Part shown: one piece after another, positions 1 to 64,000 of the stretch | How the letters are laid out: the number at the start of each line of letters is the position of its first letter | Numbering within the stretch: the stretch's first letter is position 1 | From: Siphonodentalium dalli | Taxonomy: Eukaryota > Mollusca > Scaphopoda > Gadilida > Siphonodentaliidae | Reading direction: 5' to 3' | DNA: 64,000 nucleotides | NCBI GenBank assembly: GCA_032622095.1 | Contig: CP136063.1 | Coordinates: 62,385,897 to 62,449,896 of the forward strand | Made by a program: the position numbers and the translations under genes | Notes under the pieces: generated by a model | Databases searched by the model: none | What the model was told of the DNA's origin: nothing | The model's input: the letters and a program-made list of their open reading frames with translations, nothing else

Positions 1-369
1 GATATATACAGCTCACAAAGATGGATTCATAGGAATGCTAGCTGAATTTTATCCACGTTATGAAATGCCCCGTATGCAAGATTATTTGAACTTAATTTAT
101 CATCAGTTCTTACTATTCACTAATTTTGTCAGTAAAGGTGCTTTTAACACATCTTACAGTTTATATTATGTCTGACCAAATTATGAGTTGAAAGTTGTTT
201 CGGCATCGGAAAACTATCAGATGCTGCAATCATGTGAAATACATATTTACTCAACCTCGCATGACCCACAAATCATAAATAAAACATAGGGATGTATTGT
301 GAAAAAATGCTTCAAACAGCTAGCCAAAAATGAGAATCTCCTACAAAAACAATTTAAACAAAAGGTCGC
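1..369. other. AT-rich intergenic sequence
   Basis: No open frame, RNA gene or clear repeat was recognised here. Confidence 0.5.
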
Positions 370-588
370 TGACAAAAAATGTCGTCCTCCTCTTGGAGCT
401 TCCTGAAATTTTTTGAAAGCCCTGTGCTAATGTCTTCTCTTATATATGCCTTGACCTTGTATGCTAGTGCATTCTCTTATTAGTATATATGCTAGTTTCT
501 CTATGGGAGACTCGTATAGAGAAGAGAATGCACTGGCACAGGATCTTTAATGATGCACTAGCGCAGCTCCTATCATGAAAGGGCTAAA
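370..588. repeat. Degenerate TIR element with hairpin module (frame iv)
   Basis: The right end read on the minus strand is TTAGCCCTTTCATGATAGG, followed by a degenerate copy of the CCTGTGCCAATGCATTCTC hairpin found throughout this window. The same outer frame recurs at 17493-17739, including the GGAG(C/T)TTCCTGAA stretch at the other end. The TTAA-like border and CCCTTT start suggest a piggyBac-type miniature element. It is old and diverged. Confidence 0.45.
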
Positions 589-604
589 ATGGGCTGGTTC
601 GATC

Positions 605-682
605 TTTGTAGATATAGACCATGCAAAGTTAAAGATGTTAGCACATAAGAGTCAAATTGACCAAATCATAATTACAATAACA
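605..682. repeat. Copy 1 (left part) of a duplicated segment
   Basis: This stretch (GATATAGACC...CAAATTGACCAAA) is about 80% matched by 2745-2818. Sequence right of the insertions (2402-2535) likewise matches 3288-3430. The two loci look like an old tandem duplication, each later hit by different TIR elements at about the same point. Confidence 0.55.
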
Positions 683-1042
683 AGTGATGAGCCGATGATC
701 GGAAACGACAATCGGAATCGGCCGATTGTGGCCCATCAGATGACAATCGGTACTCGGGTTTCAACATTGGCATTTCCGATTGTCTAAATAATAATCAGGT
801 GTTTGTTTTTCTTCAATAAACTGTGTTAAATATAACGATGTTTTGTTGAATAAATGACCAGTAAACATGGGGAAAGTGTAACCAAACACAAATTTGATAA
901 TATACAGCCAGGTCCTGCCTAACACAGGTATAACCCCCCAAAAGTACATGTCACCTTGACACATAATTACGCAGTTGACTGCATTCACCACGCATCGGTT
1001 ATTATATATCGAATGAATTGAAATAATTATGTATAGTCCGAC

Positions 1043-1097
1043 GAGACCCATTATATAGTGTAGTGTGTTTACAACATCCCCAATGTTCACCAATTAA
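1043..1097. repeat. 55-bp direct repeat, left copy
   Basis: Reads GAGACCCATTATATAGTGTA and on to TTCACCAATTAA. It is repeated at 1377-1431 with two substitutions. The pair flanks a truncated TTAA-type miniature element, so the duplication is far longer than a normal target duplication. Confidence 0.8.
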
Positions 1098-1376
1098 CCC
1101 TTTACCCAACAGAAGGGCCCTGTGCCAATGCATTCTCTTATATATGCGAGAATGCATTGGCTTAACACATTAAAAATTATAAAATTGTTAAAGAATGTAA
1201 GAAACATTGGTAAAAAAAGATTTTTTTTAGGCCAATGCATTCTCTTATATATGCGAGGCGACCTATATATATATACGTATATATAAGAGAATGCATTGGC
1301 ACAGGGCATAACTGTAACCATCATAATGTGGTCAATGAGCCGGTTCCAATGATATCCATATTTGTATGGTTCTATT
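1098..1376. mobile_element. Truncated miniature element, CCCTTTACCCAACAG type, two hairpins
   Basis: Begins directly after TTAA with CCCTTTACCCAACAGAAGG and carries two CCAATGCATTCTC hairpins (about 1125-1160 and 1231-1308). It continues with sequence matching the interior of the full copy at 58575-59003 (read in reverse) up to TGTATGGTTCTATTGAGAC. There it stops at the second 55-bp direct repeat, so the second TIR is missing. Confidence 0.65.
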
Positions 1377-1431
1377 GAGACCCATTATATAGTGTAGTGT
1401 GTTTACAACATAACCAATGTTCACCAATTAA
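1377..1431. repeat. 55-bp direct repeat, right copy
   Basis: Second copy of 1043-1097. The junction with the truncated element shares the short word GAGAC, consistent with a microhomology-joined rearrangement rather than clean transposition. Confidence 0.8.
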
Positions 1432-2110
1432 CAACTACTATTCAACATAGTGACCGCTAATCACCAGTATCACCTAATCACCAGTATTCACACTGATAAT
1501 CAGGTCAGCCAGTGACCTCAATGACCTCTTATCTGTAAGCCGACCTAAAAACAAAACCTGCAGACAGTAAACAAGTGTTGCGTCATGCCCTCGAATGTTA
1601 TGCATGGTTTCCATGGTAATGTCTCCACAGTTGAGTTCAGGATAATGTGGTACAACACCAAAATCCCTTCCTCAGATGGAGGTCTCATGTTGAATTCTTG
1701 TATTTTATTAATTGGATAGGGATACATACACTGGTAACAATTATTAATAGTTTTTATTTGTAATTAAACATTTCGTTCCTGTTTTGATGTGAACGGTCAT
1801 GCAATCTTCTGAGTTGTCATCACGGCAACTGCCAACTCACCTGTGTCTGTGATTGTAGCCAGAATTCAGACCCCCCCCTATCGACTTACAGTTGTATAAG
1901 GTGCATGCACATTTTGAGGGGAAATGCTGGGTCAACAAGTAGCGACCTATAGACAGACATCTACGATAAATTGAGCATAATATAACATGTGTTCTGGTTG
2001 TCAGGATGCAGGAATTCGTTCACAAGTCCACCCATACCTAACTTTATACTTACCCAAACATATACTTATGTATACTGGTATATTACTGATGTTGTTGGTT
2101 CCAAATCGAA
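1432..2110. other. Interior of the hAT-like element
   Basis: No coding sequence recognised. A run of eight C occurs at about 1873. The remainder is unremarkable AT-rich DNA. Confidence 0.4.
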
Positions 2111-2243
2111 GTAGTATATATCACATATAACAATTTTTGGTATAATTATTACAATAATCGGAATCGGCACCTGAATCGGCCGATTGTGATCTCAAATAAT
2201 CGGCAATCGGCGCAAGGCTCTATTTGAAAATCGGCTCATCACT

Positions 2244-2399
2244 ATCCTTAACCAGAGCAGAATTATGGGTAACTTTTCAGGATTTAGTCGGAAATATGTC
2301 TTGTTGCCATTCATCAGAAAGTCATATTTCCGTCTAAATCCTGAAAAGTTACCCATAATTCTGCTGTGATTAAGGAGTCGATTATTTAATGCATTACTG
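2244..2399. mobile_element. Palindromic miniature element, mariner-like (family C, left end lost)
   Basis: Near-palindrome built on CAGAATTATGGGTAACTTTT and its complement. It ends GCATTACTG|TA, matching complete copies at 21768-21981 and 22548-22761, which are flanked by TA. About 40 bp of the left terminus is missing where it meets the hAT-like end. Confidence 0.7.
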
Positions 2400-2744
2400 T
2401 ATACTAAATATATACTATTGATTTGACACCATAAAACCATCATCTGTAGGCTTTCTATACCATAAAATAAATAGATTGGACAAGGGATCCCATTGGCTTC
2501 ATGATGTTTTATATGACGTGCTAGATACTGGTCGCCAGAAAATAAAAATAGATGGATGAAATATTAACTGTACTCAGTAGGCACTGAAAATATTAACTAC
2601 GGCTACATACCTAATACTCATCACCTTTGTGAGATATATTCAGCATCGGTGGCTCTGGTACATCGAGCTGCAATCACAGAACTCTCACTAAATTCTTCAC
2701 CATAACCTGCCTGTCGCCATGTGATTGTGGACTTAAATCTTTAT

Positions 2745-2818
2745 TGATATAGACCCTGTAAAGTTGAATGACGGATGTCAGCACACAACAGTCAAATTGA
2801 CCAAACAACACAATTATA
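2745..2818. repeat. Copy 2 (left part) of a duplicated segment
   Basis: Paralogue of 605-682. It leads straight into a different miniature element (2819-3287), after which 3288-3430 resumes similarity to 2402-2535. Confidence 0.55.
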
Positions 2819-3287
2819 TGTGACCCGCCATATCAAATCCAGTCGTAAGTCGGGATTATTTTTTTTACCCTGTACCAATGCATTCTCTTATATATGCGAG
2901 TCGACCATAGGTCACCTTGCATATATAAGAGAATGCATTGGCCTAACAATTTTTTATCATTTTTTTTAAATAAATGTTTCTTACAATTTTTAGGACATAA
3001 AATAAAAAACATCCATTACCCTGCAGGGAGCCCCACACATACAATGTATATAGAAGCATATAGAAGAGTGTTGTCTGCTCATGTTTGTCTGGGGCTTTGT
3101 ATGGGTGAAATTATAAAATTGTTAAAGAATACAAGAAAAAATTATTAAAATTGTAAAAAATTGTTAGGCCAATGCATTCTCTTATATATGAGAGGCGACC
3201 TATGGTCGACTCGCATATATAAGAGAATGCATTGGCACAGGGTAAAAAAATCCGGACTTACGACTGGATTTGATATGGCAGGTCACA
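2819..3287. mobile_element. Miniature TIR element with hairpin modules (frame iii)
   Basis: TIRs of about 45 bp begin TGTGACCCGCCATATCAAAT on the left, with GGATTTGATATGGC...GGTCACA on the right. Inside sit two GCCAATGCATTCTC hairpins (about 2875-2945 and 3165-3242) separated by an AT-rich spacer. Flanks are TATA and TATT, so the target duplication is unclear. The outer frame is unrelated to those at 1098, 19208 or 17493. Confidence 0.75.
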
Positions 3288-3429
3288 TATTATAGATGCA
3301 CTATCAGATATGAAACCATACAACCACCATCTGTACACTTTCTACACAATATAATAATTAGATTGGACACATGATCCCATTGGCCTGATGCTGTTTTGTA
3401 CATGTATGACGTCTTGACACTGGTGATTC

Positions 3430-4080
3430 AGGGGAAATCACTCCCCATGTGCAGGGAGCATGTGCATTAGAAGTTTTTAGTGAGTTTGCATCATACCCGA
3501 TTCATCCTAGCGTGACACAAGTGGTCTGGCACATCGTATAAAACAGCATCATGTAACAATATTCCATTGACTATACTTTATAAATTATTTTCCAAAAGTA
3601 TGTCGGTGTTGTAACTCCAGAAAGAGAAATAAATTTATAGTAAAAATTGATAATTAACTGAACTTCGAAGTTACATACTTTCATGTTATAAATATTTGGG
3701 GGTCCCCTCAAAATTTTATTGGAGTCCAAATAGGATTCTGTTCACTTGTAATAGGACCGTTTTATATGTTGCGCCAAACATGGGTCATACTATCTTCGTC
3801 TGGCTCGACATTTATGTGTCTCTGGCACCTGTTACATGCGTTTGGTTTATATGTCGAGCCAACTGGCACATTCTACAATTGTATATTTCAGAACAATTTT
3901 AGCATTTCTAAAATTTGAAACGTTCTTTGTCAGTCAATACTTGCATGTCACCGTAGTACCGACTATGGCCTTCAATATATACTGACAACAGCCAAGAGGC
4001 AACATGTCAGTGGCACTGTATAAACTAGAGGTGTAAGGATAACCCCCGTGTTTTTAAAATACTAAGATGTTTCACATGTC
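3430..4080. other. Intergenic sequence
   Basis: No gene or recognisable element was seen. The short open frame at 3696-3902 has no visible domain and is probably chance. Confidence 0.4.
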
Positions 4081-4089
4081 AGTAAACAT

Positions 4090-4570
4090 TTAGTTAAAAT
4101 AATAAAACAGTTCCCATTGCAGGTGCACAAGCCTAACCCTAATCTTAAACTTACTGACCTAAAAATGTAGGAATAAAAAACTCGGACAAAATTATGCATG
4201 TTGTGAAAATGTTCCAAGCCAAAAAAGGGGAATAACTCCACAAAAAAAAACAAGTCGGACAGACATTATAATCGCAGGTGCACAGGTTCCCATGGTACTA
4301 AATATCTGTGCAAAGTTTAAACAAAATTGACCTAAAAATGTAGGAATAAAAGATCGGACAAAATTATACATGTTGCGAAAATTTTCATAACCGCAGGTGC
4401 ACAGGTTCCCATGGTGGTTGATGTCTGTGCCAAGTTTCACTGAAATTGATAAAAAAAAACGACAGAAAAATTCCGGACAAATTTGTGTCCATGGACCGAC
4501 GACAGACGGACAGATGGACAAGCCGATTCCAGTATACCCCCCAACTTTGTTGTGGGGGTTATAACAAGAC
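4090..4570 (+). repeat. Dispersed repeat: three ~125-bp units, GACGGACAGATGG motif, terminal hairpin
   Basis: Three diverged units containing CGCAGGTGCACAGGTTCCCA and GACCTAAAAATGTAGGAATAA start near 4100, 4270 and 4390. They are followed by GACGACAGACGGACAGATGG and a C-run/G-run hairpin (CCCCCCAACTTTGTTGTGGGG at about 4540). A shorter relative with the same ending is at about 5880-5975. The order (tandem units, GGAC-rich motif, terminal hairpin) resembles dispersed repeats I associate with bivalves. Confidence 0.55.
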
Positions 4571-5029
4571 AGTCAAAGACTGTGGGGTCGCTCACCAGAC
4601 TGCAAAGACTGATAAGACTGGGACTTTGGAGACCATAACAGTTAGAACTTTTCATAGGATATGTGGATAGAGAGGCTTCATGTATGTAGATCAGCGAATA
4701 TCTTCTTTTAAATTACCAACTGTACACTACTGATCACCCCCCTCCCCCCTCCAGCTCATGTCCCTTCCTGACCAGACTCCAGACTCCCAAATCTTAGATT
4801 GGAATTTCACAACCGACATCTCAAACTTTCTCAATTGTTGGAAATTTCCAATCTCACAAGCACCTTTTTATAAAACTATTTAGATATGTTTGAAGCCCAA
4901 TTATCCATGGACCCAAAAACAGCATATATGTATGTCAGATTAATCAGTCAGGTAGTTCCAAGGTAGATGTATTAATGAATTTTGTATTTTAATAATTTTA
5001 TTAGACACAAAAGTGTTAAGTCCCCATAG

Positions 5030-7210
5030 CCCCATCATTTCTTAACAGGTTGCCTCATGTTAACAAATCTGAATCTCAGTCACTAAAGGATCCTCCATAC
5101 TATATGAAAGCTAAATGGTCCAACCTCTCTTGAGAAGACATTTTAAGTATTACTATCGAGACATACAGTTATGTCTCAGGTTCTACCCTATTTAATCTGG
5201 TGACCCCATCTGAATAAATTTGAAACCCCATTTAAAACAAGTGACCCCATTTGAACAAATCTGAACTCCAGTCACACAAGGACCCTTCATACCAAATATG
5301 AACCCATTCAACTTGATGGTAGATGAGAAGAAGTCGTTTTTAAGAATTACTATGGAGGGCAAGAGTTATGGCCCTGAATTATAGTCTCAGGTGAGCTAAA
5401 AAATTACATTTCATTGAACAAATCTGTAAATCACCTCCCCAACACTGTGGGGACATCCCTGCAAGAATATGAGATTATCTTATTATACCAGTAGCGTACA
5501 GCATAGATACAGGTAGTGTGGTGGGGCAGAGCTAAATCTCTTACCTCTGCCCCTATTTGAACAAACATGAATCCCCATCTCTGATATCTATTCATCTTAT
5601 AATTTTGTACATTCGCTTTTAAGAGTTGAAGTCAATTGATTTTCCAAAAAGGACCCCATTGGAACAGATTTAAACATGCCACCCAAGGACCCTGCATACA
5701 CAAATATAAGCTAAATAGACTTGATGGTTCTTGAGAAGTAATAGTTGTTAGAATTACTATGGAGGGAAAACGTTATGGCCCTGGCATCCATCCTATTTGA
5801 CCTGATGAACTTATTTGAACAAATCTGAATGTGAGTCATATACAGGTAGGGAATTCATATAGATCTCGAGAAGAAAACGATGGCTGGATGGACAGAACAA
5901 TGGATGGAAGGACACTCCGACAGACCAACAGTTTTAATCCAATATACCCCCCCCCCACTTTTTTGTCCATAATAAGGTATAATGAGTTCACATAGATAAG
6001 TGGTTAAGAAAATAATATTGGAACAGCCAAGCGTGAATTTAGTGTGTCTGAGGTCCCAAAAGGGTGAATGTAGTGATGCTATTCTGTAAGGTGGGCTAGC
6101 ATCACCAAATTCACCATCTGGGAACCAGATTTTACACAGTCCTCAACTGCTATGGGAGACCTAGGGACAGACAAAAGTTCTCCAGCTGAAGTTGGTGACA
6201 TATGACAGTATGCGCACCCATTTGACACCTCAATTATGCATTTCAGAATCTGAACAGAAGGGAAACGAGCTGCTAAAAATGTCAATTTGAGACTCTAGAT
6301 ACTTCCCAGCCTAAGCAGAATGAGGTCCTCATAGGGTGTAGTTGGCGATGCTAGCCTGACGTGCAGGGTAGCATAATTAAATTCATAAATTAACAACTTT
6401 AGAAAACAAATGTACAACACTATTAATCTCATTTAAATTATGAATACACTCCCTGGGGACTCTGCCTATAGCTACAGAAGTTCTCTTATCTATCTATCTA
6501 TCTGGCCCTGATTATAAACAACATGTGTCATGTCTTTCAGCCTGGCAGTTCAGAGCAGAGTTGGCTTGTAATTGGAATGTACATATATTAAAAGGAATTT
6601 ACTGAACATTTCTGTACATCTGTCTGTTCATGTTTTCTCAAAAACCCCTGATTTCAACCAAATTTAGTGAGGTGACTAGAGGTATCTACCACCCGAAGAT
6701 GTAATGTCATAAGTTCTTCAAAATTTTAATTAAATGTTTTTTATTTTATTTATATATATAAAAAAAATATTGTTGGTTAAATTGAGCAATAAGTTTAATC
6801 TAAAAAAAAAATTCTTCAGATTTATGTCCATAGCCCCACCCACATTGGACCCAGTGACCTCGTTTGAACAAATCTGAACCACAGTCACCCAAGGTACCCT
6901 CATACCAAATATGAACCCAATCGGACCAACAACTTCAGAAAAGAAGTCGTTTTAAGAATTACTATGTGGAAAAATAGTTATGGTCCTGACATCAAAACTA
7001 TTTGACTTGGTGACCTCATTTGAACAAATCTGAATAAGAGTCACCTAGGGAACATCCACACCAAATATAAAAACCCAATCGGTCTGATGGTTTCAGAGGA
7101 AAAGATGTTTAAAGAATTGTTGACGGACGGATGGACGGACGGACGACGGACGAGGAGTGATGACTATAGCTCCACCGGAGACTTAGTCTCAGGTGAGCTA
7201 ATAAATCTAA
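5030..7210 (+). repeat. Degenerate ~170-bp repeat units with TGAGCTAATAA-type ends
   Basis: Units with TTGAACAAATCTGAA, CAAATATGAACCCAAT and TTTTAAGAATTACTATGGA recur at about 5040-5200, 5215-5400, 5640-5830 and 6840-7080. Two endings are seen, GTCTCAGGTGAGCTAA at about 5385 and the same word after GACGGACGGATGG at about 7110-7205. The layout matches the repeat at 4090-4570. A (CTAT)n microsatellite is at about 6486-6504. No coding was seen. Confidence 0.5.
6017..6385. repeat. Degenerate double-hairpin element (family B)
   Basis: Two diverged copies of the GAATGAGGTCC...GTGATGCTAGCC...GGTAGCAT hairpin, about 6020-6120 and 6300-6370. They match the intact double-hairpin copies at 59114-59367 and 63331-63570. 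The terminal TIRs are not recognisable. Confidence 0.5.
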
Positions 7211-7376
7211 CACTTCCTGTGATAATTTCCTAACTCTAGCACAGCGCTCATCAAGCAATGAAGCTTTTGGCAGATGAGAAAATTGTTTGAACAAAATATA
7301 GAAGAGAAGATTGTGAATGGAATGTAAGTATATCTTCCTCCGATGTCACTAAACCTAACTGGATAAGGAGAACCAG

Positions 7377-7527
7377 CAAGCCTTGAAATAGTGTGTCTGT
7401 CATTTACAGAATGAGGTCCCCAGAGGGTGAATTTGGTGATGCTAGCCCACTATGCGGGGTAGCATAACTAAATTCACCCTCTGGGGACCTCATTCTGCAA
7501 ATGACAGACACACTATTTCAAGGCTTG
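7377..7527. mobile_element. Single-hairpin miniature element (family B), 8-bp TSD
   Basis: A 151-bp near-perfect palindrome starting CAAGCCTTGAAATAGTG. It is flanked by the exact 8-bp duplication AGAACCAG (7369-7376 and 7528-7535). The 8-bp target duplication points to hAT-type mobilisation. Longer double-hairpin relatives are at 59114 and 63331. Confidence 0.9.
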
Positions 7528-7686
7528 AGAACCAGAGTTTATAGCTGCATGCATGCGAGAAAGTTGGGGAAACAGCAAATGCTGCCTCGATCTATCACCT
7601 ATTTTTGAAGATACTGTCCGCAACCTTGTCTTTCTATAATACAGGGGCGCGTTCACACTTAGTGTCCAATGCCTGTGGTCAGACAA

Positions 7687-7830
7687 GAGGCCAATATCGC
7701 TACATACATAACCACATATCAATATCATTTCAATATCACATAAAGTCACAATTGGAAACTTTTGTAACTAACTTTTGCTCTGGATATTTGAATGGAAATC
7801 CCCATTCAAAATTGACAACTTGACTTCTCC
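7687..7830. repeat. Arm of miniature element D
   Basis: Reads ...CCCCATTCAAAATTGACAAC TTGACTTCTCC. This is the right arm of an element also found at 8601-8870 and 22855-23000. It ends at the foldback element inserted at 7831. Confidence 0.5.
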
Positions 7831-8601
7831 ATATATAAACACCTCAAAAAAAGAAAGTCCCCCCCCAATATATTCGGTAATATGTTATGAGATATTGGAT
7901 GGATATTGACGAAACTTTCATCAAATGATTTGTGGTACCAAAGACATCAAGTGTGCTAATAACTTTGCTGTGAGGTGATATATGGCTGGGTGAGCACAAA
8001 TTGAATAGAAGAGGGACACTTTTCAAAAGTTGCAAAAACACAGGTAGAGTGATCAGACATTCAGCTGTGCCTTGGTCCCCACTTCTCGCACATGCTTGGG
8101 ACATCCTTATCTGTTAGTACCTCAATGGCCTGCATGTACATGGTTGGAAACATGGTTTACTTAAAAATGGCTTCAAAGAGACTGATTTCAATAACTCTGT
8201 GTTGCTCACAGCAAAGTTTCAAGGCGTCATTCCAAAGGAATGGGGTCAGACTGAATGGCCTGGGCATGCAGCAGGAACATTGTGTCCCGAAGATGACACG
8301 CATGTTATCGTGGACTCAGTGTCACTTTTAAACCACATTTACAGCCAGTAACAACTTGTTTGAACAATGGAGTAACTTTCCACTCTTAAGTCAGTGTTTT
8401 GCAACTTTTGAAAAGCACCCCTCTTCCATTCAATTCATGCTCAGCTGGTCATAACATAACTCACAGGACGGTGCCTCACACAAGTTGTGTATCAGATACC
8501 ACTAAACATTTACGTAAAGATTCGTCAAAATCCATCCAATATCATAAAATATTACCGAATATATTAGGGGGGGAATTTCTTTTTTTGAGGTGTTTATATA
8601 T
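7831..8601. mobile_element. Foldback element with ~205-bp inverted arms
   Basis: Arms 7840-8070 and 8390-8592 are inverted copies beginning CACCTCAAAAAAAGAAA and continuing through CCAATATATTCGGTAATAT. The outermost bases are ATATATAAA/TTTATATAT, so a TA duplication is likely. The roughly 320-bp core (about 8075-8385) contains no recognisable transposase. The element appears to have landed between two copies of miniature element D. Confidence 0.7.
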
Positions 8602-8870
8602 GCTGATTTGAATGGGCATTTCCATGCAAATCTCTGCAGCAAAAGTTACAGAGTTGCATATGCGTCTGAGTGTGATTTGATGTGGTAATGGAAACAACAG
8701 GTTATATCTGGTGGGTCTGCTTGGCTTGTTCCAATTTTGTTTCCAAATATCACATCAAGTCACACTCAGCAACTCTAACTTTTGCTCCGCAAGATTTATG
8801 TGGAAATCCCCATTCAAAATTGTACACTTGACCTCCCCTTTAAAGTTATCTCACAAAAATTGAGGCTATA
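8602..8870. repeat. Miniature element D
   Basis: Inverted arms: TTTGAATGGGCATTTCC...GTGATTTGATGTGGTA and its counterpart AATATCACATCAAGTCACA...GAAATCCCCATTCAAAATTG. It ends in ACTTGACCTCCCCTTTAAA. A third copy is at 22855-23000. Confidence 0.55.
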
Positions 8871-9070
8871 CACCCCCACCCTGTCCAATTCTAAAAAAAG
8901 TTGAACTTACTTTATGGTAACTGGAAATCTCTTGTCAGACAATCCTCAACATCAGGCCATGCATAACACCAAAAGACTTAATCAAACAGAGTAGACAGCC
9001 AGCCAACTTCACACCAATAAAACTGGTACAGAATGGGTGAAGCACAAAAAACAGACAAGCCATGAAGAAT

Positions 9071-9284
9071 TGTAGTGGTTTTAGGTTCCGAAGAGTACCG
9101 GTTATCCGGTACGAGTGCACCCGAGGATGTGACGTCACTCCCAGCTACCAAGAAGAACAGAACAGAACTGAATCCCGACCGAACCACACGTCTTTTGGCT
9201 GACATCTTGCTTATCATGAATTGTGTTATATTAGTATAGAATAAACCATGTTGTTGACTGAATATAATGTCCTGTTCTGCTTTA
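9071..9284 (+). repeat. 5' LTR
   Basis: Begins TGTAGTGGTTTTAGG and ends CTGCTTTA. By eye it is identical at every base to 16628-16841. It contains a perfect CRE-type palindrome TGACGTCA at 9130-9137 and an AATAAA polyadenylation signal at 9240-9245. At 214 bp it is short for an animal LTR. Confidence 0.95.
9130..9137. promoter_or_regulatory. CRE/ATF-type site in the 5' LTR
   Basis: Perfect TGACGTCA palindrome in the presumed U3 region, duplicated in the 3' LTR. It is the consensus for CREB/ATF-family bZIP factors. A role in driving the element is inference. Confidence 0.6.
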
Positions 9285-11913
9285 TTGGCGACGAAGTAAC
9301 CACGGATCCACGCGGAGAAGTTTATTTGATGTGAAAAACTTTCGTAAAAATGACTTGTGAATTTCTGCCATTTTCGTCATGTTTTTCCGTTCCTGATATT
9401 TATATATTCAGTGTTCGACTGTGTGTTTGTGCTGCTGAATATATATTCTTCTTATTCTAACTGAGGGACATTGCTGACAACATGTTGAAATGTCTAATTT
9501 CGACATTTGTGGCAAATTGTGCGTCAGTTTGCTTCAAAATCACCGCGGTGGTCTAAAAATAGACCACACGTAGAATACAGTCTCCGGACATCAATTCTTC
9601 ACCACAGCTAGCTGGCCAGTTTTTGAAGACAGGGGAGAGAGGAGAGTGTAATCGACAACTTCGCTGCCCAGTGTCAACAGAATTACGGTCAGATAAACTT
9701 ACCTATTTTTCACACAAAATGTCAATCACAATGTAGTTCAATCTGCCAACTGATTTGAACATGCCACAACTCATCATTAATCGACATGAATACAAGTCAC
9801 AACCAACTAAATAGTTCTGTTCCACCCATCAAACCAATTTAGATGCCATACCAGTGAAATACCAGTGGTGAAAATATAACATTTGCCAGTTCCCAACAAA
9901 TTGGACAATTTTCATGATATCAGCTCAACCACGATTCAACTGAAATAAAATTCTTGACAAACTTTGAAAGCAGCCTGAAATTTCTTGTTCAACTTGATGT
10001 CAGATATCTGAGTTTAAATTGGACATCAACATTTCTCAATGTTGACTCAACATGATTTTCATGCTCTTGACTTTTAATAGATTAACGCGAGCCACTCGTT
10101 TAATTTGAATATGGATAACCAAGCAGCCTGAAAATTACATGTTCATCCTTATGCAGATATCAACATATCCAGAGTTAAAATTGGACAGTAATTCGATCAA
10201 CTTCAACAGCTCATATACTAAATTGAACAGCTTCCAGTATATATATATCAATTAAACCTGCTCAACCAGTACTCAACTGAAAGGAAATTCTTGCCAAAAT
10301 CAGCATGAAACTTCTTGTTCTATCTGATGTCAAATATTAGAGTTTGTATTGGACGGTCCACAAGGATAAGACACAGCTCCACATGAGTTTCACTCCATGT
10401 GACATTTGAATCAGATATTTTGATTAACTAACCACCTGAACTAACGCGAGTTGTCTCGTTTAATTAGAATTTGGATAAAAACTATGAGTTCCACTTCTTT
10501 TGACATTTGAGTCAGATCTTTTGATAAATTAAGGCGAGTTTTCTCGTTTAATTCAAATTTGGGTAATAATTTATTGTAGTTTCGCATTTATTTATATATT
10601 TTCATGTCATTGTGATTAGTTTCTCTGTATAAGTTATATTTACTTTAGAGACACTGATTTATTATATTTCTAATGTCAATGTGATCAGTTTCTCTGCATA
10701 TGTTTATTAACTTATGAGACCCTGATTTATTTTTCAATATTAAAATTATATACACATCGATGATATATGCATGCTTTTCATTATTATTTTGTATGTGGTT
10801 ATTTTTGATGAATGAATTAATTATTTGTGTGTAGCCTATCAGATAAAATTATATTTTTGTAGTATTCTGAGTAGGCATTTTCCATATATTTCGGAATTGG
10901 TTCATAATTCCCATATATACAACTTCTTCTATTAAGTTCTATATTTCCATAACTCGCTGGCTGAAAAATATTTCATTGTGTTAACAGAATCTATATTTCT
11001 TGTTCATTCAATGATCAACTTCAAATTTAGAAATTGATGCGGGCATAACCGTTCAATACCTTAATTTCTTACATAATCCAGCCGTTCTTCCAGGGAGATT
11101 ACTCTTTTCATAAGAAACGGACTGGATTAAGCCAGCCTATATCTTGTAGTTAAATTGATACACATCGATTCAACCAGTATCTACCAGTAGTTTTGCAATC
11201 AGCTTGCCAATATAAGTTATGTTTACTTTTAGAGCTGATTAACCTAAATGTAATTGGTTTTTTGTTTCATATATTTTTGTCAATGTGATCAGGTTCTCTG
11301 TACAAGTTAAATTTACTTTGGAGACCCTGATGTATATGTATTAATTTTTGTGAATTTCTGATACACATTTGCACAGTATTAAATTAATTGCTTGGTATTA
11401 AATAGTATAAGTTATGTATTCTCTGTGCAGTAATTGTCATGTTTAGTGTGTCAGAATAGGTATATTTATTTCCATTATTTTTGTTCTCTTAGGAATATTG
11501 CTTAAGTTTTCTGAGCCCTGTTGTGTATTTTCCTGATGCAGATTTGCTGGGAATGATTTTTGGAACCTCGGTTTGTGTTCAATCATTCCTGTTGAAATTG
11601 CATTATATATTATTTATTCATAAGAGAGCTGCTCAGATTGCTTGTTGGAATATTCAATTGTTTTTTTCCTTTGTGTATTGATTTAAATTGAGATAAATTA
11701 ATTAAAAGTACCTACAAAGTTTTCGGAAGTTTAGAGGGCAAATCACTTGGAGTATTGCACTAAGCTAGTGCACTAATCAATTGATTCGCCAATCATACTC
11801 TGAAACGCTTGGAATTGGGTATTTACATACCGTGACGCTTGATTGGTCAGAGTGGAACAAATTAATTGATAAGCCTGTCACGTCTGATTTATTAAAGTGC
11901 GGGTTCAATTAAG
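9285..11913 (+). other. Long untranslated leader of the LTR element
   Basis: 2.6 kb of AT-rich, non-coding sequence between the primer site and the Gag start. It holds two internal repeat types. GCGAG(N)nCTCGTTTAATT occurs at about 10086, 10444 and 10532. GTCAATGTGATCAGTTTCTCTG...GAGACCCTGAT occurs at about 10608, 10676 and 11279. Inverted GAGNNN...CTC words inside the first type can form small stems. These could be packaging or transport signals, but that is inference. Confidence 0.6.
9286..9303 (+). promoter_or_regulatory. Candidate tRNA primer-binding site
   Basis: TGGCGACGAAGTAACCAC starts one base after the LTR. TGG complements the tRNA CCA tail, as expected of a minus-strand primer site. 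I have not matched it to a particular tRNA. Confidence 0.7.
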
Positions 11914-14900
11914 ATGTCCAGTGCTAATCAAGGTCACAACCTACCAGGCCAAACTCCCATGTATGGCGTTAACCCACATCCATATTCATGGAGCTCATCG
12001 TCTAGCTTATGTAGCTCATCAGCCGAGTCTAGCTCATGGTCAGCTCGACCCCCAGGTTATTGTTCACTGAATGAAAAGGTTAGACTCCTGAAGAAGGAAA
12101 ATGAGTCCCTGAAGAAAGGAATAGAGAGTAAAACACAAGAAGGGGTGTCCCTGAATGAAGAAATGAGGGCACAGGCTCGAAGTTATGAGGATAAGCTAAG
12201 GGACGAGAGAGAAGGGCGCCGAAAAGAGAAGCTAAGCTATGAACAAGCTAAGGTGGTACCCGAAGTACAGAGACACCCCACCCATTTTCCTCCACCGCTC
12301 TGGCCACAACCGCCATTTCCCTACGGGACCAATCAGCAATACATGTACCCGCCGAACCAGATGGTAACCCCAGCGGCGCAGGTGCCACCAGCCACAATAC
12401 CTTCAGTAACACCAGCGGTACAGGCAGTGGCTGATCAGGGGAGACGGGACAGGGTGCCGGAGAGAAACGACAGGAGAGAGAACGAAGAACCGAGGAGATG
12501 GGATGAGGACCGGGAGCCATATAGAGGGGGACGGAACGACCGGGAAAGAAATGAGAGAAGAGACAGGATAGGCGTTGAGAAAATACCATCTCGGCTAAAG
12601 TTCGATGGAACCACCATGTGGATGGTGTTTGAGAAGCGATTCGTTCATTTCGCCCAGCGCCAGAATTGGGACGAGGAAGAAAGGAAAGAGAAACTGGTCT
12701 GGTGTCTGGATGGAAAGGCGGCCGAATTCTGCGCGATGGTCGATCGGCAGGATGAAATGTCATATCAGCAACTTCTGAGGGAACTCAGAAGTAGATATGA
12801 GGAACATGATCGTCCTGAGAAGGCCCAGACGGATCTCACAGTGGCCAGACAACATACGGATGAACCTCTAAAGGACTGGGCAGACAGGGTGCAGAAGCTG
12901 TCAATACAGGCCTTCAGTGACGCGCCGGGGGCAGTCCAGCAGAGACAGGCAGTACTCAAGTTCTGCCAAGGACTACTGGACAAGGAAACAGGGCAACATG
13001 TTGCCACTTCCGCCCAGCCAACCATTAAGATGGCAGTAGAGAAGGCGCAACTCTTCCAGCAGACCACCCAGGCAATATACGGGAAGAGACTGAAGAAAGA
13101 GGTAAAGGCCACTTGGGTAGATTCGGATTCAGATTCGGATGGGCCCCAGATCAGCCAAGTGTACAGGGACAATAGGGGAAGAGGGGATGGAAGAAGGGCT
13201 CCCGGCTTGGGGGAGGGAAGAAGGAACAATTCCAGGTATGACCGGAATGGGAGGTCGGAAAGATCTGAGGGTCCCAACAATTCCAGGTATGACCGGAATT
13301 GGAGGTCGGAGAGTCCGAAGAACTCCGGCTATAACCGGAATTGGAGGTCGGAGAGTCCGAAGAACTCCGGCTATAACCGGAATTGGATGTCAGAAAGTCC
13401 GAAGAACTCCGGCTATGACCGAAATTGGAGGTCGGAAAGCCCAAAGAACTCCGGGTATGAGCAGAATTCCCGATATAACCGGTCCCGGAAAACAGAAAAT
13501 ACGAAGCCGTCAAATGATTCCACTCCATGGGGCAAGAATGAAACTACCAGAGATGGAGACGCTGCCAAAAACAGGACGTCCGCAAATCAATCATCGGATG
13601 TCGACCTGAGGGTGAGCTCACTCGAGGGAGGAATGGGTGAGATGGCAGCAAACATTAAGAAGCTGATGGGCCTAGTAGAGGAGAAGTCGAGATACCGGAC
13701 TTATTCCAACTTTGGGGAAAGGTCGACACATAAGTGTGAGAGAGGAAGGGGCAGTCCAATGGATTTAGATAGGGAAGAGGTGGCTAGCAACATTAAAGTC
13801 TTACGAACTTCTTTGGCACAGAGGGATCCTCCCCGTCTTGATTCCCGAGATTTTGAGGTTCCATTATCGCCCTCAGAAGAAATATCTCCCAAGTCTTCGA
13901 TACAGAGAAATCATCCCCGTCTCGATTTCCGAGATTATGATGTCCCAGTATCGCCCTCAGAAGAAATGTCTCCCAAGTCTGCGATACAGATGGCATCCAG
14001 AATGGCCGCACATGACCAACCATTATGGACGAGTTCCATAGAGGCCGACAGTGTTCCTGCAGATTGCCATCCTAATCAAACGGTCAACACATCAGAAGAC
14101 ACTATGGCAGGGCAAGTGGCCTACAACCAGCCAACCTCCAAACAATCGGACTTACTTGTCGGAAAGTTGCTACAAGGCGGATTATCAGAAAAGATGGCAT
14201 CCAAAACGGCAGTCCTGGACAATCAGCCGTCAACAATAGCCATCAAGTCGGCACATGGAAATAAGAGAGTAGAGAGCAGCCCAATTGAATTAGTTGGGGA
14301 AGAAGTAGCTGACATTAATATAGTCACAAAGCTCCAAGTCGGCAAAGATTCCCGACAAACTTCTTCGGCACAGAGTGATCCACCCTCAGAAGAATGGTTT
14401 CCAGAGTCTGCTTCAATGCACAGGGATTCTCCCCGTCTCGATTTCCGAGATTTTGATGTCCCAATATCGCCATTAGCAGAAACGTTGACATCCAGATCCG
14501 AGTCTCTCGATCCAACTTTGATGTTTTCCAGCTCTGAGTTGAAGAATGAAGCTCCAACAACCACGAGTCCTCCTATAAGGCCGACATCCGCTTTACTATT
14601 GGAGGTAAATGATTCTGCGTCTGGGCAATTTATCAACGATGAACAACCAGGGACACTAGTTCAGGAACTGACAACCTCGTCCGACAAACTGCTGAATGTA
14701 CAGTCTGAAATAGACATGCAACTCCTGACACCAGATGAGTATGCATTCTATTCAAGAAAGGCAGTTCAGCATAAACCACTATCGCCGGATGAGACGTATA
14801 TCAACCACGATGCCAACACAAGCTATATACAAGATGAAGAGTCGCCGATCTATGATATCATTCTAGAATGGGACGATAGCGTTTCTCTAGAGCTGAGTTC

Positions 14901-15321
14901 AATAGATTATTCAGAAGATGAAGAGGATGCAGTTCTGCTTCAGCAGCAAGGATGGTCAGGTGGAGACAGAGGCGATCTGAGAGACGCCCAGATCCCTCTT
15001 CTCACACAGTTTGATTCTTTGACATCCGATGGCGAGACATCCTTCATTGAATTCGGGAAAATTGGCTTGGACTCTACCATATATTCGATCACATCGGGCT
15101 TCTCTGATGCTGATTCGGCAGTCCTGGAATCAGACGTTAACATCTCAGACGCTGTTCCAACAGTTATGGAGTCACCCGCTAATGTCTCAGATGCTGTATC
15201 AACAGTTCTAAGACCGGTTCCATGTGACCCTTCTGATGAACATGTGGGTCATATGAACAAGGCGACGCTCTCCGACAATGAATCACGAGCAAAATATGAA
15301 GCATCTCGCAACCACGAGTGA
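11914..15321 (+). CDS. Gag-like structural protein of the LTR element (1135 aa)
   Basis: Residues ~50-112 are a charged heptad-like stretch (LNEKVRLLKKENESLKK...), probably a coiled coil. Residues ~115-170 are Pro-rich and ~170-218 are Arg/Glu/Asp-rich. Residues ~221-385 form a helical block of the retrotransposon Gag/capsid type (KFDGTTMWMVFEKRFVHFA..., WCLDGKAAEF, LRSRYEE, DWADRVQKL), typical of Ty3-like Gags. No CCHC zinc knuckle follows. In its place residues ~434-526 hold repeated 14-aa units (RNWRSESPKNSGYN) rich in Arg, Asn, Ser and Tyr that could bind RNA. The last ~600 residues are acidic and low complexity, with three copies of an RLD(F/S)RD(F/Y)(D/E)VP(L/V/I)SP unit at ~634, ~670 and ~835. 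At 1135 aa it is far longer than usual Gags. The start is the first ATG after the leader. It presumably packages the element RNA. Confidence 0.88.
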   Translation: MSSANQGHNLPGQTPMYGVNPHPYSWSSSSSLCSSSAESSSWSARPPGYCSLNEKVRLLKKENESLKKGIESKTQEGVSLNEEMRAQARSYEDKLRDEREGRRKEKLSYEQAKVVPEVQRHPTHFPPPLWPQPPFPYGTNQQYMYPPNQMVTPAAQVPPATIPSVTPAVQAVADQGRRDRVPERNDRRENEEPRRWDEDREPYRGGRNDRERNERRDRIGVEKIPSRLKFDGTTMWMVFEKRFVHFAQRQNWDEEERKEKLVWCLDGKAAEFCAMVDRQDEMSYQQLLRELRSRYEEHDRPEKAQTDLTVARQHTDEPLKDWADRVQKLSIQAFSDAPGAVQQRQAVLKFCQGLLDKETGQHVATSAQPTIKMAVEKAQLFQQTTQAIYGKRLKKEVKATWVDSDSDSDGPQISQVYRDNRGRGDGRRAPGLGEGRRNNSRYDRNGRSERSEGPNNSRYDRNWRSESPKNSGYNRNWRSESPKNSGYNRNWMSESPKNSGYDRNWRSESPKNSGYEQNSRYNRSRKTENTKPSNDSTPWGKNETTRDGDAAKNRTSANQSSDVDLRVSSLEGGMGEMAANIKKLMGLVEEKSRYRTYSNFGERSTHKCERGRGSPMDLDREEVASNIKVLRTSLAQRDPPRLDSRDFEVPLSPSEEISPKSSIQRNHPRLDFRDYDVPVSPSEEMSPKSAIQMASRMAAHDQPLWTSSIEADSVPADCHPNQTVNTSEDTMAGQVAYNQPTSKQSDLLVGKLLQGGLSEKMASKTAVLDNQPSTIAIKSAHGNKRVESSPIELVGEEVADINIVTKLQVGKDSRQTSSAQSDPPSEEWFPESASMHRDSPRLDFRDFDVPISPLAETLTSRSESLDPTLMFSSSELKNEAPTTTSPPIRPTSALLLEVNDSASGQFINDEQPGTLVQELTTSSDKLLNVQSEIDMQLLTPDEYAFYSRKAVQHKPLSPDETYINHDANTSYIQDEESPIYDIILEWDDSVSLELSSIDYSEDEEDAVLLQQQGWSGGDRGDLRDAQIPLLTQFDSLTSDGETSFIEFGKIGLDSTIYSITSGFSDADSAVLESDVNISDAVPTVMESPANVSDAVSTVLRPVPCDPSDEHVGHMNKATLSDNESRAKYEASRNHE

Positions 15322-15727
15322 TGTGTTGTCACCAGTACTAAATGATCATGACCAGCCGAACCATAAATTATGTAATGGCAGTCCAGAAGATAGTCTCTGT
15401 GCCCTGCCAATATCACATGGTCAACCTGAGAAGCCGTACCAGAATCACCACCCACCACATGATGAGCACCATGACAGCAATGGGGTGAAGAAAGATGTCC
15501 AGTTGAGGCCTGGCAGCAATGGAAATTTTGGTACAGAATTGCCTCAACTTAGGAGCAGTTCGGAAAGCAGGTCGACCTGGATCTGCAAACCAAGTTCAGG
15601 TTTCATACCTGTAAGTGCCGAACAATCATACAGGGGGAACACAAGCCAGAATCCAATGAATCACACCTGGCTCCGAAATAAAGCAGGTTCTCCAGATCAA
15701 TGGCCTTGGGATCCTGGTGGCAAATGA
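15278..15727 (+). CDS. Overlapping small ORF after Gag
   Basis: This 149-codon frame overlaps the Gag end by 44 nt in another reading frame, a position where gag-pol elements often shift frame. The protein (MNHEQNMKHLATTSDVL...) is His/Pro/Ser-rich, with no protease, reverse transcriptase or integrase motif. It may be a decayed continuation of Gag or a chance frame. Confidence 0.3.
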   Translation: MNHEQNMKHLATTSDVLSPVLNDHDQPNHKLCNGSPEDSLCALPISHGQPEKPYQNHHPPHDEHHDSNGVKKDVQLRPGSNGNFGTELPQLRSSSESRSTWICKPSSGFIPVSAEQSYRGNTSQNPMNHTWLRNKAGSPDQWPWDPGGK

Positions 15728-16320
15728 GTCCGAATCAGACGTGGATCGCTAGTAGTAACTACAATGAAGAGATCCACAGCCATGGTCAGAGTATCATCAG
15801 ACCCCATGGCAAACTATTAAGACCATTACTTGTCGCCAGAATGATGCGGGTTCCAGTATGGAAATGTACCTCCATGACTCACTGAACATAATCATATGCT
15901 TGTTCGCAACGTTTAAATGATGTTCACAGTTAATGCAGCAATGAGTGAATCCAACCTTGGGGTTGCGTTGTCGGTAATGGATATCGGGCCAGCTGATATA
16001 TTACACCGACATTGAACCACCATTTATATGATGTACTGAGAATGCCGGGCCCCGGTTTCTCTTTCACTCTGCATTGATGTACATATTCCACGAAGCATAA
16101 CACGCAGAACCCAGTCAATGGTTATCGGTCGAGTGGACCAAGAAGTGAATGTCAGCAGCTATTCACCATGGCCAGAGTATACATAGTGCGGACCACCTCT
16201 ATACGGTTCGACAGAAGGAACTTACTGTAACTACAACAGGCGTTCCGGATCAAGAACTTAACTGGTCGCCCAATGGAGCCAAGACATTGGGCGGTGTAAA
16301 CAAGCTGGCCAGACAATCAT
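15728..16320 (+). other. Post-Gag region without recognisable pol
   Basis: Several short frames, none over 75 codons, and no YxDD, HHCC, DDE or DTG-type motif in six frames. It may be decayed coding sequence or filler kept for RNA length. Confidence 0.6.
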
Positions 16321-16632
16321 TTGACCGATACAATGGCGAAGACATTACCAGATATGACAGAAAATGGTAGTTGGATGATACGAGATGCTGAGAAATTCCA
16401 CTCTGCCAGCCATCCATATGACGGTGCCTTCCCCGACCAAGTTACAAGTGTTCGTCAGTCATCCGATGTTCAGGATCCAATGCGTCGACTACAAGACTCT
16501 GCAACCGAGCCCACGGAGGCCTATGACGTAACAGAAGTCTTGTTGGAACTTGGACTGACTAATGACGATGGATGGACGAATTCTACAACCCCCTCCAACA
16601 GGGCCTTCTTTTCAAAGCTTGGGGGAATGTAG
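16321..16632 (+). CDS. Small ORF ending at the 3' LTR boundary
   Basis: A 103-codon frame runs through the polypurine tract and stops a few bases inside the 3' LTR (...FFSKLGGM). That is where the last ORF of many LTR elements ends. Composition (acidic, Ser/Thr-rich) resembles the Gag tail. It is possibly the remnant of a longer terminal ORF; function is unknown. Confidence 0.3.
   Translation: MTDTMAKTLPDMTENGSWMIRDAEKFHSASHPYDGAFPDQVTSVRQSSDVQDPMRRLQDSATEPTEAYDVTEVLLELGLTNDDGWTNSTTPSNRAFFSKLGGM
16621..16627 (+). promoter_or_regulatory. Polypurine tract
   Basis: GGGGGAA immediately precedes the 3' LTR, as expected for the plus-strand primer. The upstream AGCTT extends it only weakly. Confidence 0.75.
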
Positions 16633-16841
16633 TGGTTTTAGGTTCCGAAGAGTACCGGTTATCCGGTACGAGTGCACCCGAGGATGTGACGTCACTCCCA
16701 GCTACCAAGAAGAACAGAACAGAACTGAATCCCGACCGAACCACACGTCTTTTGGCTGACATCTTGCTTATCATGAATTGTGTTATATTAGTATAGAATA
16801 AACCATGTTGTTGACTGAATATAATGTCCTGTTCTGCTTTA
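16628..16841 (+). repeat. 3' LTR
   Basis: Identical to 9071-9284. AATAAA at 16797-16802 would serve as polyadenylation signal. It is followed by the GAAT target duplication. Confidence 0.95.
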
Positions 16842-16959
16842 GAATTAACAGATTAGTTCACTCAGAGGACATGGCTACATGGGTGAATACAGCTCATGCC
16901 ACAAATATCTTCTGCATAGCTACCACCATAGAGCAAAGATTCATGGCATGATCCAGGGT

Positions 16960-17275
16960 GAATAGTGAGTGATAGAGCTGGGATTAAGAGATTAGTGGTC
17001 ACACTAGGGGCATGCGGAATGAATCAGGTGAGTGGATGTTAGCCAGATTAGTGGTCCACTGACCAGGACAGCACAGAGTGAATGGTGATGGGTGTGTGTT
17101 TAAAGCAGGTTAGAGGTCACACTAGGGTCATCATAAATCATGAGTGGGTGTTAGCCAGATTAATGGTCCCCTGACTTGAGTCATCATGAATGGAGAGTGT
17201 GTGTTATAGCCAGATTAGTGGGCCATTGACCAAGGACAGCACTGAGTGAATGGTGAGTGAAAAATTGGTGTTGAG
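16960..17275. repeat. Degenerate minisatellite, ~60-bp units
   Basis: Units of the form GCCAGATTAGTGGTCCACTGA...GTGAATGGTGAGTG recur about five times with many substitutions. No coding was seen. Confidence 0.6.
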
Positions 17276-17492
17276 AAGCAGGTAACAGGTTTAATGTAGG
17301 TCAGTTTGACAGAGGAGTTCTGCCAAGCAATAGATGAAAATGATGAACTGGGGTGCTGACAGAATCCAAGTGACGCAACTCCCAGTCTGAAATAAAGCAT
17401 AAATTCTGAAAAAGAAAATAAATTTGTGAACTTTTTAAAGAACACATGGAACTGTGAAGATTTGTTTGCTCAATCAATCTCAAACCAGTTAA

Positions 17493-17739
17493 ACCCTTTC
17501 ATGATGGGAGCTGGACTGTTGCAGCATTAAAAATCCTGTGCCATGCATTCTGTTTTATATTCGAGTCTCCAATATATAAGAGAATACACTAGCTTACAAG
17601 GTCATGGTAAATATTGTTAGGCCAATGTATTCTCTTAAATGTATATTCGAGGCTCACTACGGAGAGACTCGCATGTGTAAGAGAATTCAATGACATTGTT
17701 TTTTTTTTTTAAGTTCAGGAAACTCCAGTCATGGAATGG
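17493..17739. mobile_element. Degenerate TTAA-bordered element with hairpins (frame iv)
   Basis: TTAA at 17489-17492 and 17740-17743. The left end is ACCCTTTCATGATGGGAGC and the right end is the diverged complement of it. Two degraded copies of the CATTCTCTTATATATGCGAG hairpin lie inside (about 17536-17600 and 17616-17690). Sister of 370-588. Confidence 0.5.
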
Positions 17740-17749
17740 TTAAAGGTCA

Positions 17750-18125
17750 GACACAAGTTTTGGTAAAATTTCCTGATATTTAAAAATGGATTTTCTCAAA
17801 TTTTGTCTGGAATTTCTTTTTGAAATTTGATTATTGTGACAATATATTTAAGAACCGTCAACTCGTTGGAAATTATAACACCCTATTTACTATTGACATG
17901 AAAAATGTGTAAAATTTCTGTTATAAAGAATTTCTGTAAAATAGAATTTTTTTTTTATATATCCATATTATCATATCTGAAGATCATGAGAGGAAATAGT
18001 TCTTGATTAAGGTCTTTGTGGACGCAAATTTTCCAAAATTTTATGGGAGTCCAAAATAAATGATTCTGTTCACTTATATTAATACATGCCTGTTGATCCA
18101 AAGTTTTAAGAGTACATGTATAAGT
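17750..18125. other. AT-rich intergenic sequence
   Basis: No gene or clear element was seen. Confidence 0.4.
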
Positions 18126-19161
18126 CATGGTGGATTATGTTAGAAATACAAAATGCAAACTTTATAGAGATTTAAAAAAATTATTATACTTGGTGTGAAG
18201 AATATTTATTTTCAAAAAATCAAACATTTTACACAAACACAATACACATATAGATGCATAGAGATTTGGAAAGAGGACTGGACAACAAGCAAAATGCATC
18301 TTACTTAAATCGGTCAAAGAAACACAAAGCCCATATCAACGAAACAAATATGGAAATGTATACTACACTGTTAAGAATGATGTACTATAAAAAATATTCA
18401 TATTTTTTTAATGTTCTTTGACAAATTTACTCAGAACCAGTTGTTGACAAATGATGTACTATCAATAAATATTCATATTTTTTAATGTTCTTTGACAAAT
18501 TTACTCAGAACCAGTTGTTGACAAATGATATATTTACTTGCTCAACATGGTTGGCAGTTCATGGGTCACCTTGACCATGGCTTTTATCCAGTCTGATGGG
18601 GATGGCTATAACTAGTATAAAATATTTAAGTTGTTAATGGGAGAGGGGCGGATTTAAGTTGTTAAAACTTGTGCCCCGATCCCTCTTGTAATATTATATT
18701 ACAATAAAATATGTTTAAACAAAAACTAGTATAAGCTGGTATGACCAGCCTGTCCATTTCAGAGATTATCCCATGTGTTGTGACCTATTTACAGGATACA
18801 GGTGGTACCCTATATAGATTGGAGCTTAACAAATGCTTTTGACAACATAGTTCACAGCACACATACTGCAATGATTGGCCACTGATAACCCATACATGTC
18901 AGGTCCCAACCAGTCATGTCAACAAATAAATCTATCTTTTGTCAACAAATGGTTCTAAGTACATTTTTTAAAGAACACACAATAAATATGAATACTTTTT
19001 ATGAATACACATGTACATCTTTCTTCACAGTGTTCAGTACACAATCCCATATTTGTTTCTTAGATATGGACTTTGTGTTTCTTGGACCAATGTGAGTACA
19101 AATCATTTTATTTTAATTGCAATAAAGTTAACATTTTGTATTTCTAACATAATCCACCATG
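18126..19161. mobile_element. Foldback element with long inverted arms
   Basis: The left arm CATGGTGGATTATGTTAGAA (18126) is complemented by TTCTAACATAATCCACCATG (ending 19161). Similarity continues through AAACACAAAG(C/T)CCATATC and CAAATATGG on both sides. The left arm carries an internal ~76-bp direct duplication (about 18377-18530, each copy ending CCAGTTGTTGACAAATGAT). The core, about 18540-18945, is non-coding. Confidence 0.65.
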
Positions 19162-19207
19162 AATTATATTCTTAAGGAGGAGGTCAAATTAAGTGACCAA
19201 TTGTTAA

Positions 19208-19650
19208 CCCTTTCAGTGCCAGGGGCCGATCTCATCGGCCCTAATTTACTGTCTAAAATCGGCCCTAAAAAATTAAAAAAATTAAAGATTTTTTTTTTTT
19301 TTGGGTTGAATTTTTGGGGTATGCATTAGCGAATTTAAAAACAAACTGGATAAAACCTTAAGGGCATGTTATAACTCAAAACTATCACCACGTATTCATA
19401 GTAATAATTTTGATGCCAATGAAAAATGTAAGATACCCTGGCACTAAATCTACAAAATAAGTCTGTTAAAGAATATAACAAAAAATTATTAAAATTGTAA
19501 AAAATTGTAATAACAATTGATGTAAAATTGTTAGGCCAATGGATTCTCTTATATATGCGAGGCGACCTATGGTCGACTCGCATATATAAGAGAATGTATT
19601 GGCACAGGGTATATGGGTTGATACAAAAATTGAACTTGGCACTGAAAGGG
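19208..19650. mobile_element. piggyBac-like miniature element with hairpin module (frame ii)
   Basis: Flanked by TTAA on both sides (19204-19207, 19651-19654). The TIR begins CCCTTTCAGTGCCAGG, next to GGGCCGATCTCATCGGCCC. A hairpin copy lies at about 19532-19610. The 228-bp copy at 57298-57525 is the same family in the opposite orientation. TTAA duplication plus a CCCTTT start is the piggyBac signature. Confidence 0.85.
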
Positions 19651-19769
19651 TTAAAGGAATATGATCCTGAAAAAATATTAGTAATTTTTTTCAATATACC
19701 GATAATACATATTTAAAGATGGATTATCATTCATATAACAAATTTGAAATAGTTTCAGGGTGTAAAATA

Positions 19770-20395
19770 ATGAAAGTGTCAATGACACTGTAGCTGAACT
19801 TGGTGAGGAGTTAATTTTTTGCTGAGCAACGAAAAGAATGATAAAAAAGAAGTCATGCTGAAGTTCAATATAAAGTTGTATCATGATTGGATGAGGGATA
19901 TGGTCTGTAGGGTGCGCCAAAGGATTTAGTCATACAAAGAGTAATTTCCAAGTTGGCCACTGGGGCCTTGTTTTTCAATGAATTTCGTTCATATAGGAGG
20001 CTCCCACCTAGACTTCACCCCGAAGATCTATATGAAGTTTGGTGATCATCAAATGAGGGATGTGGTCTCTTGGGTATGCCAAAGGATTTACTCATGCAAA
20101 GATTAAAATCCAAGATGGCTGCAGGTGGCCATGGTTTTCATCGAAATATTTTCAAATATGATAGCTCCCATCTAGAGGTGATCCTAATAAATTATCAAAT
20201 CAATAATTTATCTCCAATAAATGTGGGCTGCCGGGTGGCCAATGAATTCAAATTTGAAATCCAAGATGGTTGCTTGTGATGCAGTCTGTTTGGGCATGCC
20301 AAAGGAAATTGTTGACGGACAGTCAGATGATGGACACCAACCCATGGCAATAGCTCAAACTTTATATTGTAAAGTTGATATAATAAATATGAATT
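19770..20395 (+). repeat. Dispersed repeat G (AAGATGGCTGC units), short copy
   Basis: Starts near GTGTCAATGACACTGTAGCT. It contains two or three units with GCCAAAGGATTTAGTCATGCAAAG and CCAAGATGGCTGC, and ends with TTGTTGACGGACAG plus an AGCTCAAACTTTA...TAAAGTTGA hairpin. The same ending terminates the large array at 36500-36590. Coding frames here are artefacts of the repeat. Confidence 0.65.
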
Positions 20396-20741
20396 GAAGA
20401 CCCATGTCCGGAAATGCTTCTATCAATTAATATTGATACTATAAAGCGATAGAGATCATTAGTGTTCCCATAGCTATGCTCCAAATGTCCCATATTGATT
20501 GTTCTATTGTTTTATTACATAATTATAAGCAATAATGCAACTGATACTGGATAATGAGTCTAATAAACGTTTATCTGTGATAAAATTACACAAACTGGTC
20601 TCTGTTAACAGTAACCGCTATTGTTCATTAGCTAAACAACCACACATTTTTAGACAAGAAAATAATTGAAATAAAATCAATATTAATTGATACAACTATT
20701 TCCAGACAGGGGGTATTCGATTCATATCTATTATTTTATAC
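20382..20741. mobile_element. Miniature TIR element E, copy 1
   Basis: Left AATAAATATGAATTGAAGACC...TATCAATTAATATTGAT and right ATCAATATTAATTGATA...GAATGATATC-like complement form ~60-bp inverted ends. The interior is non-coding. It abuts the end of repeat G. Confidence 0.6.
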
Positions 20742-21013
20742 CCCGGTAACTATATAAAACATGTTCACAAAGAGATAGATCCTCGTTAAAATGTAATTTT
20801 GCTCGTATAAGTTATTATTTGGCCGCTACTAGTAATCTAATTTTTATACCGATTAAAAAAATCTGAAGTTAGCCGAAGATTTTACCCATTGACAATGCAG
20901 ATGTAAGCAATGATAGCATATACAAAGCATATATAAAGTTTCATGCGCAAAGCGATCATTAATTTTATCGCGGCTTTTAAAGGTGGATTATCTCTTCTGC
21001 TACATGATCAAAA

Positions 21014-21462
21014 AAGTTTCCTGGGTATGAAATAATAAATACGAATCTTAAGACCCCAGTCCGCAAATGCATCTATCAATTAATATTGATTTTGTTTGGC
21101 TTTTTTTCATATAAAATAACTCTGTACCATTCAATAATGGTTCCTGATATTCACAACCGACTTTTTTATTTGCCTTATTTTGTTATTTTCAGTTATTTTA
21201 ATCATTGAAAATAAGCATATGCAACACTCTGGGTCTTTAATCTACATGGTTTGCACATACATTACAATAGATACAATCAATCAGAGACAATTTGCAGCTC
21301 GCATTCGTTTCGGAGGCCTCTATCTAAAGTTCTATTTATAGAACAACGAAGTGTCCCATTAATTGACTAAAATAATATCGAAATCAAATCAATATTACTT
21401 GATAGAATCGTTTCCGGCAGGGATTTCCAACTCATACATATTATTTCATACCCAGGAAACTT
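21014..21462. mobile_element. Miniature TIR element E, copy 2
   Basis: Ends AAGTTTCCTGGGTATGAAA and its complement TTTCATACCCAGGAAACTT. The same subterminal TATCAATTAATATTGAT motif occurs as in copy 1. No transposase seen. Confidence 0.65.
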
Positions 21463-21767
21463 TCATCAAATTCTGTTGAATATTATTCAAGTTATCATCC
21501 AAACAACAAACGTTTTGGATGGATGGTCACCAATTATTTCTAAGGTCCCCTGTAAATGCAGCAATTACATGTACATGTATGTAGTTCATGAGGATCTCAT
21601 GTTATACATGTATGTCTGGTCTCGGCACATATATTATAAATTTATGTCAAACAACCAACATCTTTTTACTTTTTACAAAAGTTGGAGGGTAAAAAGCTGA
21701 ACCCATTCTCCCACCATGTCACCAAGTCTCTGATTAAGTGTGTCCAAGTGAATCTCGCCTCAACTTA

Positions 21768-21981
21768 CAGTAATGTTCTAAGTAATTGACTTCTTAACCA
21801 CAGCAGCATTATGGGTAACTTTTCAGGATTTAGTTGTAAATATGGCTTGTTGCCATTCATCGGAAACTTCTCGGGGAGAGCTCTCTGGTGAATGGCAACA
21901 AGCCATATTTCCGACTAAATATTGAAAAGTTACCATTAATTCTGCTGTGGTTAAGAAGTCGATTACTTAAAAGCATTACTG
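21768..21981. mobile_element. Palindromic mariner-like element C, complete
   Basis: 214 bp, flanked by TA (21766-21767, 21982-21983). TIR CAGTAATGTTCTAAGTAA on the left, with its diverged complement on the right. The arms carry CAGGATTTAG and CTTGTTGCCATTCA and form a near-complete hairpin. Confidence 0.85.
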
Positions 21982-22207
21982 TATACACAAACTAAAACCT
22001 TGACACTTGGCCATGGTTCACTGATGGTTGATGTATAGGTAAGAAAAAGTTAATTTTAATTAAAATAATTTATTTAAAAGTTATAAAACATAAGTCTTGG
22101 AAGACTTCTTTGTTGACTACATTGGCAAATTGAACACATTACATTAACATGGCGCTGTTTGAGCAATTGCAAAAACATGGCACCCATCAAGCCACATTTT
22201 ATATTTC

Positions 22208-22407
22208 CTTCACATTAATATAATTTCTCACTAATATGATAATTTCTCACTAATATGATAATTTAACACTAATATGATAATTTCACACAAATTATAAAAA
22301 TTTCACACAAATTATAATAATTTCACACTAATATAATTCACACTAACACAATAATTTCACACCAATCTGATAATTTTCACACTAATATGAAAATTTCACA
22401 CCAATTT
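22208..22407. repeat. ~19-bp tandem repeat
   Basis: About ten degenerate units of AATTTCACACTAATATGAT. Confidence 0.85.
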
Positions 22408-22547
22408 TTTGTGTCCAGCTGTCGCATATGACAAACAATTCACATACAAAAAATAGTTAGAATCCATCAATAAATGGCTATATTATAGATGTTTGTTATC
22501 ATCCCCGGACGCCCACCTGCCAGCTACATGTAACTGTCCCTCGCATA

Positions 22548-22761
22548 CAGTAATGCCCTAAATAATCAACTGCTTAACCACAGCAGAATTATGGGTAATT
22601 TTTAAGGATTTTGTCGGAAATATGGCTTGTTGCCATTCATCGGAAAGCTCTCACTGAGAGCTTTCCGATGAATGGCAACAAACCGTATTTCCGACTAAAT
22701 CCTGAAAAAATTACCCAAAATTCTTCTTTGGTTAAGCAGTCGATTATTTAGGGCATTACTG
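22548..22761. mobile_element. Palindromic mariner-like element C, complete
   Basis: 214 bp, exactly the length of the copy at 21768. Flanked by TA. TIR CAGTAATGCCCTAAATAA. Best-preserved copy in the window. Confidence 0.88.
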
Positions 22762-22854
22762 TAGTTGAGCTGTGATATATAATTTAATTTTTTTTACCAA
22801 AAATCAGTATTATGATATCTTGCGTTCGCCGTTAAAATAGTAGGATAGTGTTAA

Positions 22855-23000
22855 TTAAGGGGGAGGTCAAGTGAACAATTTTGAATGGGAATTTTGATGC
22901 AAATCTGCAGAGCAAAAGTTATGGAGTTGCACATACTTCTGAGTTTGACTTGATGTGGTATTGGAAACAACAGGTATTTATCTGGCGGATCTGCTTGGTA
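22855..23000. repeat. Miniature element D, partial
   Basis: Begins AAGGGGGAGGTCAAGTGAAC and follows the D arm through GACTTGATGTGGTATTGG. The second arm is absent. Confidence 0.5.
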
Positions 23001-23864
23001 AATTATAAAAGTTTGCAATAAATATATTTTAGAGAATTTCTTCTGGAATTACATCACTTGACGATTCATAAAAATTTTATTCCATCACGAGTCATTCTTC
23101 ACAATTTAATTTGCAATACATTCTGTCACAAATTAGATACACTTAACGATCCCATTTCCCATTTTTATATTGATTAAATTTGGTTCATGTAATTTAATTG
23201 TCAAATCGGTATGATTCCGTAACTGTGTATATCTTGATGATGATATGTAAAGTTGAATAGGTATACATTTAATTTGGATGTCTCCAATTATTTAAATGAA
23301 TGCATTTCACCTTTGATGCATTCAAATTACCTGCGAAGTGACCTCCGTAACTATGACATCAACCATATTATACTAAATCAGTATTCTGATTGGTGCTCTG
23401 GATTTATCTAGCCAATGGATTGTTATGTATTTAATTCATATCCCTTCCTTCTACTTATCAGAACAACAACACATAGTAGGGAATAAAACATGTAAATATA
23501 TGCCGAAACAAAAAGATGAATATTAGAAAATCTCCATGACGGTCATCATATCATGAAACGCACTGAATCGGGGCCACTAAAATGTATCATGTGAAAATAT
23601 ATCTTTACAGACCTATGATTAAGGGGGTCTGTTGTGGATTTTTATGTTTTTATTACATTGGAAAAAATTGTAAGTTCCCATCTAGAGGTCTCGTACAGGT
23701 GATCTAGCCGAAAATGGGTCCAACAAGTTAACAAATTGGAACACCAATTCCTTTTAGTTACTGGATAGCTGAATATGTACTGCATTATACTATCATTTTT
23801 TTAAGAAATCCAATTTTGTTTCCATGGCAACGATGGCTAATAAATGGTATTTGGAAATTATACA
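23001..23864. other. Intergenic sequence
   Basis: AT-rich with no gene recognised. Confidence 0.4.
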
Positions 23865-23868
23865 TTAA

Positions 23869-24898
23869 CTCTTTCATCACTGAATATCATAGTTACTCAT
23901 ACCCCATACCCCTGAATATCTGGCAATAATATTAAGAAAATAGTATGTGCATGCTATCTGCAATATACACCGTTATAGTAATTGGTACCTATGGCAATCT
24001 ATATATTGGCGTGTTCGGGAGATATTAAAGTATCAAATGAGATAGTTTGTGTGACTGTCAACTCATCTTGTTAAGTAATTTCAGGTAAAAATAGGTGACA
24101 ACAGGTAACATTTAGGTACAGTCGCTATTTACATTATTTTTCTGCTATTGGTGGCACAATATGAATACTACACCTCTCATATATATATTTATGATTATGT
24201 TTTACTAAATCTCTGGGGACATACAGTCTATTTGCCTGTGATTTACTGCGCCGTAATAACAGGTGAAATACACCTGTATGCATTTCAAAGTTCACAAATA
24301 CAAGCCAACCATTTGCAATTGTTTTATTCCATATTCAATTTAATTTGGGACTTACCATAACCTTTTATATTATACATGTACTTGCAATTGCAATTGCAAT
24401 GGACCATTTTATGTGGTCGCATGTAAAACAGTGGTAGATTATAATCCTCGTTATGACTCACATTCTCCACAAGAGATACCGGTATTACTTTTATTACTTT
24501 CATGTTCTGAATGGCTAGAGTAATCACTTTTATCTATATCATGAACTTTATTATGAGAGACATGCTGTTTTTCTGGAGACTTACTAACATCACACAATAT
24601 ATCAAATGCACAAACATAAAAACTCTCAAAGAGTTCATCCTCAGAAAACTTGTCTACATCGCGATCACCCAACATGTTGACTATATTGTGTTTGCTTTGT
24701 ATATGCCTGTTAGAATGTAATAAAACAGGTTTCTCTTGAATGTATGAGACATAAAACCAATTACATACATTGCCTGTCTATGCTCCAGATCAAGATATAC
24801 TTTAATTTCCATATGTTTGAAATAAAAAAACAATTTAAACCCAGGATTCCTGTGTTTGACATAATTGACCGCTACAGCGGGCTGCCGTGATGAAAGAG
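23869..24898 (-). mobile_element. Internally deleted piggyBac-like element
   Basis: TTAA at 23865-23868 and 24899-24902 flanks a 1030-bp unit with a 12-bp TIR CTCTTTCATCAC. It contains an acidic minus-strand ORF (24451-24675) that could be the N-terminus of its transposase. The catalytic region is missing, so it cannot move by itself. Confidence 0.75.
24451..24675 (-). pseudogene. Acidic N-terminal ORF remnant in the piggyBac-like element
   Basis: 74 codons, MLGDRDVDKFSEDELFESF..., rich in Asp, Glu and Ser and ending Cys-rich. piggyBac transposases usually start with such an acidic, poorly conserved segment containing (S/D)EDE-type motifs. The start lies in a suitable place ~220 bp from the right TIR. 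No DDD catalytic block follows. An overlapping frame just downstream (24324-24527) may continue it after a frameshift. Confidence 0.35.
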
Positions 24899-24959
24899 TT
24901 AAATATTGCGTATTGTGAATAATTTATTAATGTTTACAATGGTTTATGGTTTTAGTCAC

Positions 24960-25470
24960 CCAGAAGATCCATATGAAGTTTGGTGACGATCGGATCAGGG
25001 ATGTGGCACTGTAGGGTGTGCCAAATGAATTAGTCCTGCGATGAGTAAAATCAAAGATGGCTGCCAGCAGCTATGTTTTTCAACAAAATTCAGAAAACTG
25101 TTATAGCTCCCATTGAGAGGTAACCCGATAATCTGTATGAAGTTTGTTGATTACGGATGTGGTCTGTGCCAAATAATTTAGTCATGGAAAGAATAAAGTT
25201 CAAGATGGCTGCCAGCGGCCATGTTTTTCATAAACAAAATTTCAAATTCACTAGCTTCCATCTAGAGGTGATTCCAAACATGCCTGTAAATTTTCAAAAC
25301 ATTTTGCCAATAATTGTGGACTGCATGGTGTACCAATATATTCAAATGTAAAATTCAAGATGGCCACTGACAGCCATGTTTTTTCAACAAAACTAGGAAA
25401 AATTTGATGACTCCCATCTATACATGTAGGTCACCCTGAAGATTCAAGTGAAGTTTGGCTTTATCAAGCT
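24960..25470 (+). repeat. Dispersed repeat G, partial copy
   Basis: Three units with AAGATGGCTGCCAGC and GCCAAATNAATTAGTC, without the terminal hairpin. It runs up to the 3' end of the zinc-finger gene on the opposite strand. Confidence 0.6.
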
Positions 25471-25511
25471 TAGTTAACTAAGTTAACGCTTTCTGGAATA
25501 TTTGTTCCGGC

Positions 25512-28438
25512 CTACAGAGCAAAGTATAATATTAAACTTTCAACACAATCGCTCAATTTTGCAACAGTTTCATTGTAGTTTGAATAATTTATTCCTAGTG
25601 TATGGCAATATAATTCAAGCAGATGTAGCTTAAAGTTATATGTATGTTGCTGAGATAAATCTCGGTGCAATGGAAGAATGGTGTTGATATGAGCTGATTT
25701 CTTCACATAAACAATTGTCATGAACTTGATGCTCTTGTGGGTAGTAACCTGTCTCTTGCATGACATAGTATGTTGTAACGCCAAAACAATGTCATTAAAA
25801 TTAACTATTCGGCAATATTTACAGAAAAATACTGGCGTTTCATCAGACCTAGGTTGATGGAATGGCTCATGAAATGTTTCCTTCCAATGGTTGAAGAGAC
25901 CTTCCATGTCATTGAACTGCTCTTTACATTCTTTACAAGATTTATCTCTAACAGAGAAAGTGATCTCCTGTCGCCAAGATGCATTACTTATACCATACTC
26001 ACCAGTAAGTTCACCATGCATATGTGAGGTATGTATAGCACACAGAAACGAATTCGAGAAGCACGCTCCACAATAACAACATGATGCAAATCTAGACGAC
26101 TCCAAAGATAGCTTCTTCACTTTGAGTGACATAGGCTTTATAATTCCATTTACAACTAAATCCTGTCCCTTTATATAATAGGTAGAACATTCGCTGGCGG
26201 ATAGATGGCGCTCATAATTCAGGTGACGAAACATCTGTGATCTTTTTTTGAAATTCTTTCCACAGAGGTCACAGGTCGTGGACAATTCATTCTGATGTAT
26301 CCGTAGAAAAGAATCAGATTCTGATATCGCCGATGACTTCTGAACATCCACGTGTTTACTAGATTTATTTGCCTCAGGATGTATAGTGACATCTTCATTG
26401 TCAAGAATTTCACCTTCCTCTGCATCCTTGTTCTTGTCACATAAATTATCCTCTGAGAATATAGCGACGTCGTCATCTGATATTTCCCCTTCTTCCAACC
26501 CATCCCGTTCATTTAATGAAGAATGTCCTGCATTATCACCAGCACAATTAATATTAGAATGTCCTGCGTTATCACCAGCACAATTAATATTAGAATGTCC
26601 TGCGTTATCACCAGCACAATTAATATTAAGTTTGTGAACAGTACTACTGTTAGTTCCTTTGAATGTTGTCGTAATAAGACTGGTTCCTTGACTAGAATCG
26701 CATGCTGTCATATTTACACTGGTTCCCGGATGAAGATTGCATGTTGTCATATTAAGACTAGTTCCTTGGCCAGAATCGCATGCAGTCATTTTTAAACTGG
26801 TTCCTGGATAAGAATTGCATGATGTCATTTTAAGACTGGTTCCTTGACTAGAATTGTGAGCCGTGATATTTACACTGATTTCTGGACAAGAATCCTTGGA
26901 AGACATTGACTTAATCATCTTTTTTACATCCTGTCTCAATTTTTTAACACATGTTTTTATTTTCGAATCTTGGATTATTTGAGGCATTATATCCACTAAT
27001 TTGTTCTCAAATTTTGTAAAAAGTTTATTTCCGTGTCTGGACTTACCAATAAAATGTGGCATAGTCATTGTCGTTTCTGTTGCCCTGGCGATATAAGCGA
27101 CTACGAAGGATAGTACTGGTATATTGTCCGGATCCTTCATGAGGTCTCCTGCCGTTTTGTGGGAAATAAAGTGCTCCAGCATGTCAAAGAAATTATTGAA
27201 GGATCTGAATGAACGAGCTTCATAGGAAAATATTACCTTCTCCGTCTTCCCCGGGCGCTTGTATGGTACATGATGCAACATCTTCCAATGTTCAAACAAG
27301 CTTCCCCTGGTGATAAATCCCTTCTTACATTCAGGACAACTCCTCATAGATGAGTCAACTTTGACAGATTTCCTCCGGAAAACATTTCTAACTCGATAAT
27401 GGTGAGTAGTACTGTTGTGAACCTGTATATTATGTAAGCCACATAGATACGGGTTTGGGAAACCAGCCTCACAAGAGAAGCATGTTACTACGCCATTCGA
27501 GGCTGTTAGTGGTTCCTCATTAATCACAAACATGGGTTGTAATATCCTCACAGTAGACCACTCCTGTCCTGTTTTACAACTCACAGTACACTGGCTGGCA
27601 CTAAAATGATGACACTCGCGTAGATGTTTGACGATCTCATCCTTTTTGGGTGCAGTCTCTAAACAGAAATCACAAAGGAATAAATTAATTGGTATCTCAT
27701 TTATGGGTTTATTAGACTCACACAGCGCTGGTGTTACGGTTTCATCAGTAATCGGTTTATTAGACTCGCACAGCGCTGGTGTTACGGTTTCATCAGTAAT
27801 CGGTTCATTAGACTCGCACAGTGGTGTTACAGTTTCACCAGTAATCGGTTTATTAGACTCGCACAGCGCTGGTGTTACGGTTTCACCAGTAATCGGTTTA
27901 TTAGACTCACTCAGCACTGGTGTAACAGTTTCACCAGTAATCAGTTCATTAGACTCACACAGTGCTGGTGTTATGGTTTCGCCGGTAATGGCTCCATTAG
28001 ACTCACACAGCACTGGTGTCACAGTTTCACCAGTAATCGGTTCAATAGACTCACACAGCGCTGGTGTTATGGTTTTGCCGGTAATGGCTCCATTAGACTC
28101 ACACGGCACTGGTGTCACAGTTTCACCAGTAATCAGTTCATTAGACTCACACGGCACTGGTGTCACAGTGTTATTATTATCAGTATATGATACCTTACCA
28201 CCTAGACAACCCTCCTCAGTTACTACTAGTAACTGTCTAGATTCTGCAGTTTTCATGTTAGACGGAATTCCACCCATTGAGCTTTTCATTTCCCTGTCCT
28301 TTTGGCATTGTTGCTTCATTTCAGTGACTTTCCCCAGATGAGGCTCCTCCTCTGCCTTATCTTTGTCAATTATTCTACCAGCCTGCATTAGTTTGCGATC
28401 TTCTTCTCTTATTCTATTGTCTGCTTGACCAGTTTGAT
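25512..28438 (-). CDS. Zinc-finger repeat protein, 3' coding exon
   Basis: Second coding exon, residues 391-1365, read on the minus strand and ending TAG. A polypyrimidine tract and AG (28440-28439) precede it, and its phase-1 start matches the donor of the upstream exon. In order it holds ten 16-aa CESN-x2-ITGETVTP-x2 repeats (~485-643), a zinc-finger block (~646-815), 13-aa CDSSQGTSLxMT repeats (~910-990), three 12-aa NINCAGDNAGHS repeats, acidic EEGEISDDD/EEGEILDNED tracts, and a second zinc-finger block (~1113-1285). The two blocks are homologous: each has CDxC...H-x3-5-H then (F/L)SAS(Q/E)C, a CxxC...H finger and a C-x2-CK...LF-x-HW-x5-H finger. C2H2-type fingers suggest nucleic-acid binding. 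I do not recognise the family. The open frame continues into intron sequence at 28454, which is not a start. Confidence 0.85.
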
Positions 28439-29302
28439 CTACAAAAGAAATCAAATGATATCATGTTCAAGTTCCGGTACACCAAAAAAAATATATATAT
28501 ACATCAATATAGATAGATAGATTTACATATTGAAATATATTAATTACAGTTGATGGTATATATATTAATTACAGTTGATGGTATATATATTAATTACAGT
28601 TGATGGTATATATATTAATTACAGTTGATGGTATATATATTAATTACAGTTGATGGTATATATATGACAGACACACTATTTGCAGGCTTACAATATATAT
28701 ATATATACCATTCAAGGTAATCTCTGTATGATGTACAGGTAGTAAAATATAGTAATTTGTCATTCTTTATATCAGATTAAATTAGTTTATATCGAAATAC
28801 AAAGTTCTCCCTACATTTTATGGACCTGGCAAGGTATAATAACCCATGTCACTATGGGCAGAATTAAAAAAAAAAAAAAACCCTCACTCCTTCATTGATT
28901 TTCAAAACAAGAGCATGCCATCAGGGCATGGCATAATACACCCGTTTCTGGAGTAGAGTGGGGCAAGGTTTAATTCATTTGTTTGAAACCTAAGACAAAA
29001 TAATAACAAAAATAAAATACAATAACTTCAAGTGTGGACAGCATATCAGGTAAAATCTAAGTCGAAAAAGGGGCATAACTCAGTCAAAATCATGTGGACG
29101 AAACCCATATTCGAACTTGTATTATTATCTGTATTATACCAAATTTGGTTCAGTTCACTCGGTTCAATCTAAAGTTATCATCAGGAAACCAAAAGCAGAC
29201 GGACGACAGACGGACAGACAACCCATTTACATAATACGACTGTTTTTTCAAACGGGCGTATAAAAGATTGCCTGAGAATGAAATATCTTTTTTTTGCCTT
29301 AC
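28439..29302 (-). other. Intron of the zinc-finger gene
   Basis: 864 nt, GT (29302-29301) to AG (28440-28439). It contains a 25-bp tandem repeat, a family-B element end (ATGACAGACACACTATTTGC, about 28663), and a dispersed repeat with AAGAGCATGCCATCAGGGC and GACGGACGACAGACGGAC (about 28905-29260). Confidence 0.85.
28535..28665. repeat. 25-bp tandem repeat, five copies
   Basis: TTAATTACAGTTGATGGTAT repeated at 25-bp spacing with almost no divergence, so it is recent. Lies in the intron. Confidence 0.95.
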
Positions 29303-30473
29303 ATGTGTTTTTGAAATTCATAGTAGATTTGTTCACGAGTCTCTGAAGTGATTCCTCGAGTGATCTTTTTACATCACTAACTGTTTTGTTGGAAATTTCT
29401 GCATCAGTAGCTGTGGAAGCTTTTTGCAGTTCCGGAATATGATGGGTATTGTCAGAATTCATACCAGTAATAGATCTTTCTACATCAGAATGACCAGTTG
29501 AGTCCTCGACTTGACTTCTTTCATCAGAATGACTCGTGGATTCTTTGTGCAGACTTTTTACATCCGAACTATGACTCGATTCATTATGTGGCCTTTTCAC
29601 ATCAGAACGACGAGTCAATTCCTTACGTGGCCTGTAAATATCAGAACTATGGGTCGATTCCTTGTGCAGACTTTTTACATCAGAACCATGAGTCGATTCC
29701 TTGTGTGGACTTTTTACTTCAGAATTATTAGTTGGTTCCTCACATGGACTTTTCACATCAGAACTACGAGTCGATTCCTTATGCAGACTTTTCATATCAG
29801 AACTACGAGTCGATTCCTTGTGCAGATTTTTTACATCAGAAGTTTCAGAACGACGAGTCAACTCCTCATGTGGCCTTTTAACATCGGAACGATGAGTCGA
29901 TTCCACACATTGACTTTTTACATCAAATCTACGAGTCGATTCCTTATGTGGACTTTTTAAATCAGAACGACGAGTTGATTCCTCGCGTGACCTTTTTACA
30001 TCAGAACTATGAGTTGATTCCTCGTGCGGTCTTTTTCTGAGTCGACCGTGCTCTCTGCCATCTGAAGAGTCGCCACGTTCATTTGGCCTTACAGAAGAAT
30101 GCTGCTCATTGTCCCCATCGTATTCAGTGTAACTAAACCCTGCTTGATTCCCACAGTCAGTGTCTGCCATGGGTCTCCCATGAGGAAAATTAAATTTAGA
30201 AACGTTCCAGTCAGAGTCAAAGGTCACATCACCTGGGGTCTGATAAGGGGTGTCCAGCATCACATATCGCGACCCATCAATATCCAAACCTAACTTGTCT
30301 GTAAATGTGTATAGTTTTGACATCTGTCTATCCAGTGTTTGAATTAGCGTTAGTCTAGCGTGTGCAAGTTCATGTACAGGATAACCACCATAAGAAAAAC
30401 CTGTTATATATCGAGATATCGGCGGTAAGTTTATTCTCCGTGCAAATCTGTCAGCACGATTCCTCTTATTCAT
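29303..30473 (-). CDS. Zinc-finger repeat protein, 5' coding exon
   Basis: First coding exon: ATG at 30473-30471, 390 codons plus one base, then donor GTAAGG. Joined to 28438 the frame is exact: 1171 + 2927 = 4098 nt, 1365 aa plus stop. The N-terminal ~120 residues are non-repetitive (MNKRNRADRFARRINLPPIS...). From ~148 to ~328 run about fourteen 13-aa units, consensus STRSSDVKSLHKE, charged and Ser-rich. A polypyrimidine-AG acceptor just upstream (AG 30513-30512) shows the ATG lies in an exon starting at 30511, preceded by an untranslated exon elsewhere. I do not recognise the N-terminal domain; nuclear localisation is plausible from the basic/Ser repeats and the fingers downstream. The frame running on to 29181 is intron read-through. 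Confidence 0.83.
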
Positions 30474-30511
30474 TCTGATTTGTTGTATTCTTCACAATTT
30501 AGCCAAGCTAT

Positions 30512-31985
30512 CTGAAAAATAAGAAACAAGATGTACACAAAGCTTTGAAGGCAATATAAATGAAAGGCTGCTACAGCTGTACATAGAGTAAGTAACCATC
30601 TCTAACGTGGTGTCACTAGGGATGCAGTCCGAACTGTAAAAAAATGGTATGGTCTGCGATCCAGGGAACCACCATCATTTGACCGGTCCACCCAACATAG
30701 GTCGCGAATCGCCTATAGTTGGCAATATCTAACTCCAAGTGCCGGTAACTACATCCAACACCCCAGTAACCTCCAACACCACGAAAAGGTAACGCTTATT
30801 ACCACTTCAACTTATACAAGGATTTCACCACGATTCATGCAGTCACGGTTTGCGATACCGGGTTGATTTTTACGGACAATATACTAAGCAGGCCTGGCAT
30901 TATTTATCGCTCCACACTGTTCTACATACTCATTTTTGCATATGCCTAAGGCTAGGTCAAGCCCTGTTCCATGTAGGAGGTACATGTAGATAATACATCG
31001 GTTCATAGTATTCCAAGTATAGGACATGAGAATGCTCGATATAAATGTTTTACATAGGGGGTTAAATGTAGCGAGGCATCAACTAAAAATTACACAATTT
31101 TCAAATGGCCGACATTGTTTAGGCAGTCAATTTACATGTATAAACTCCACCATCACCTGGTGTCAGTCAGCTTTGATTGGCATTACACATGTAGGCATGA
31201 AAATAAAATGCTGTGATTCATCCGATATCATTGGAACTTTTACTGTTAACGACATCCTTGTAGACGTATTATTTTTTCCTATTTTCACAGAGCAAGGAAT
31301 TTTTAGGAGGTGTCCAACATCATGAGACATAGTGATGTTCCAATAATGAAAAAGCCCATCGGACCGATTTACGATAACTGGAGGCACAATTGGTCAATTT
31401 CCGATTCCGATGTTTATATATATTGTGAGTTTGTTCCCATAATTGACCTATATACACTCATCGCACTCCCTATCTCCATATAGTTTCAAAGCCAAATACA
31501 TCAAAGAAGTATATAAACACTGTCGCAAATATATCTCCGCTGACGTCAGTTGTGCGCTGCCTTTGATGTATACTGGCAGTTGTTTGACACTGAAATCAAC
31601 TGTGCCGACTCAGAGTAACATTATGACCATGTGGGGGAACACTTGAACGCGATGTAAAAGTCTTGATTGAATGTATGGAATGTCGGTGATTATTAACTAA
31701 ATTAGATTGATCTATAATAATTTGTCATATTTGTCTAAGATCTCCCAAATTCCCATTGATCACACCTTTTGTACTCGATTTTTGTTTCGCGAGACTGCCA
31801 AGTTCAAAGTGGAGCTAAGCATATTTCATTGTGTACACCGTAACTTGTAATGAAAGTGTCAATGACACTGTAGCTCAACTTGGAAAGGGAATAATTTAAT
31901 GAGTTACTGTCGATGGAGTGATTAGGAATGTGGAAAGTTGAATGTCTAATTTACTAGTTTATCAACATGAAGAGATATATATATA
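30512..31985. other. Intergenic / upstream of the zinc-finger gene
   Basis: No promoter or first exon could be identified. TAGTGATGTTCCAATAATG at about 31330 looks like a hAT-type terminus. The start word of repeat G (GTGTCAATGACACTGTAGCT) occurs at about 31855. Confidence 0.35.
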
Positions 31986-32316
31986 CCCTGCTGGACAAAA
32001 CAAGTGTCCATTGGCACTGCGGTGTATTTGCCGTTCGGCCGCGGTGTCAGAGTTTGTAACTGCAGTTGGGCACCGTGGCTGAAAGGCAAGTACACCGCGG
32101 CCGAACGACATGTACACCGTGGTTAGATTTCTGGTTTGTATCGTCTTTTTTCAGTTTAATGGACGTACACCGCGGCAACTACACCATGGTCGAACAGGAA
32201 GTACACCGCGACCCAACTGTAGTTAGCCGGTTGAGCTGCGGTGTAGTTGCATTTCAGCAGTGGTGGCAAAGCTAACCGCACCGCGGTTAAGTGGACACTT
32301 GTTTTGTCCAGCAGGG
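31986..32316. mobile_element. GC-rich miniature element, TA-flanked, copy 1
   Basis: TIR CCCTGCTGGACAAAACAAGT on the left, complement on the right. TA lies on both sides. The interior repeats TACACCGCGGC and GCCGAACGGCAA motifs in both orientations, giving GC content far above the surroundings. Tandem with copy 2, sharing the middle TA. Confidence 0.85.
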
Positions 32317-32318
32317 TA

Positions 32319-32693
32319 CCCCGCTGGACAAAACAAGTGTCCATTGGCACCGCGGTGTATTTGCCGTTCGGCCGCGGTGTCAGAGTTTGTAACTGCAGTT
32401 GAACACCGCGGCCGAACGGCAAGTACACTGCAGCCAAACGGCAAATTCACTGTGGCCGAAAGGCAACTACCCTCGCGACCGAATGGCATGTACACCGTGG
32501 TTAGATTTTTGATTTGTATTGTCTTTTTTCAGTTTGATGAAAGTACACCATGGCAACTACACCATGCCAAATGGCGATTACACCGCGGCCCAACTGTATT
32601 TAGCCGGTGGAACCGTGGTGTAATTGCATTTCGGCCGTGGTGGCAACGCTAACCGCACCGCAGTTAAGTGGACACTTGTTTTGTCTAGCAGGG
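32319..32693. mobile_element. GC-rich miniature element, TA-flanked, copy 2
   Basis: Head-to-tail with copy 1, separated only by TA (32317-32318), with TA again at 32694-32695. Same TIRs and interior, about 40 bp longer by an extra GCCGAA-type unit. Confidence 0.85.
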
Positions 32694-33285
32694 TACATGT
32701 ATATAAAAGTAAAATCTAAGATGGTTGCTGGCGGCTATGTTTTCCAACAATTCAAAAACATTTGATAGCTTTAGTCATGCAAAGAGTAGAATCCAAGATG
32801 GCTGCTGGCAGCCATGTTTTAAAGCCGAATAACACCAAAATGACTCGTTCCCATCTACATGTCAAAAGTCAAGACAAATTTCTTAATGATCTGACCAAAG
32901 GTACGACCTGTAGCCCATGCCAAAGGATTTAGTCATGCAAAGAGTAAAATCCAAGATGGCTGCTGGCGGTCATGTTTTTGGCCGAATGACCCCAAAATTA
33001 CTTGTTCCCATCTACATGTGAATATTAACATCCATGACAAATTGTATGATGATCAGGTGAACAGTATGACCTGTAGCCCGTGCTAATGGATTGAATTTTT
33101 AAATCCAAGATGGCCGCTGGCGGCCATGTTTTTTGTCCGAATGACCCCAAAATGACTCGTTCCCATCTATATTCCAATTTCAACAGCCATGACAAATTTT
33201 ATGATGATCAGACTAAAGGTACGACCTGTCGCCTGTGCTAAAGGATTTAGTCATACAAAGAGTAAAATCCAAGATGGCTGCTGGC

Positions 33286-34396
33286 TAGAGATGGGCGGTT
33301 TTGATTTTTTACGTTCGGTTTCGGTTTTTCTGGGAGAAAAAACCTTGGTTTCGGTTCGGTTTTCGTTTTTTTTTTACTAGATAGTGAAATTATACTGAAA
33401 TACATACAATTTGAGTATATACTTTCAAAGTAACCATAATTAGAGTCAATAATGTCCCAATAACGTTGAATATTTGAGTAAGGAAATGCGATCACAGGTA
33501 AACAACGGGACAAAATGCCGACGCAAACTGAATCCAACACGATAAGATGATACAATTCGGTATTTAAAAAAAATAAACACCCCCATCTTCACTATTTATC
33601 CCTTTCTGACATGTTTAAAACATATTTATCATATTATATGCATTGGTATCTGAGAATTCAACCGCAAACAGCAGCAAATTCACAACCAGTGGGCGTCCTT
33701 GACCTCATATATGACTGTAACAATTCTTGACACGTGCATGATTGACCCACATTCAATGACTGCGGTGTGATCGCTTTGATGTCTGATGTTGCGACATAGT
33801 TTACAAGCTGCACATGGCTGCAAACTTCTACCAGATTACGTCACATCGGAATGTCCAGACGATCAAAGTGTTCATACCATTTACTTGGTTTAGTTTTCAA
33901 GTTAGCAGACGCTTCCATTTTTTTGGTTGGCGATTAACGCCTTATTTGGACTTGTGTTCGGCATTCATATAGTTAGCCGGACTCTGGCTTAAGCGACGTT
34001 TTTATGACATATTAAGCAGCGACATTTTTTTGGAGTCGTCTCCATGAGTTAGATGCGTAAAATAACTCCAAACAGGGCTTTTTGTTGAACCCTGTTCGTT
34101 ATTTTGTTCGGCCATGTTTTGAAAAAGAACAAAAACAGTCGCCTACGATATTATAACAACACATATCTGAGACGAAATGGACACATTCCGATATAATATT
34201 GATCAGAGAGGCCGATAAATTGATAACAATATCAACTAATAAGTACCTGGGGAGGTATAATAAGTCGATTTAAGTGAAAAATAAACATATAAAAAAAAAA
34301 CGTAATGTCGGTTTGAGCAGAATCGCGTCGGTCGGTTTTCGGTTTATTGTTAAAAACCGAAACCGAGTTGTTTTCTCGGTTAACCGCCCATCACTA
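33286..34396 (-). mobile_element. Non-autonomous hAT element, copy 1
   Basis: 1111 bp, flanked by the exact 8-bp duplication CTGCTGGC (33278-33285, 34397-34404) inside the tandem array. TIR TAGAGATGGGCGGTT / TAGTGATGGGCGGTT, with GGTTTCGGTTT subterminal motifs. It carries a frame-shifted remnant of a BED-type finger on the minus strand. Confidence 0.93.
33790..33918 (-). pseudogene. hAT transposase N-terminal remnant (BED finger), frameshifted
   Basis: A 25-codon ORF (MEASANLKTKPSKWYEHF...) stops at 33841. A shifted frame just after it reads PCAACKLCR. The W-x-x-F then CxxC pattern is that of the BED zinc finger at the start of hAT transposases. The second hAT copy keeps the same pieces. Confidence 0.55.
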
Positions 34397-35722
34397 CTGC
34401 TGGCGACCATGTTTTTTGGCCGAATGACCCCAAAATTACTCGTTCCCATTTAGATGTCATTGCTAACATCCATGACATATTTCATGATGATCTGACCAAA
34501 GGTACGACCTGTAGCCCGTGCTAAAGGATTTAGTCATGCAAAGAGTAAATTCTAAGATGGCTGCCAGCGGCCATGTTTTTTGGCCGAATGACCCCAAAAT
34601 TACTCGTTCCCATCTACATGTCAATATTAACATCCATGACAAATTTCAACAGTATGACCTGTAGCCCGTGCTAATGAATTGAATTTTGAAATCAAAGATG
34701 GCTGCTGGTAGCCATGTTTTTCGGCCGAATGACCCCAAAATGACTCGTTCCAATCTACATGTCATTGTTAACATACATGACAAATTTTATGATGATCAGA
34801 CTAAAGGTACGACCTGTAGCCCGTGCTCAAGGATTTAGTCATATAAAGAGTAAAATCCAAGATGGCTGCTGCGGCCATGTTTTTTGGCTGAATGACCCCA
34901 AAATTAATCGTTCCCATCTACATGTCAATATTAACATCCATGACAAATTTCATGATGATCAGACGAACAGTACGACCTGTAGCCCGTGATAATGGATTGA
35001 ATTTTGAAATCAAAGATGGCCGCTGGTCTGTTTTTCGTCTGAATGACCCCAAAATGACTCGTTCCCATCTACATTCCAATTTCAATTTAACAGCCATGAA
35101 AAATTTCATGATGATCAGACTCAAGGTACGACCTGTAGTCCGTGCTAAAGGATTTAGTCATACAAAGAGTAAAATCCAAGATGGCTGCTGGTGGCCATGT
35201 TTTTCGGCCGAATGACCCCAAAATGACTCGTTCCAATCTACATGTCATTGTTAACATATATGACAAATTTTATGATGATCAGACTAAAGGTACGACCTGT
35301 AGCCCGTGCTAAAGGATTTAGTCATATAAAGAGTAAAATACAAGATGGCTGCTGCGGCCATGTTTTTTGGCTGAATGACCCCAAAATTAATCGTTCTCAT
35401 CTACATGTCAATATTAAGATCCATGACAAATTTCATGATGATCAGACGAACAGTACGACCTGTGGCCCGTGCTAATGGATTAAATTTTGAAATCAAAGAT
35501 GGCCACTGGCGGCCATGTTTTTCGTCCGAATGACCCCAAAATGACTCGTTCCCATCTACATTCCAATTTCAACAGCCATGAGAAATTTCATGATGATCAG
35601 ACTAAAGGTACGACCTGTAGCCCGTGCTAAAGGATTTAGTCATACAAAGAGTAAAATCCAAGATGGCTGCTGGTGGTCATATTTTTTGGCCAAATGACCC
35701 AAAAATGACTCGTTCCCATCTA

Positions 35723-36107
35723 CCGCTATACTTAAAGTAATTGACCACCAATAACGTGGTGTCACCCCGTTAATACCGCGGTACTATACCGCGGTATCCT
35801 CCAATACCGCGGTACTGATACCGCTTGTTAATGCGAACAATTATGTGGGAGTAAATACCTCCCCTCAAAGAGTTCCATGAAAATCACCGCGGTATTTAAA
35901 AAAATGAATGCAGTGCCCGCTAAAAGACCGCGGTATTCAAAAAAATTAATGCGGTGCCCGCTAAAAGACTGCGGTATCATTATCGCCCAATACCGTAACT
36001 CCACCGCCGTGACCATCTCGATACCGTTACCGTTTATTACCGGTATCACCGCGGTCATGACCGGGGTATCACCCCGTTTTTCTCGTCAATTACTTTGAGA
36101 ATAGCGG
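35723..36107. mobile_element. Mariner-like miniature element rich in ACCGCGGTA
   Basis: TIR CCGCTATACTTAAAGTAATT, with TA on both sides. Removing the element and one TA restores the array word CATCTACATGTC, proving the insertion. The interior holds many ACCGCGGTA palindromes; no coding. Confidence 0.93.
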
Positions 36108-36599
36108 TACATGTCATTGTTAACATCCATGACAAATGTTATGATGATCCGACCAAAGGTACGACCTGTAGCCCGTGTCAAAGGATTTAGTCATGCAAAG
36201 AGTAAAATCTAAGATGGCTGCCGGCGGCCATGTTTTTTGGCCGAATGACCCCAAAATTACTCGTTCCCATCTACATGTCAATATTAACATCCATGACAAA
36301 TTTCATGATAATAAGACGAACAGTACGGCCTGTAGCCCGTGCTAATGGATTGAATTTTGAAATCCAAGATGGCTGCTGGCGGCCATGTTTTTTTTCCGAA
36401 TGACCCCAAAATGACTCGTTCCCATCTACATGTCAATGTCAACATCCATGACAAATTTCATAATAATCGGACCAGAGGTACGAACTGTAGCCCGTGCTAA
36501 AGGAAATTGTAAACGAATCACGCACACACGCACGCACGACGGATACCAAGCCATGGCAATAGCTCAAACTTTACAAAGTAAAGTTGAGCTAATAAAGGC

Positions 36600-38865
36600 A
36601 TCACCATAACAATGGTGACTTGCAGTCAAAAATAAAGTGCAATTTGGGACTACTTCACAATATTGTCCCCTACAGACGAAAAAGCCAATTAAGCCCCTCC
36701 TCATGTTGGTCGTTATTGAAGACAGTTCAGATCGCGACTGTACTAATTCATTCAGTGTGTGCTTCAAATTATTGGCATAGCATGTGACGTCACAGAATAG
36801 CACGAGCTCTCTCAGGAAACTATATTGTGATGAGGTCAGCGCTGTTTAAAGCTTTCTTTGAATCTATTTTAAGTCCTTGTGATTGAACCAATAACTTCAT
36901 ATGACACAAGATATGTCGGGCTGGTGTATTGCCATGCTTATATATAATCATATCAGACTGTTTGAACAATGCCAATAACTTCTTTTTAGGCTGTTACAAC
37001 TGCGTTTTACATTCGTTACAGTCTATGTTATCTATTTCTGAATCAAGCAATGACACACACAAAATTCATCAGATGTATTCTCAAATTACAAGTCATCTTG
37101 CAAAATTTGTCAGATGTAGTGCAGATTCAAACTGGGCCCAGATTATCAAATTATGGCAAGGACCATAACTGTGGTGTAAAAATGAGCAGACCGAACCTAA
37201 ATTCGAATGTGATTTTCATGAGTAATCTGATTACAAATTTGAAAACAATCAAATAATGATAAGGCTAAAATATAACTAGACCTGTGTTTCTGGTGAACCG
37301 CCCGCCCCTATTTCGGCACCCCCGACCATTTTCAATTTATAGATTTTGCAAAATTTAATAGTATGCATCCAATTTTATTTTCTGTGTAAACCGATTCATT
37401 TCTGTGTACAACAGACACACCGCATACATGTTAAACCGAAAATTATACCTAACTTCAATTAGGTCACAGCCGAATCAAACTTAGTTTTTCATGTCTTATT
37501 CAATATTCTAATATAATGTACTTATTATTTTAAAGTACACTAGCAGATTAGCCTGCTACTGGCGGGATTGGTCCCATGGCTTTGGTCGGTCCATTAATTT
37601 TTGTTTTTCAAGGTAACCCCGTACAGGCACGCGGACAGCATTCTATCATTTGCGTGTACACGTTTCAAGGTCATGTTGGGTGGACAAAATAACTCGACAA
37701 ACTATTCCCCATCCCGAGTTGACCAAACATAACAAATTTCACGTCAATGTCACCGCTGACGAACGATATATCGCCCAAGGTCATTTGTGGGTACCAGTTT
37801 CATGGCCAAGGTCACCTCAGGCGGACAAACTGACCGACAACAATCTCCCCCGTCCCATGAAAACCCAAAGTACAAAACTTCGTCTCAATATTCCCAGTTT
37901 CCGAGACGGTCAATTGAGCCGTATTTATACTTGTGTATATAAACACTCTTTAACAACGACACCGCAGATACAAACACTCATTAATTATCATGCGATTAAC
38001 CCATCAATCCCCATTGCGGTGGCAGTACACAACCTCATCGAGTGATCATTGTGGTGCACGCTGTTAACTAGCCAATCAAAATCGAAGAAGTTATGATGGC
38101 ACGTGTTCAATCGGGAATTCTGTGTTGGAAGCTTCGGATACACCGAAGACATGCCCCTATTGTATTTGAGTTCATTGACACCGCTGTCAATCATTCGCTG
38201 GAGGCTTTTGATCCGCAGCCTGTCAGTAAAAATGACAAATCATTAGTTACCACGTCAGAGCGCTGCGTGTTTTGCAGGTGTTGAAGAACACATTCATCAT
38301 TGTAGATCTGTTATCGAGTTATCATATTCTCACAATGATTTCAAATGACATTGGACACTTGGTGTACAGATAATCAACCTTTAATCGGATGTGATCCTGA
38401 ATATTAAATATTCAAAAATACATGTACAGTATGTCCGTTGCGATGTGAACTCAAGAGTGTTTTGTTTGTTAGAAATCTCAATTGCATCTCTATTAATTTG
38501 TGCAGTGCGATCTACATTTATTCATTAGCTTTTTCATGAAAAATTCTACTGAAAATGTAAAACATTTAACACCACTCAATCATGCATTATCCATGCCGAC
38601 CACAACTCCAAAAAAAAAAAATTATGTATTATGTTGGCAACGTTCCGTTCCATTGACCTGACCGCATTTGTTGCGTTGATGGCTGGGTTGACGCACTACG
38701 TTCATGACTGAACTAGGTTGACGGTTACCGCGTTGAGAAAAATCACAACCGCGGTGGAGTAACAACTAACATTATGACCGCATTGCATTAACGCAAGAAG
38801 CGCGTTGATGGTCAATTCTTAAGGCAGTCTCAGTCCAACGCCGTCGCGAGGACGGGGGACACTTA
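36600..38865. other. Intergenic sequence
   Basis: No gene with recognisable features. The 131-codon frame at 37650-38045 lies in dispersed-repeat-like sequence (TTTCATGGCCAAGGTCACCT) and shows no domain. Confidence 0.35.
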
Positions 38866-38870
38866 TTTTG

Positions 38871-39020
38871 AGGTCTGTATATGGTATCATGAGAAGCGGC
38901 AACACTGGCAGCAGCTTGTTTTGTCAGAGTAATAACTGACAAAATCTCGAATCAAACAATTATTAATCTGACAAGACAAACTGCTGCCGTTTCTCACGAT
39001 AGATACCATATCCGTGACCT
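38871..39020. repeat. Foldback element, ~150 bp
   Basis: AGGTCTGTATATGGTATC... and its complement GATACCATATCCGTGACCT form ~65-bp imperfect arms that include GCAGCAG(C/T)TTGT. Confidence 0.6.
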
Positions 39021-39680
39021 AATTTCGATGCAGTGCGAGCATTTTTGCCGAATTGCATAAAACTAGCCAGTTGGAAAGTATAATGTATAGCTGAATTCAG
39101 TAAGGTTAGCTGATTTCAGTCATTTTAGCCAATTTTTCACATTTATTTCACAGACCTCAGAAAGTGGTAGAAACTTTGAAAGTTGAAGAAAGTGCGACGG
39201 AATCGGTATCGTATTTTCGTGCAGATAATTTTTCGTACCTTAGTTAGTTCGTACCGGTACTGTGTGGGATTGTCGGACATCTCCCAAACTAATATATGAT
39301 CAAATGTGTAGACGCAGATATATAGTGTATTTTGTAAAGTTCACTGTTTCATTTAATATCAGTATACTGCACGGTTAAAGTTTTGTCATAGTATTGTTCA
39401 AATTACAGTACCGTTTTCGGTCCACATCATGGCACATGCGTGTTCGGTCTTCCGTGTTTTATCATGTTTTCAACCGGAAACACGTTTGCTTCATAAATCA
39501 AGTTACAAAGTTCAAGAGGGAAGGTAGGCGGTGATGAATTTTCATTTATTTTGTCACCCCAACAATAGAAACTGGAATCACACCCCCCCCCACCTGCTGG
39601 CCTGTTATTACAATAATATGATTACGTCAGTACGTATGGACAACGCGTCCATCTATACATTACAATGTCAATGATAAATG
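39021..39680. other. Intergenic sequence
   Basis: Nothing recognised. A C-run lies at about 39580. Confidence 0.35.
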
Positions 39681-41244
39681 GGGAACGGGACTACCCGCCC
39701 CCGAGACAACCCGCCCCTCTGCTGTTTTCGGGGCGGGTTGTCCCGATAAATAAGGGCGGGTTGTCCAGAAATTGTTAATAGTGATTATGTTCTTTTATGT
39801 TCTTTGATGATATATTATTAAAGATTTTGACCAACAAAACATGTGTTTATTCATTAATTATGTCAATTCGTGGAGTGGAGTAAAGAATGACACGATGTTT
39901 TGACAAATGAACGGCACTTAAATAAGTTAAAAGGGGTGCAAATGGTTCATTATCACAGTGTGTTATCACACCAGCATTTGAACGATGCTGACGGAAATGG
40001 GTATATTAACTCTTGAGTGTGGGTTATCTTCATTCTTGAGGGATTAAGGAGAGGCGTCTTTCGGCACTTTCGACAATCCTGGGCTAGCCCCCCAAACGGG
40101 TCCTACTAAACAACGAACACAAACGAACACAAACGAACATAAACGAACACAGGTCCAAAAAGCGGAGTAGAAGGGTGAAATTTGGTTTGTGGGTGCGCGT
40201 GGGTCCATTCTATGTGTATATATGTGGTGTTATTTCCAACTTTGATGATTTATTTTTTGAGTTATTAGCATTATTTGAATACAAAACTACTACACAACGA
40301 ACACAAACGAACATAAGATTAGCGGCAGTGCAGAGGTTACCATGCAGGTGTTAATTAACTACGGCTTACTCTGTCTCCTTGTTTTTATTGCAAGATGATT
40401 GTCAATTTTATCACTGATGGCAATAAAAACACGGGGAAACATCAGAGGTCGGCGTTTTAATGCATAGCTAACAAAACATTTGAGTGAATGTGAGTGAGTC
40501 ATTGTTGTCAGTCTCTGAGATGACTATATATATTTTCTCAGTCTCGGAGATCACTCTGGTAAATGCTATTTCTGCTTGCTTTCCCGATACACGCATACAC
40601 TATGTACCAGGCATCTTAAGGAAAATCTCAATCGTAATTTAAGTAAAACAGACAGTGATCAAACTGTCAATACGATGGAAAAGTTTTCAATAGCGAGAGC
40701 GGCTTGGTAACAATAGAAAACAAAATCATTTATGACGAATTACAGACAGACATAATTGACAAATATATGTGACAACAGACGATACCTTACATTTATGGAA
40801 AGACTAAAGACGAAAGTTTTCAATGCTAGAAAACAAAATTCAACAATTCCGAAATGTTGGACAAATAACAATTATGAAAGCATTAAAGGTGCGGGAGTGG
40901 GTATATGCTGTGAAAATTTTCCAACGGTCAAAAACCGACACAAAAAGGACAATGTAGACAGACTTTGTCCGTATACAAATAAGAACTTATTATATATCGC
41001 ATAAACAGAATGTTATTGTCATATGTTTGACCATTGTGTAAACAAAAGCATAAAAAGTTACTTTCCTGGTGTTTGTTTATATTATGATGGTAAACATAAA
41101 GAGCGTTCTTTGTTGCTGAATTCCTGATATGGAACTAATAAAGAGCGTTTATATAATTGTGTGTGATTAGCCAGTAACACGTACGGTGCTGTCTTCTGTA
41201 ACACAATCAGACTCTTGCTTAGGTAATATATAGTAGGTCTTTAA

Positions 41245-42607
41245 GATAAGATAAGATAAGATAGTTTATTACAATACACCAGTGCAGGCAGTTGCAAATT
41301 TAAATAACATAAAGTACAAGTAAATTAAACATAATACATAATATATGTGCATATAACAGTAAACAAACCTATAACTAGATCATACATACGATTCTTAATG
41401 AAATATAAATTTCCCATAATTTTCATTTCCCCATATTTATATTTGTTCTCCTTTGGAAGAATAACCGGATAATGTTGCACACGGAATTCATAATTACTTC
41501 GTCTTCATTTTTCATTATAAAAATGAATTTATCATCATCGTTCATGTTTGTAAAGTGTATGTTATTAGTGTTAGCAACATCAAATAATTCTTTCCTGAGG
41601 TCAGTGTACGCACTGCATTCCATTATGAAATGTTTTTCAGTTTCAACTTTTTTCCCATCACACATGAGACAAATTCTGTCTTTTAATAACGTCTTTGGTT
41701 GTGTGTGTCGGCCTTTTTCTATAGCTAATATATGATTGCTAACACGCAGTAGGGTGAACATTTCTCTTGCCGTTGGTGATCGGACGTGTTTGAGGTATGG
41801 TTCTATTTCATATTTGTCTTTGAACGTTCTATATGTTCGTAGTTTATTAGCACCATTCTTTTTGTCGTCATCGAATATATCTTTTTTGAAATTATTTACA
41901 TGTTGTGATTTTAGTCTCTCTATTATAAGTTTGTCGGTGAATCCTATCGTTTTATTAGACTGTGATATATTGATACCTCTTTTTGCAAGATGTGTGTCCC
42001 ACGTTGGAAGATTACATAATAGAGATTCTGTGAACGAATCATGTATTATATTTCCCGGTTGTGCAAAACGAAGTTTATTTAGATATTTGAACCTATTCCC
42101 GATGGCATTAACTGCTATGGGGTATCGACCTAGTTCAGCCCTCGAAGCATGATTTGACGCTTTTCTATTGAGTTGTAGTATATTTTTACAGAACTTTAAA
42201 TGTGTCTGCTCAAGAGGGTAGTTATCAACAAACGGAAATTCCAATTCAGCAGCCCATATTTCGCAACCATACAACAGAATAGGCATTATTAATTTGTCAA
42301 ACAATTTACATTTAGTACTGAGAGACAATTCTGTCTGTGAATTCAATGAATTCGTCATGAAATACATAGCCTTTGAAGCTCGCCCGCTCAAGTTTTCACA
42401 AGCTCTCTCCATTTTACCGTCAAAACTGAAAATGAGACCCAAGTATTTATATTCTTCAAATACTTCTTAACGACTCACCATTTATATAAAACTTATTTAT
42501 GATAGCATGCTGTTTACACGATGAACGAAACTGTATGCGTTTTAGTGTTTTTCTGTTTACGGTGATTGGAACAAATATGAATATTTTCGACAACTAAGGC
42601 CTCCCGT
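41245..42607 (-). mobile_element. 5'-truncated non-LTR retrotransposon
   Basis: The 3' end is a (TTATC)n tail (41245-41262 on the plus strand reads GATAAGATAAGATAAG). Flanks share GTCTTTAA (41237-41244, 42608-42615), a plausible target duplication. It contains the C-terminal part of a reverse-transcriptase protein. Truncation at the 5' end is usual for this class. Confidence 0.8.
41423..42565 (-). pseudogene. Reverse transcriptase C-terminal fragment
   Basis: An open frame of about 345 codons (41423 to about 42465) begins just after a stop and carries KYLGLIFSFDGK, the LLYGCEIWA motif that follows the reverse-transcriptase domain, KFCKNILQLNRKASNHA, and a C-terminal CLMCDG...TEKHFIMEC zinc-knuckle-like motif. 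This order is typical of Jockey/CR1/I-group non-LTR proteins. A one-base frameshift near 42470 separates it from a further upstream piece (to ~42565). The catalytic FADD region and endonuclease lie beyond the truncation, so it is inactive. Confidence 0.85.
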
Positions 42608-42619
42608 GTCTTTAATTAA

Positions 42620-42860
42620 AAAAAAATTTGACTGAGTTTACAGACAATTTAAATGAAACAGTGACTGACCAACTGCGTGATATTCGAGTGGAGGGGATTT
42701 CACATTACCAGGCATTGCATCATCTTTGGAAGTGAGACACGAAATTTAAACAAATATATGACGGCCGAACAACGAGACAGACTAATGCGAAGACTTCTTA
42801 ATTTTGTGAGTGACAATTCCAAATTCCAAACTTCAACTGACGACAATTAACTATACCCAA
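42620..42860 (+). pseudogene. Decayed coding fragments of the inner TIR element
   Basis: Two short plus-strand stretches look coding: one of ~34 codons (…VTDQLRDIRVEGISHYQAL…) and one starting MTAEQRDRLMRRLLNF. Neither matches a domain I know. Position inside the long-TIR element suggests remnants of its protein. Confidence 0.3.
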
Positions 42861-44073
42861 AACTACCGCTCTCGCAAAAAAAAAACTGGACAAAAAAAAG
42901 AAAAGAGTGAAGGCATCAAAAACCAAGACGATCACCAATAAACGACAGAAAGTTAGCATATAGTATGGAAATATACATAGAGGATCTCACACGAGTTTCT
43001 ATTTTATACGGAATTTATCAACCGAGTTCACTAAATTCGATTTGAGTCGAGGTTTACCGAGTGCACTGACTTCAAGGAGAACAAACTCTGCCCATCGTTC
43101 CGCCGGGGCCGAGTCAGTGTAAAATAATATATAAATATTCGATTGTATATAAAACAAACTTTGATTCTAGTACCTGAAGCTCTACTGAAAGAGCAGTGTG
43201 ATGTCAGGGAAGTTAAACGAAGTAATAATAAGACAAACTAACTAAGTCAAAACAACTCAGTGACAAAGAGACAGAGTATAAGCCATAGAGAATGCGGTAG
43301 TTAATTAACACCTTTATTAACACCTTTGCTAATCTCATGTTCGTTTGTGTTCGTTGTTTAGTAGCTTTGCATTCAAATAATGCTTATAACTCGAAAAATA
43401 AGTCATCAAAGATGGAAATAACACCACATACACATATAATGGACCCACACGCACCCACAAACCAAATTCACCCTTAAATTCCGCTTTTTAGACCTGTGTT
43501 CGTTTATGTTCGTTTGTGTTCGTTTGTGTTCGTTTGTGTTCGTTGTTTAGTAGGACCGCCCCAAACCACTCACTTATATATCTTCATTCTGCAAGCATGT
43601 TTCCTTGCATTCACTTATTATACTATATTAAGCACTGTCAAATAGCTCTGTTTAAAAAAAAAAAAAAAAATATCCAACAGGCCAAACACTTCGAACGACG
43701 GCATTTCTCGAAATACTACCGACGACATCCTCGACTTAGCATCGATGATGGACTGCGACTCTGATACCGACTGTCCGACGCCATGGATGTTATCAACGAC
43801 GACACTCAGACCAGGCTTCAGACAACCTGAACCTAGACTTCGATCTGCCACATCGAATCGCCATCATACATCAACCTGAACCAACGGAGCTAGACGTCGA
43901 TGGTAGCTAGACCCTGACCTGCCTTGCGACGACGAACTACCCCACATGTGTATTTATTGTTACATCAAATAAAAATATATAAAGAACAACCCAGTTTCGT
44001 TAAACAAACATCTCATAATTCCCTCACACCTCCGTATAATTAGCCACTAATTACCGCTAATTAATTTTAGGGG

Positions 44074-44147
44074 GCGGGTTGTCCCGGGGCGGGTTGTCTC
44101 GGAGTGAAAGGGGGCGGGTCGTCTCAGGGGCGGGTAGTCACGGACCC
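44074..44147. repeat. GGGCGGGTTGTC subterminal cluster
   Basis: Four copies with small variations at the right end of the outer element. Three or four more in mixed orientation lie at 39690-39765. They are candidate transposase-binding sites. Confidence 0.7.
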
Positions 44148-44255
44148 GATAAATGTATGTTTCATAGGAGTGCCTGTATTTCTGGACATCTTGGGATATA
44201 CGATCACGTCAGTAGTATACGTATGGACCGTAGGACGGCGACATGTCACTCTATC

Positions 44256-44792
44256 AGGTCAGGGAGAACCCAAAATCAATGTACTAAACCTCGATTTGTG
44301 TAAAAAACCTTGATCAAGGTTCTTCGAGACCATGTGACCACTGGTGATATCAGCCCTTTTAATTCAGATTGTTTGGCTTCGGCAATCTGCTACGGCAACC
44401 CTTTATCATGGCCCAGTTTGCTTCAGCAAATGGCTTCGGCATTGCTGATTGCCGTAGCCGATTATGAGGGCTGTGATATAGTGTGGAGTATTTCATCTTA
44501 CACCTATGGGAGGCCAAATTCACATTTAATAATTAATTGTGCTTGATTGCGCTTAAGCACAATTAATTATTAAATGTGAATTTGCATGGCCTCCCAGGTG
44601 TAAGATGAAATACTCCACACTATATCACTTACACTATATTACTTCCATTAGTATCATATTTGGTTTAGAGTGTTTCCCCTTATATCATGGGTGTATGTTT
44701 TGACCAGTAATCACATGGTCTCGAAGAACCTCGATCTAGGTTTTTCACACAAATCGAGGTTTAGTACATCGATTTTGGGTTCTCCCTGTCCT
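44256..44792. mobile_element. Foldback element with ~85-bp TIRs
   Basis: TIR AGGTCAGGGAGAACCCAAAA... through CTTCGAGACCATGTGA, complemented at 44712-44792. A second, inner palindrome (about 44475-44640) is centred on GCGCTTAAGCAC and contains GGGAGGCC and TTCACATTTAATAATTAA. These words are shared with the foldback at 57635. Confidence 0.8.
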
Positions 44793-44799
44793 GTCTATG

Positions 44800-44846
44800 T
44801 CCAAAGGTTCGCTATTCCCAAGGTTCATTATACCGAAGTTTCGTTA
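44800..44846 (+). repeat. 16-bp minisatellite, left part of split block
   Basis: Units AAGGTTCGCTATTCCC, AAGGTTCATTATACCG and AAGTTTCGTTA. The block is cut by the transposon at 44847 and resumes at 50170 in register. Confidence 0.8.
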
Positions 44847-44886
44847 GGCCACGGTTAATTAATCTTCAGTTTAGCGTTATTCTAAG

Positions 44887-46488
44887 ATCTCAGAACAAAA
44901 TGCGGAATGAGGTAAATATTAATTATTAATTATTTTCACATGGAGAATACGCTGCATTGTATTGAGTACTATCAGATGCATTGTATTCCATTAAACACCT
45001 ATATATTGCCTAATAAGCCTTCCTTTCATGGTTATGTATAATGTGGAAGTAAAGAACAGAACTGTATTAAACTTGCAATGCTTTTAATTTGCAGCTAGTG
45101 CAGAACCAGTCATTGTCTACCAGTGGACCACAGATTTGTACCATGTGATGTCGTACGTCATGATGTATCAGTATACTATAAGTTATTCATTTCGCAGACG
45201 AGATACATGGGTTTATATTCCCCTCATGGAGTTAATATCCAATCAATGGTGGAGCCCATGTATCCAGTCCCCCAAATGAATAACGTATTTGTGACAATTT
45301 TGTGTACCGAATGTTTTTTTTATTTATGTCATACCTTCGAGACATATTAAATTATATGGACACCCCAACTAGTTAATAATTGTGTTTGGTGGGTTTAGTG
45401 AACTGTCTACCTAGGCGAGGCAGTCGGTGGTCTGTGGATGGTACTGCTGGATGTTTACAACCACATGGTGGACAAGTAAATAATTATCTACCACCGAAAC
45501 CGGATGTTTACAACTACACAGTAGACATGGAATAATTGTCCAATGTGTGTTTGTATTAAACATCCAGTTTTGGTGTCGGTCTGACATTTAATTTGATATA
45601 AAAATAATATGCATGATTGCATGTATAAATTGACCAATCACAATCCAAGATTAATATTACATGAGTTACACAACATATTTATATGTTGCCAACAGTGTGT
45701 TTGCACTTTTAACAATAACACAATTAACTGAACATCGTCACTACCTCGCCTTTCGTTAATACTAAAACATGCACATTAGAGTACTAGTGTGTGAGTTTAA
45801 TAAAGTGCCAATATATTCTGTCATCCCTCATGGAGTGATGGGAAAGATACAATCTGGAGTATAAATTATTTTTAATTAATCAATACTCAACTTAATATTA
45901 AATACTGAACAGTTCATAAAATATAACTTATAATTTGCAACATGTATTTATTGAAACGTTAAAACATTAAACTCCGAAAACACAAAGGAGACTATTATTA
46001 GGTCTTGCGTAGGTATTGTAACTGGTATTATAACTATGTATATTTTATGCTGATACTATAAAGATGCTATATATAGGCACATTCCACAATAAAGTTAATT
46101 CATTCATTCAATTATACCGGTAGTTACTTTCATACAGAGACCAGCAACCCCTCAGAGAGAGTTTAGCTTGGTTATAGCCCATACTGACTCCAGTTGTTAC
46201 CAGAGGGGCTGCCGGAAACTGTATGAAAGGAACCACAATACAAATTATATATGATAGTATTTGATCATCGTATATCAGAATATTTTAAAAGTTTAATATA
46301 ATACTGGTTACAATACCTATGTAGGATGACTAGGATCTTGCTTACATTTCAATATTTATGTGTATACATTTCAATATTACATTATTAATTCAAAGACAAA
46401 GACGTGAAAGTGCATTGAACTAATCAAGTGTACCCTGCATGATTGTTCATCTAGAGCGGGAACATATGTGCATAAAAACATCACAAGT
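44887..46488. other. Non-coding left portion of the DDE transposon
   Basis: 1.6 kb between the left TIR and the ORF stop, presumably 3' untranslated. The frame at 45123-45350 shows no domain. Confidence 0.45.
46011..46318. repeat. Foldback nested in the DDE transposon
   Basis: AGGTATTGTAACTGGTATTAT (46011) and its complement ending 46318. An inner inverted pair, TTACTTTCATACAG / CTGTATGAAAGGAA, lies around 46130-46235. Non-coding. Confidence 0.6.
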
Positions 46489-49400
46489 TCACAACTGGAA
46501 TTTATCGTGCTTGCGTTTTTGTTTATGTACAGGTTGTTTCCCTCGAGATGAACAACCACTGCAAATGGGATAATGGCCGTCTTGTGTTTTTAATTTCCGC
46601 TTAGTCCCACAATGGATACAGCATGCGGGATACAATCCACTAGTGTAATATAGAACCTCTACTGGGGTTAAACATGTAAGATTCTTTCTGACAAATAATT
46701 TCTCCATTGATTCGCTTCTTCCTTCAGCAGGGAACTCATTTAAAGTAGCCCCGCATGTAAACATGACATTTCCCATGACATACTTGAAATGTTTCACATC
46801 GTGCTTGTCAATTACAAATTTTGAATACACTACTCTCAATTTATCACATTCAGAGCAACATACTGTCAACTTTGTGTTGGTAGCATGTTGCTTGAGTGGA
46901 TTAAATGGAATGCAGTGCCCTTTTGTGGAAGTGACATTTGATGGCTTGTATTTCTCAGATGTATCTTTGCCATACGAGTCACCAAATGACATGTAATGAC
47001 TTGCATCGATTTCTGATGGCACAGGATCAGGTAAATTATGCAACCTTTCAAATACATCATTGGGAAGCCTCACTGGTTTACATGTAGTGCATGATTTATC
47101 ACCACATTTCTTACTTGAGAAATGATAGGTCCGTTCTTTACAGCAGTGTTTGAGGTAAGAATTGAGTTTGGGTCGATTCTTCAAATCCTGCATATTATCC
47201 ATGGGTTCTAAATCATTGTCAAGACCAATTGACGCAAACAACTTATCAATATCAGACTGGTCAGCAGGTGAATCGACAATAAATTGCTCGTCTTTCAATT
47301 TCAAAGACTTAAAGTTATTTGAAATTAGTTGAATACATGGATCGCATGATTTCTGAAAATTTTCTTTGAATTGCTTGCTTTTATCAGCCAGACCCCTAAT
47401 ATCATCTGTGCCATTAGCACGTGAGATTTCCTTTTCAAATTCTGGATCGGACTTACTTCGCATAACACCGATATTGTACAAACCCAAGTTCAAAATACAA
47501 TTAACCCTCTCGGCCGGATTGCAATAGGAATGACCAGGAGCTGTTCTGGCCAACACAATTAAATCTAAATCTAAGTATTTCTGTAAAGCAATTGCAGCAA
47601 TTTTGACACTCAAGAAGTTGGTCCTATGCTCTGGGCCACCATCTGTGTACAGAACCAAAATAGGAGGCACATTTTGCTTCCCATTGTGTTTCTTAATCAG
47701 AATTTTTGCTATTTCGGTAGCATTTCTCAAAGCCGTAGATGAACACAGTGCAGTCGTCTTGAGGATGATATGTGGAGAACCCCTATACCATGACCCATCC
47801 ACATCTACCGGTATTTTATTCAAAAGGATCACAGTTGGAGTCAGCGCGACTTTTGAAAAATCATGATCGCCAACTTCAAATGTTTGATTTAATGAAACCA
47901 ATACCCTTTTCCCCCTCTCTTGAGCGGCAAGGGGGTACCCTGGTTCACCAATGGATATTTTATGCTTGTCATCAGTCGATATAAAAGTGGTATGATCCGA
48001 AAATGTGACAGCAAGACTTTTGGCATACTTAAAGATTGCGGCGCAGTAATGGTCATCTGGGTGTGACTTACGGAATTGTCTTTGTTGAATCATATATTTG
48101 ACTTTCAATTTGCCTGTGTAATTTAATGCACTATGAGTAGTTGGATCTTTGGGCCAGAACTGGAACTTAAACCATGAAAAGGATGGAATATCGTCTTGTA
48201 ATAAGTCGTTACTCAGAGCTTTGGATTTACATTTTTCATACAAATTTGGCGCTGAAATTGCCACACCCATATGAGTTACTACATTGCCATCATCCGAGAC
48301 CTGACCATGACGGCGTTCATCTACAGCACTAAGTTCCTCGATTATGGTTTCACATATTGACCAAAACTTGTCAAATTTTGGCGTACGCCCATTGTTTATT
48401 CTGAGGTCCTTCAGAATAGAACATTTGCCTTGCTTATATATAAGTTTGAACCTTTCATCTACATCTTTTGCTACCTTATCTGTAGACACAGTACAATCAC
48501 CGGTGAGCTCTTTGTATATAAATCTAAATTCACCCGGCGTTATTCTATCAAACATAACCAATTCCATGAGATGTTTACATTTTGATTTGTATGATTTAGA
48601 AAAATATTTTGGCAAATTGTCTTTTATTTCAGATATAGTATTCGCTCGTAGCGTATCGGTTGCAGATTGGTCACTCCGATCTTCCTTCCATATGAAGTAG
48701 GTAGTTCCCTTGGAGCCACCATAGTTTTGTCCAAATAAAACTGAATCGGTTTGCAGACCCTTCTGTCTCAGGCGCCTCAAGAATGAGAACCGCAAATGCC
48801 TCTTTCTTGGAACGAGTTCATCCAAACACAATGGCTCGTAGAACTCATTCACATGCAAGTTGTCCTCAATCTCATTGACAAGTTCCAAGTCATGTTTTTT
48901 GTACACCAGAGATAATTCGTCCACTTTCGGTAAAACACAGACAGTGTTCAGTGTAGTGTGGAGATCTTGTTCGTCATCGTCTGGACTCACAGCTGCATCA
49001 TCTGCTTGTTCGGCAAGATATTCTGAGTATTTGGTACACGATTCAAACAGGTTTTCGATTGCATCTCTGGCTGGCTTGAATGTTTTTAGTTCGATGAATG
49101 AACGGCTGAAATCGTTCTGAACTTTCCCCAGAAGCTCCAGCAGAAGTTCGTTCTTTATGTTCTTCGTTGTGTGTTTATGACGTTCAGGGTTATTGAGTTT
49201 GGTCAGTTTTTGAAACATATCGGACAACGAACAACCCCTCGACTTCAGTTTAGAAGCATGTGGCGCGACGTACCATAGCAGGTCTCTGAGGCTGATCAGG
49301 AATGACGAAAAGGCGTTCAAGTCTTGGTTCCGGACACCAGGGATGATGGTTTTCAATTCAATAATTATAGCATCGAACATGATGGTTTTCCCGGTGCCCA

Positions 49401-49935
49401 GATTGTTAATAGTATCAAGAATGTTGTCATTGTCATGAAGAAGGAAGTCTGCCAGCTTCTGGATATCGGTCTCTTTTAATTTGGTGAGTTTCGGCCAGTA
49501 ATTTGGCCGAACGGAATTTTGCATCAGAACATCAGTAATTGTTCTTGGTTTATTTATAACTTCATTTTCTTCGGTCGTACTAGCAGAGTTAATATCACTC
49601 AGTCGGACTCTTATGTGGAGCAATTTGTTTTCCGCAACATCTGTCCGTAATTCTGACAACAGTATTTCGTCCAAGGACCCGGTGTCCAATATCTGCATTT
49701 CAGTCCAGTCGCCGCCACCGACTTCGACCTTGGACACCGCATCCATTTTTTCCATCAACGAACCATCGTCTAAACGAATAGACGTGATGAAGCTCTGGAT
49801 TGTAGTCTCCCCACTGCATGTTGTAATTTTCGACCGGTATCTGTCCGGTATATGTAACTTTATCAACATTTTGCGCTTTTTAAATCTTTCATGACATACA
49901 TCGAATTGTGGAAAGGGAAATGGCGACCATGCCAA
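46489..49935 (-). CDS. Putative DDE transposase (1148 aa), unclassified
   Basis: Single uninterrupted ORF. Residues ~24-113 look like a beta-grasp/ubiquitin-like fold (IKLHIPDRY...LLHIRVRLSD). The middle is helical. Residues ~600-830 form a candidate RNase H-like core: ISTDDKHK (D655/D656), LYTDGGPEHR (D765) and CNPAERVN (E809), spaced about D-109-D-43-E, with conserved-looking GEPGYPLAAQERGKR and GSWYRG between. The C-terminus has three Cys clusters: CCKERT...CGDKSCTTC (~928-950), CCSEC (~1024) and a zinc-ribbon-like CIHC...CSGC (~1105-1131). Similar unnamed predicted proteins exist, as I recall, in sponges and cnidarians, but I cannot verify this. ATG at 49935 is the first; Met23 is a plausible alternative. 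It sits in the TIR/TTA-bounded element, so a transposase role is well supported by context, and catalysis is inferred from the triad. Confidence 0.8.
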   Translation of the reverse strand: MAWSPFPFPQFDVCHERFKKRKMLIKLHIPDRYRSKITTCSGETTIQSFITSIRLDDGSLMEKMDAVSKVEVGGGDWTEMQILDTGSLDEILLSELRTDVAENKLLHIRVRLSDINSASTTEENEVINKPRTITDVLMQNSVRPNYWPKLTKLKETDIQKLADFLLHDNDNILDTINNLGTGKTIMFDAIIIELKTIIPGVRNQDLNAFSSFLISLRDLLWYVAPHASKLKSRGCSLSDMFQKLTKLNNPERHKHTTKNIKNELLLELLGKVQNDFSRSFIELKTFKPARDAIENLFESCTKYSEYLAEQADDAAVSPDDDEQDLHTTLNTVCVLPKVDELSLVYKKHDLELVNEIEDNLHVNEFYEPLCLDELVPRKRHLRFSFLRRLRQKGLQTDSVLFGQNYGGSKGTTYFIWKEDRSDQSATDTLRANTISEIKDNLPKYFSKSYKSKCKHLMELVMFDRITPGEFRFIYKELTGDCTVSTDKVAKDVDERFKLIYKQGKCSILKDLRINNGRTPKFDKFWSICETIIEELSAVDERRHGQVSDDGNVVTHMGVAISAPNLYEKCKSKALSNDLLQDDIPSFSWFKFQFWPKDPTTHSALNYTGKLKVKYMIQQRQFRKSHPDDHYCAAIFKYAKSLAVTFSDHTTFISTDDKHKISIGEPGYPLAAQERGKRVLVSLNQTFEVGDHDFSKVALTPTVILLNKIPVDVDGSWYRGSPHIILKTTALCSSTALRNATEIAKILIKKHNGKQNVPPILVLYTDGGPEHRTNFLSVKIAAIALQKYLDLDLIVLARTAPGHSYCNPAERVNCILNLGLYNIGVMRSKSDPEFEKEISRANGTDDIRGLADKSKQFKENFQKSCDPCIQLISNNFKSLKLKDEQFIVDSPADQSDIDKLFASIGLDNDLEPMDNMQDLKNRPKLNSYLKHCCKERTYHFSSKKCGDKSCTTCKPVRLPNDVFERLHNLPDPVPSEIDASHYMSFGDSYGKDTSEKYKPSNVTSTKGHCIPFNPLKQHATNTKLTVCCSECDKLRVVYSKFVIDKHDVKHFKYVMGNVMFTCGATLNEFPAEGRSESMEKLFVRKNLTCLTPVEVLYYTSGLYPACCIHCGTKRKLKTQDGHYPICSGCSSRGKQPVHKQKRKHDKFQL

Positions 49936-50169
49936 CGGAAACCACCGAACACTTCCGGACTAACGCGATCGTAAAATATACGTTCCGGTCAGCCGGTTAT
50001 ATCCGGTATCGCGTATTTCGATGACATTCGATCGCCCGATGTGTGAAAACTAATCGTGCAATGGAAATGACGCTTGCCGAACCAATAATAATTTAAAATG
50101 CGGTATTATTTTGGACAAAAAACGAAATGCGGCGGATAACGCTAAAATGAAGATTAATTAATTACGGCC

Positions 50170-50220
50170 TTATTCCCAAGGTTCTCTATATTCCTCGATA
50201 TTAAGAAGGTTTTTATAACT
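50170..50220 (+). repeat. 16-bp minisatellite, right part of split block
   Basis: TTATTCCCAAGGTTCTCTAT continues the 44800-44846 block, then degenerates. Confidence 0.7.
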
Positions 50221-50309
50221 TGTTATTTTGAAGTTTCATTCTATATTCTAAAGTACTGAGAGGATTCTTTATAATAAGACTCTTTTTATGAAGGAAATAA
50301 CTTAAAGGT

Positions 50310-50530
50310 ACTCAATCCGATAAGACGCTCCTAAATTACTCTTGCTTTGGCTTCGGTGGGAAAAAAAAATTTGATTAGAGTCGAGGAACTCACCCATCAA
50401 AGCTCAGAGTAATTAGATATCGATCTTTGCAGTTTGCTATTTTTATTGTTTCTGGGCCTGATCGTGCCAGAAGGACGAGGTCGAACGGGCGGTCTTCCAG
50501 ATAAAGATGGATAACTGTAAAATTGTTGTA
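50310..50530 (+). repeat. Dispersed ~220-bp repeat, copy 1
   Basis: GGTACTCAATCCGA...GTCGAGGAACTCACC...AGATGGATAACT is matched by 51210-51425. Direct orientation, strongly diverged. Confidence 0.6.
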
Positions 50531-50585
50531 ATAATAACTACTTGGTATTAGAGTTGTCCATCTTTTCTGGTTAAATACGCCCAGA

Positions 50586-50695
50586 ATAGCAAACCTTCAG
50601 AATAGCGAACCTTCTGAATAAGGACCTTTGGAATAGCGACCCTTCGGAATATGGAACCTTGAACTTCGGAATAATGAACCCGATCCTGTATGAAG
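50586..50695 (-). repeat. 16-bp minisatellite, inverted block
   Basis: Units such as GAATAGCGAACCTTC and GGAATAGCGACCCTTC are the reverse complement of the 44800/50170 repeat, about six copies. Confidence 0.8.
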
Positions 50696-51209
50696 AGCCC
50701 ATGACACGTCCATCAATAAATGTATACATGTTTCATAGGACTGTTTATATATACATATATAAAACTGGAGTAAAGTTGAGACCAACATGTCTTTGTTAAT
50801 TTTGGTACCCAGATTTCAAAAAAATTTGGTGTGGTGACTCAGGGTGTCCTGGCAGAGTGTATAATGGTGTTAGTTTTTCTAAATTTTGATTTAAACAAAT
50901 TTAAATGAATAAAAAAATATGAACATATGTGAATATTTAGGTACAAATAAACCTATTTGCACGAGAATATGTTGCAGCACCAGATATAGCTCGGAATGTG
51001 GGCCACAGTTAGACATTGTGAGATAATATGCCTCTAACATTTCTCTAATTTCCAGACCAATATCCATGGCGCCAGTCAAGAGATATTAGCCATTTAGCAC
51101 ATGTTACTATATTTGTTCAAAATGCAATCATCAGGTGAAAGTTGAATCTGGCCAAGCGACCAATTTTCAAGGGAAAATTCAGTTTTTAATTTAATTTTTG
51201 CAATTTTAA

Positions 51210-51425
51210 TGGTACTCAATCCGAATCAACCCTCGCAGATTACTATTTCCTTGACTTCGGAGGTGAAAAATATTTGATTCAAGTCGAGGAACCCACAACA
51301 TCAAAGCTCAGATTGATCACATACCGATTTTTACAATCTATCTTTTTAATTTTGATGGCCCAGCAAACAGCAGACCGTATACATTCTCTGACCAAATTGC
51401 AGATGAAGATGGATAACTCTAGAAT
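51210..51425 (+). repeat. Dispersed ~220-bp repeat, copy 2
   Basis: Counterpart of 50310-50530. Contains TTGATTCAAGTCGAGGAACC. Confidence 0.6.
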
Positions 51426-51429
51426 CAAG

Positions 51430-54400
51430 TTTTTTTTTTTTTTTGTGTCAGATGTTTGACAAACCAGCAATATTCGTTGAGCAAAAAGTTGATAAATTAC
51501 CGGGTTTTTTTAATTTTATGCTATAATTGACTGCGGTTAGCATTATTTTCGAGCCAATTAATCGATTCTGTCAACTGAAGCAGCATTTCAAAAAATCTTG
51601 TTGTTGATTAATCTTGTTGTTGGAATCTGATGATATGGGGACTATTGATTCGGATTGATGACCTTTAAGGGGAAAATATCTTTATTGGATAAATTTACAT
51701 ATAATACTGAATACATATTTATGGAAACGGGGATTTATTGCATATTTCACATAGCCACATCTGATTTATTTTAATATAGAGGTTTATGTATGCTTGACTT
51801 TCAGCGAGTTACATGGATGGGGCACAATGACTCAATGAGACACAATTTATGGCCTGTGGTAGGATCCAACTTCAGTAGATGATAGGCACTTCGAAAAGGA
51901 AAGAGATAATTTGCCAAATGACTACTGTTTTGGGGCTGGAGTGGATAAATAATTTAGATCAAACAAACTGATGTCATTGTGCAATAGTGGTATGTTCGGG
52001 GCATTTCCTATACGGTTACTACTTTGGGGTGACCCCTTCTGTGAAGTAGATGATGAGGAACAAGTATTAAGGGTGGTCCCAGCTCGAGATTGCATGCTTG
52101 TTCGTAACTTTTGTGAGCTTATATCGTACTCTCAGATGTCTAATCATTGTGATGGTCAATAATAGTGATAGCGGAGACCTAGACTGAAATTAACAATAAT
52201 GAAAATTTAATTCTATTTAATTCTATTTCAATTTAATTCTATATATGTCTCCATGCCAAAAAACTTAATGATCGTTGAGAATTTTATCTAAAATTACTAA
52301 TCATGCGGCACATGCTGACACTATTGTTAGGCATCTGATAGTATATAAACATTTTAATAATTGCCCCGTAGGAATGACATTAGTATAAGGGACGCAAAGC
52401 AAAATCCACCACAAAGTCACTTAAATCTTGCCATTTCAAAGTTGGATCTTCACATTCTATGACACACATTATTAATATAAGGTATTTCATAATTTATTAA
52501 CTGTACTAGTTACTTCCCTATCGCAACAGCAAACACTTTGTACTGGTGGAATATATCATTCTTGATGGGCATAGATACATAGATATTCATGGCATGGTCT
52601 GAGAAAATGCTACTAGATTAACATTTATATGATTGCCTCATTAGTCATGTACATGCATAACTAGAAGGTCGTGGCAGTTCAACTAAGTTGGCCTGGAATT
52701 ATTATGTTTATCATACATATTATTCCAATCCCAATGAATGCCAATGTGTCAAGTCGACAATAGCAAGTACGCAGGGCTATGTTTAATAATTTTTCCACAA
52801 ATAGCCACTAGTTAATATATATGCTAGCCATGCTGATCAAGCTCCCGCTTAATGCTTAAGGTTTAAATCGAGAACACAGTGTTAAAATCATGAATTTATT
52901 TAATATGTGAGAATGCTAAAACTAATCACTGTGCATTATAATTATTATATTTAACTTGATAGTCCATCACAGGAAACATGCAGTGTGCCGAGACCAAGTG
53001 AGATTGGGAGATGTTCTTTTCCTTCACTCAACAAGAAGATAAATGACTCACTATGTTAGTCACCAATTCACTGGGCTTCACATGTTTGTTACATCTGTGT
53101 GTCGACTGCTCTGTAGTGTAGATGGCTAGAATTGTATTTTTACCCGAGTCACATTCACAGTGAGTGGGTGAGGCTCAGTGAGCATGAAGTCATTGATAAC
53201 TAAATTTACTAATCTGTAATCACTAAATTGACTAATACAATCCTAATATTATTAGATTAGTAGGCCACATGACTGCTTTCACCGATTACTGCTTACAAAA
53301 TTTCCAGCTACGCGCTACGTTCAATGGTTCATGACTGAACTACACTGTCTATAGTAAATGAGTATATCAGTCAGCTCTAAAATATCCATTTCTGATTTCC
53401 TTGACCCAAGTTGAGGCTTGACCTGACAGTGTTAGATATTAACAATTAATTGACTATTTAGAGAAGTGGTTAGTAGACTGCACAATTTGCCGCATGCACT
53501 AAGTTGCAGTTGCAACTCTAAGTCTAACCAGTCCAGGTGAAAACAGACTTAAAATTGAACAATAACAGAACAAGTCAAATGGCTGTGGTGATAGTCTGCA
53601 CAGACCAGTCCACATTCCACTCCAGTGACCTTTTTTTTTCAGTCACAGATTCGTCATTGAGCTTCTTTCCGACTGACTGATTTTCACTTTTAAACTTCGT
53701 TCAAGTTCAAGACTTAATCAAGTTCAAAACAAGTTGTTGTTCTTCTTCTTTTGCCTGCTTTGACTCTAAAGTCATTCCAGGATTGGGCTCGTTGTGCTAT
53801 CTTCGCTTGTGCTTTCTCGTTTGTTCCTAACGCTTACGTGCTGTGATACCGTTGTACATTTAAAATACGAGCGATAACAATAACAAGCAATTCAATTTCA
53901 AATTTCGCAAATAAGAGAGCGCCACCATTTTGTAACGAAATTACGTCATCATTTCCAACGTTGCTATGGCCTGCCAGGGGACGTAATTTTCAAACCGTAA
54001 CGCTGCGGAATATGGCGATGTTTGCCGAATGCTATGCGCCCGTGTCAGCTAAATCCACATTAAGCATTTAATTTTGAATAAGGTTGATTTTGTTTTTCAA
54101 ATTTAATAGTGTTGCTATAGGGAGGCTGATCGAAGAAGAAAAATAAATTCGTCTTATTAATTTGTCAATTCTATTCCAACATGGCGGCCACCACTGGTGC
54201 CCATACATGTAGGTCTGAATCGCCCGGATGTAAAAACAATTTTTTCATGTTGACGGGTTATATAAATTAGTGACGTCACAACTATACTTGCGTCGCTTAC
54301 GCAATACCGTAAAACAACCCTTTTGGGTTGTGATAAATCACCACCCGTACACAGTATACTAATTTAATATACATGGTATTATCAGGTAATGGTTGCTGGT

Positions 54401-54580
54401 GGTGGGGGGGGGGGGGGGTGCAGGTATGAGATTGAGACTGAGAGGGGGGGGGGTAATAAATTTTAGCTCAACTTTATTTGTAAAGTTTTCTCTTGTTGTC
54501 CATCATTCATGTGAGTGTGTGTGCATCTGTCATCAATTTCCTTTAGAACGGATACGGCATCATGTTCAATTTTATTAGAT
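51430..54580. other. Long intergenic stretch without recognisable gene
   Basis: No ORF with domain features. A CpG-richer stretch at about 53860-54060 (GCGCCACC, TTACGTCATC) could be a promoter, but no exon was found. G-runs of 10 to 15 at about 54405-54455 could form G-quadruplexes. GCTCAACTTTA at 54466 is the complement of the repeat-G terminal hairpin. Confidence 0.4.
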
Positions 54581-54635
54581 TTTGAATTTGTTTATTAGCT
54601 CATAATAATATTATGAGCTAATAAACAAATTCAAA
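54581..54635. repeat. Perfect 55-bp palindrome
   Basis: Arms of 27 bp around one base, TTTGAATTTGTTTATTAGCT and complement. GAGCTAATAAAC is also the terminal word of repeats G and H, so this may be two such ends joined head to head. Confidence 0.9.
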
Positions 54636-54645
54636 AAGGGTCCCA

Positions 54646-54830
54646 CTATATACCAAGCAATACCGAGCAATACCAAGCAGTAGACAAATAATGAAAATAG
54701 AAGGTCATAAAAGGTTGTATGGACAGTGTAAGGGTTGTTTTATTTAATATTATATGCATATTCTACCTATAAACCACTAACAACTAAGCCGACCGATATT
54801 ACTGCTTGGTAATTGCTGCTTGGTATATAG
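54646..54830. repeat. Foldback element, ~185 bp
   Basis: CTATATACCAAGCAATAC and its complement, with CCAAGCAGTA / TACTGCTTGG inside. Non-coding core. Confidence 0.65.
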
Positions 54831-55160
54831 CGTAAAATACCAAGCTGTAAGGCGACGGGCTGTAAAATCCAATTAGAAACACTATCGGCCACCATCCTTT
54901 ATCCAGGCTTTGGACAAGCAGACTATAAGTCAGGCGAATTTAAAGATATGTTTTTGTTTTGCCATTCAGTTGGCTATCAAATAAAGACACATCATCGAAT
55001 TATTCATCACAAGTATTTAACATTTCCTTGAGGTTCCTTGTGTTTCTCCTGTTTTGAACCTAATTGACAGTATAAGCTATCTGCACAGTACATTAGTTTG
55101 GTCAGTTGTTAAATGTGCCCATGTCTCATATGGCAAGCCAAACTGCTATTTAATATTAAT

Positions 55161-55252
55161 TTTACTCGAGTAAATTAAAATGTCATTTTATTTTACTTAA
55201 GTAAAATAAAGTGTGCATGATTTTATTTTACTTTAAAAGTAAAATAAAACCA
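55161..55252. repeat. Cluster of AT-rich palindromes
   Basis: Three consecutive perfect or near-perfect palindromes: TTTACTCGAGTAAA, TTATTTTACTTAAGTAAAAT and TTTTACTTTAAAAGTAAAA. Confidence 0.75.
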
Positions 55253-55259
55253 TGTAGAT

Positions 55260-57290
55260 GGCGCTTTATTTCACTTTTGTATATAAAGTGGTGTATGCAT
55301 ACCCAACCGACTACTACCGACTGTATTAAAATATGGAAAACCAGAGTATGGAAATCACCGATATGCATGGGAGTGGGTCTGTTGTTTAGTATATACAACA
55401 CAACATTATTGAAGAATTATTTAAATATTTAATCAACGTAAGTATAACAATGAAAACAACAGTTTATTTACAACTTCACACAAACTTGAACTGAAAATTA
55501 CGTGTGTAGTTTACTGAATAGGAATAGCCCTTATGAATAAGTTTTTTCCCCTACGCTGAGAGGGAATGACTTTAGCGGTATATGTGCTAGGTTCCATCAA
55601 GATTGCGAAGTTATGAAGTCATTTGGAAAATGACCACTTATATACACACTCACGCATCAAAATAGATGACGAACGCTTGGGGACTTAAAACAAATTTTGC
55701 ACCAACAATATGCTGGCGTTATAATTCTATAAAACAATAATATACAGTCTACTCCAATTTGCAAACTGCCCTCGCTAATGGCAATTGACAGTTAATACGC
55801 TAATTGAGACCAGTTGCACACAAAGACAATCAGTCTATAGACATAGTGTCGGATTACCCAAGTGTCGCGTAGACAAAAAGTCGCCGAGACATTATGTCCC
55901 TACGGCAAATTGTCGTGTGGACTGTATGTCGGGTGGACCAGTTGGATTAGACGAACAGTCGTGCACCGATTCCACTGATGGAAGGCCTTGGGTCGAAAGC
56001 TTTGAAGATATTTCAAGAGCTTGTTATCATTTATATACATGTACTTGTAACCTACCGTCCCTGAATCAGGACTACATGTACCATATTTCTTTGCTTTCAA
56101 TGTATCCACAGTTGTCACTAAAAGGGGTTTTATTAAAAGAATATGTTATTTTACTGAAGAAAACCCCGAACTCATATCAATATCTCTCTGTATAAGGCTA
56201 GATTCTCATCCAATTGCTCTTTAGGCCAAAATTTTTTTCTTCTGCTTTTATAAGGATTTGTTTAACCTTGTTTTGGTAGGGTCGGTCAGAAATAAAAATA
56301 AAATTGCTTAAAGTGATATGATACACCCTGGTAGGGTGATCAAATAGAATTGGAGAATAATCTTGCTCAAAGTAGTTATTTTTACGAATATTAATCCAAA
56401 TTTACAACACACAGCATAATTTTTATAGATGAATTAAATGCAATGACTCTCGATGTCAAAATAATTTGCGTTGGTTTATCGCTGATAGTTGCGTCCGGAA
56501 TCAAGATCTAAATATTTACAATTGAGGATACATGTAGTTAATTTGTCTGGTCAATGAGTATTTAGTGTAGAGAGGGTTAATACACACATGGGAATGGTGA
56601 GATTAGTGGTAGTGTTAAACAGTGAATGTGTAACTTGAGCAACCCCATGCTGATCATATTCATTAGCTTGTCATTCCTATCAAAGAAACCTTGATGACTG
56701 TTATTGGTCTTCAGGTCATAAAGATCACCATAGATATTTTAACGACCATTTAATGTTTTAAAGAAATGTCAAGATTTATAGAAAGTATACAGGTTTCTTG
56801 CTGGCAGAGGCATATACACTTTGCTGACTACTCATTTTTCATCCTGGATGTAGTTAAAATGATGCTTTTGTCACAGCAATTAAAGCCAGAGAAATCTATA
56901 GTAAGTGGGTCCTATGCATCTTTAGTCACGAGTGAAATGAGGTTGGAAACTTTGTTACTGATAAGCAGAAAAAGGAAAAAGCTAAGGTCAGCCATGAAAA
57001 TAACAAAAATAAATTATACATGTTCACATTAAATAATTTTTTATTTTTATTTCCACAGAGAACACAGTCGGCAGATACATAAAGCAGTAAAATAAAAAAT
57101 ACTGGACTCCCTAGAGGGTAAATTTAGTGATGCTACCTCATACAGGGAGGAGATTCTTTAAGGTAACTAATAGATTGTTTGATGGCGGATAATATGAGCT
57201 TGTCTCTCACAGCTTCATTGCATTTTAAAACCCTATTTTAAAATTTATTCCAAATTTCCAGTTCAAATGAAAAATTTATAAATAGATTTC
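55260..57290. other. Intergenic sequence
   Basis: No gene recognised. A fragment of family B (CTAGAGGGTAAATTTAGTGA) lies at about 57110. Confidence 0.4.
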
Positions 57291-57297
57291 TATTTAA

Positions 57298-57525
57298 CCC
57301 TTTGAGTGCCAGGTCCGATTTTTGTATCAACCCATATACCCTGTGCCAATGCATTCTCTTATATATGCGAGTCGACCATAGGTCGCCTCGCATATATAAG
57401 AGAATGCATTGGCTTAATATTTTTTTAGTTTTTTTTTTACAATTTTAATATATTTTATTATATCCTTTAACAGACTTATTGTGTAGGTTTAGGGCCGATG
57501 AGATCGGCCCCTGGCACTCAAAGGG
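57298..57525. mobile_element. piggyBac-like miniature element with hairpin module (frame ii)
   Basis: 228 bp between TTAA (57294-57297) and TTAA (57526-57529). TIR CCCTTTGAGTGCCAGG. One near-perfect hairpin GCCAATGCATTCTC...GAGAATGCATTGGC at about 57345-57414. Family of 19208-19650. Confidence 0.9.
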
Positions 57526-57634
57526 TTAAGATTTATTCGCTAAAAAGCATTCATGATAGATTCAGCATCATTCTCGTATAGAATGCTTGGAAAATTGTAT
57601 AATTCTATAGAATTCAACGGTAAAAGTCTGTCCT

Positions 57635-58349
57635 TATGGGAGGCCCTTTTCACATTTATTATTTATTTGCGCTTAAGCGCAAATATGTGTCTATCAATTT
57701 ATTTGCCCAGGAATTGGTGTCTCACTCCCAGAGCTCTAGTATATTTTATTAAAGGGATATCTTCTGCACAGATATATACCATTTCCATGGCCATAAAAAG
57801 GGAATTAGGGGTTCCCGGGGGCTTGCTTCCTTCATAAGGTGTACTTATTGACTTGAAATAGGGGGAAAAAACCCTATTTTCATATTATCAGCATCCCTGT
57901 CCCCAAGAATTTGTGTCTCCACAGAGATCATGCAAGTATATCTTATAAATGAGACATATCCTGCACAGATCTATACCATTTCCATGTCATAAAAGGGATC
58001 TAGGGGTTACTGGGGGATTGCTTCCCTCATATGGTGGGCCTATATAGACTTGAGTGATGTGTTTAGGCCTGTGCCATTTAAAATTAATTCAGGGGGAATC
58101 AATGAATATTAAATTTTATTTGCGCTTAAGCGCAAATCATTTGTGCTTAAGCGCAAATATGATCTATTTGCGCTTAAGTGCAAATCATTTGCACTTAAGC
58201 GTAAATGATTTGCACTTAAGTGCAAATGATTTGCGCTAAAGCACAAATGATTTACGCTTAAGCGCAAATATTTGCGCTTAAGCGCAAATGATAGAGGTTA
58301 TTTGCGCTTAAGCATAAATAAGTAATAAATGTGAAAAGGGACTCCCATA
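57635..58349. mobile_element. Foldback element containing a palindrome array
   Basis: TIR TATGGGAGGCCCTTTTCACA / complement, ~50 bp. The right half holds nine TTTGCGCTTAAGCGCAAA palindromes (58118-58318). The interior has GGGATATCTTCTGCACAGAT and a diverged second copy of that ~150-bp stretch (about 57755-57840 and 57945-58030). No coding. Confidence 0.8.
58118..58318. repeat. Array of nine GCGCTTAAGCGC palindromes
   Basis: Units spaced about 21-25 bp. Several carry paired changes that keep the palindrome (for example TTTGCACTTAAGTGCAAA), while others have changed on one side only. Confidence 0.9.
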
Positions 58350-58574
58350 TGTCCTTCCCAGATGTTTTCCGATGATAACTTTAGTTTTAGTATCCGATTG
58401 TTTTCTAATTTTGTATGTGGAATACCCGCATGTAAACATGAGTAAAAATAATTTTTGAGTAGTTTTCGGCTTGGTCGGTCCCCTATACATGTAAATGCCA
58501 GATGCAAACAAAACAACAGAATACTCTCCTGCACCCACCTCCCACCTGTCTTTGGTACATTTTACTTGCATTAT

Positions 58575-59003
58575 CCCTTTACCCAACAAAGCGGCCAAAA
58601 ACGCCCAAATAAAGCTTCAACAGCTTAAAATATCTTCGGTCTGTCTCAATAACACCATACAAATATGGATATCATTGGAACCGGTTCCTTGACCACATTG
58701 TGATGGTTACAGTTATGCCCTGTGCCAATGCATTCTCTTATATAGGTCGCCTCGCATATATAAGAGAATGCATTGGCCTAAAAAAATTCTTTTTTAACAC
58801 TTTTTACCATTTTTTCTTACATTCGTTAACAATTATATAATTTTTTCTTACATTTTATAATATTTTTCTACATTCTTTGACAATTTTATCATTTTTAATA
58901 TGTGTTAAGCCAATGCATTCTCTTATATATGCGAGGCGACCTATGGTCGACTCGCATATATAAGAGAATGCATTGGCACAGGGCCGTTCTGTTGGGTAAA
59001 GGG
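58575..59003. mobile_element. Miniature element with CCCTTTACCCAACA ends and two hairpins (frame i)
   Basis: 429 bp flanked by TTAT on both sides (58571-58574, 59004-59007). Two hairpins (about 58719-58779 and 58909-58982). The full-length copy for the truncated element at 1098-1376. Confidence 0.85.
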
Positions 59004-59113
59004 TTATAGCAGCGACTATTATCATTGTGATTTGTGACCATGCCTATTGTTCATTTTTTGCAGAGAAATGAAAACATCAGAACCTGGAAATATGAATGAA
59101 AAGTATACTGGAA

Positions 59114-59367
59114 CAAGCCTTGAAATAGTGAGCCTGTCATTTGCAGAATGAAGTTCCCAGAGGGTGAATTTAGTGATGCTATCCTGCACAGTGGGCTAGC
59201 ATCACCAAATTCACCCTCTGGGAACCTCATTCTGCTAAGGCCTAAGCAGAATGAGGTCCCTAGAGGGTGATTTTGGTGATGCTAGCCCACTGTGCGGGAT
59301 AGCATCACTAAATTCAACCTCTGGGGACCTCATTCTGCAAATGACAGGCTCACTATTTCAAGGCTTG
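59114..59367. mobile_element. Double-hairpin element (family B)
   Basis: Two consecutive hairpins joined by CTAAGGCCTAAGC, within TIR CAAGCCTTGAAATAGTGAGC. Flanking 8-mers do not match, so the target duplication is lost or never existed. Confidence 0.8.
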
Positions 59368-59427
59368 CTAATGCTTTTTCAAATTGATGACAAAAATGAT
59401 CAGCTATGCCCTGTGTATGCTATAAAT

Positions 59428-60537
59428 TAGAGATGGGCGGTTGTGAAATTTTGCCTCGGTTTCGGTTTCGGTTGTGGAAAAAGAGTTGAGTTTCGGTTTC
59501 GGTTTTTATTAATAAAAATTACTAATGTGAACAAAATCTAATTATGCTTCATCATATTACAAAGAAAACACACCAATTGTATCACCATAACTTGTGAGGT
59601 ACATGTCCTTTTATAATATTAAATTATGTATCATATTGTTACTATTACATGTATATTGTTAATGTCCATGTCGAGTGGCAGTGCTAGAATGCAAGTGAGT
59701 CTGTGTATTGTGTATGACTGCAATTCAGCATCATATGATCATAAGTGTGAAATAATATAATGATCATTTATATTGGCATAAAACTAATGTGTGTGACTAG
59801 ATATATGTGTATAGTTATGATTTGAAAAATAAAATTGGAAATAAACAACAAAATGAAAATAAAACATGACTAGAATCTCTCAATCACATTATCTGGCTAT
59901 ATGCCTATTACCATATTTAGGGAACATAATATTGTACACACTATACAGTATACATGCATCCAATACAAGTCACCTGAATGAGTGCTATTTCTCAACAGTT
60001 TACCGACAAACGGTATAATTCATTCCGGCTCCGATTCCGGCATAACATTTTTAATTAACGGCGCACAAATATATTTGACGATTTAACATCCAAACAGTGA
60101 TAAAAAATAATAGGGAATGCGGGGTAACAATCATTGATACCTTTTCATATCGTATCCTCGTTATCAAATTCACCTTTCAGAGTATTTGTACGGCCTTAAT
60201 GATTAAAATAACATGAGAAATAAACTGACTTGTGTTGTGTTTACTAGTAAATACTACGGCGAAAATAGGTGTACACGGAAGCAACGTAATTAATTCGTCG
60301 CGCGATTTCACCATGCGAACTCCTTTCTGCATATATTACAGGCGGCACACTTAGATTTCTTATCTTTCTTTGAAAAATATTTCCACACAGGACTCGTTTG
60401 TTCGTCGTGTTCTGCCATGATTACAGGAAGTTGTGACAACCGAAACAACGGGTTTTCCCAACTTACCACGGTTGTCATTTCCGGTTTTTCCCGACAACCG
60501 AAACCGAACTGATTCCACGGTTAACCGCCCATCTCTA
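59428..60537 (-). mobile_element. Non-autonomous hAT element, copy 2
   Basis: 1110 bp, flanked by the exact 8-bp duplication CTATAAAT (59420-59427, 60538-60545). TIR TAGAGATGGGCGGTT on both sides. Same length class and subterminal GGTTTCGGTT motifs as 33286-34396. Encodes the start of a BED finger. Confidence 0.95.
60308..60418 (-). pseudogene. hAT transposase N-terminal fragment (BED finger)
   Basis: 36 codons, MAEHDEQTSPVWKYFSKK... then KCAACNICRKEFAW and stop. S-x-VW-x-(Y/H)F followed by CxxC is the BED-finger pattern of hAT transposases, which binds the TIRs. The His pair and the whole catalytic region are missing, so this is a deletion derivative. It sits ~120 bp inside the right TIR. 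Confidence 0.7.
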
Positions 60538-60545
60538 CTATAAAT

Positions 60546-62174
60546 TCAATATCAGTTTAGATAGAATCTCTCCTCAACAACTTTCTGTAATACTGGTGTT
60601 CAACTTATTAAAGTGAGCATAAAATTATACATTTTGCCAGATTTTGCAACTTATTTTTGACTAATTTCAGTCAAGGAAACCTGATGTGAATGAAAATAAT
60701 AATGATCGAATCTGCTCAGACCTTAATTACCAGGTACATTAATTCAATCTCCCATTACCAGGTACATTAATTCAATCTCCCATTTGCCAGGTACATTAAT
60801 TCAATCTCCCATTACCCCAGTTGACATAAAATGATCATCTAAGCCTGCCAATGATAGAATTCCGATAACTGCTTTGAAAGGGAAAGCCCGGTCCCAATAT
60901 ATAAGACCAATAAAACTGTTAGTCAATACACATTGCACACAACCAAGCATTATATCATAAATTTCATATTTTTACTGCTTTATTGTTATTGAAAAAACAT
61001 TTTCGGGGGACTATTAAAATAGCCGGTGGGGACTTAAAAAAAAAAGTGGGGTCCCCATTTTTTTTTTCAAACCAAAAGTTACCAATGGGGACTCGGGAAC
61101 TCACACAAAAAAAAACTAACCAATCCCAATTTTCATGTTCAGCGCGAAATTCTCACACACGACTTTACACACATTCTACGAGATGGTTGTGTTTTTCTGC
61201 GAACTTTGGAATGGCTAACACCCAGTGTCATGTTAACGCACATGCGCGTGATCTTTCACACGTCCCCAGGTTCACATTTTAAATTGGACGAATGCGTATC
61301 AAATCAAATTGCTCAATCTCCGGATTTTGGTAAGTATATAATTTACTTTTAGTGACAAAATGTGGATCGAGCAAATTATAATGTACTAGGCCTATTTAAA
61401 GTACTATTAAGTTATTAACAGGCTGCATGCACATGAGTTGATAGTGATACTGCATGAAACTTTTAAGTTTTTTAACATGTCGCCTATATTCGAGAATAGG
61501 CTATATTCTAAAAGACTTTTTTTCCCGAAAATTCTTTTCAACATTCTGTGTTCATTTAATCATATAAATTGAGATTATAGGACTACATGTATATGCACTA
61601 CACCTCTTTCCTATTCTGTGTATTCAAATTCAAATTGAACATTATTGTTTACAAATCGGAATGAGCCGATGCTTGACCTTGTCGAATGAGTTGAGTGGTC
61701 GCTTGTCCACTCGTAGAGCTGACGGGTCACCCTTTATGCAGTAAGTCCGCTATAGTTCTGTTATACTATATGTCGTTATTTTGTTTATCAAATCATGATT
61801 TTGATCAACAGGACAAAATTTGTTAATCTTAATCACAAAAGTCACACTTCCAGCTTCTGTGGCAGAGCACACCATCCGATATCTTGTCGCCGACACCCAT
61901 CGCCGACGACCTGCAACAGCCGATCCGGTAGCCGCACACGCTGCGATTATTGTCGTACGAATATACTATTTTGAAATACTATTAAAATAATGATTAATTT
62001 TATATAGCGCTTAATCCATTTTATCATGCTCTAAGGCTTTTAAACATCATTACCTTGGTTATAGGTATTTGTGCCATAATAAGTGGCTATGTGTTTCCTC
62101 AAGTTTGTGAAACTCAAAGCTGCGCGATTCTTCAAGGGAATTCGCTTACATATTTCAGCTATCACGTCGCAAGC
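60546..62174. other. Intergenic sequence
   Basis: Nothing coding recognised. Includes a three-copy ~30-bp tandem repeat (CCAGGTACATTAATTCAATC) at 60729-60815. Confidence 0.45.
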
Positions 62175-62505
62175 CCTATATGGTCGTCTGGATGGGGAGG
62201 CTTGCTAAACATGTAAGTCCAGTGATTTCAGCTTCATCTCTGATTTTAAGAAGATTGTCAATACTTGCTTGCATTTTATCTGTCAGTAGTATGGCTACTC
62301 TTTTCTCAAACTTTCCCTTTATTTCAATGCGTTTTATTGTGGTGCAAAGTTTTACTTCCAATGGTGTCAGTGACGATTTTACTCCTTCATCAACAGTGCT
62401 TTGATCCGTGTTTAGAGCTTTTCTATACGTATCGACTTTCAATCGCTGAACGTCTCCACCTCTCTTTCTGTTAAACAGGGTAAGGTGACATAAAATTATA
62501 AAATT
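62175..62505 (-). pseudogene. Possible tyrosine-recombinase-type fragment
   Basis: A minus-strand coding-like stretch: LTLFNRKRGGDVQRL, then SSLTPLEVKLCTTIKRIEIKGKFEKRVAILLTD broken across the frame, then DNLLKIRDEAE. An Arg in an R-x2-GDVxxL setting followed by a G-K-x-x-x-R-V strand resembles box I and the catalytic-Lys hairpin of tyrosine recombinases (Crypton-like). There is no box II or Tyr. It is cut on its 5' side by the foldback at 62511. Confidence 0.4.
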
Positions 62506-62510
62506 AAACG

Positions 62511-62813
62511 AGACTTCACCAGTGAAGGTGAAGTTTAATTGTGATTCTATGAAGTGATAGAATCAATGGAGGGAATTGAATATGAGATATTGCGAACGCG
62601 CATGCGCACACCGTGGTCGTCACTATTAGAAGCATTTTAATTTGCATGATCAAAACACAATTTGAGAACGAGCAAGCCAAGTGAGTTGGCTGTTTTCAGA
62701 CTTGTCAGAACACCATGAAGGATGGTGGGGAGGGACTGTGGTATTCAATTCCCTCCATTGATTCTATCACTTCATAGAATCACAATTAAACTTCACCTTC
62801 ACTGGTGAAGTCT
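62511..62813. mobile_element. Foldback element with perfect 72-bp arms
   Basis: AGACTTCACCAGTGAAGGTG... through GGAGGGAATTGAATA and exact complement at 62742-62813. Core ~160 bp. Zero mismatches suggests youth or ongoing arm conversion. Confidence 0.85.
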
Positions 62814-63032
62814 ATTTAAATTTTTTAATTCTATTTCGTTCCATCATCAATTCCGTGAATTGAATATGAGACTTTAAAAGCCATGCAAATTAAAACCCCA
62901 GAACACCAAATGTCTGCAAATATTTGATATTGTATCAAAAAAGATTTTGCAGATGAATTGACATACATATACATTGTACATGTATGGGTGACATATAATT
63001 CAACCGTCACCCAATACCACAGACGCATAGTC
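62814..63032. other. Spacer with partial foldback relative
   Basis: GAATTGAATATGAGAC at about 62858 repeats part of the neighbouring foldback. Otherwise nothing was seen. Confidence 0.4.
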
Positions 63033-63945
63033 TTACTGTTCAAAGACCTGACAATTGTAAAAAGAATTGAAGGTAGATGCCTGAGTCCAACCAGCTCGAC
63101 TCAGTATCTGTTGCAAAGGCACATGCCGCAAGAAGGCTTTGGAAGTGGAAGCACCGCGGACACTGTGTGCCTTGAAGATAGTTGTGTCTATGCCAGCTTC
63201 CATGAGAACAGTTCTCAACCATCGGGAAATGGTATCACTAGACAGCCTTATGAGGCTTAATAACACCAATAAACAGGTCGGTAACTCCGTCCCGGAATTT
63301 TTCTGTGTGTTGAATCTGTTTAACTGTACACAAGCCTTGAAATAGTGAGCCTGTCATTTGCAGAATGAGGTCCCCAGAGGGTGAATTTAGTGATGTTAGC
63401 CCGCTATGTGGGGTAGCATCACCAACTTTACCCTCTGGGAACCTCATTCTGCTGAGGTGTAAGCAGAATGAGGTCCCCAGAGGGTAAATTTGGTGATGTT
63501 GGTAGCATCATTAAATTCACCCTCTGGGGACCTCATTCTGCAAATGACAGGCTCACTATATCAAGGCTTGACTGTACAGCAAACACATAGTGCATCATCC
63601 TGGAAACACTTCAAAATCGGATTGGATGTCACTATCTGTGATGATCATCCAATCTAAGGAAAGTTCCCACAAGGACTGTACTTGTGATGCACATGTCAAC
63701 AATATTAACATAGCTGCCTTCCTTGAGAGCTGTAAGAGGGTGAGATCCAACAGAGGCATCAGATTCTTTAAATATCTCAGCACTACAGTAACACCCCATA
63801 TTTGAGTATATCTCCGCACTGTAGGGCGTAAAGCGAACACACCTTTTAGAAACCGAGTCACTAATGGGTGCCTACCCACAGGAAACATGTCAACAACCAC
63901 GCCCATAGCACTAAGAGCCGAACGAGCAGTATTAAGATATAGTGT
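63033..63945 (-). pseudogene. DIRS-like tyrosine recombinase, interrupted and frameshifted
   Basis: Upstream part (63595 to ~63945): HPLVTRFLKGVFALRP, TVVLRYLKNLMPLLDLTL and QLSRKAAMLILLT, the N-terminal/core region. Downstream part (63033-63269): SSDTISRWLRTVLMEAGID, KAHSVRGASTSK (box II H-x-x-R), AGWTQASTFNSFY (terminal His/Trp and Tyr region). This is the recombinase of DIRS/Ngaro-type YR elements as I know it. The two parts are separated by a double-hairpin element at 63331-63570 with an 8-bp duplication. In addition a frame change occurs at the KPHKAV/SSDT junction (about 63245), and an in-frame stop lies upstream near 63950. Inactive. The rest of the element would lie past 64000. Confidence 0.75.
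63331..63570. mobile_element. Double-hairpin element (family B) inside the recombinase
   Basis: 240 bp, exact 8-bp duplication ACTGTACA (63323-63330, 63571-63578). Same TIR and twin-hairpin layout as 59114-59367. The second hairpin has lost its loop-side half (GGTGATGTTGGTAGCATC). Confidence 0.92.
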
Positions 63946-64000
63946 TCAAACGACTCTGGGATTCTGGAGTCGACTAGTCGAACCCCAAAAGTCGAGTCGA
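63946..64000. repeat. TCGACTAGTCGA-containing terminus at window edge
   Basis: GGAGTCGACTAGTCGAACCC and GTCGAGTCGA suggest the end of another hAT-type miniature element that continues past the window. Confidence 0.35.

Follow-up and report, generated by a model that had tools for sequence, protein, structure and literature searches.

Structure of the element and its insertion site

The window, a stretch of 64,000 nucleotides (C3:62385897-62449896), contains a transposon of 5323 bp that carries GGCC at both ends and is flanked on each side by TTA. Its features are as follows.

44844..44846, no strand: left target-site duplication, TTA, read from the flanks, including comparison with other copies
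44847..50169, minus strand: whole element
44847..44880, plus strand: left terminal inverted repeat, GGCCACGG..., identical to the right repeat at 29 of 34 positions
46489..49869, minus strand: transposase ORF, a single open frame of 1126 aa from the first ATG, plus stop
46492..47202, minus strand: C-terminal cysteine-rich region, residues 890-1126, from conservation and the structure model
46552..46620, minus strand: zinc-ribbon-like C1084-C1087...C1103-C1106, from conservation
46753..46857, minus strand: CW-like stretch C1005-C1008...C1039, with no tryptophan in the window copy, from conservation; zf-CW scores only in relatives
47284..48081, minus strand: RNase H-like catalytic core, residues ~597-862, from structure prediction and fold comparison
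47509..47511, minus strand: codon of E787, catalytic Glu, in NPAER, from conservation and profile alignment
47641..47643, minus strand: codon of D743, second catalytic Asp, in TDGGPEH, from conservation and profile alignment
47971..47973, minus strand: codon of D633, first catalytic Asp, from conservation; aligned with the ISAzo13 Asp
50136..50169, minus strand: right terminal inverted repeat, aligned to the left repeat
50170..50172, no strand: right target-site duplication, TTA, read from the flanks, including comparison with other copies

Reading of the sequence bore out the first-pass annotation, which had placed a complete element with GGCC ends and bilateral TTA at 44847-50169. The 34-bp terminal inverted repeats, which it had called exact, mismatched at positions 5-8 and 23. 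The inner 26 bp common to both repeats occurred twice in the window, against a chance expectation of 0.00. Additionally, a 16-bp AAGGTTCGTTATTCCG-like repeat matched seven times in the window compared with a mean of 0.36 in shuffled sequences. When the two flanks were joined without the element, a unit of this 16-bp repeat was restored in phase with its neighbour, as judged by eye; thus, the terminal repeats are not the sole evidence for the insertion site and its 3-bp duplication. Two AAGGTTCGTTATTCCG-like copies were present on the plus strand of the left flank (44804-44840) and five on the minus strand of the right flank (50582-50682), an arrangement that looks as if the transposon sat within another, non-autonomous inverted-repeat element.

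Other features were observed nearby. A foldback element with 98-bp inverted repeats (90%) adjoins at 44255-44793 and encloses two nested, perfect inverted repeats (arms, 33 and 30 bp). Two other long ORFs were judged by eye: one of 958 aa at 25512-28388, with possible zinc-finger-like and repetitive stretches, and one of 329 aa at 41423-42412, which may resemble the end of a reverse transcriptase.

Copies across the genome

The genome comprises 2.23 Gb in nine contigs. In the protein search of this genome, 41 of 758 candidates were scored, so the copy counts are lower bounds; stretches were fetched around 20 of the 41 places. We found that at least seven loci, including that of the window, encode the full 1126 aa without stops, which provides at least six additional full-length ORF copies. 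Another five copies with both ends intact showed 99.74-99.94% DNA identity to the window element, and a further copy (L013) had lost its right end. A 1628-bp internally deleted derivative (L015, 1178-2805) retained both ends and had a TTA duplication of its own; it is a non-autonomous offspring of the window element's family. The recent activity suggested in the first pass agrees with these near-identical full-length copies. In one of the seven full-length ORFs (L012), two motif searches failed around the second catalytic Asp, where the motif appeared to be altered, so a copy with an uninterrupted long frame is not necessarily active.

At least four further young families were present in the genome, with proteins 35-38% identical to that of the window; the limits of each were found by aligning its copies, which are 99.5-99.8% identical. 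Their ends were set at the GGCC nearest the DNA-alignment border (0-16 bp off), and GGCC in these four families is therefore partly by construction. Across the five families, the 3-bp flanks were identical in 16 of the 17 copies with both ends readable, and the duplication was TTA or TAA in 15 of the 17. The script itself gave 15/17 identical flanks; L023 (TAA/TAA) was added by eye, the script having mistaken an overlapping GGCC for the end of the element. L011 was flanked by AAA/AAA, while the flanks of L025, TTA and TAA, were mismatched. Four loci (L013, L016, L017 and L028) with one or both ends not fixable were left out of this count. These results showed that the transposon is complete and was recently mobile, and that its transposase lineage occurs in this one genome as at least five young families, which have the ends (GGCC), transposase type and target (TWA duplications) in common.

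The encoded protein and its catalytic core

As annotated, the element contains a single intact long ORF on the minus strand. The previously given length of 1148 aa fits neither the 1126 aa counted from the first ATG nor the 1156 codons counted from stop to stop. No second long ORF was present in the 3' region (44847-46489), where the longest other ORF had 83 codons. The candidate triad D655-D765-E809 held as D633-D743-E787 after subtraction of 22, and the three residues were conserved in 55/56, 54/56 and 54/56 aligned proteins, respectively; D634 was conserved as well as D633. The RNase H fold for which structure prediction had been proposed was predicted for the core, with Mos1 as the nearest solved fold.

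The terminal regions differed in how the earlier description fared. Residues 1-110 were modelled with a pLDDT of ~30 and no strands, which did not confirm a ubiquitin-like N-terminus for the window copy; in the Pfam scan, PB1 matched one of 22 relatives (E 0.022). The zinc-ribbon-like C-terminal part was supported by conserved cysteines and a confident structure model, with a pLDDT of 89.7 when folded alone. A Foldseek search with this model returned nothing below E 0.87, which does not demonstrate a new fold. In the Pfam scan, zf-CW matched six of the 22 relatives of alignment A1 (best E 9.1e-5), while the window's protein was not matched. In CW domains, a tryptophan precedes the first Cys. 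As this residue is absent from the window's protein, a role as a histone reader was dropped.

Relatives of the protein

With the whole protein as query, 7987 candidates were scored and none reached E<=0.001, the likely cause being that the search words fall in the poorly conserved N-terminal half; 55 relatives were found with the core region. The family comprises 98 database proteins and that of the window. Named relatives come from a sponge, an amphioxus, an acorn worm, a clam and perhaps a fungus, and none has been characterized. Consistent with the annotation of an unclassified DDE protein, searches of Pfam, NCBIfam and PDB sequences yielded no transposase above the cut-off, and in Pfam this held for 22 members as well as for a 7-member scan. 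Peptide-pattern scans detected no relative in IMG/VR contigs and, at a sensitivity that is not very high, no prokaryotic relative in GTDB contigs. A limited literature search for 'DD43E' together with transposon and transposase matched no paper.

A tree was calculated from 95 family sequences and five ISAzo13 proteins; P0028 and P0062, which lack the motif used to trim the sequences, and others that were too short were left out. The family formed one clade (support 0.942). ISAzo13 was not recovered as one clade (0.274), so the rooting is unsure. A second clade within the family (P0055-P0097, support 0.979) contains proteins of up to 1623 aa that carry the DDK, DGG and E motifs, mostly with N replacing T/S before DGG.

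Probable kinship to ISAzo13

As the motif order resembled that of ISAzo13, real ISAzo13 records were chosen for comparison. Nine loci were fetched with an ISAzo13 bait, of which five gave proteins that were trimmed to the matching part; four loci were excluded, namely L033 (a fragment), L035 (split), and L036 and L037 (without an annotated transposase). Profile comparison with ISAzo13 gave 82.2% for the whole protein, and 92.2% (56 sequences) and 90.6% (18 sequences) for the core, with all three acidic residues, as well as HPD and HDF, matched in the alignment. The corresponding core values for the 56- and 18-sequence profiles were 1.5 and 0.5% with IS630, 0.3 and 0.3% with IS5, 0.3 and 0.1% with IS21, and 0.1 and 0.1% with IS66, the last two profiles being built from two sequences each. 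Against ISAzo13, 100 column-shuffled versions of the core reached at most 5.9% and the reversed core 0.1%, while the reciprocal run gave 95.6%. When the window's protein and the five relatives closest to it were removed, the remaining 50 sequences gave 92.4%. Leaving out one divergent ISAzo13 protein reduced it to 62.8%, and omitting any other gave 88.6-94.6%. As yardsticks, ISAzo13-IS630, IS630-IS5 and ISAzo13-IS5 gave 96.1%, 79.6% and 0.7%, respectively. The relation of the lineage to ISAzo13 is therefore roughly as strong as that between ISAzo13 and IS630. NF033519 scored above its cut-off in none of the 18 members, one of which reached E 0.077.

The profile comparison, duplication length and fold together support the assignment of the core to the ISAzo13/Zator branch of DDE enzymes, with Zator compared by description only.

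Classification of the element

An intact long ORF could also be a domesticated host gene that is flanked by repeats by chance. The seven near-identical, dispersed ORF copies, their own target duplications and the deleted derivative L015 exclude this for practical purposes, leaving it a negligible probability. A PIF/Harbinger transposon with an extreme transposase would account for the GGCC ends and TWA duplication but is very unlikely: DDE_Tnp_4 of Pfam matched none of 22 members at E<=1 and none of seven at E<=0.1, the IS5 profile stayed at 0.3%, and no second ORF longer than 83 codons lies in the 3' region. The transposase is not that of Harbinger, in line with the first-pass statement that the protein lacks Harbinger motifs. 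Passages of PMC4482050 describe PIF/Harbinger as having TWA duplications, ends that usually begin with A or G, and a Myb/SANT partner in most, not all, elements, and the TWA and Myb/SANT traits explain why Harbinger was considered initially. The proposed Harbinger relative with a replaced transposase is not supported, because GGCC/TWA ends accompany this transposase in five families of the genome and thus belong to the lineage.

The element may instead be a large, diverged member of Zator, which is known and already defined in Repbase, a serious possibility that falls short of an even chance. Against this, Zator is described as derived from the PF07592 family, whereas PF07592 matched none of 22 members at E<=1. 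It was also absent from the element's own genome, a weak negative because none of the 14 control genomes gave a match. In favour of Zator, 3-bp duplications and kinship to ISAzo13 are described as its traits in parts of PMC10045372 and PMC5718144, and it is reported from bivalves in a passage of PMC10294476, the clam having a relative of the window's protein.

The distinct superfamily suggested in the first pass is conceivable, but the core is not isolated, as shown by its alignment with the bacterial counterpart of Zator, ISAzo13. We tentatively entertain a separate superfamily next to ISAzo13/Zator, with Zator compared by description only, whose GGCC/TWA ends would resemble those of Harbinger by convergence. 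The 92-96% obtained with ISAzo13 is about the 96.1% between ISAzo13 and IS630, which are kept as different families; the GTDB pattern scan yielded no prokaryotic relative, the protein has 1.1 kaa, and Foldseek returned no structure below E 0.87 for its C-terminal region. On the other side, pattern scans are not very sensitive and the literature search was limited. In its fullest form, which we regard as somewhat doubtful, such a superfamily would extend across sponges, molluscs, hemichordates, chordates and perhaps fungi and would have been mobile until recently; it would descend from an ISAzo13-like ancestor to which a large helical N-terminus and a cysteine-rich C-terminus lacking a good PDB match were added, and its ends and target would have become Harbinger-like by convergence.

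Proposed transposition and its significance

We consider it probable that the element is an autonomous cut-and-paste DNA transposon of an ISAzo13/Zator-branch lineage that is large and cysteine-rich, with Harbinger-like ends and a DD43E signature. At both ends, the subterminal TTAATTAATCTTCA(G/T)TTTAGCG motif is the probable binding site of the 1126-aa protein, and this binding may involve the N-terminal helical part, the C-terminal cysteine-rich part or both. Cleavage at the GGCC ends would be carried out by the DD43E site, whose triad is conserved within a predicted RNase H fold. Insertion into TWA with a 3-bp stagger, followed by repair, would then produce the TTA/TAA duplications that were observed.

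Ends and duplications are often the only basis on which transposons, and short non-autonomous ones in particular, are classified, as described in part of PMC4455052. Harbinger calls made from ends only may be wrong, because in five families GGCC/TWA occurs together with a transposase from a different branch. If the separate superfamily is real, elements filed as Harbinger from their ends could belong to it. A profile built from the family would name many uncharacterized proteins, and an activity test is feasible with the several copies that are almost identical.

Comparison with known transposons

Tc1/mariner transposons duplicate TA and have a shorter spacing. Mos1 of this group provides the nearest solved fold of the catalytic core; in contrast, its chains have ~340 aa compared with 1126 aa, the IS630 profile gave 1.5%, and the duplication is 3 bp in the present element. 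Other groups were rejected from the region between the second D and E or from duplication length. In particular, residues 744-786 of the window's protein contained no C/DxxH, which a passage of PMC10045372 places in this region in hAT, Kolobok, MuDR, P and Dada. They had only one Cys, whereas CMC and Transib carry C(2)C and H(3-4)H there, and the 8-bp duplication of Zisupton (KDZ) differs from the 3 bp found here (both in PMC12730594, in part). PIF/Harbinger shares the GGCC ends and the TWA duplication (15/17 copies) but has another transposase profile; the present element has a single long ORF, with no Myb/SANT partner seen among the long ORFs.

The element is probably closest to ISAzo13 (PF07592, 'TP36'), a group of bacterial insertion sequences, and to Zator. 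We found the same motif order as in ISAzo13 (HPD, D-x-K, HDF, DGG or DxG, N-x-x-E), with a gap from the second D to E of 42 in the first protein compared and 43 in that of the window. The annotated ISAzo13 proteins are shorter (~400-700 aa versus 1126 aa), and PF07592 does not score the window's protein. As passages of PMC10045372 state, eukaryotic Zator resembles ISAzo13 and both make 3-bp duplications. Zator, known here from literature descriptions only, thus shares with the present element the 3-bp duplication and the kinship to ISAzo13. Zator and TP36 are placed as separate clades near IS630 and Tc1/mariner in parts of PMC7386202 and PMC8533490, which agrees with the Mos1-like fold and 3-bp duplication observed here.
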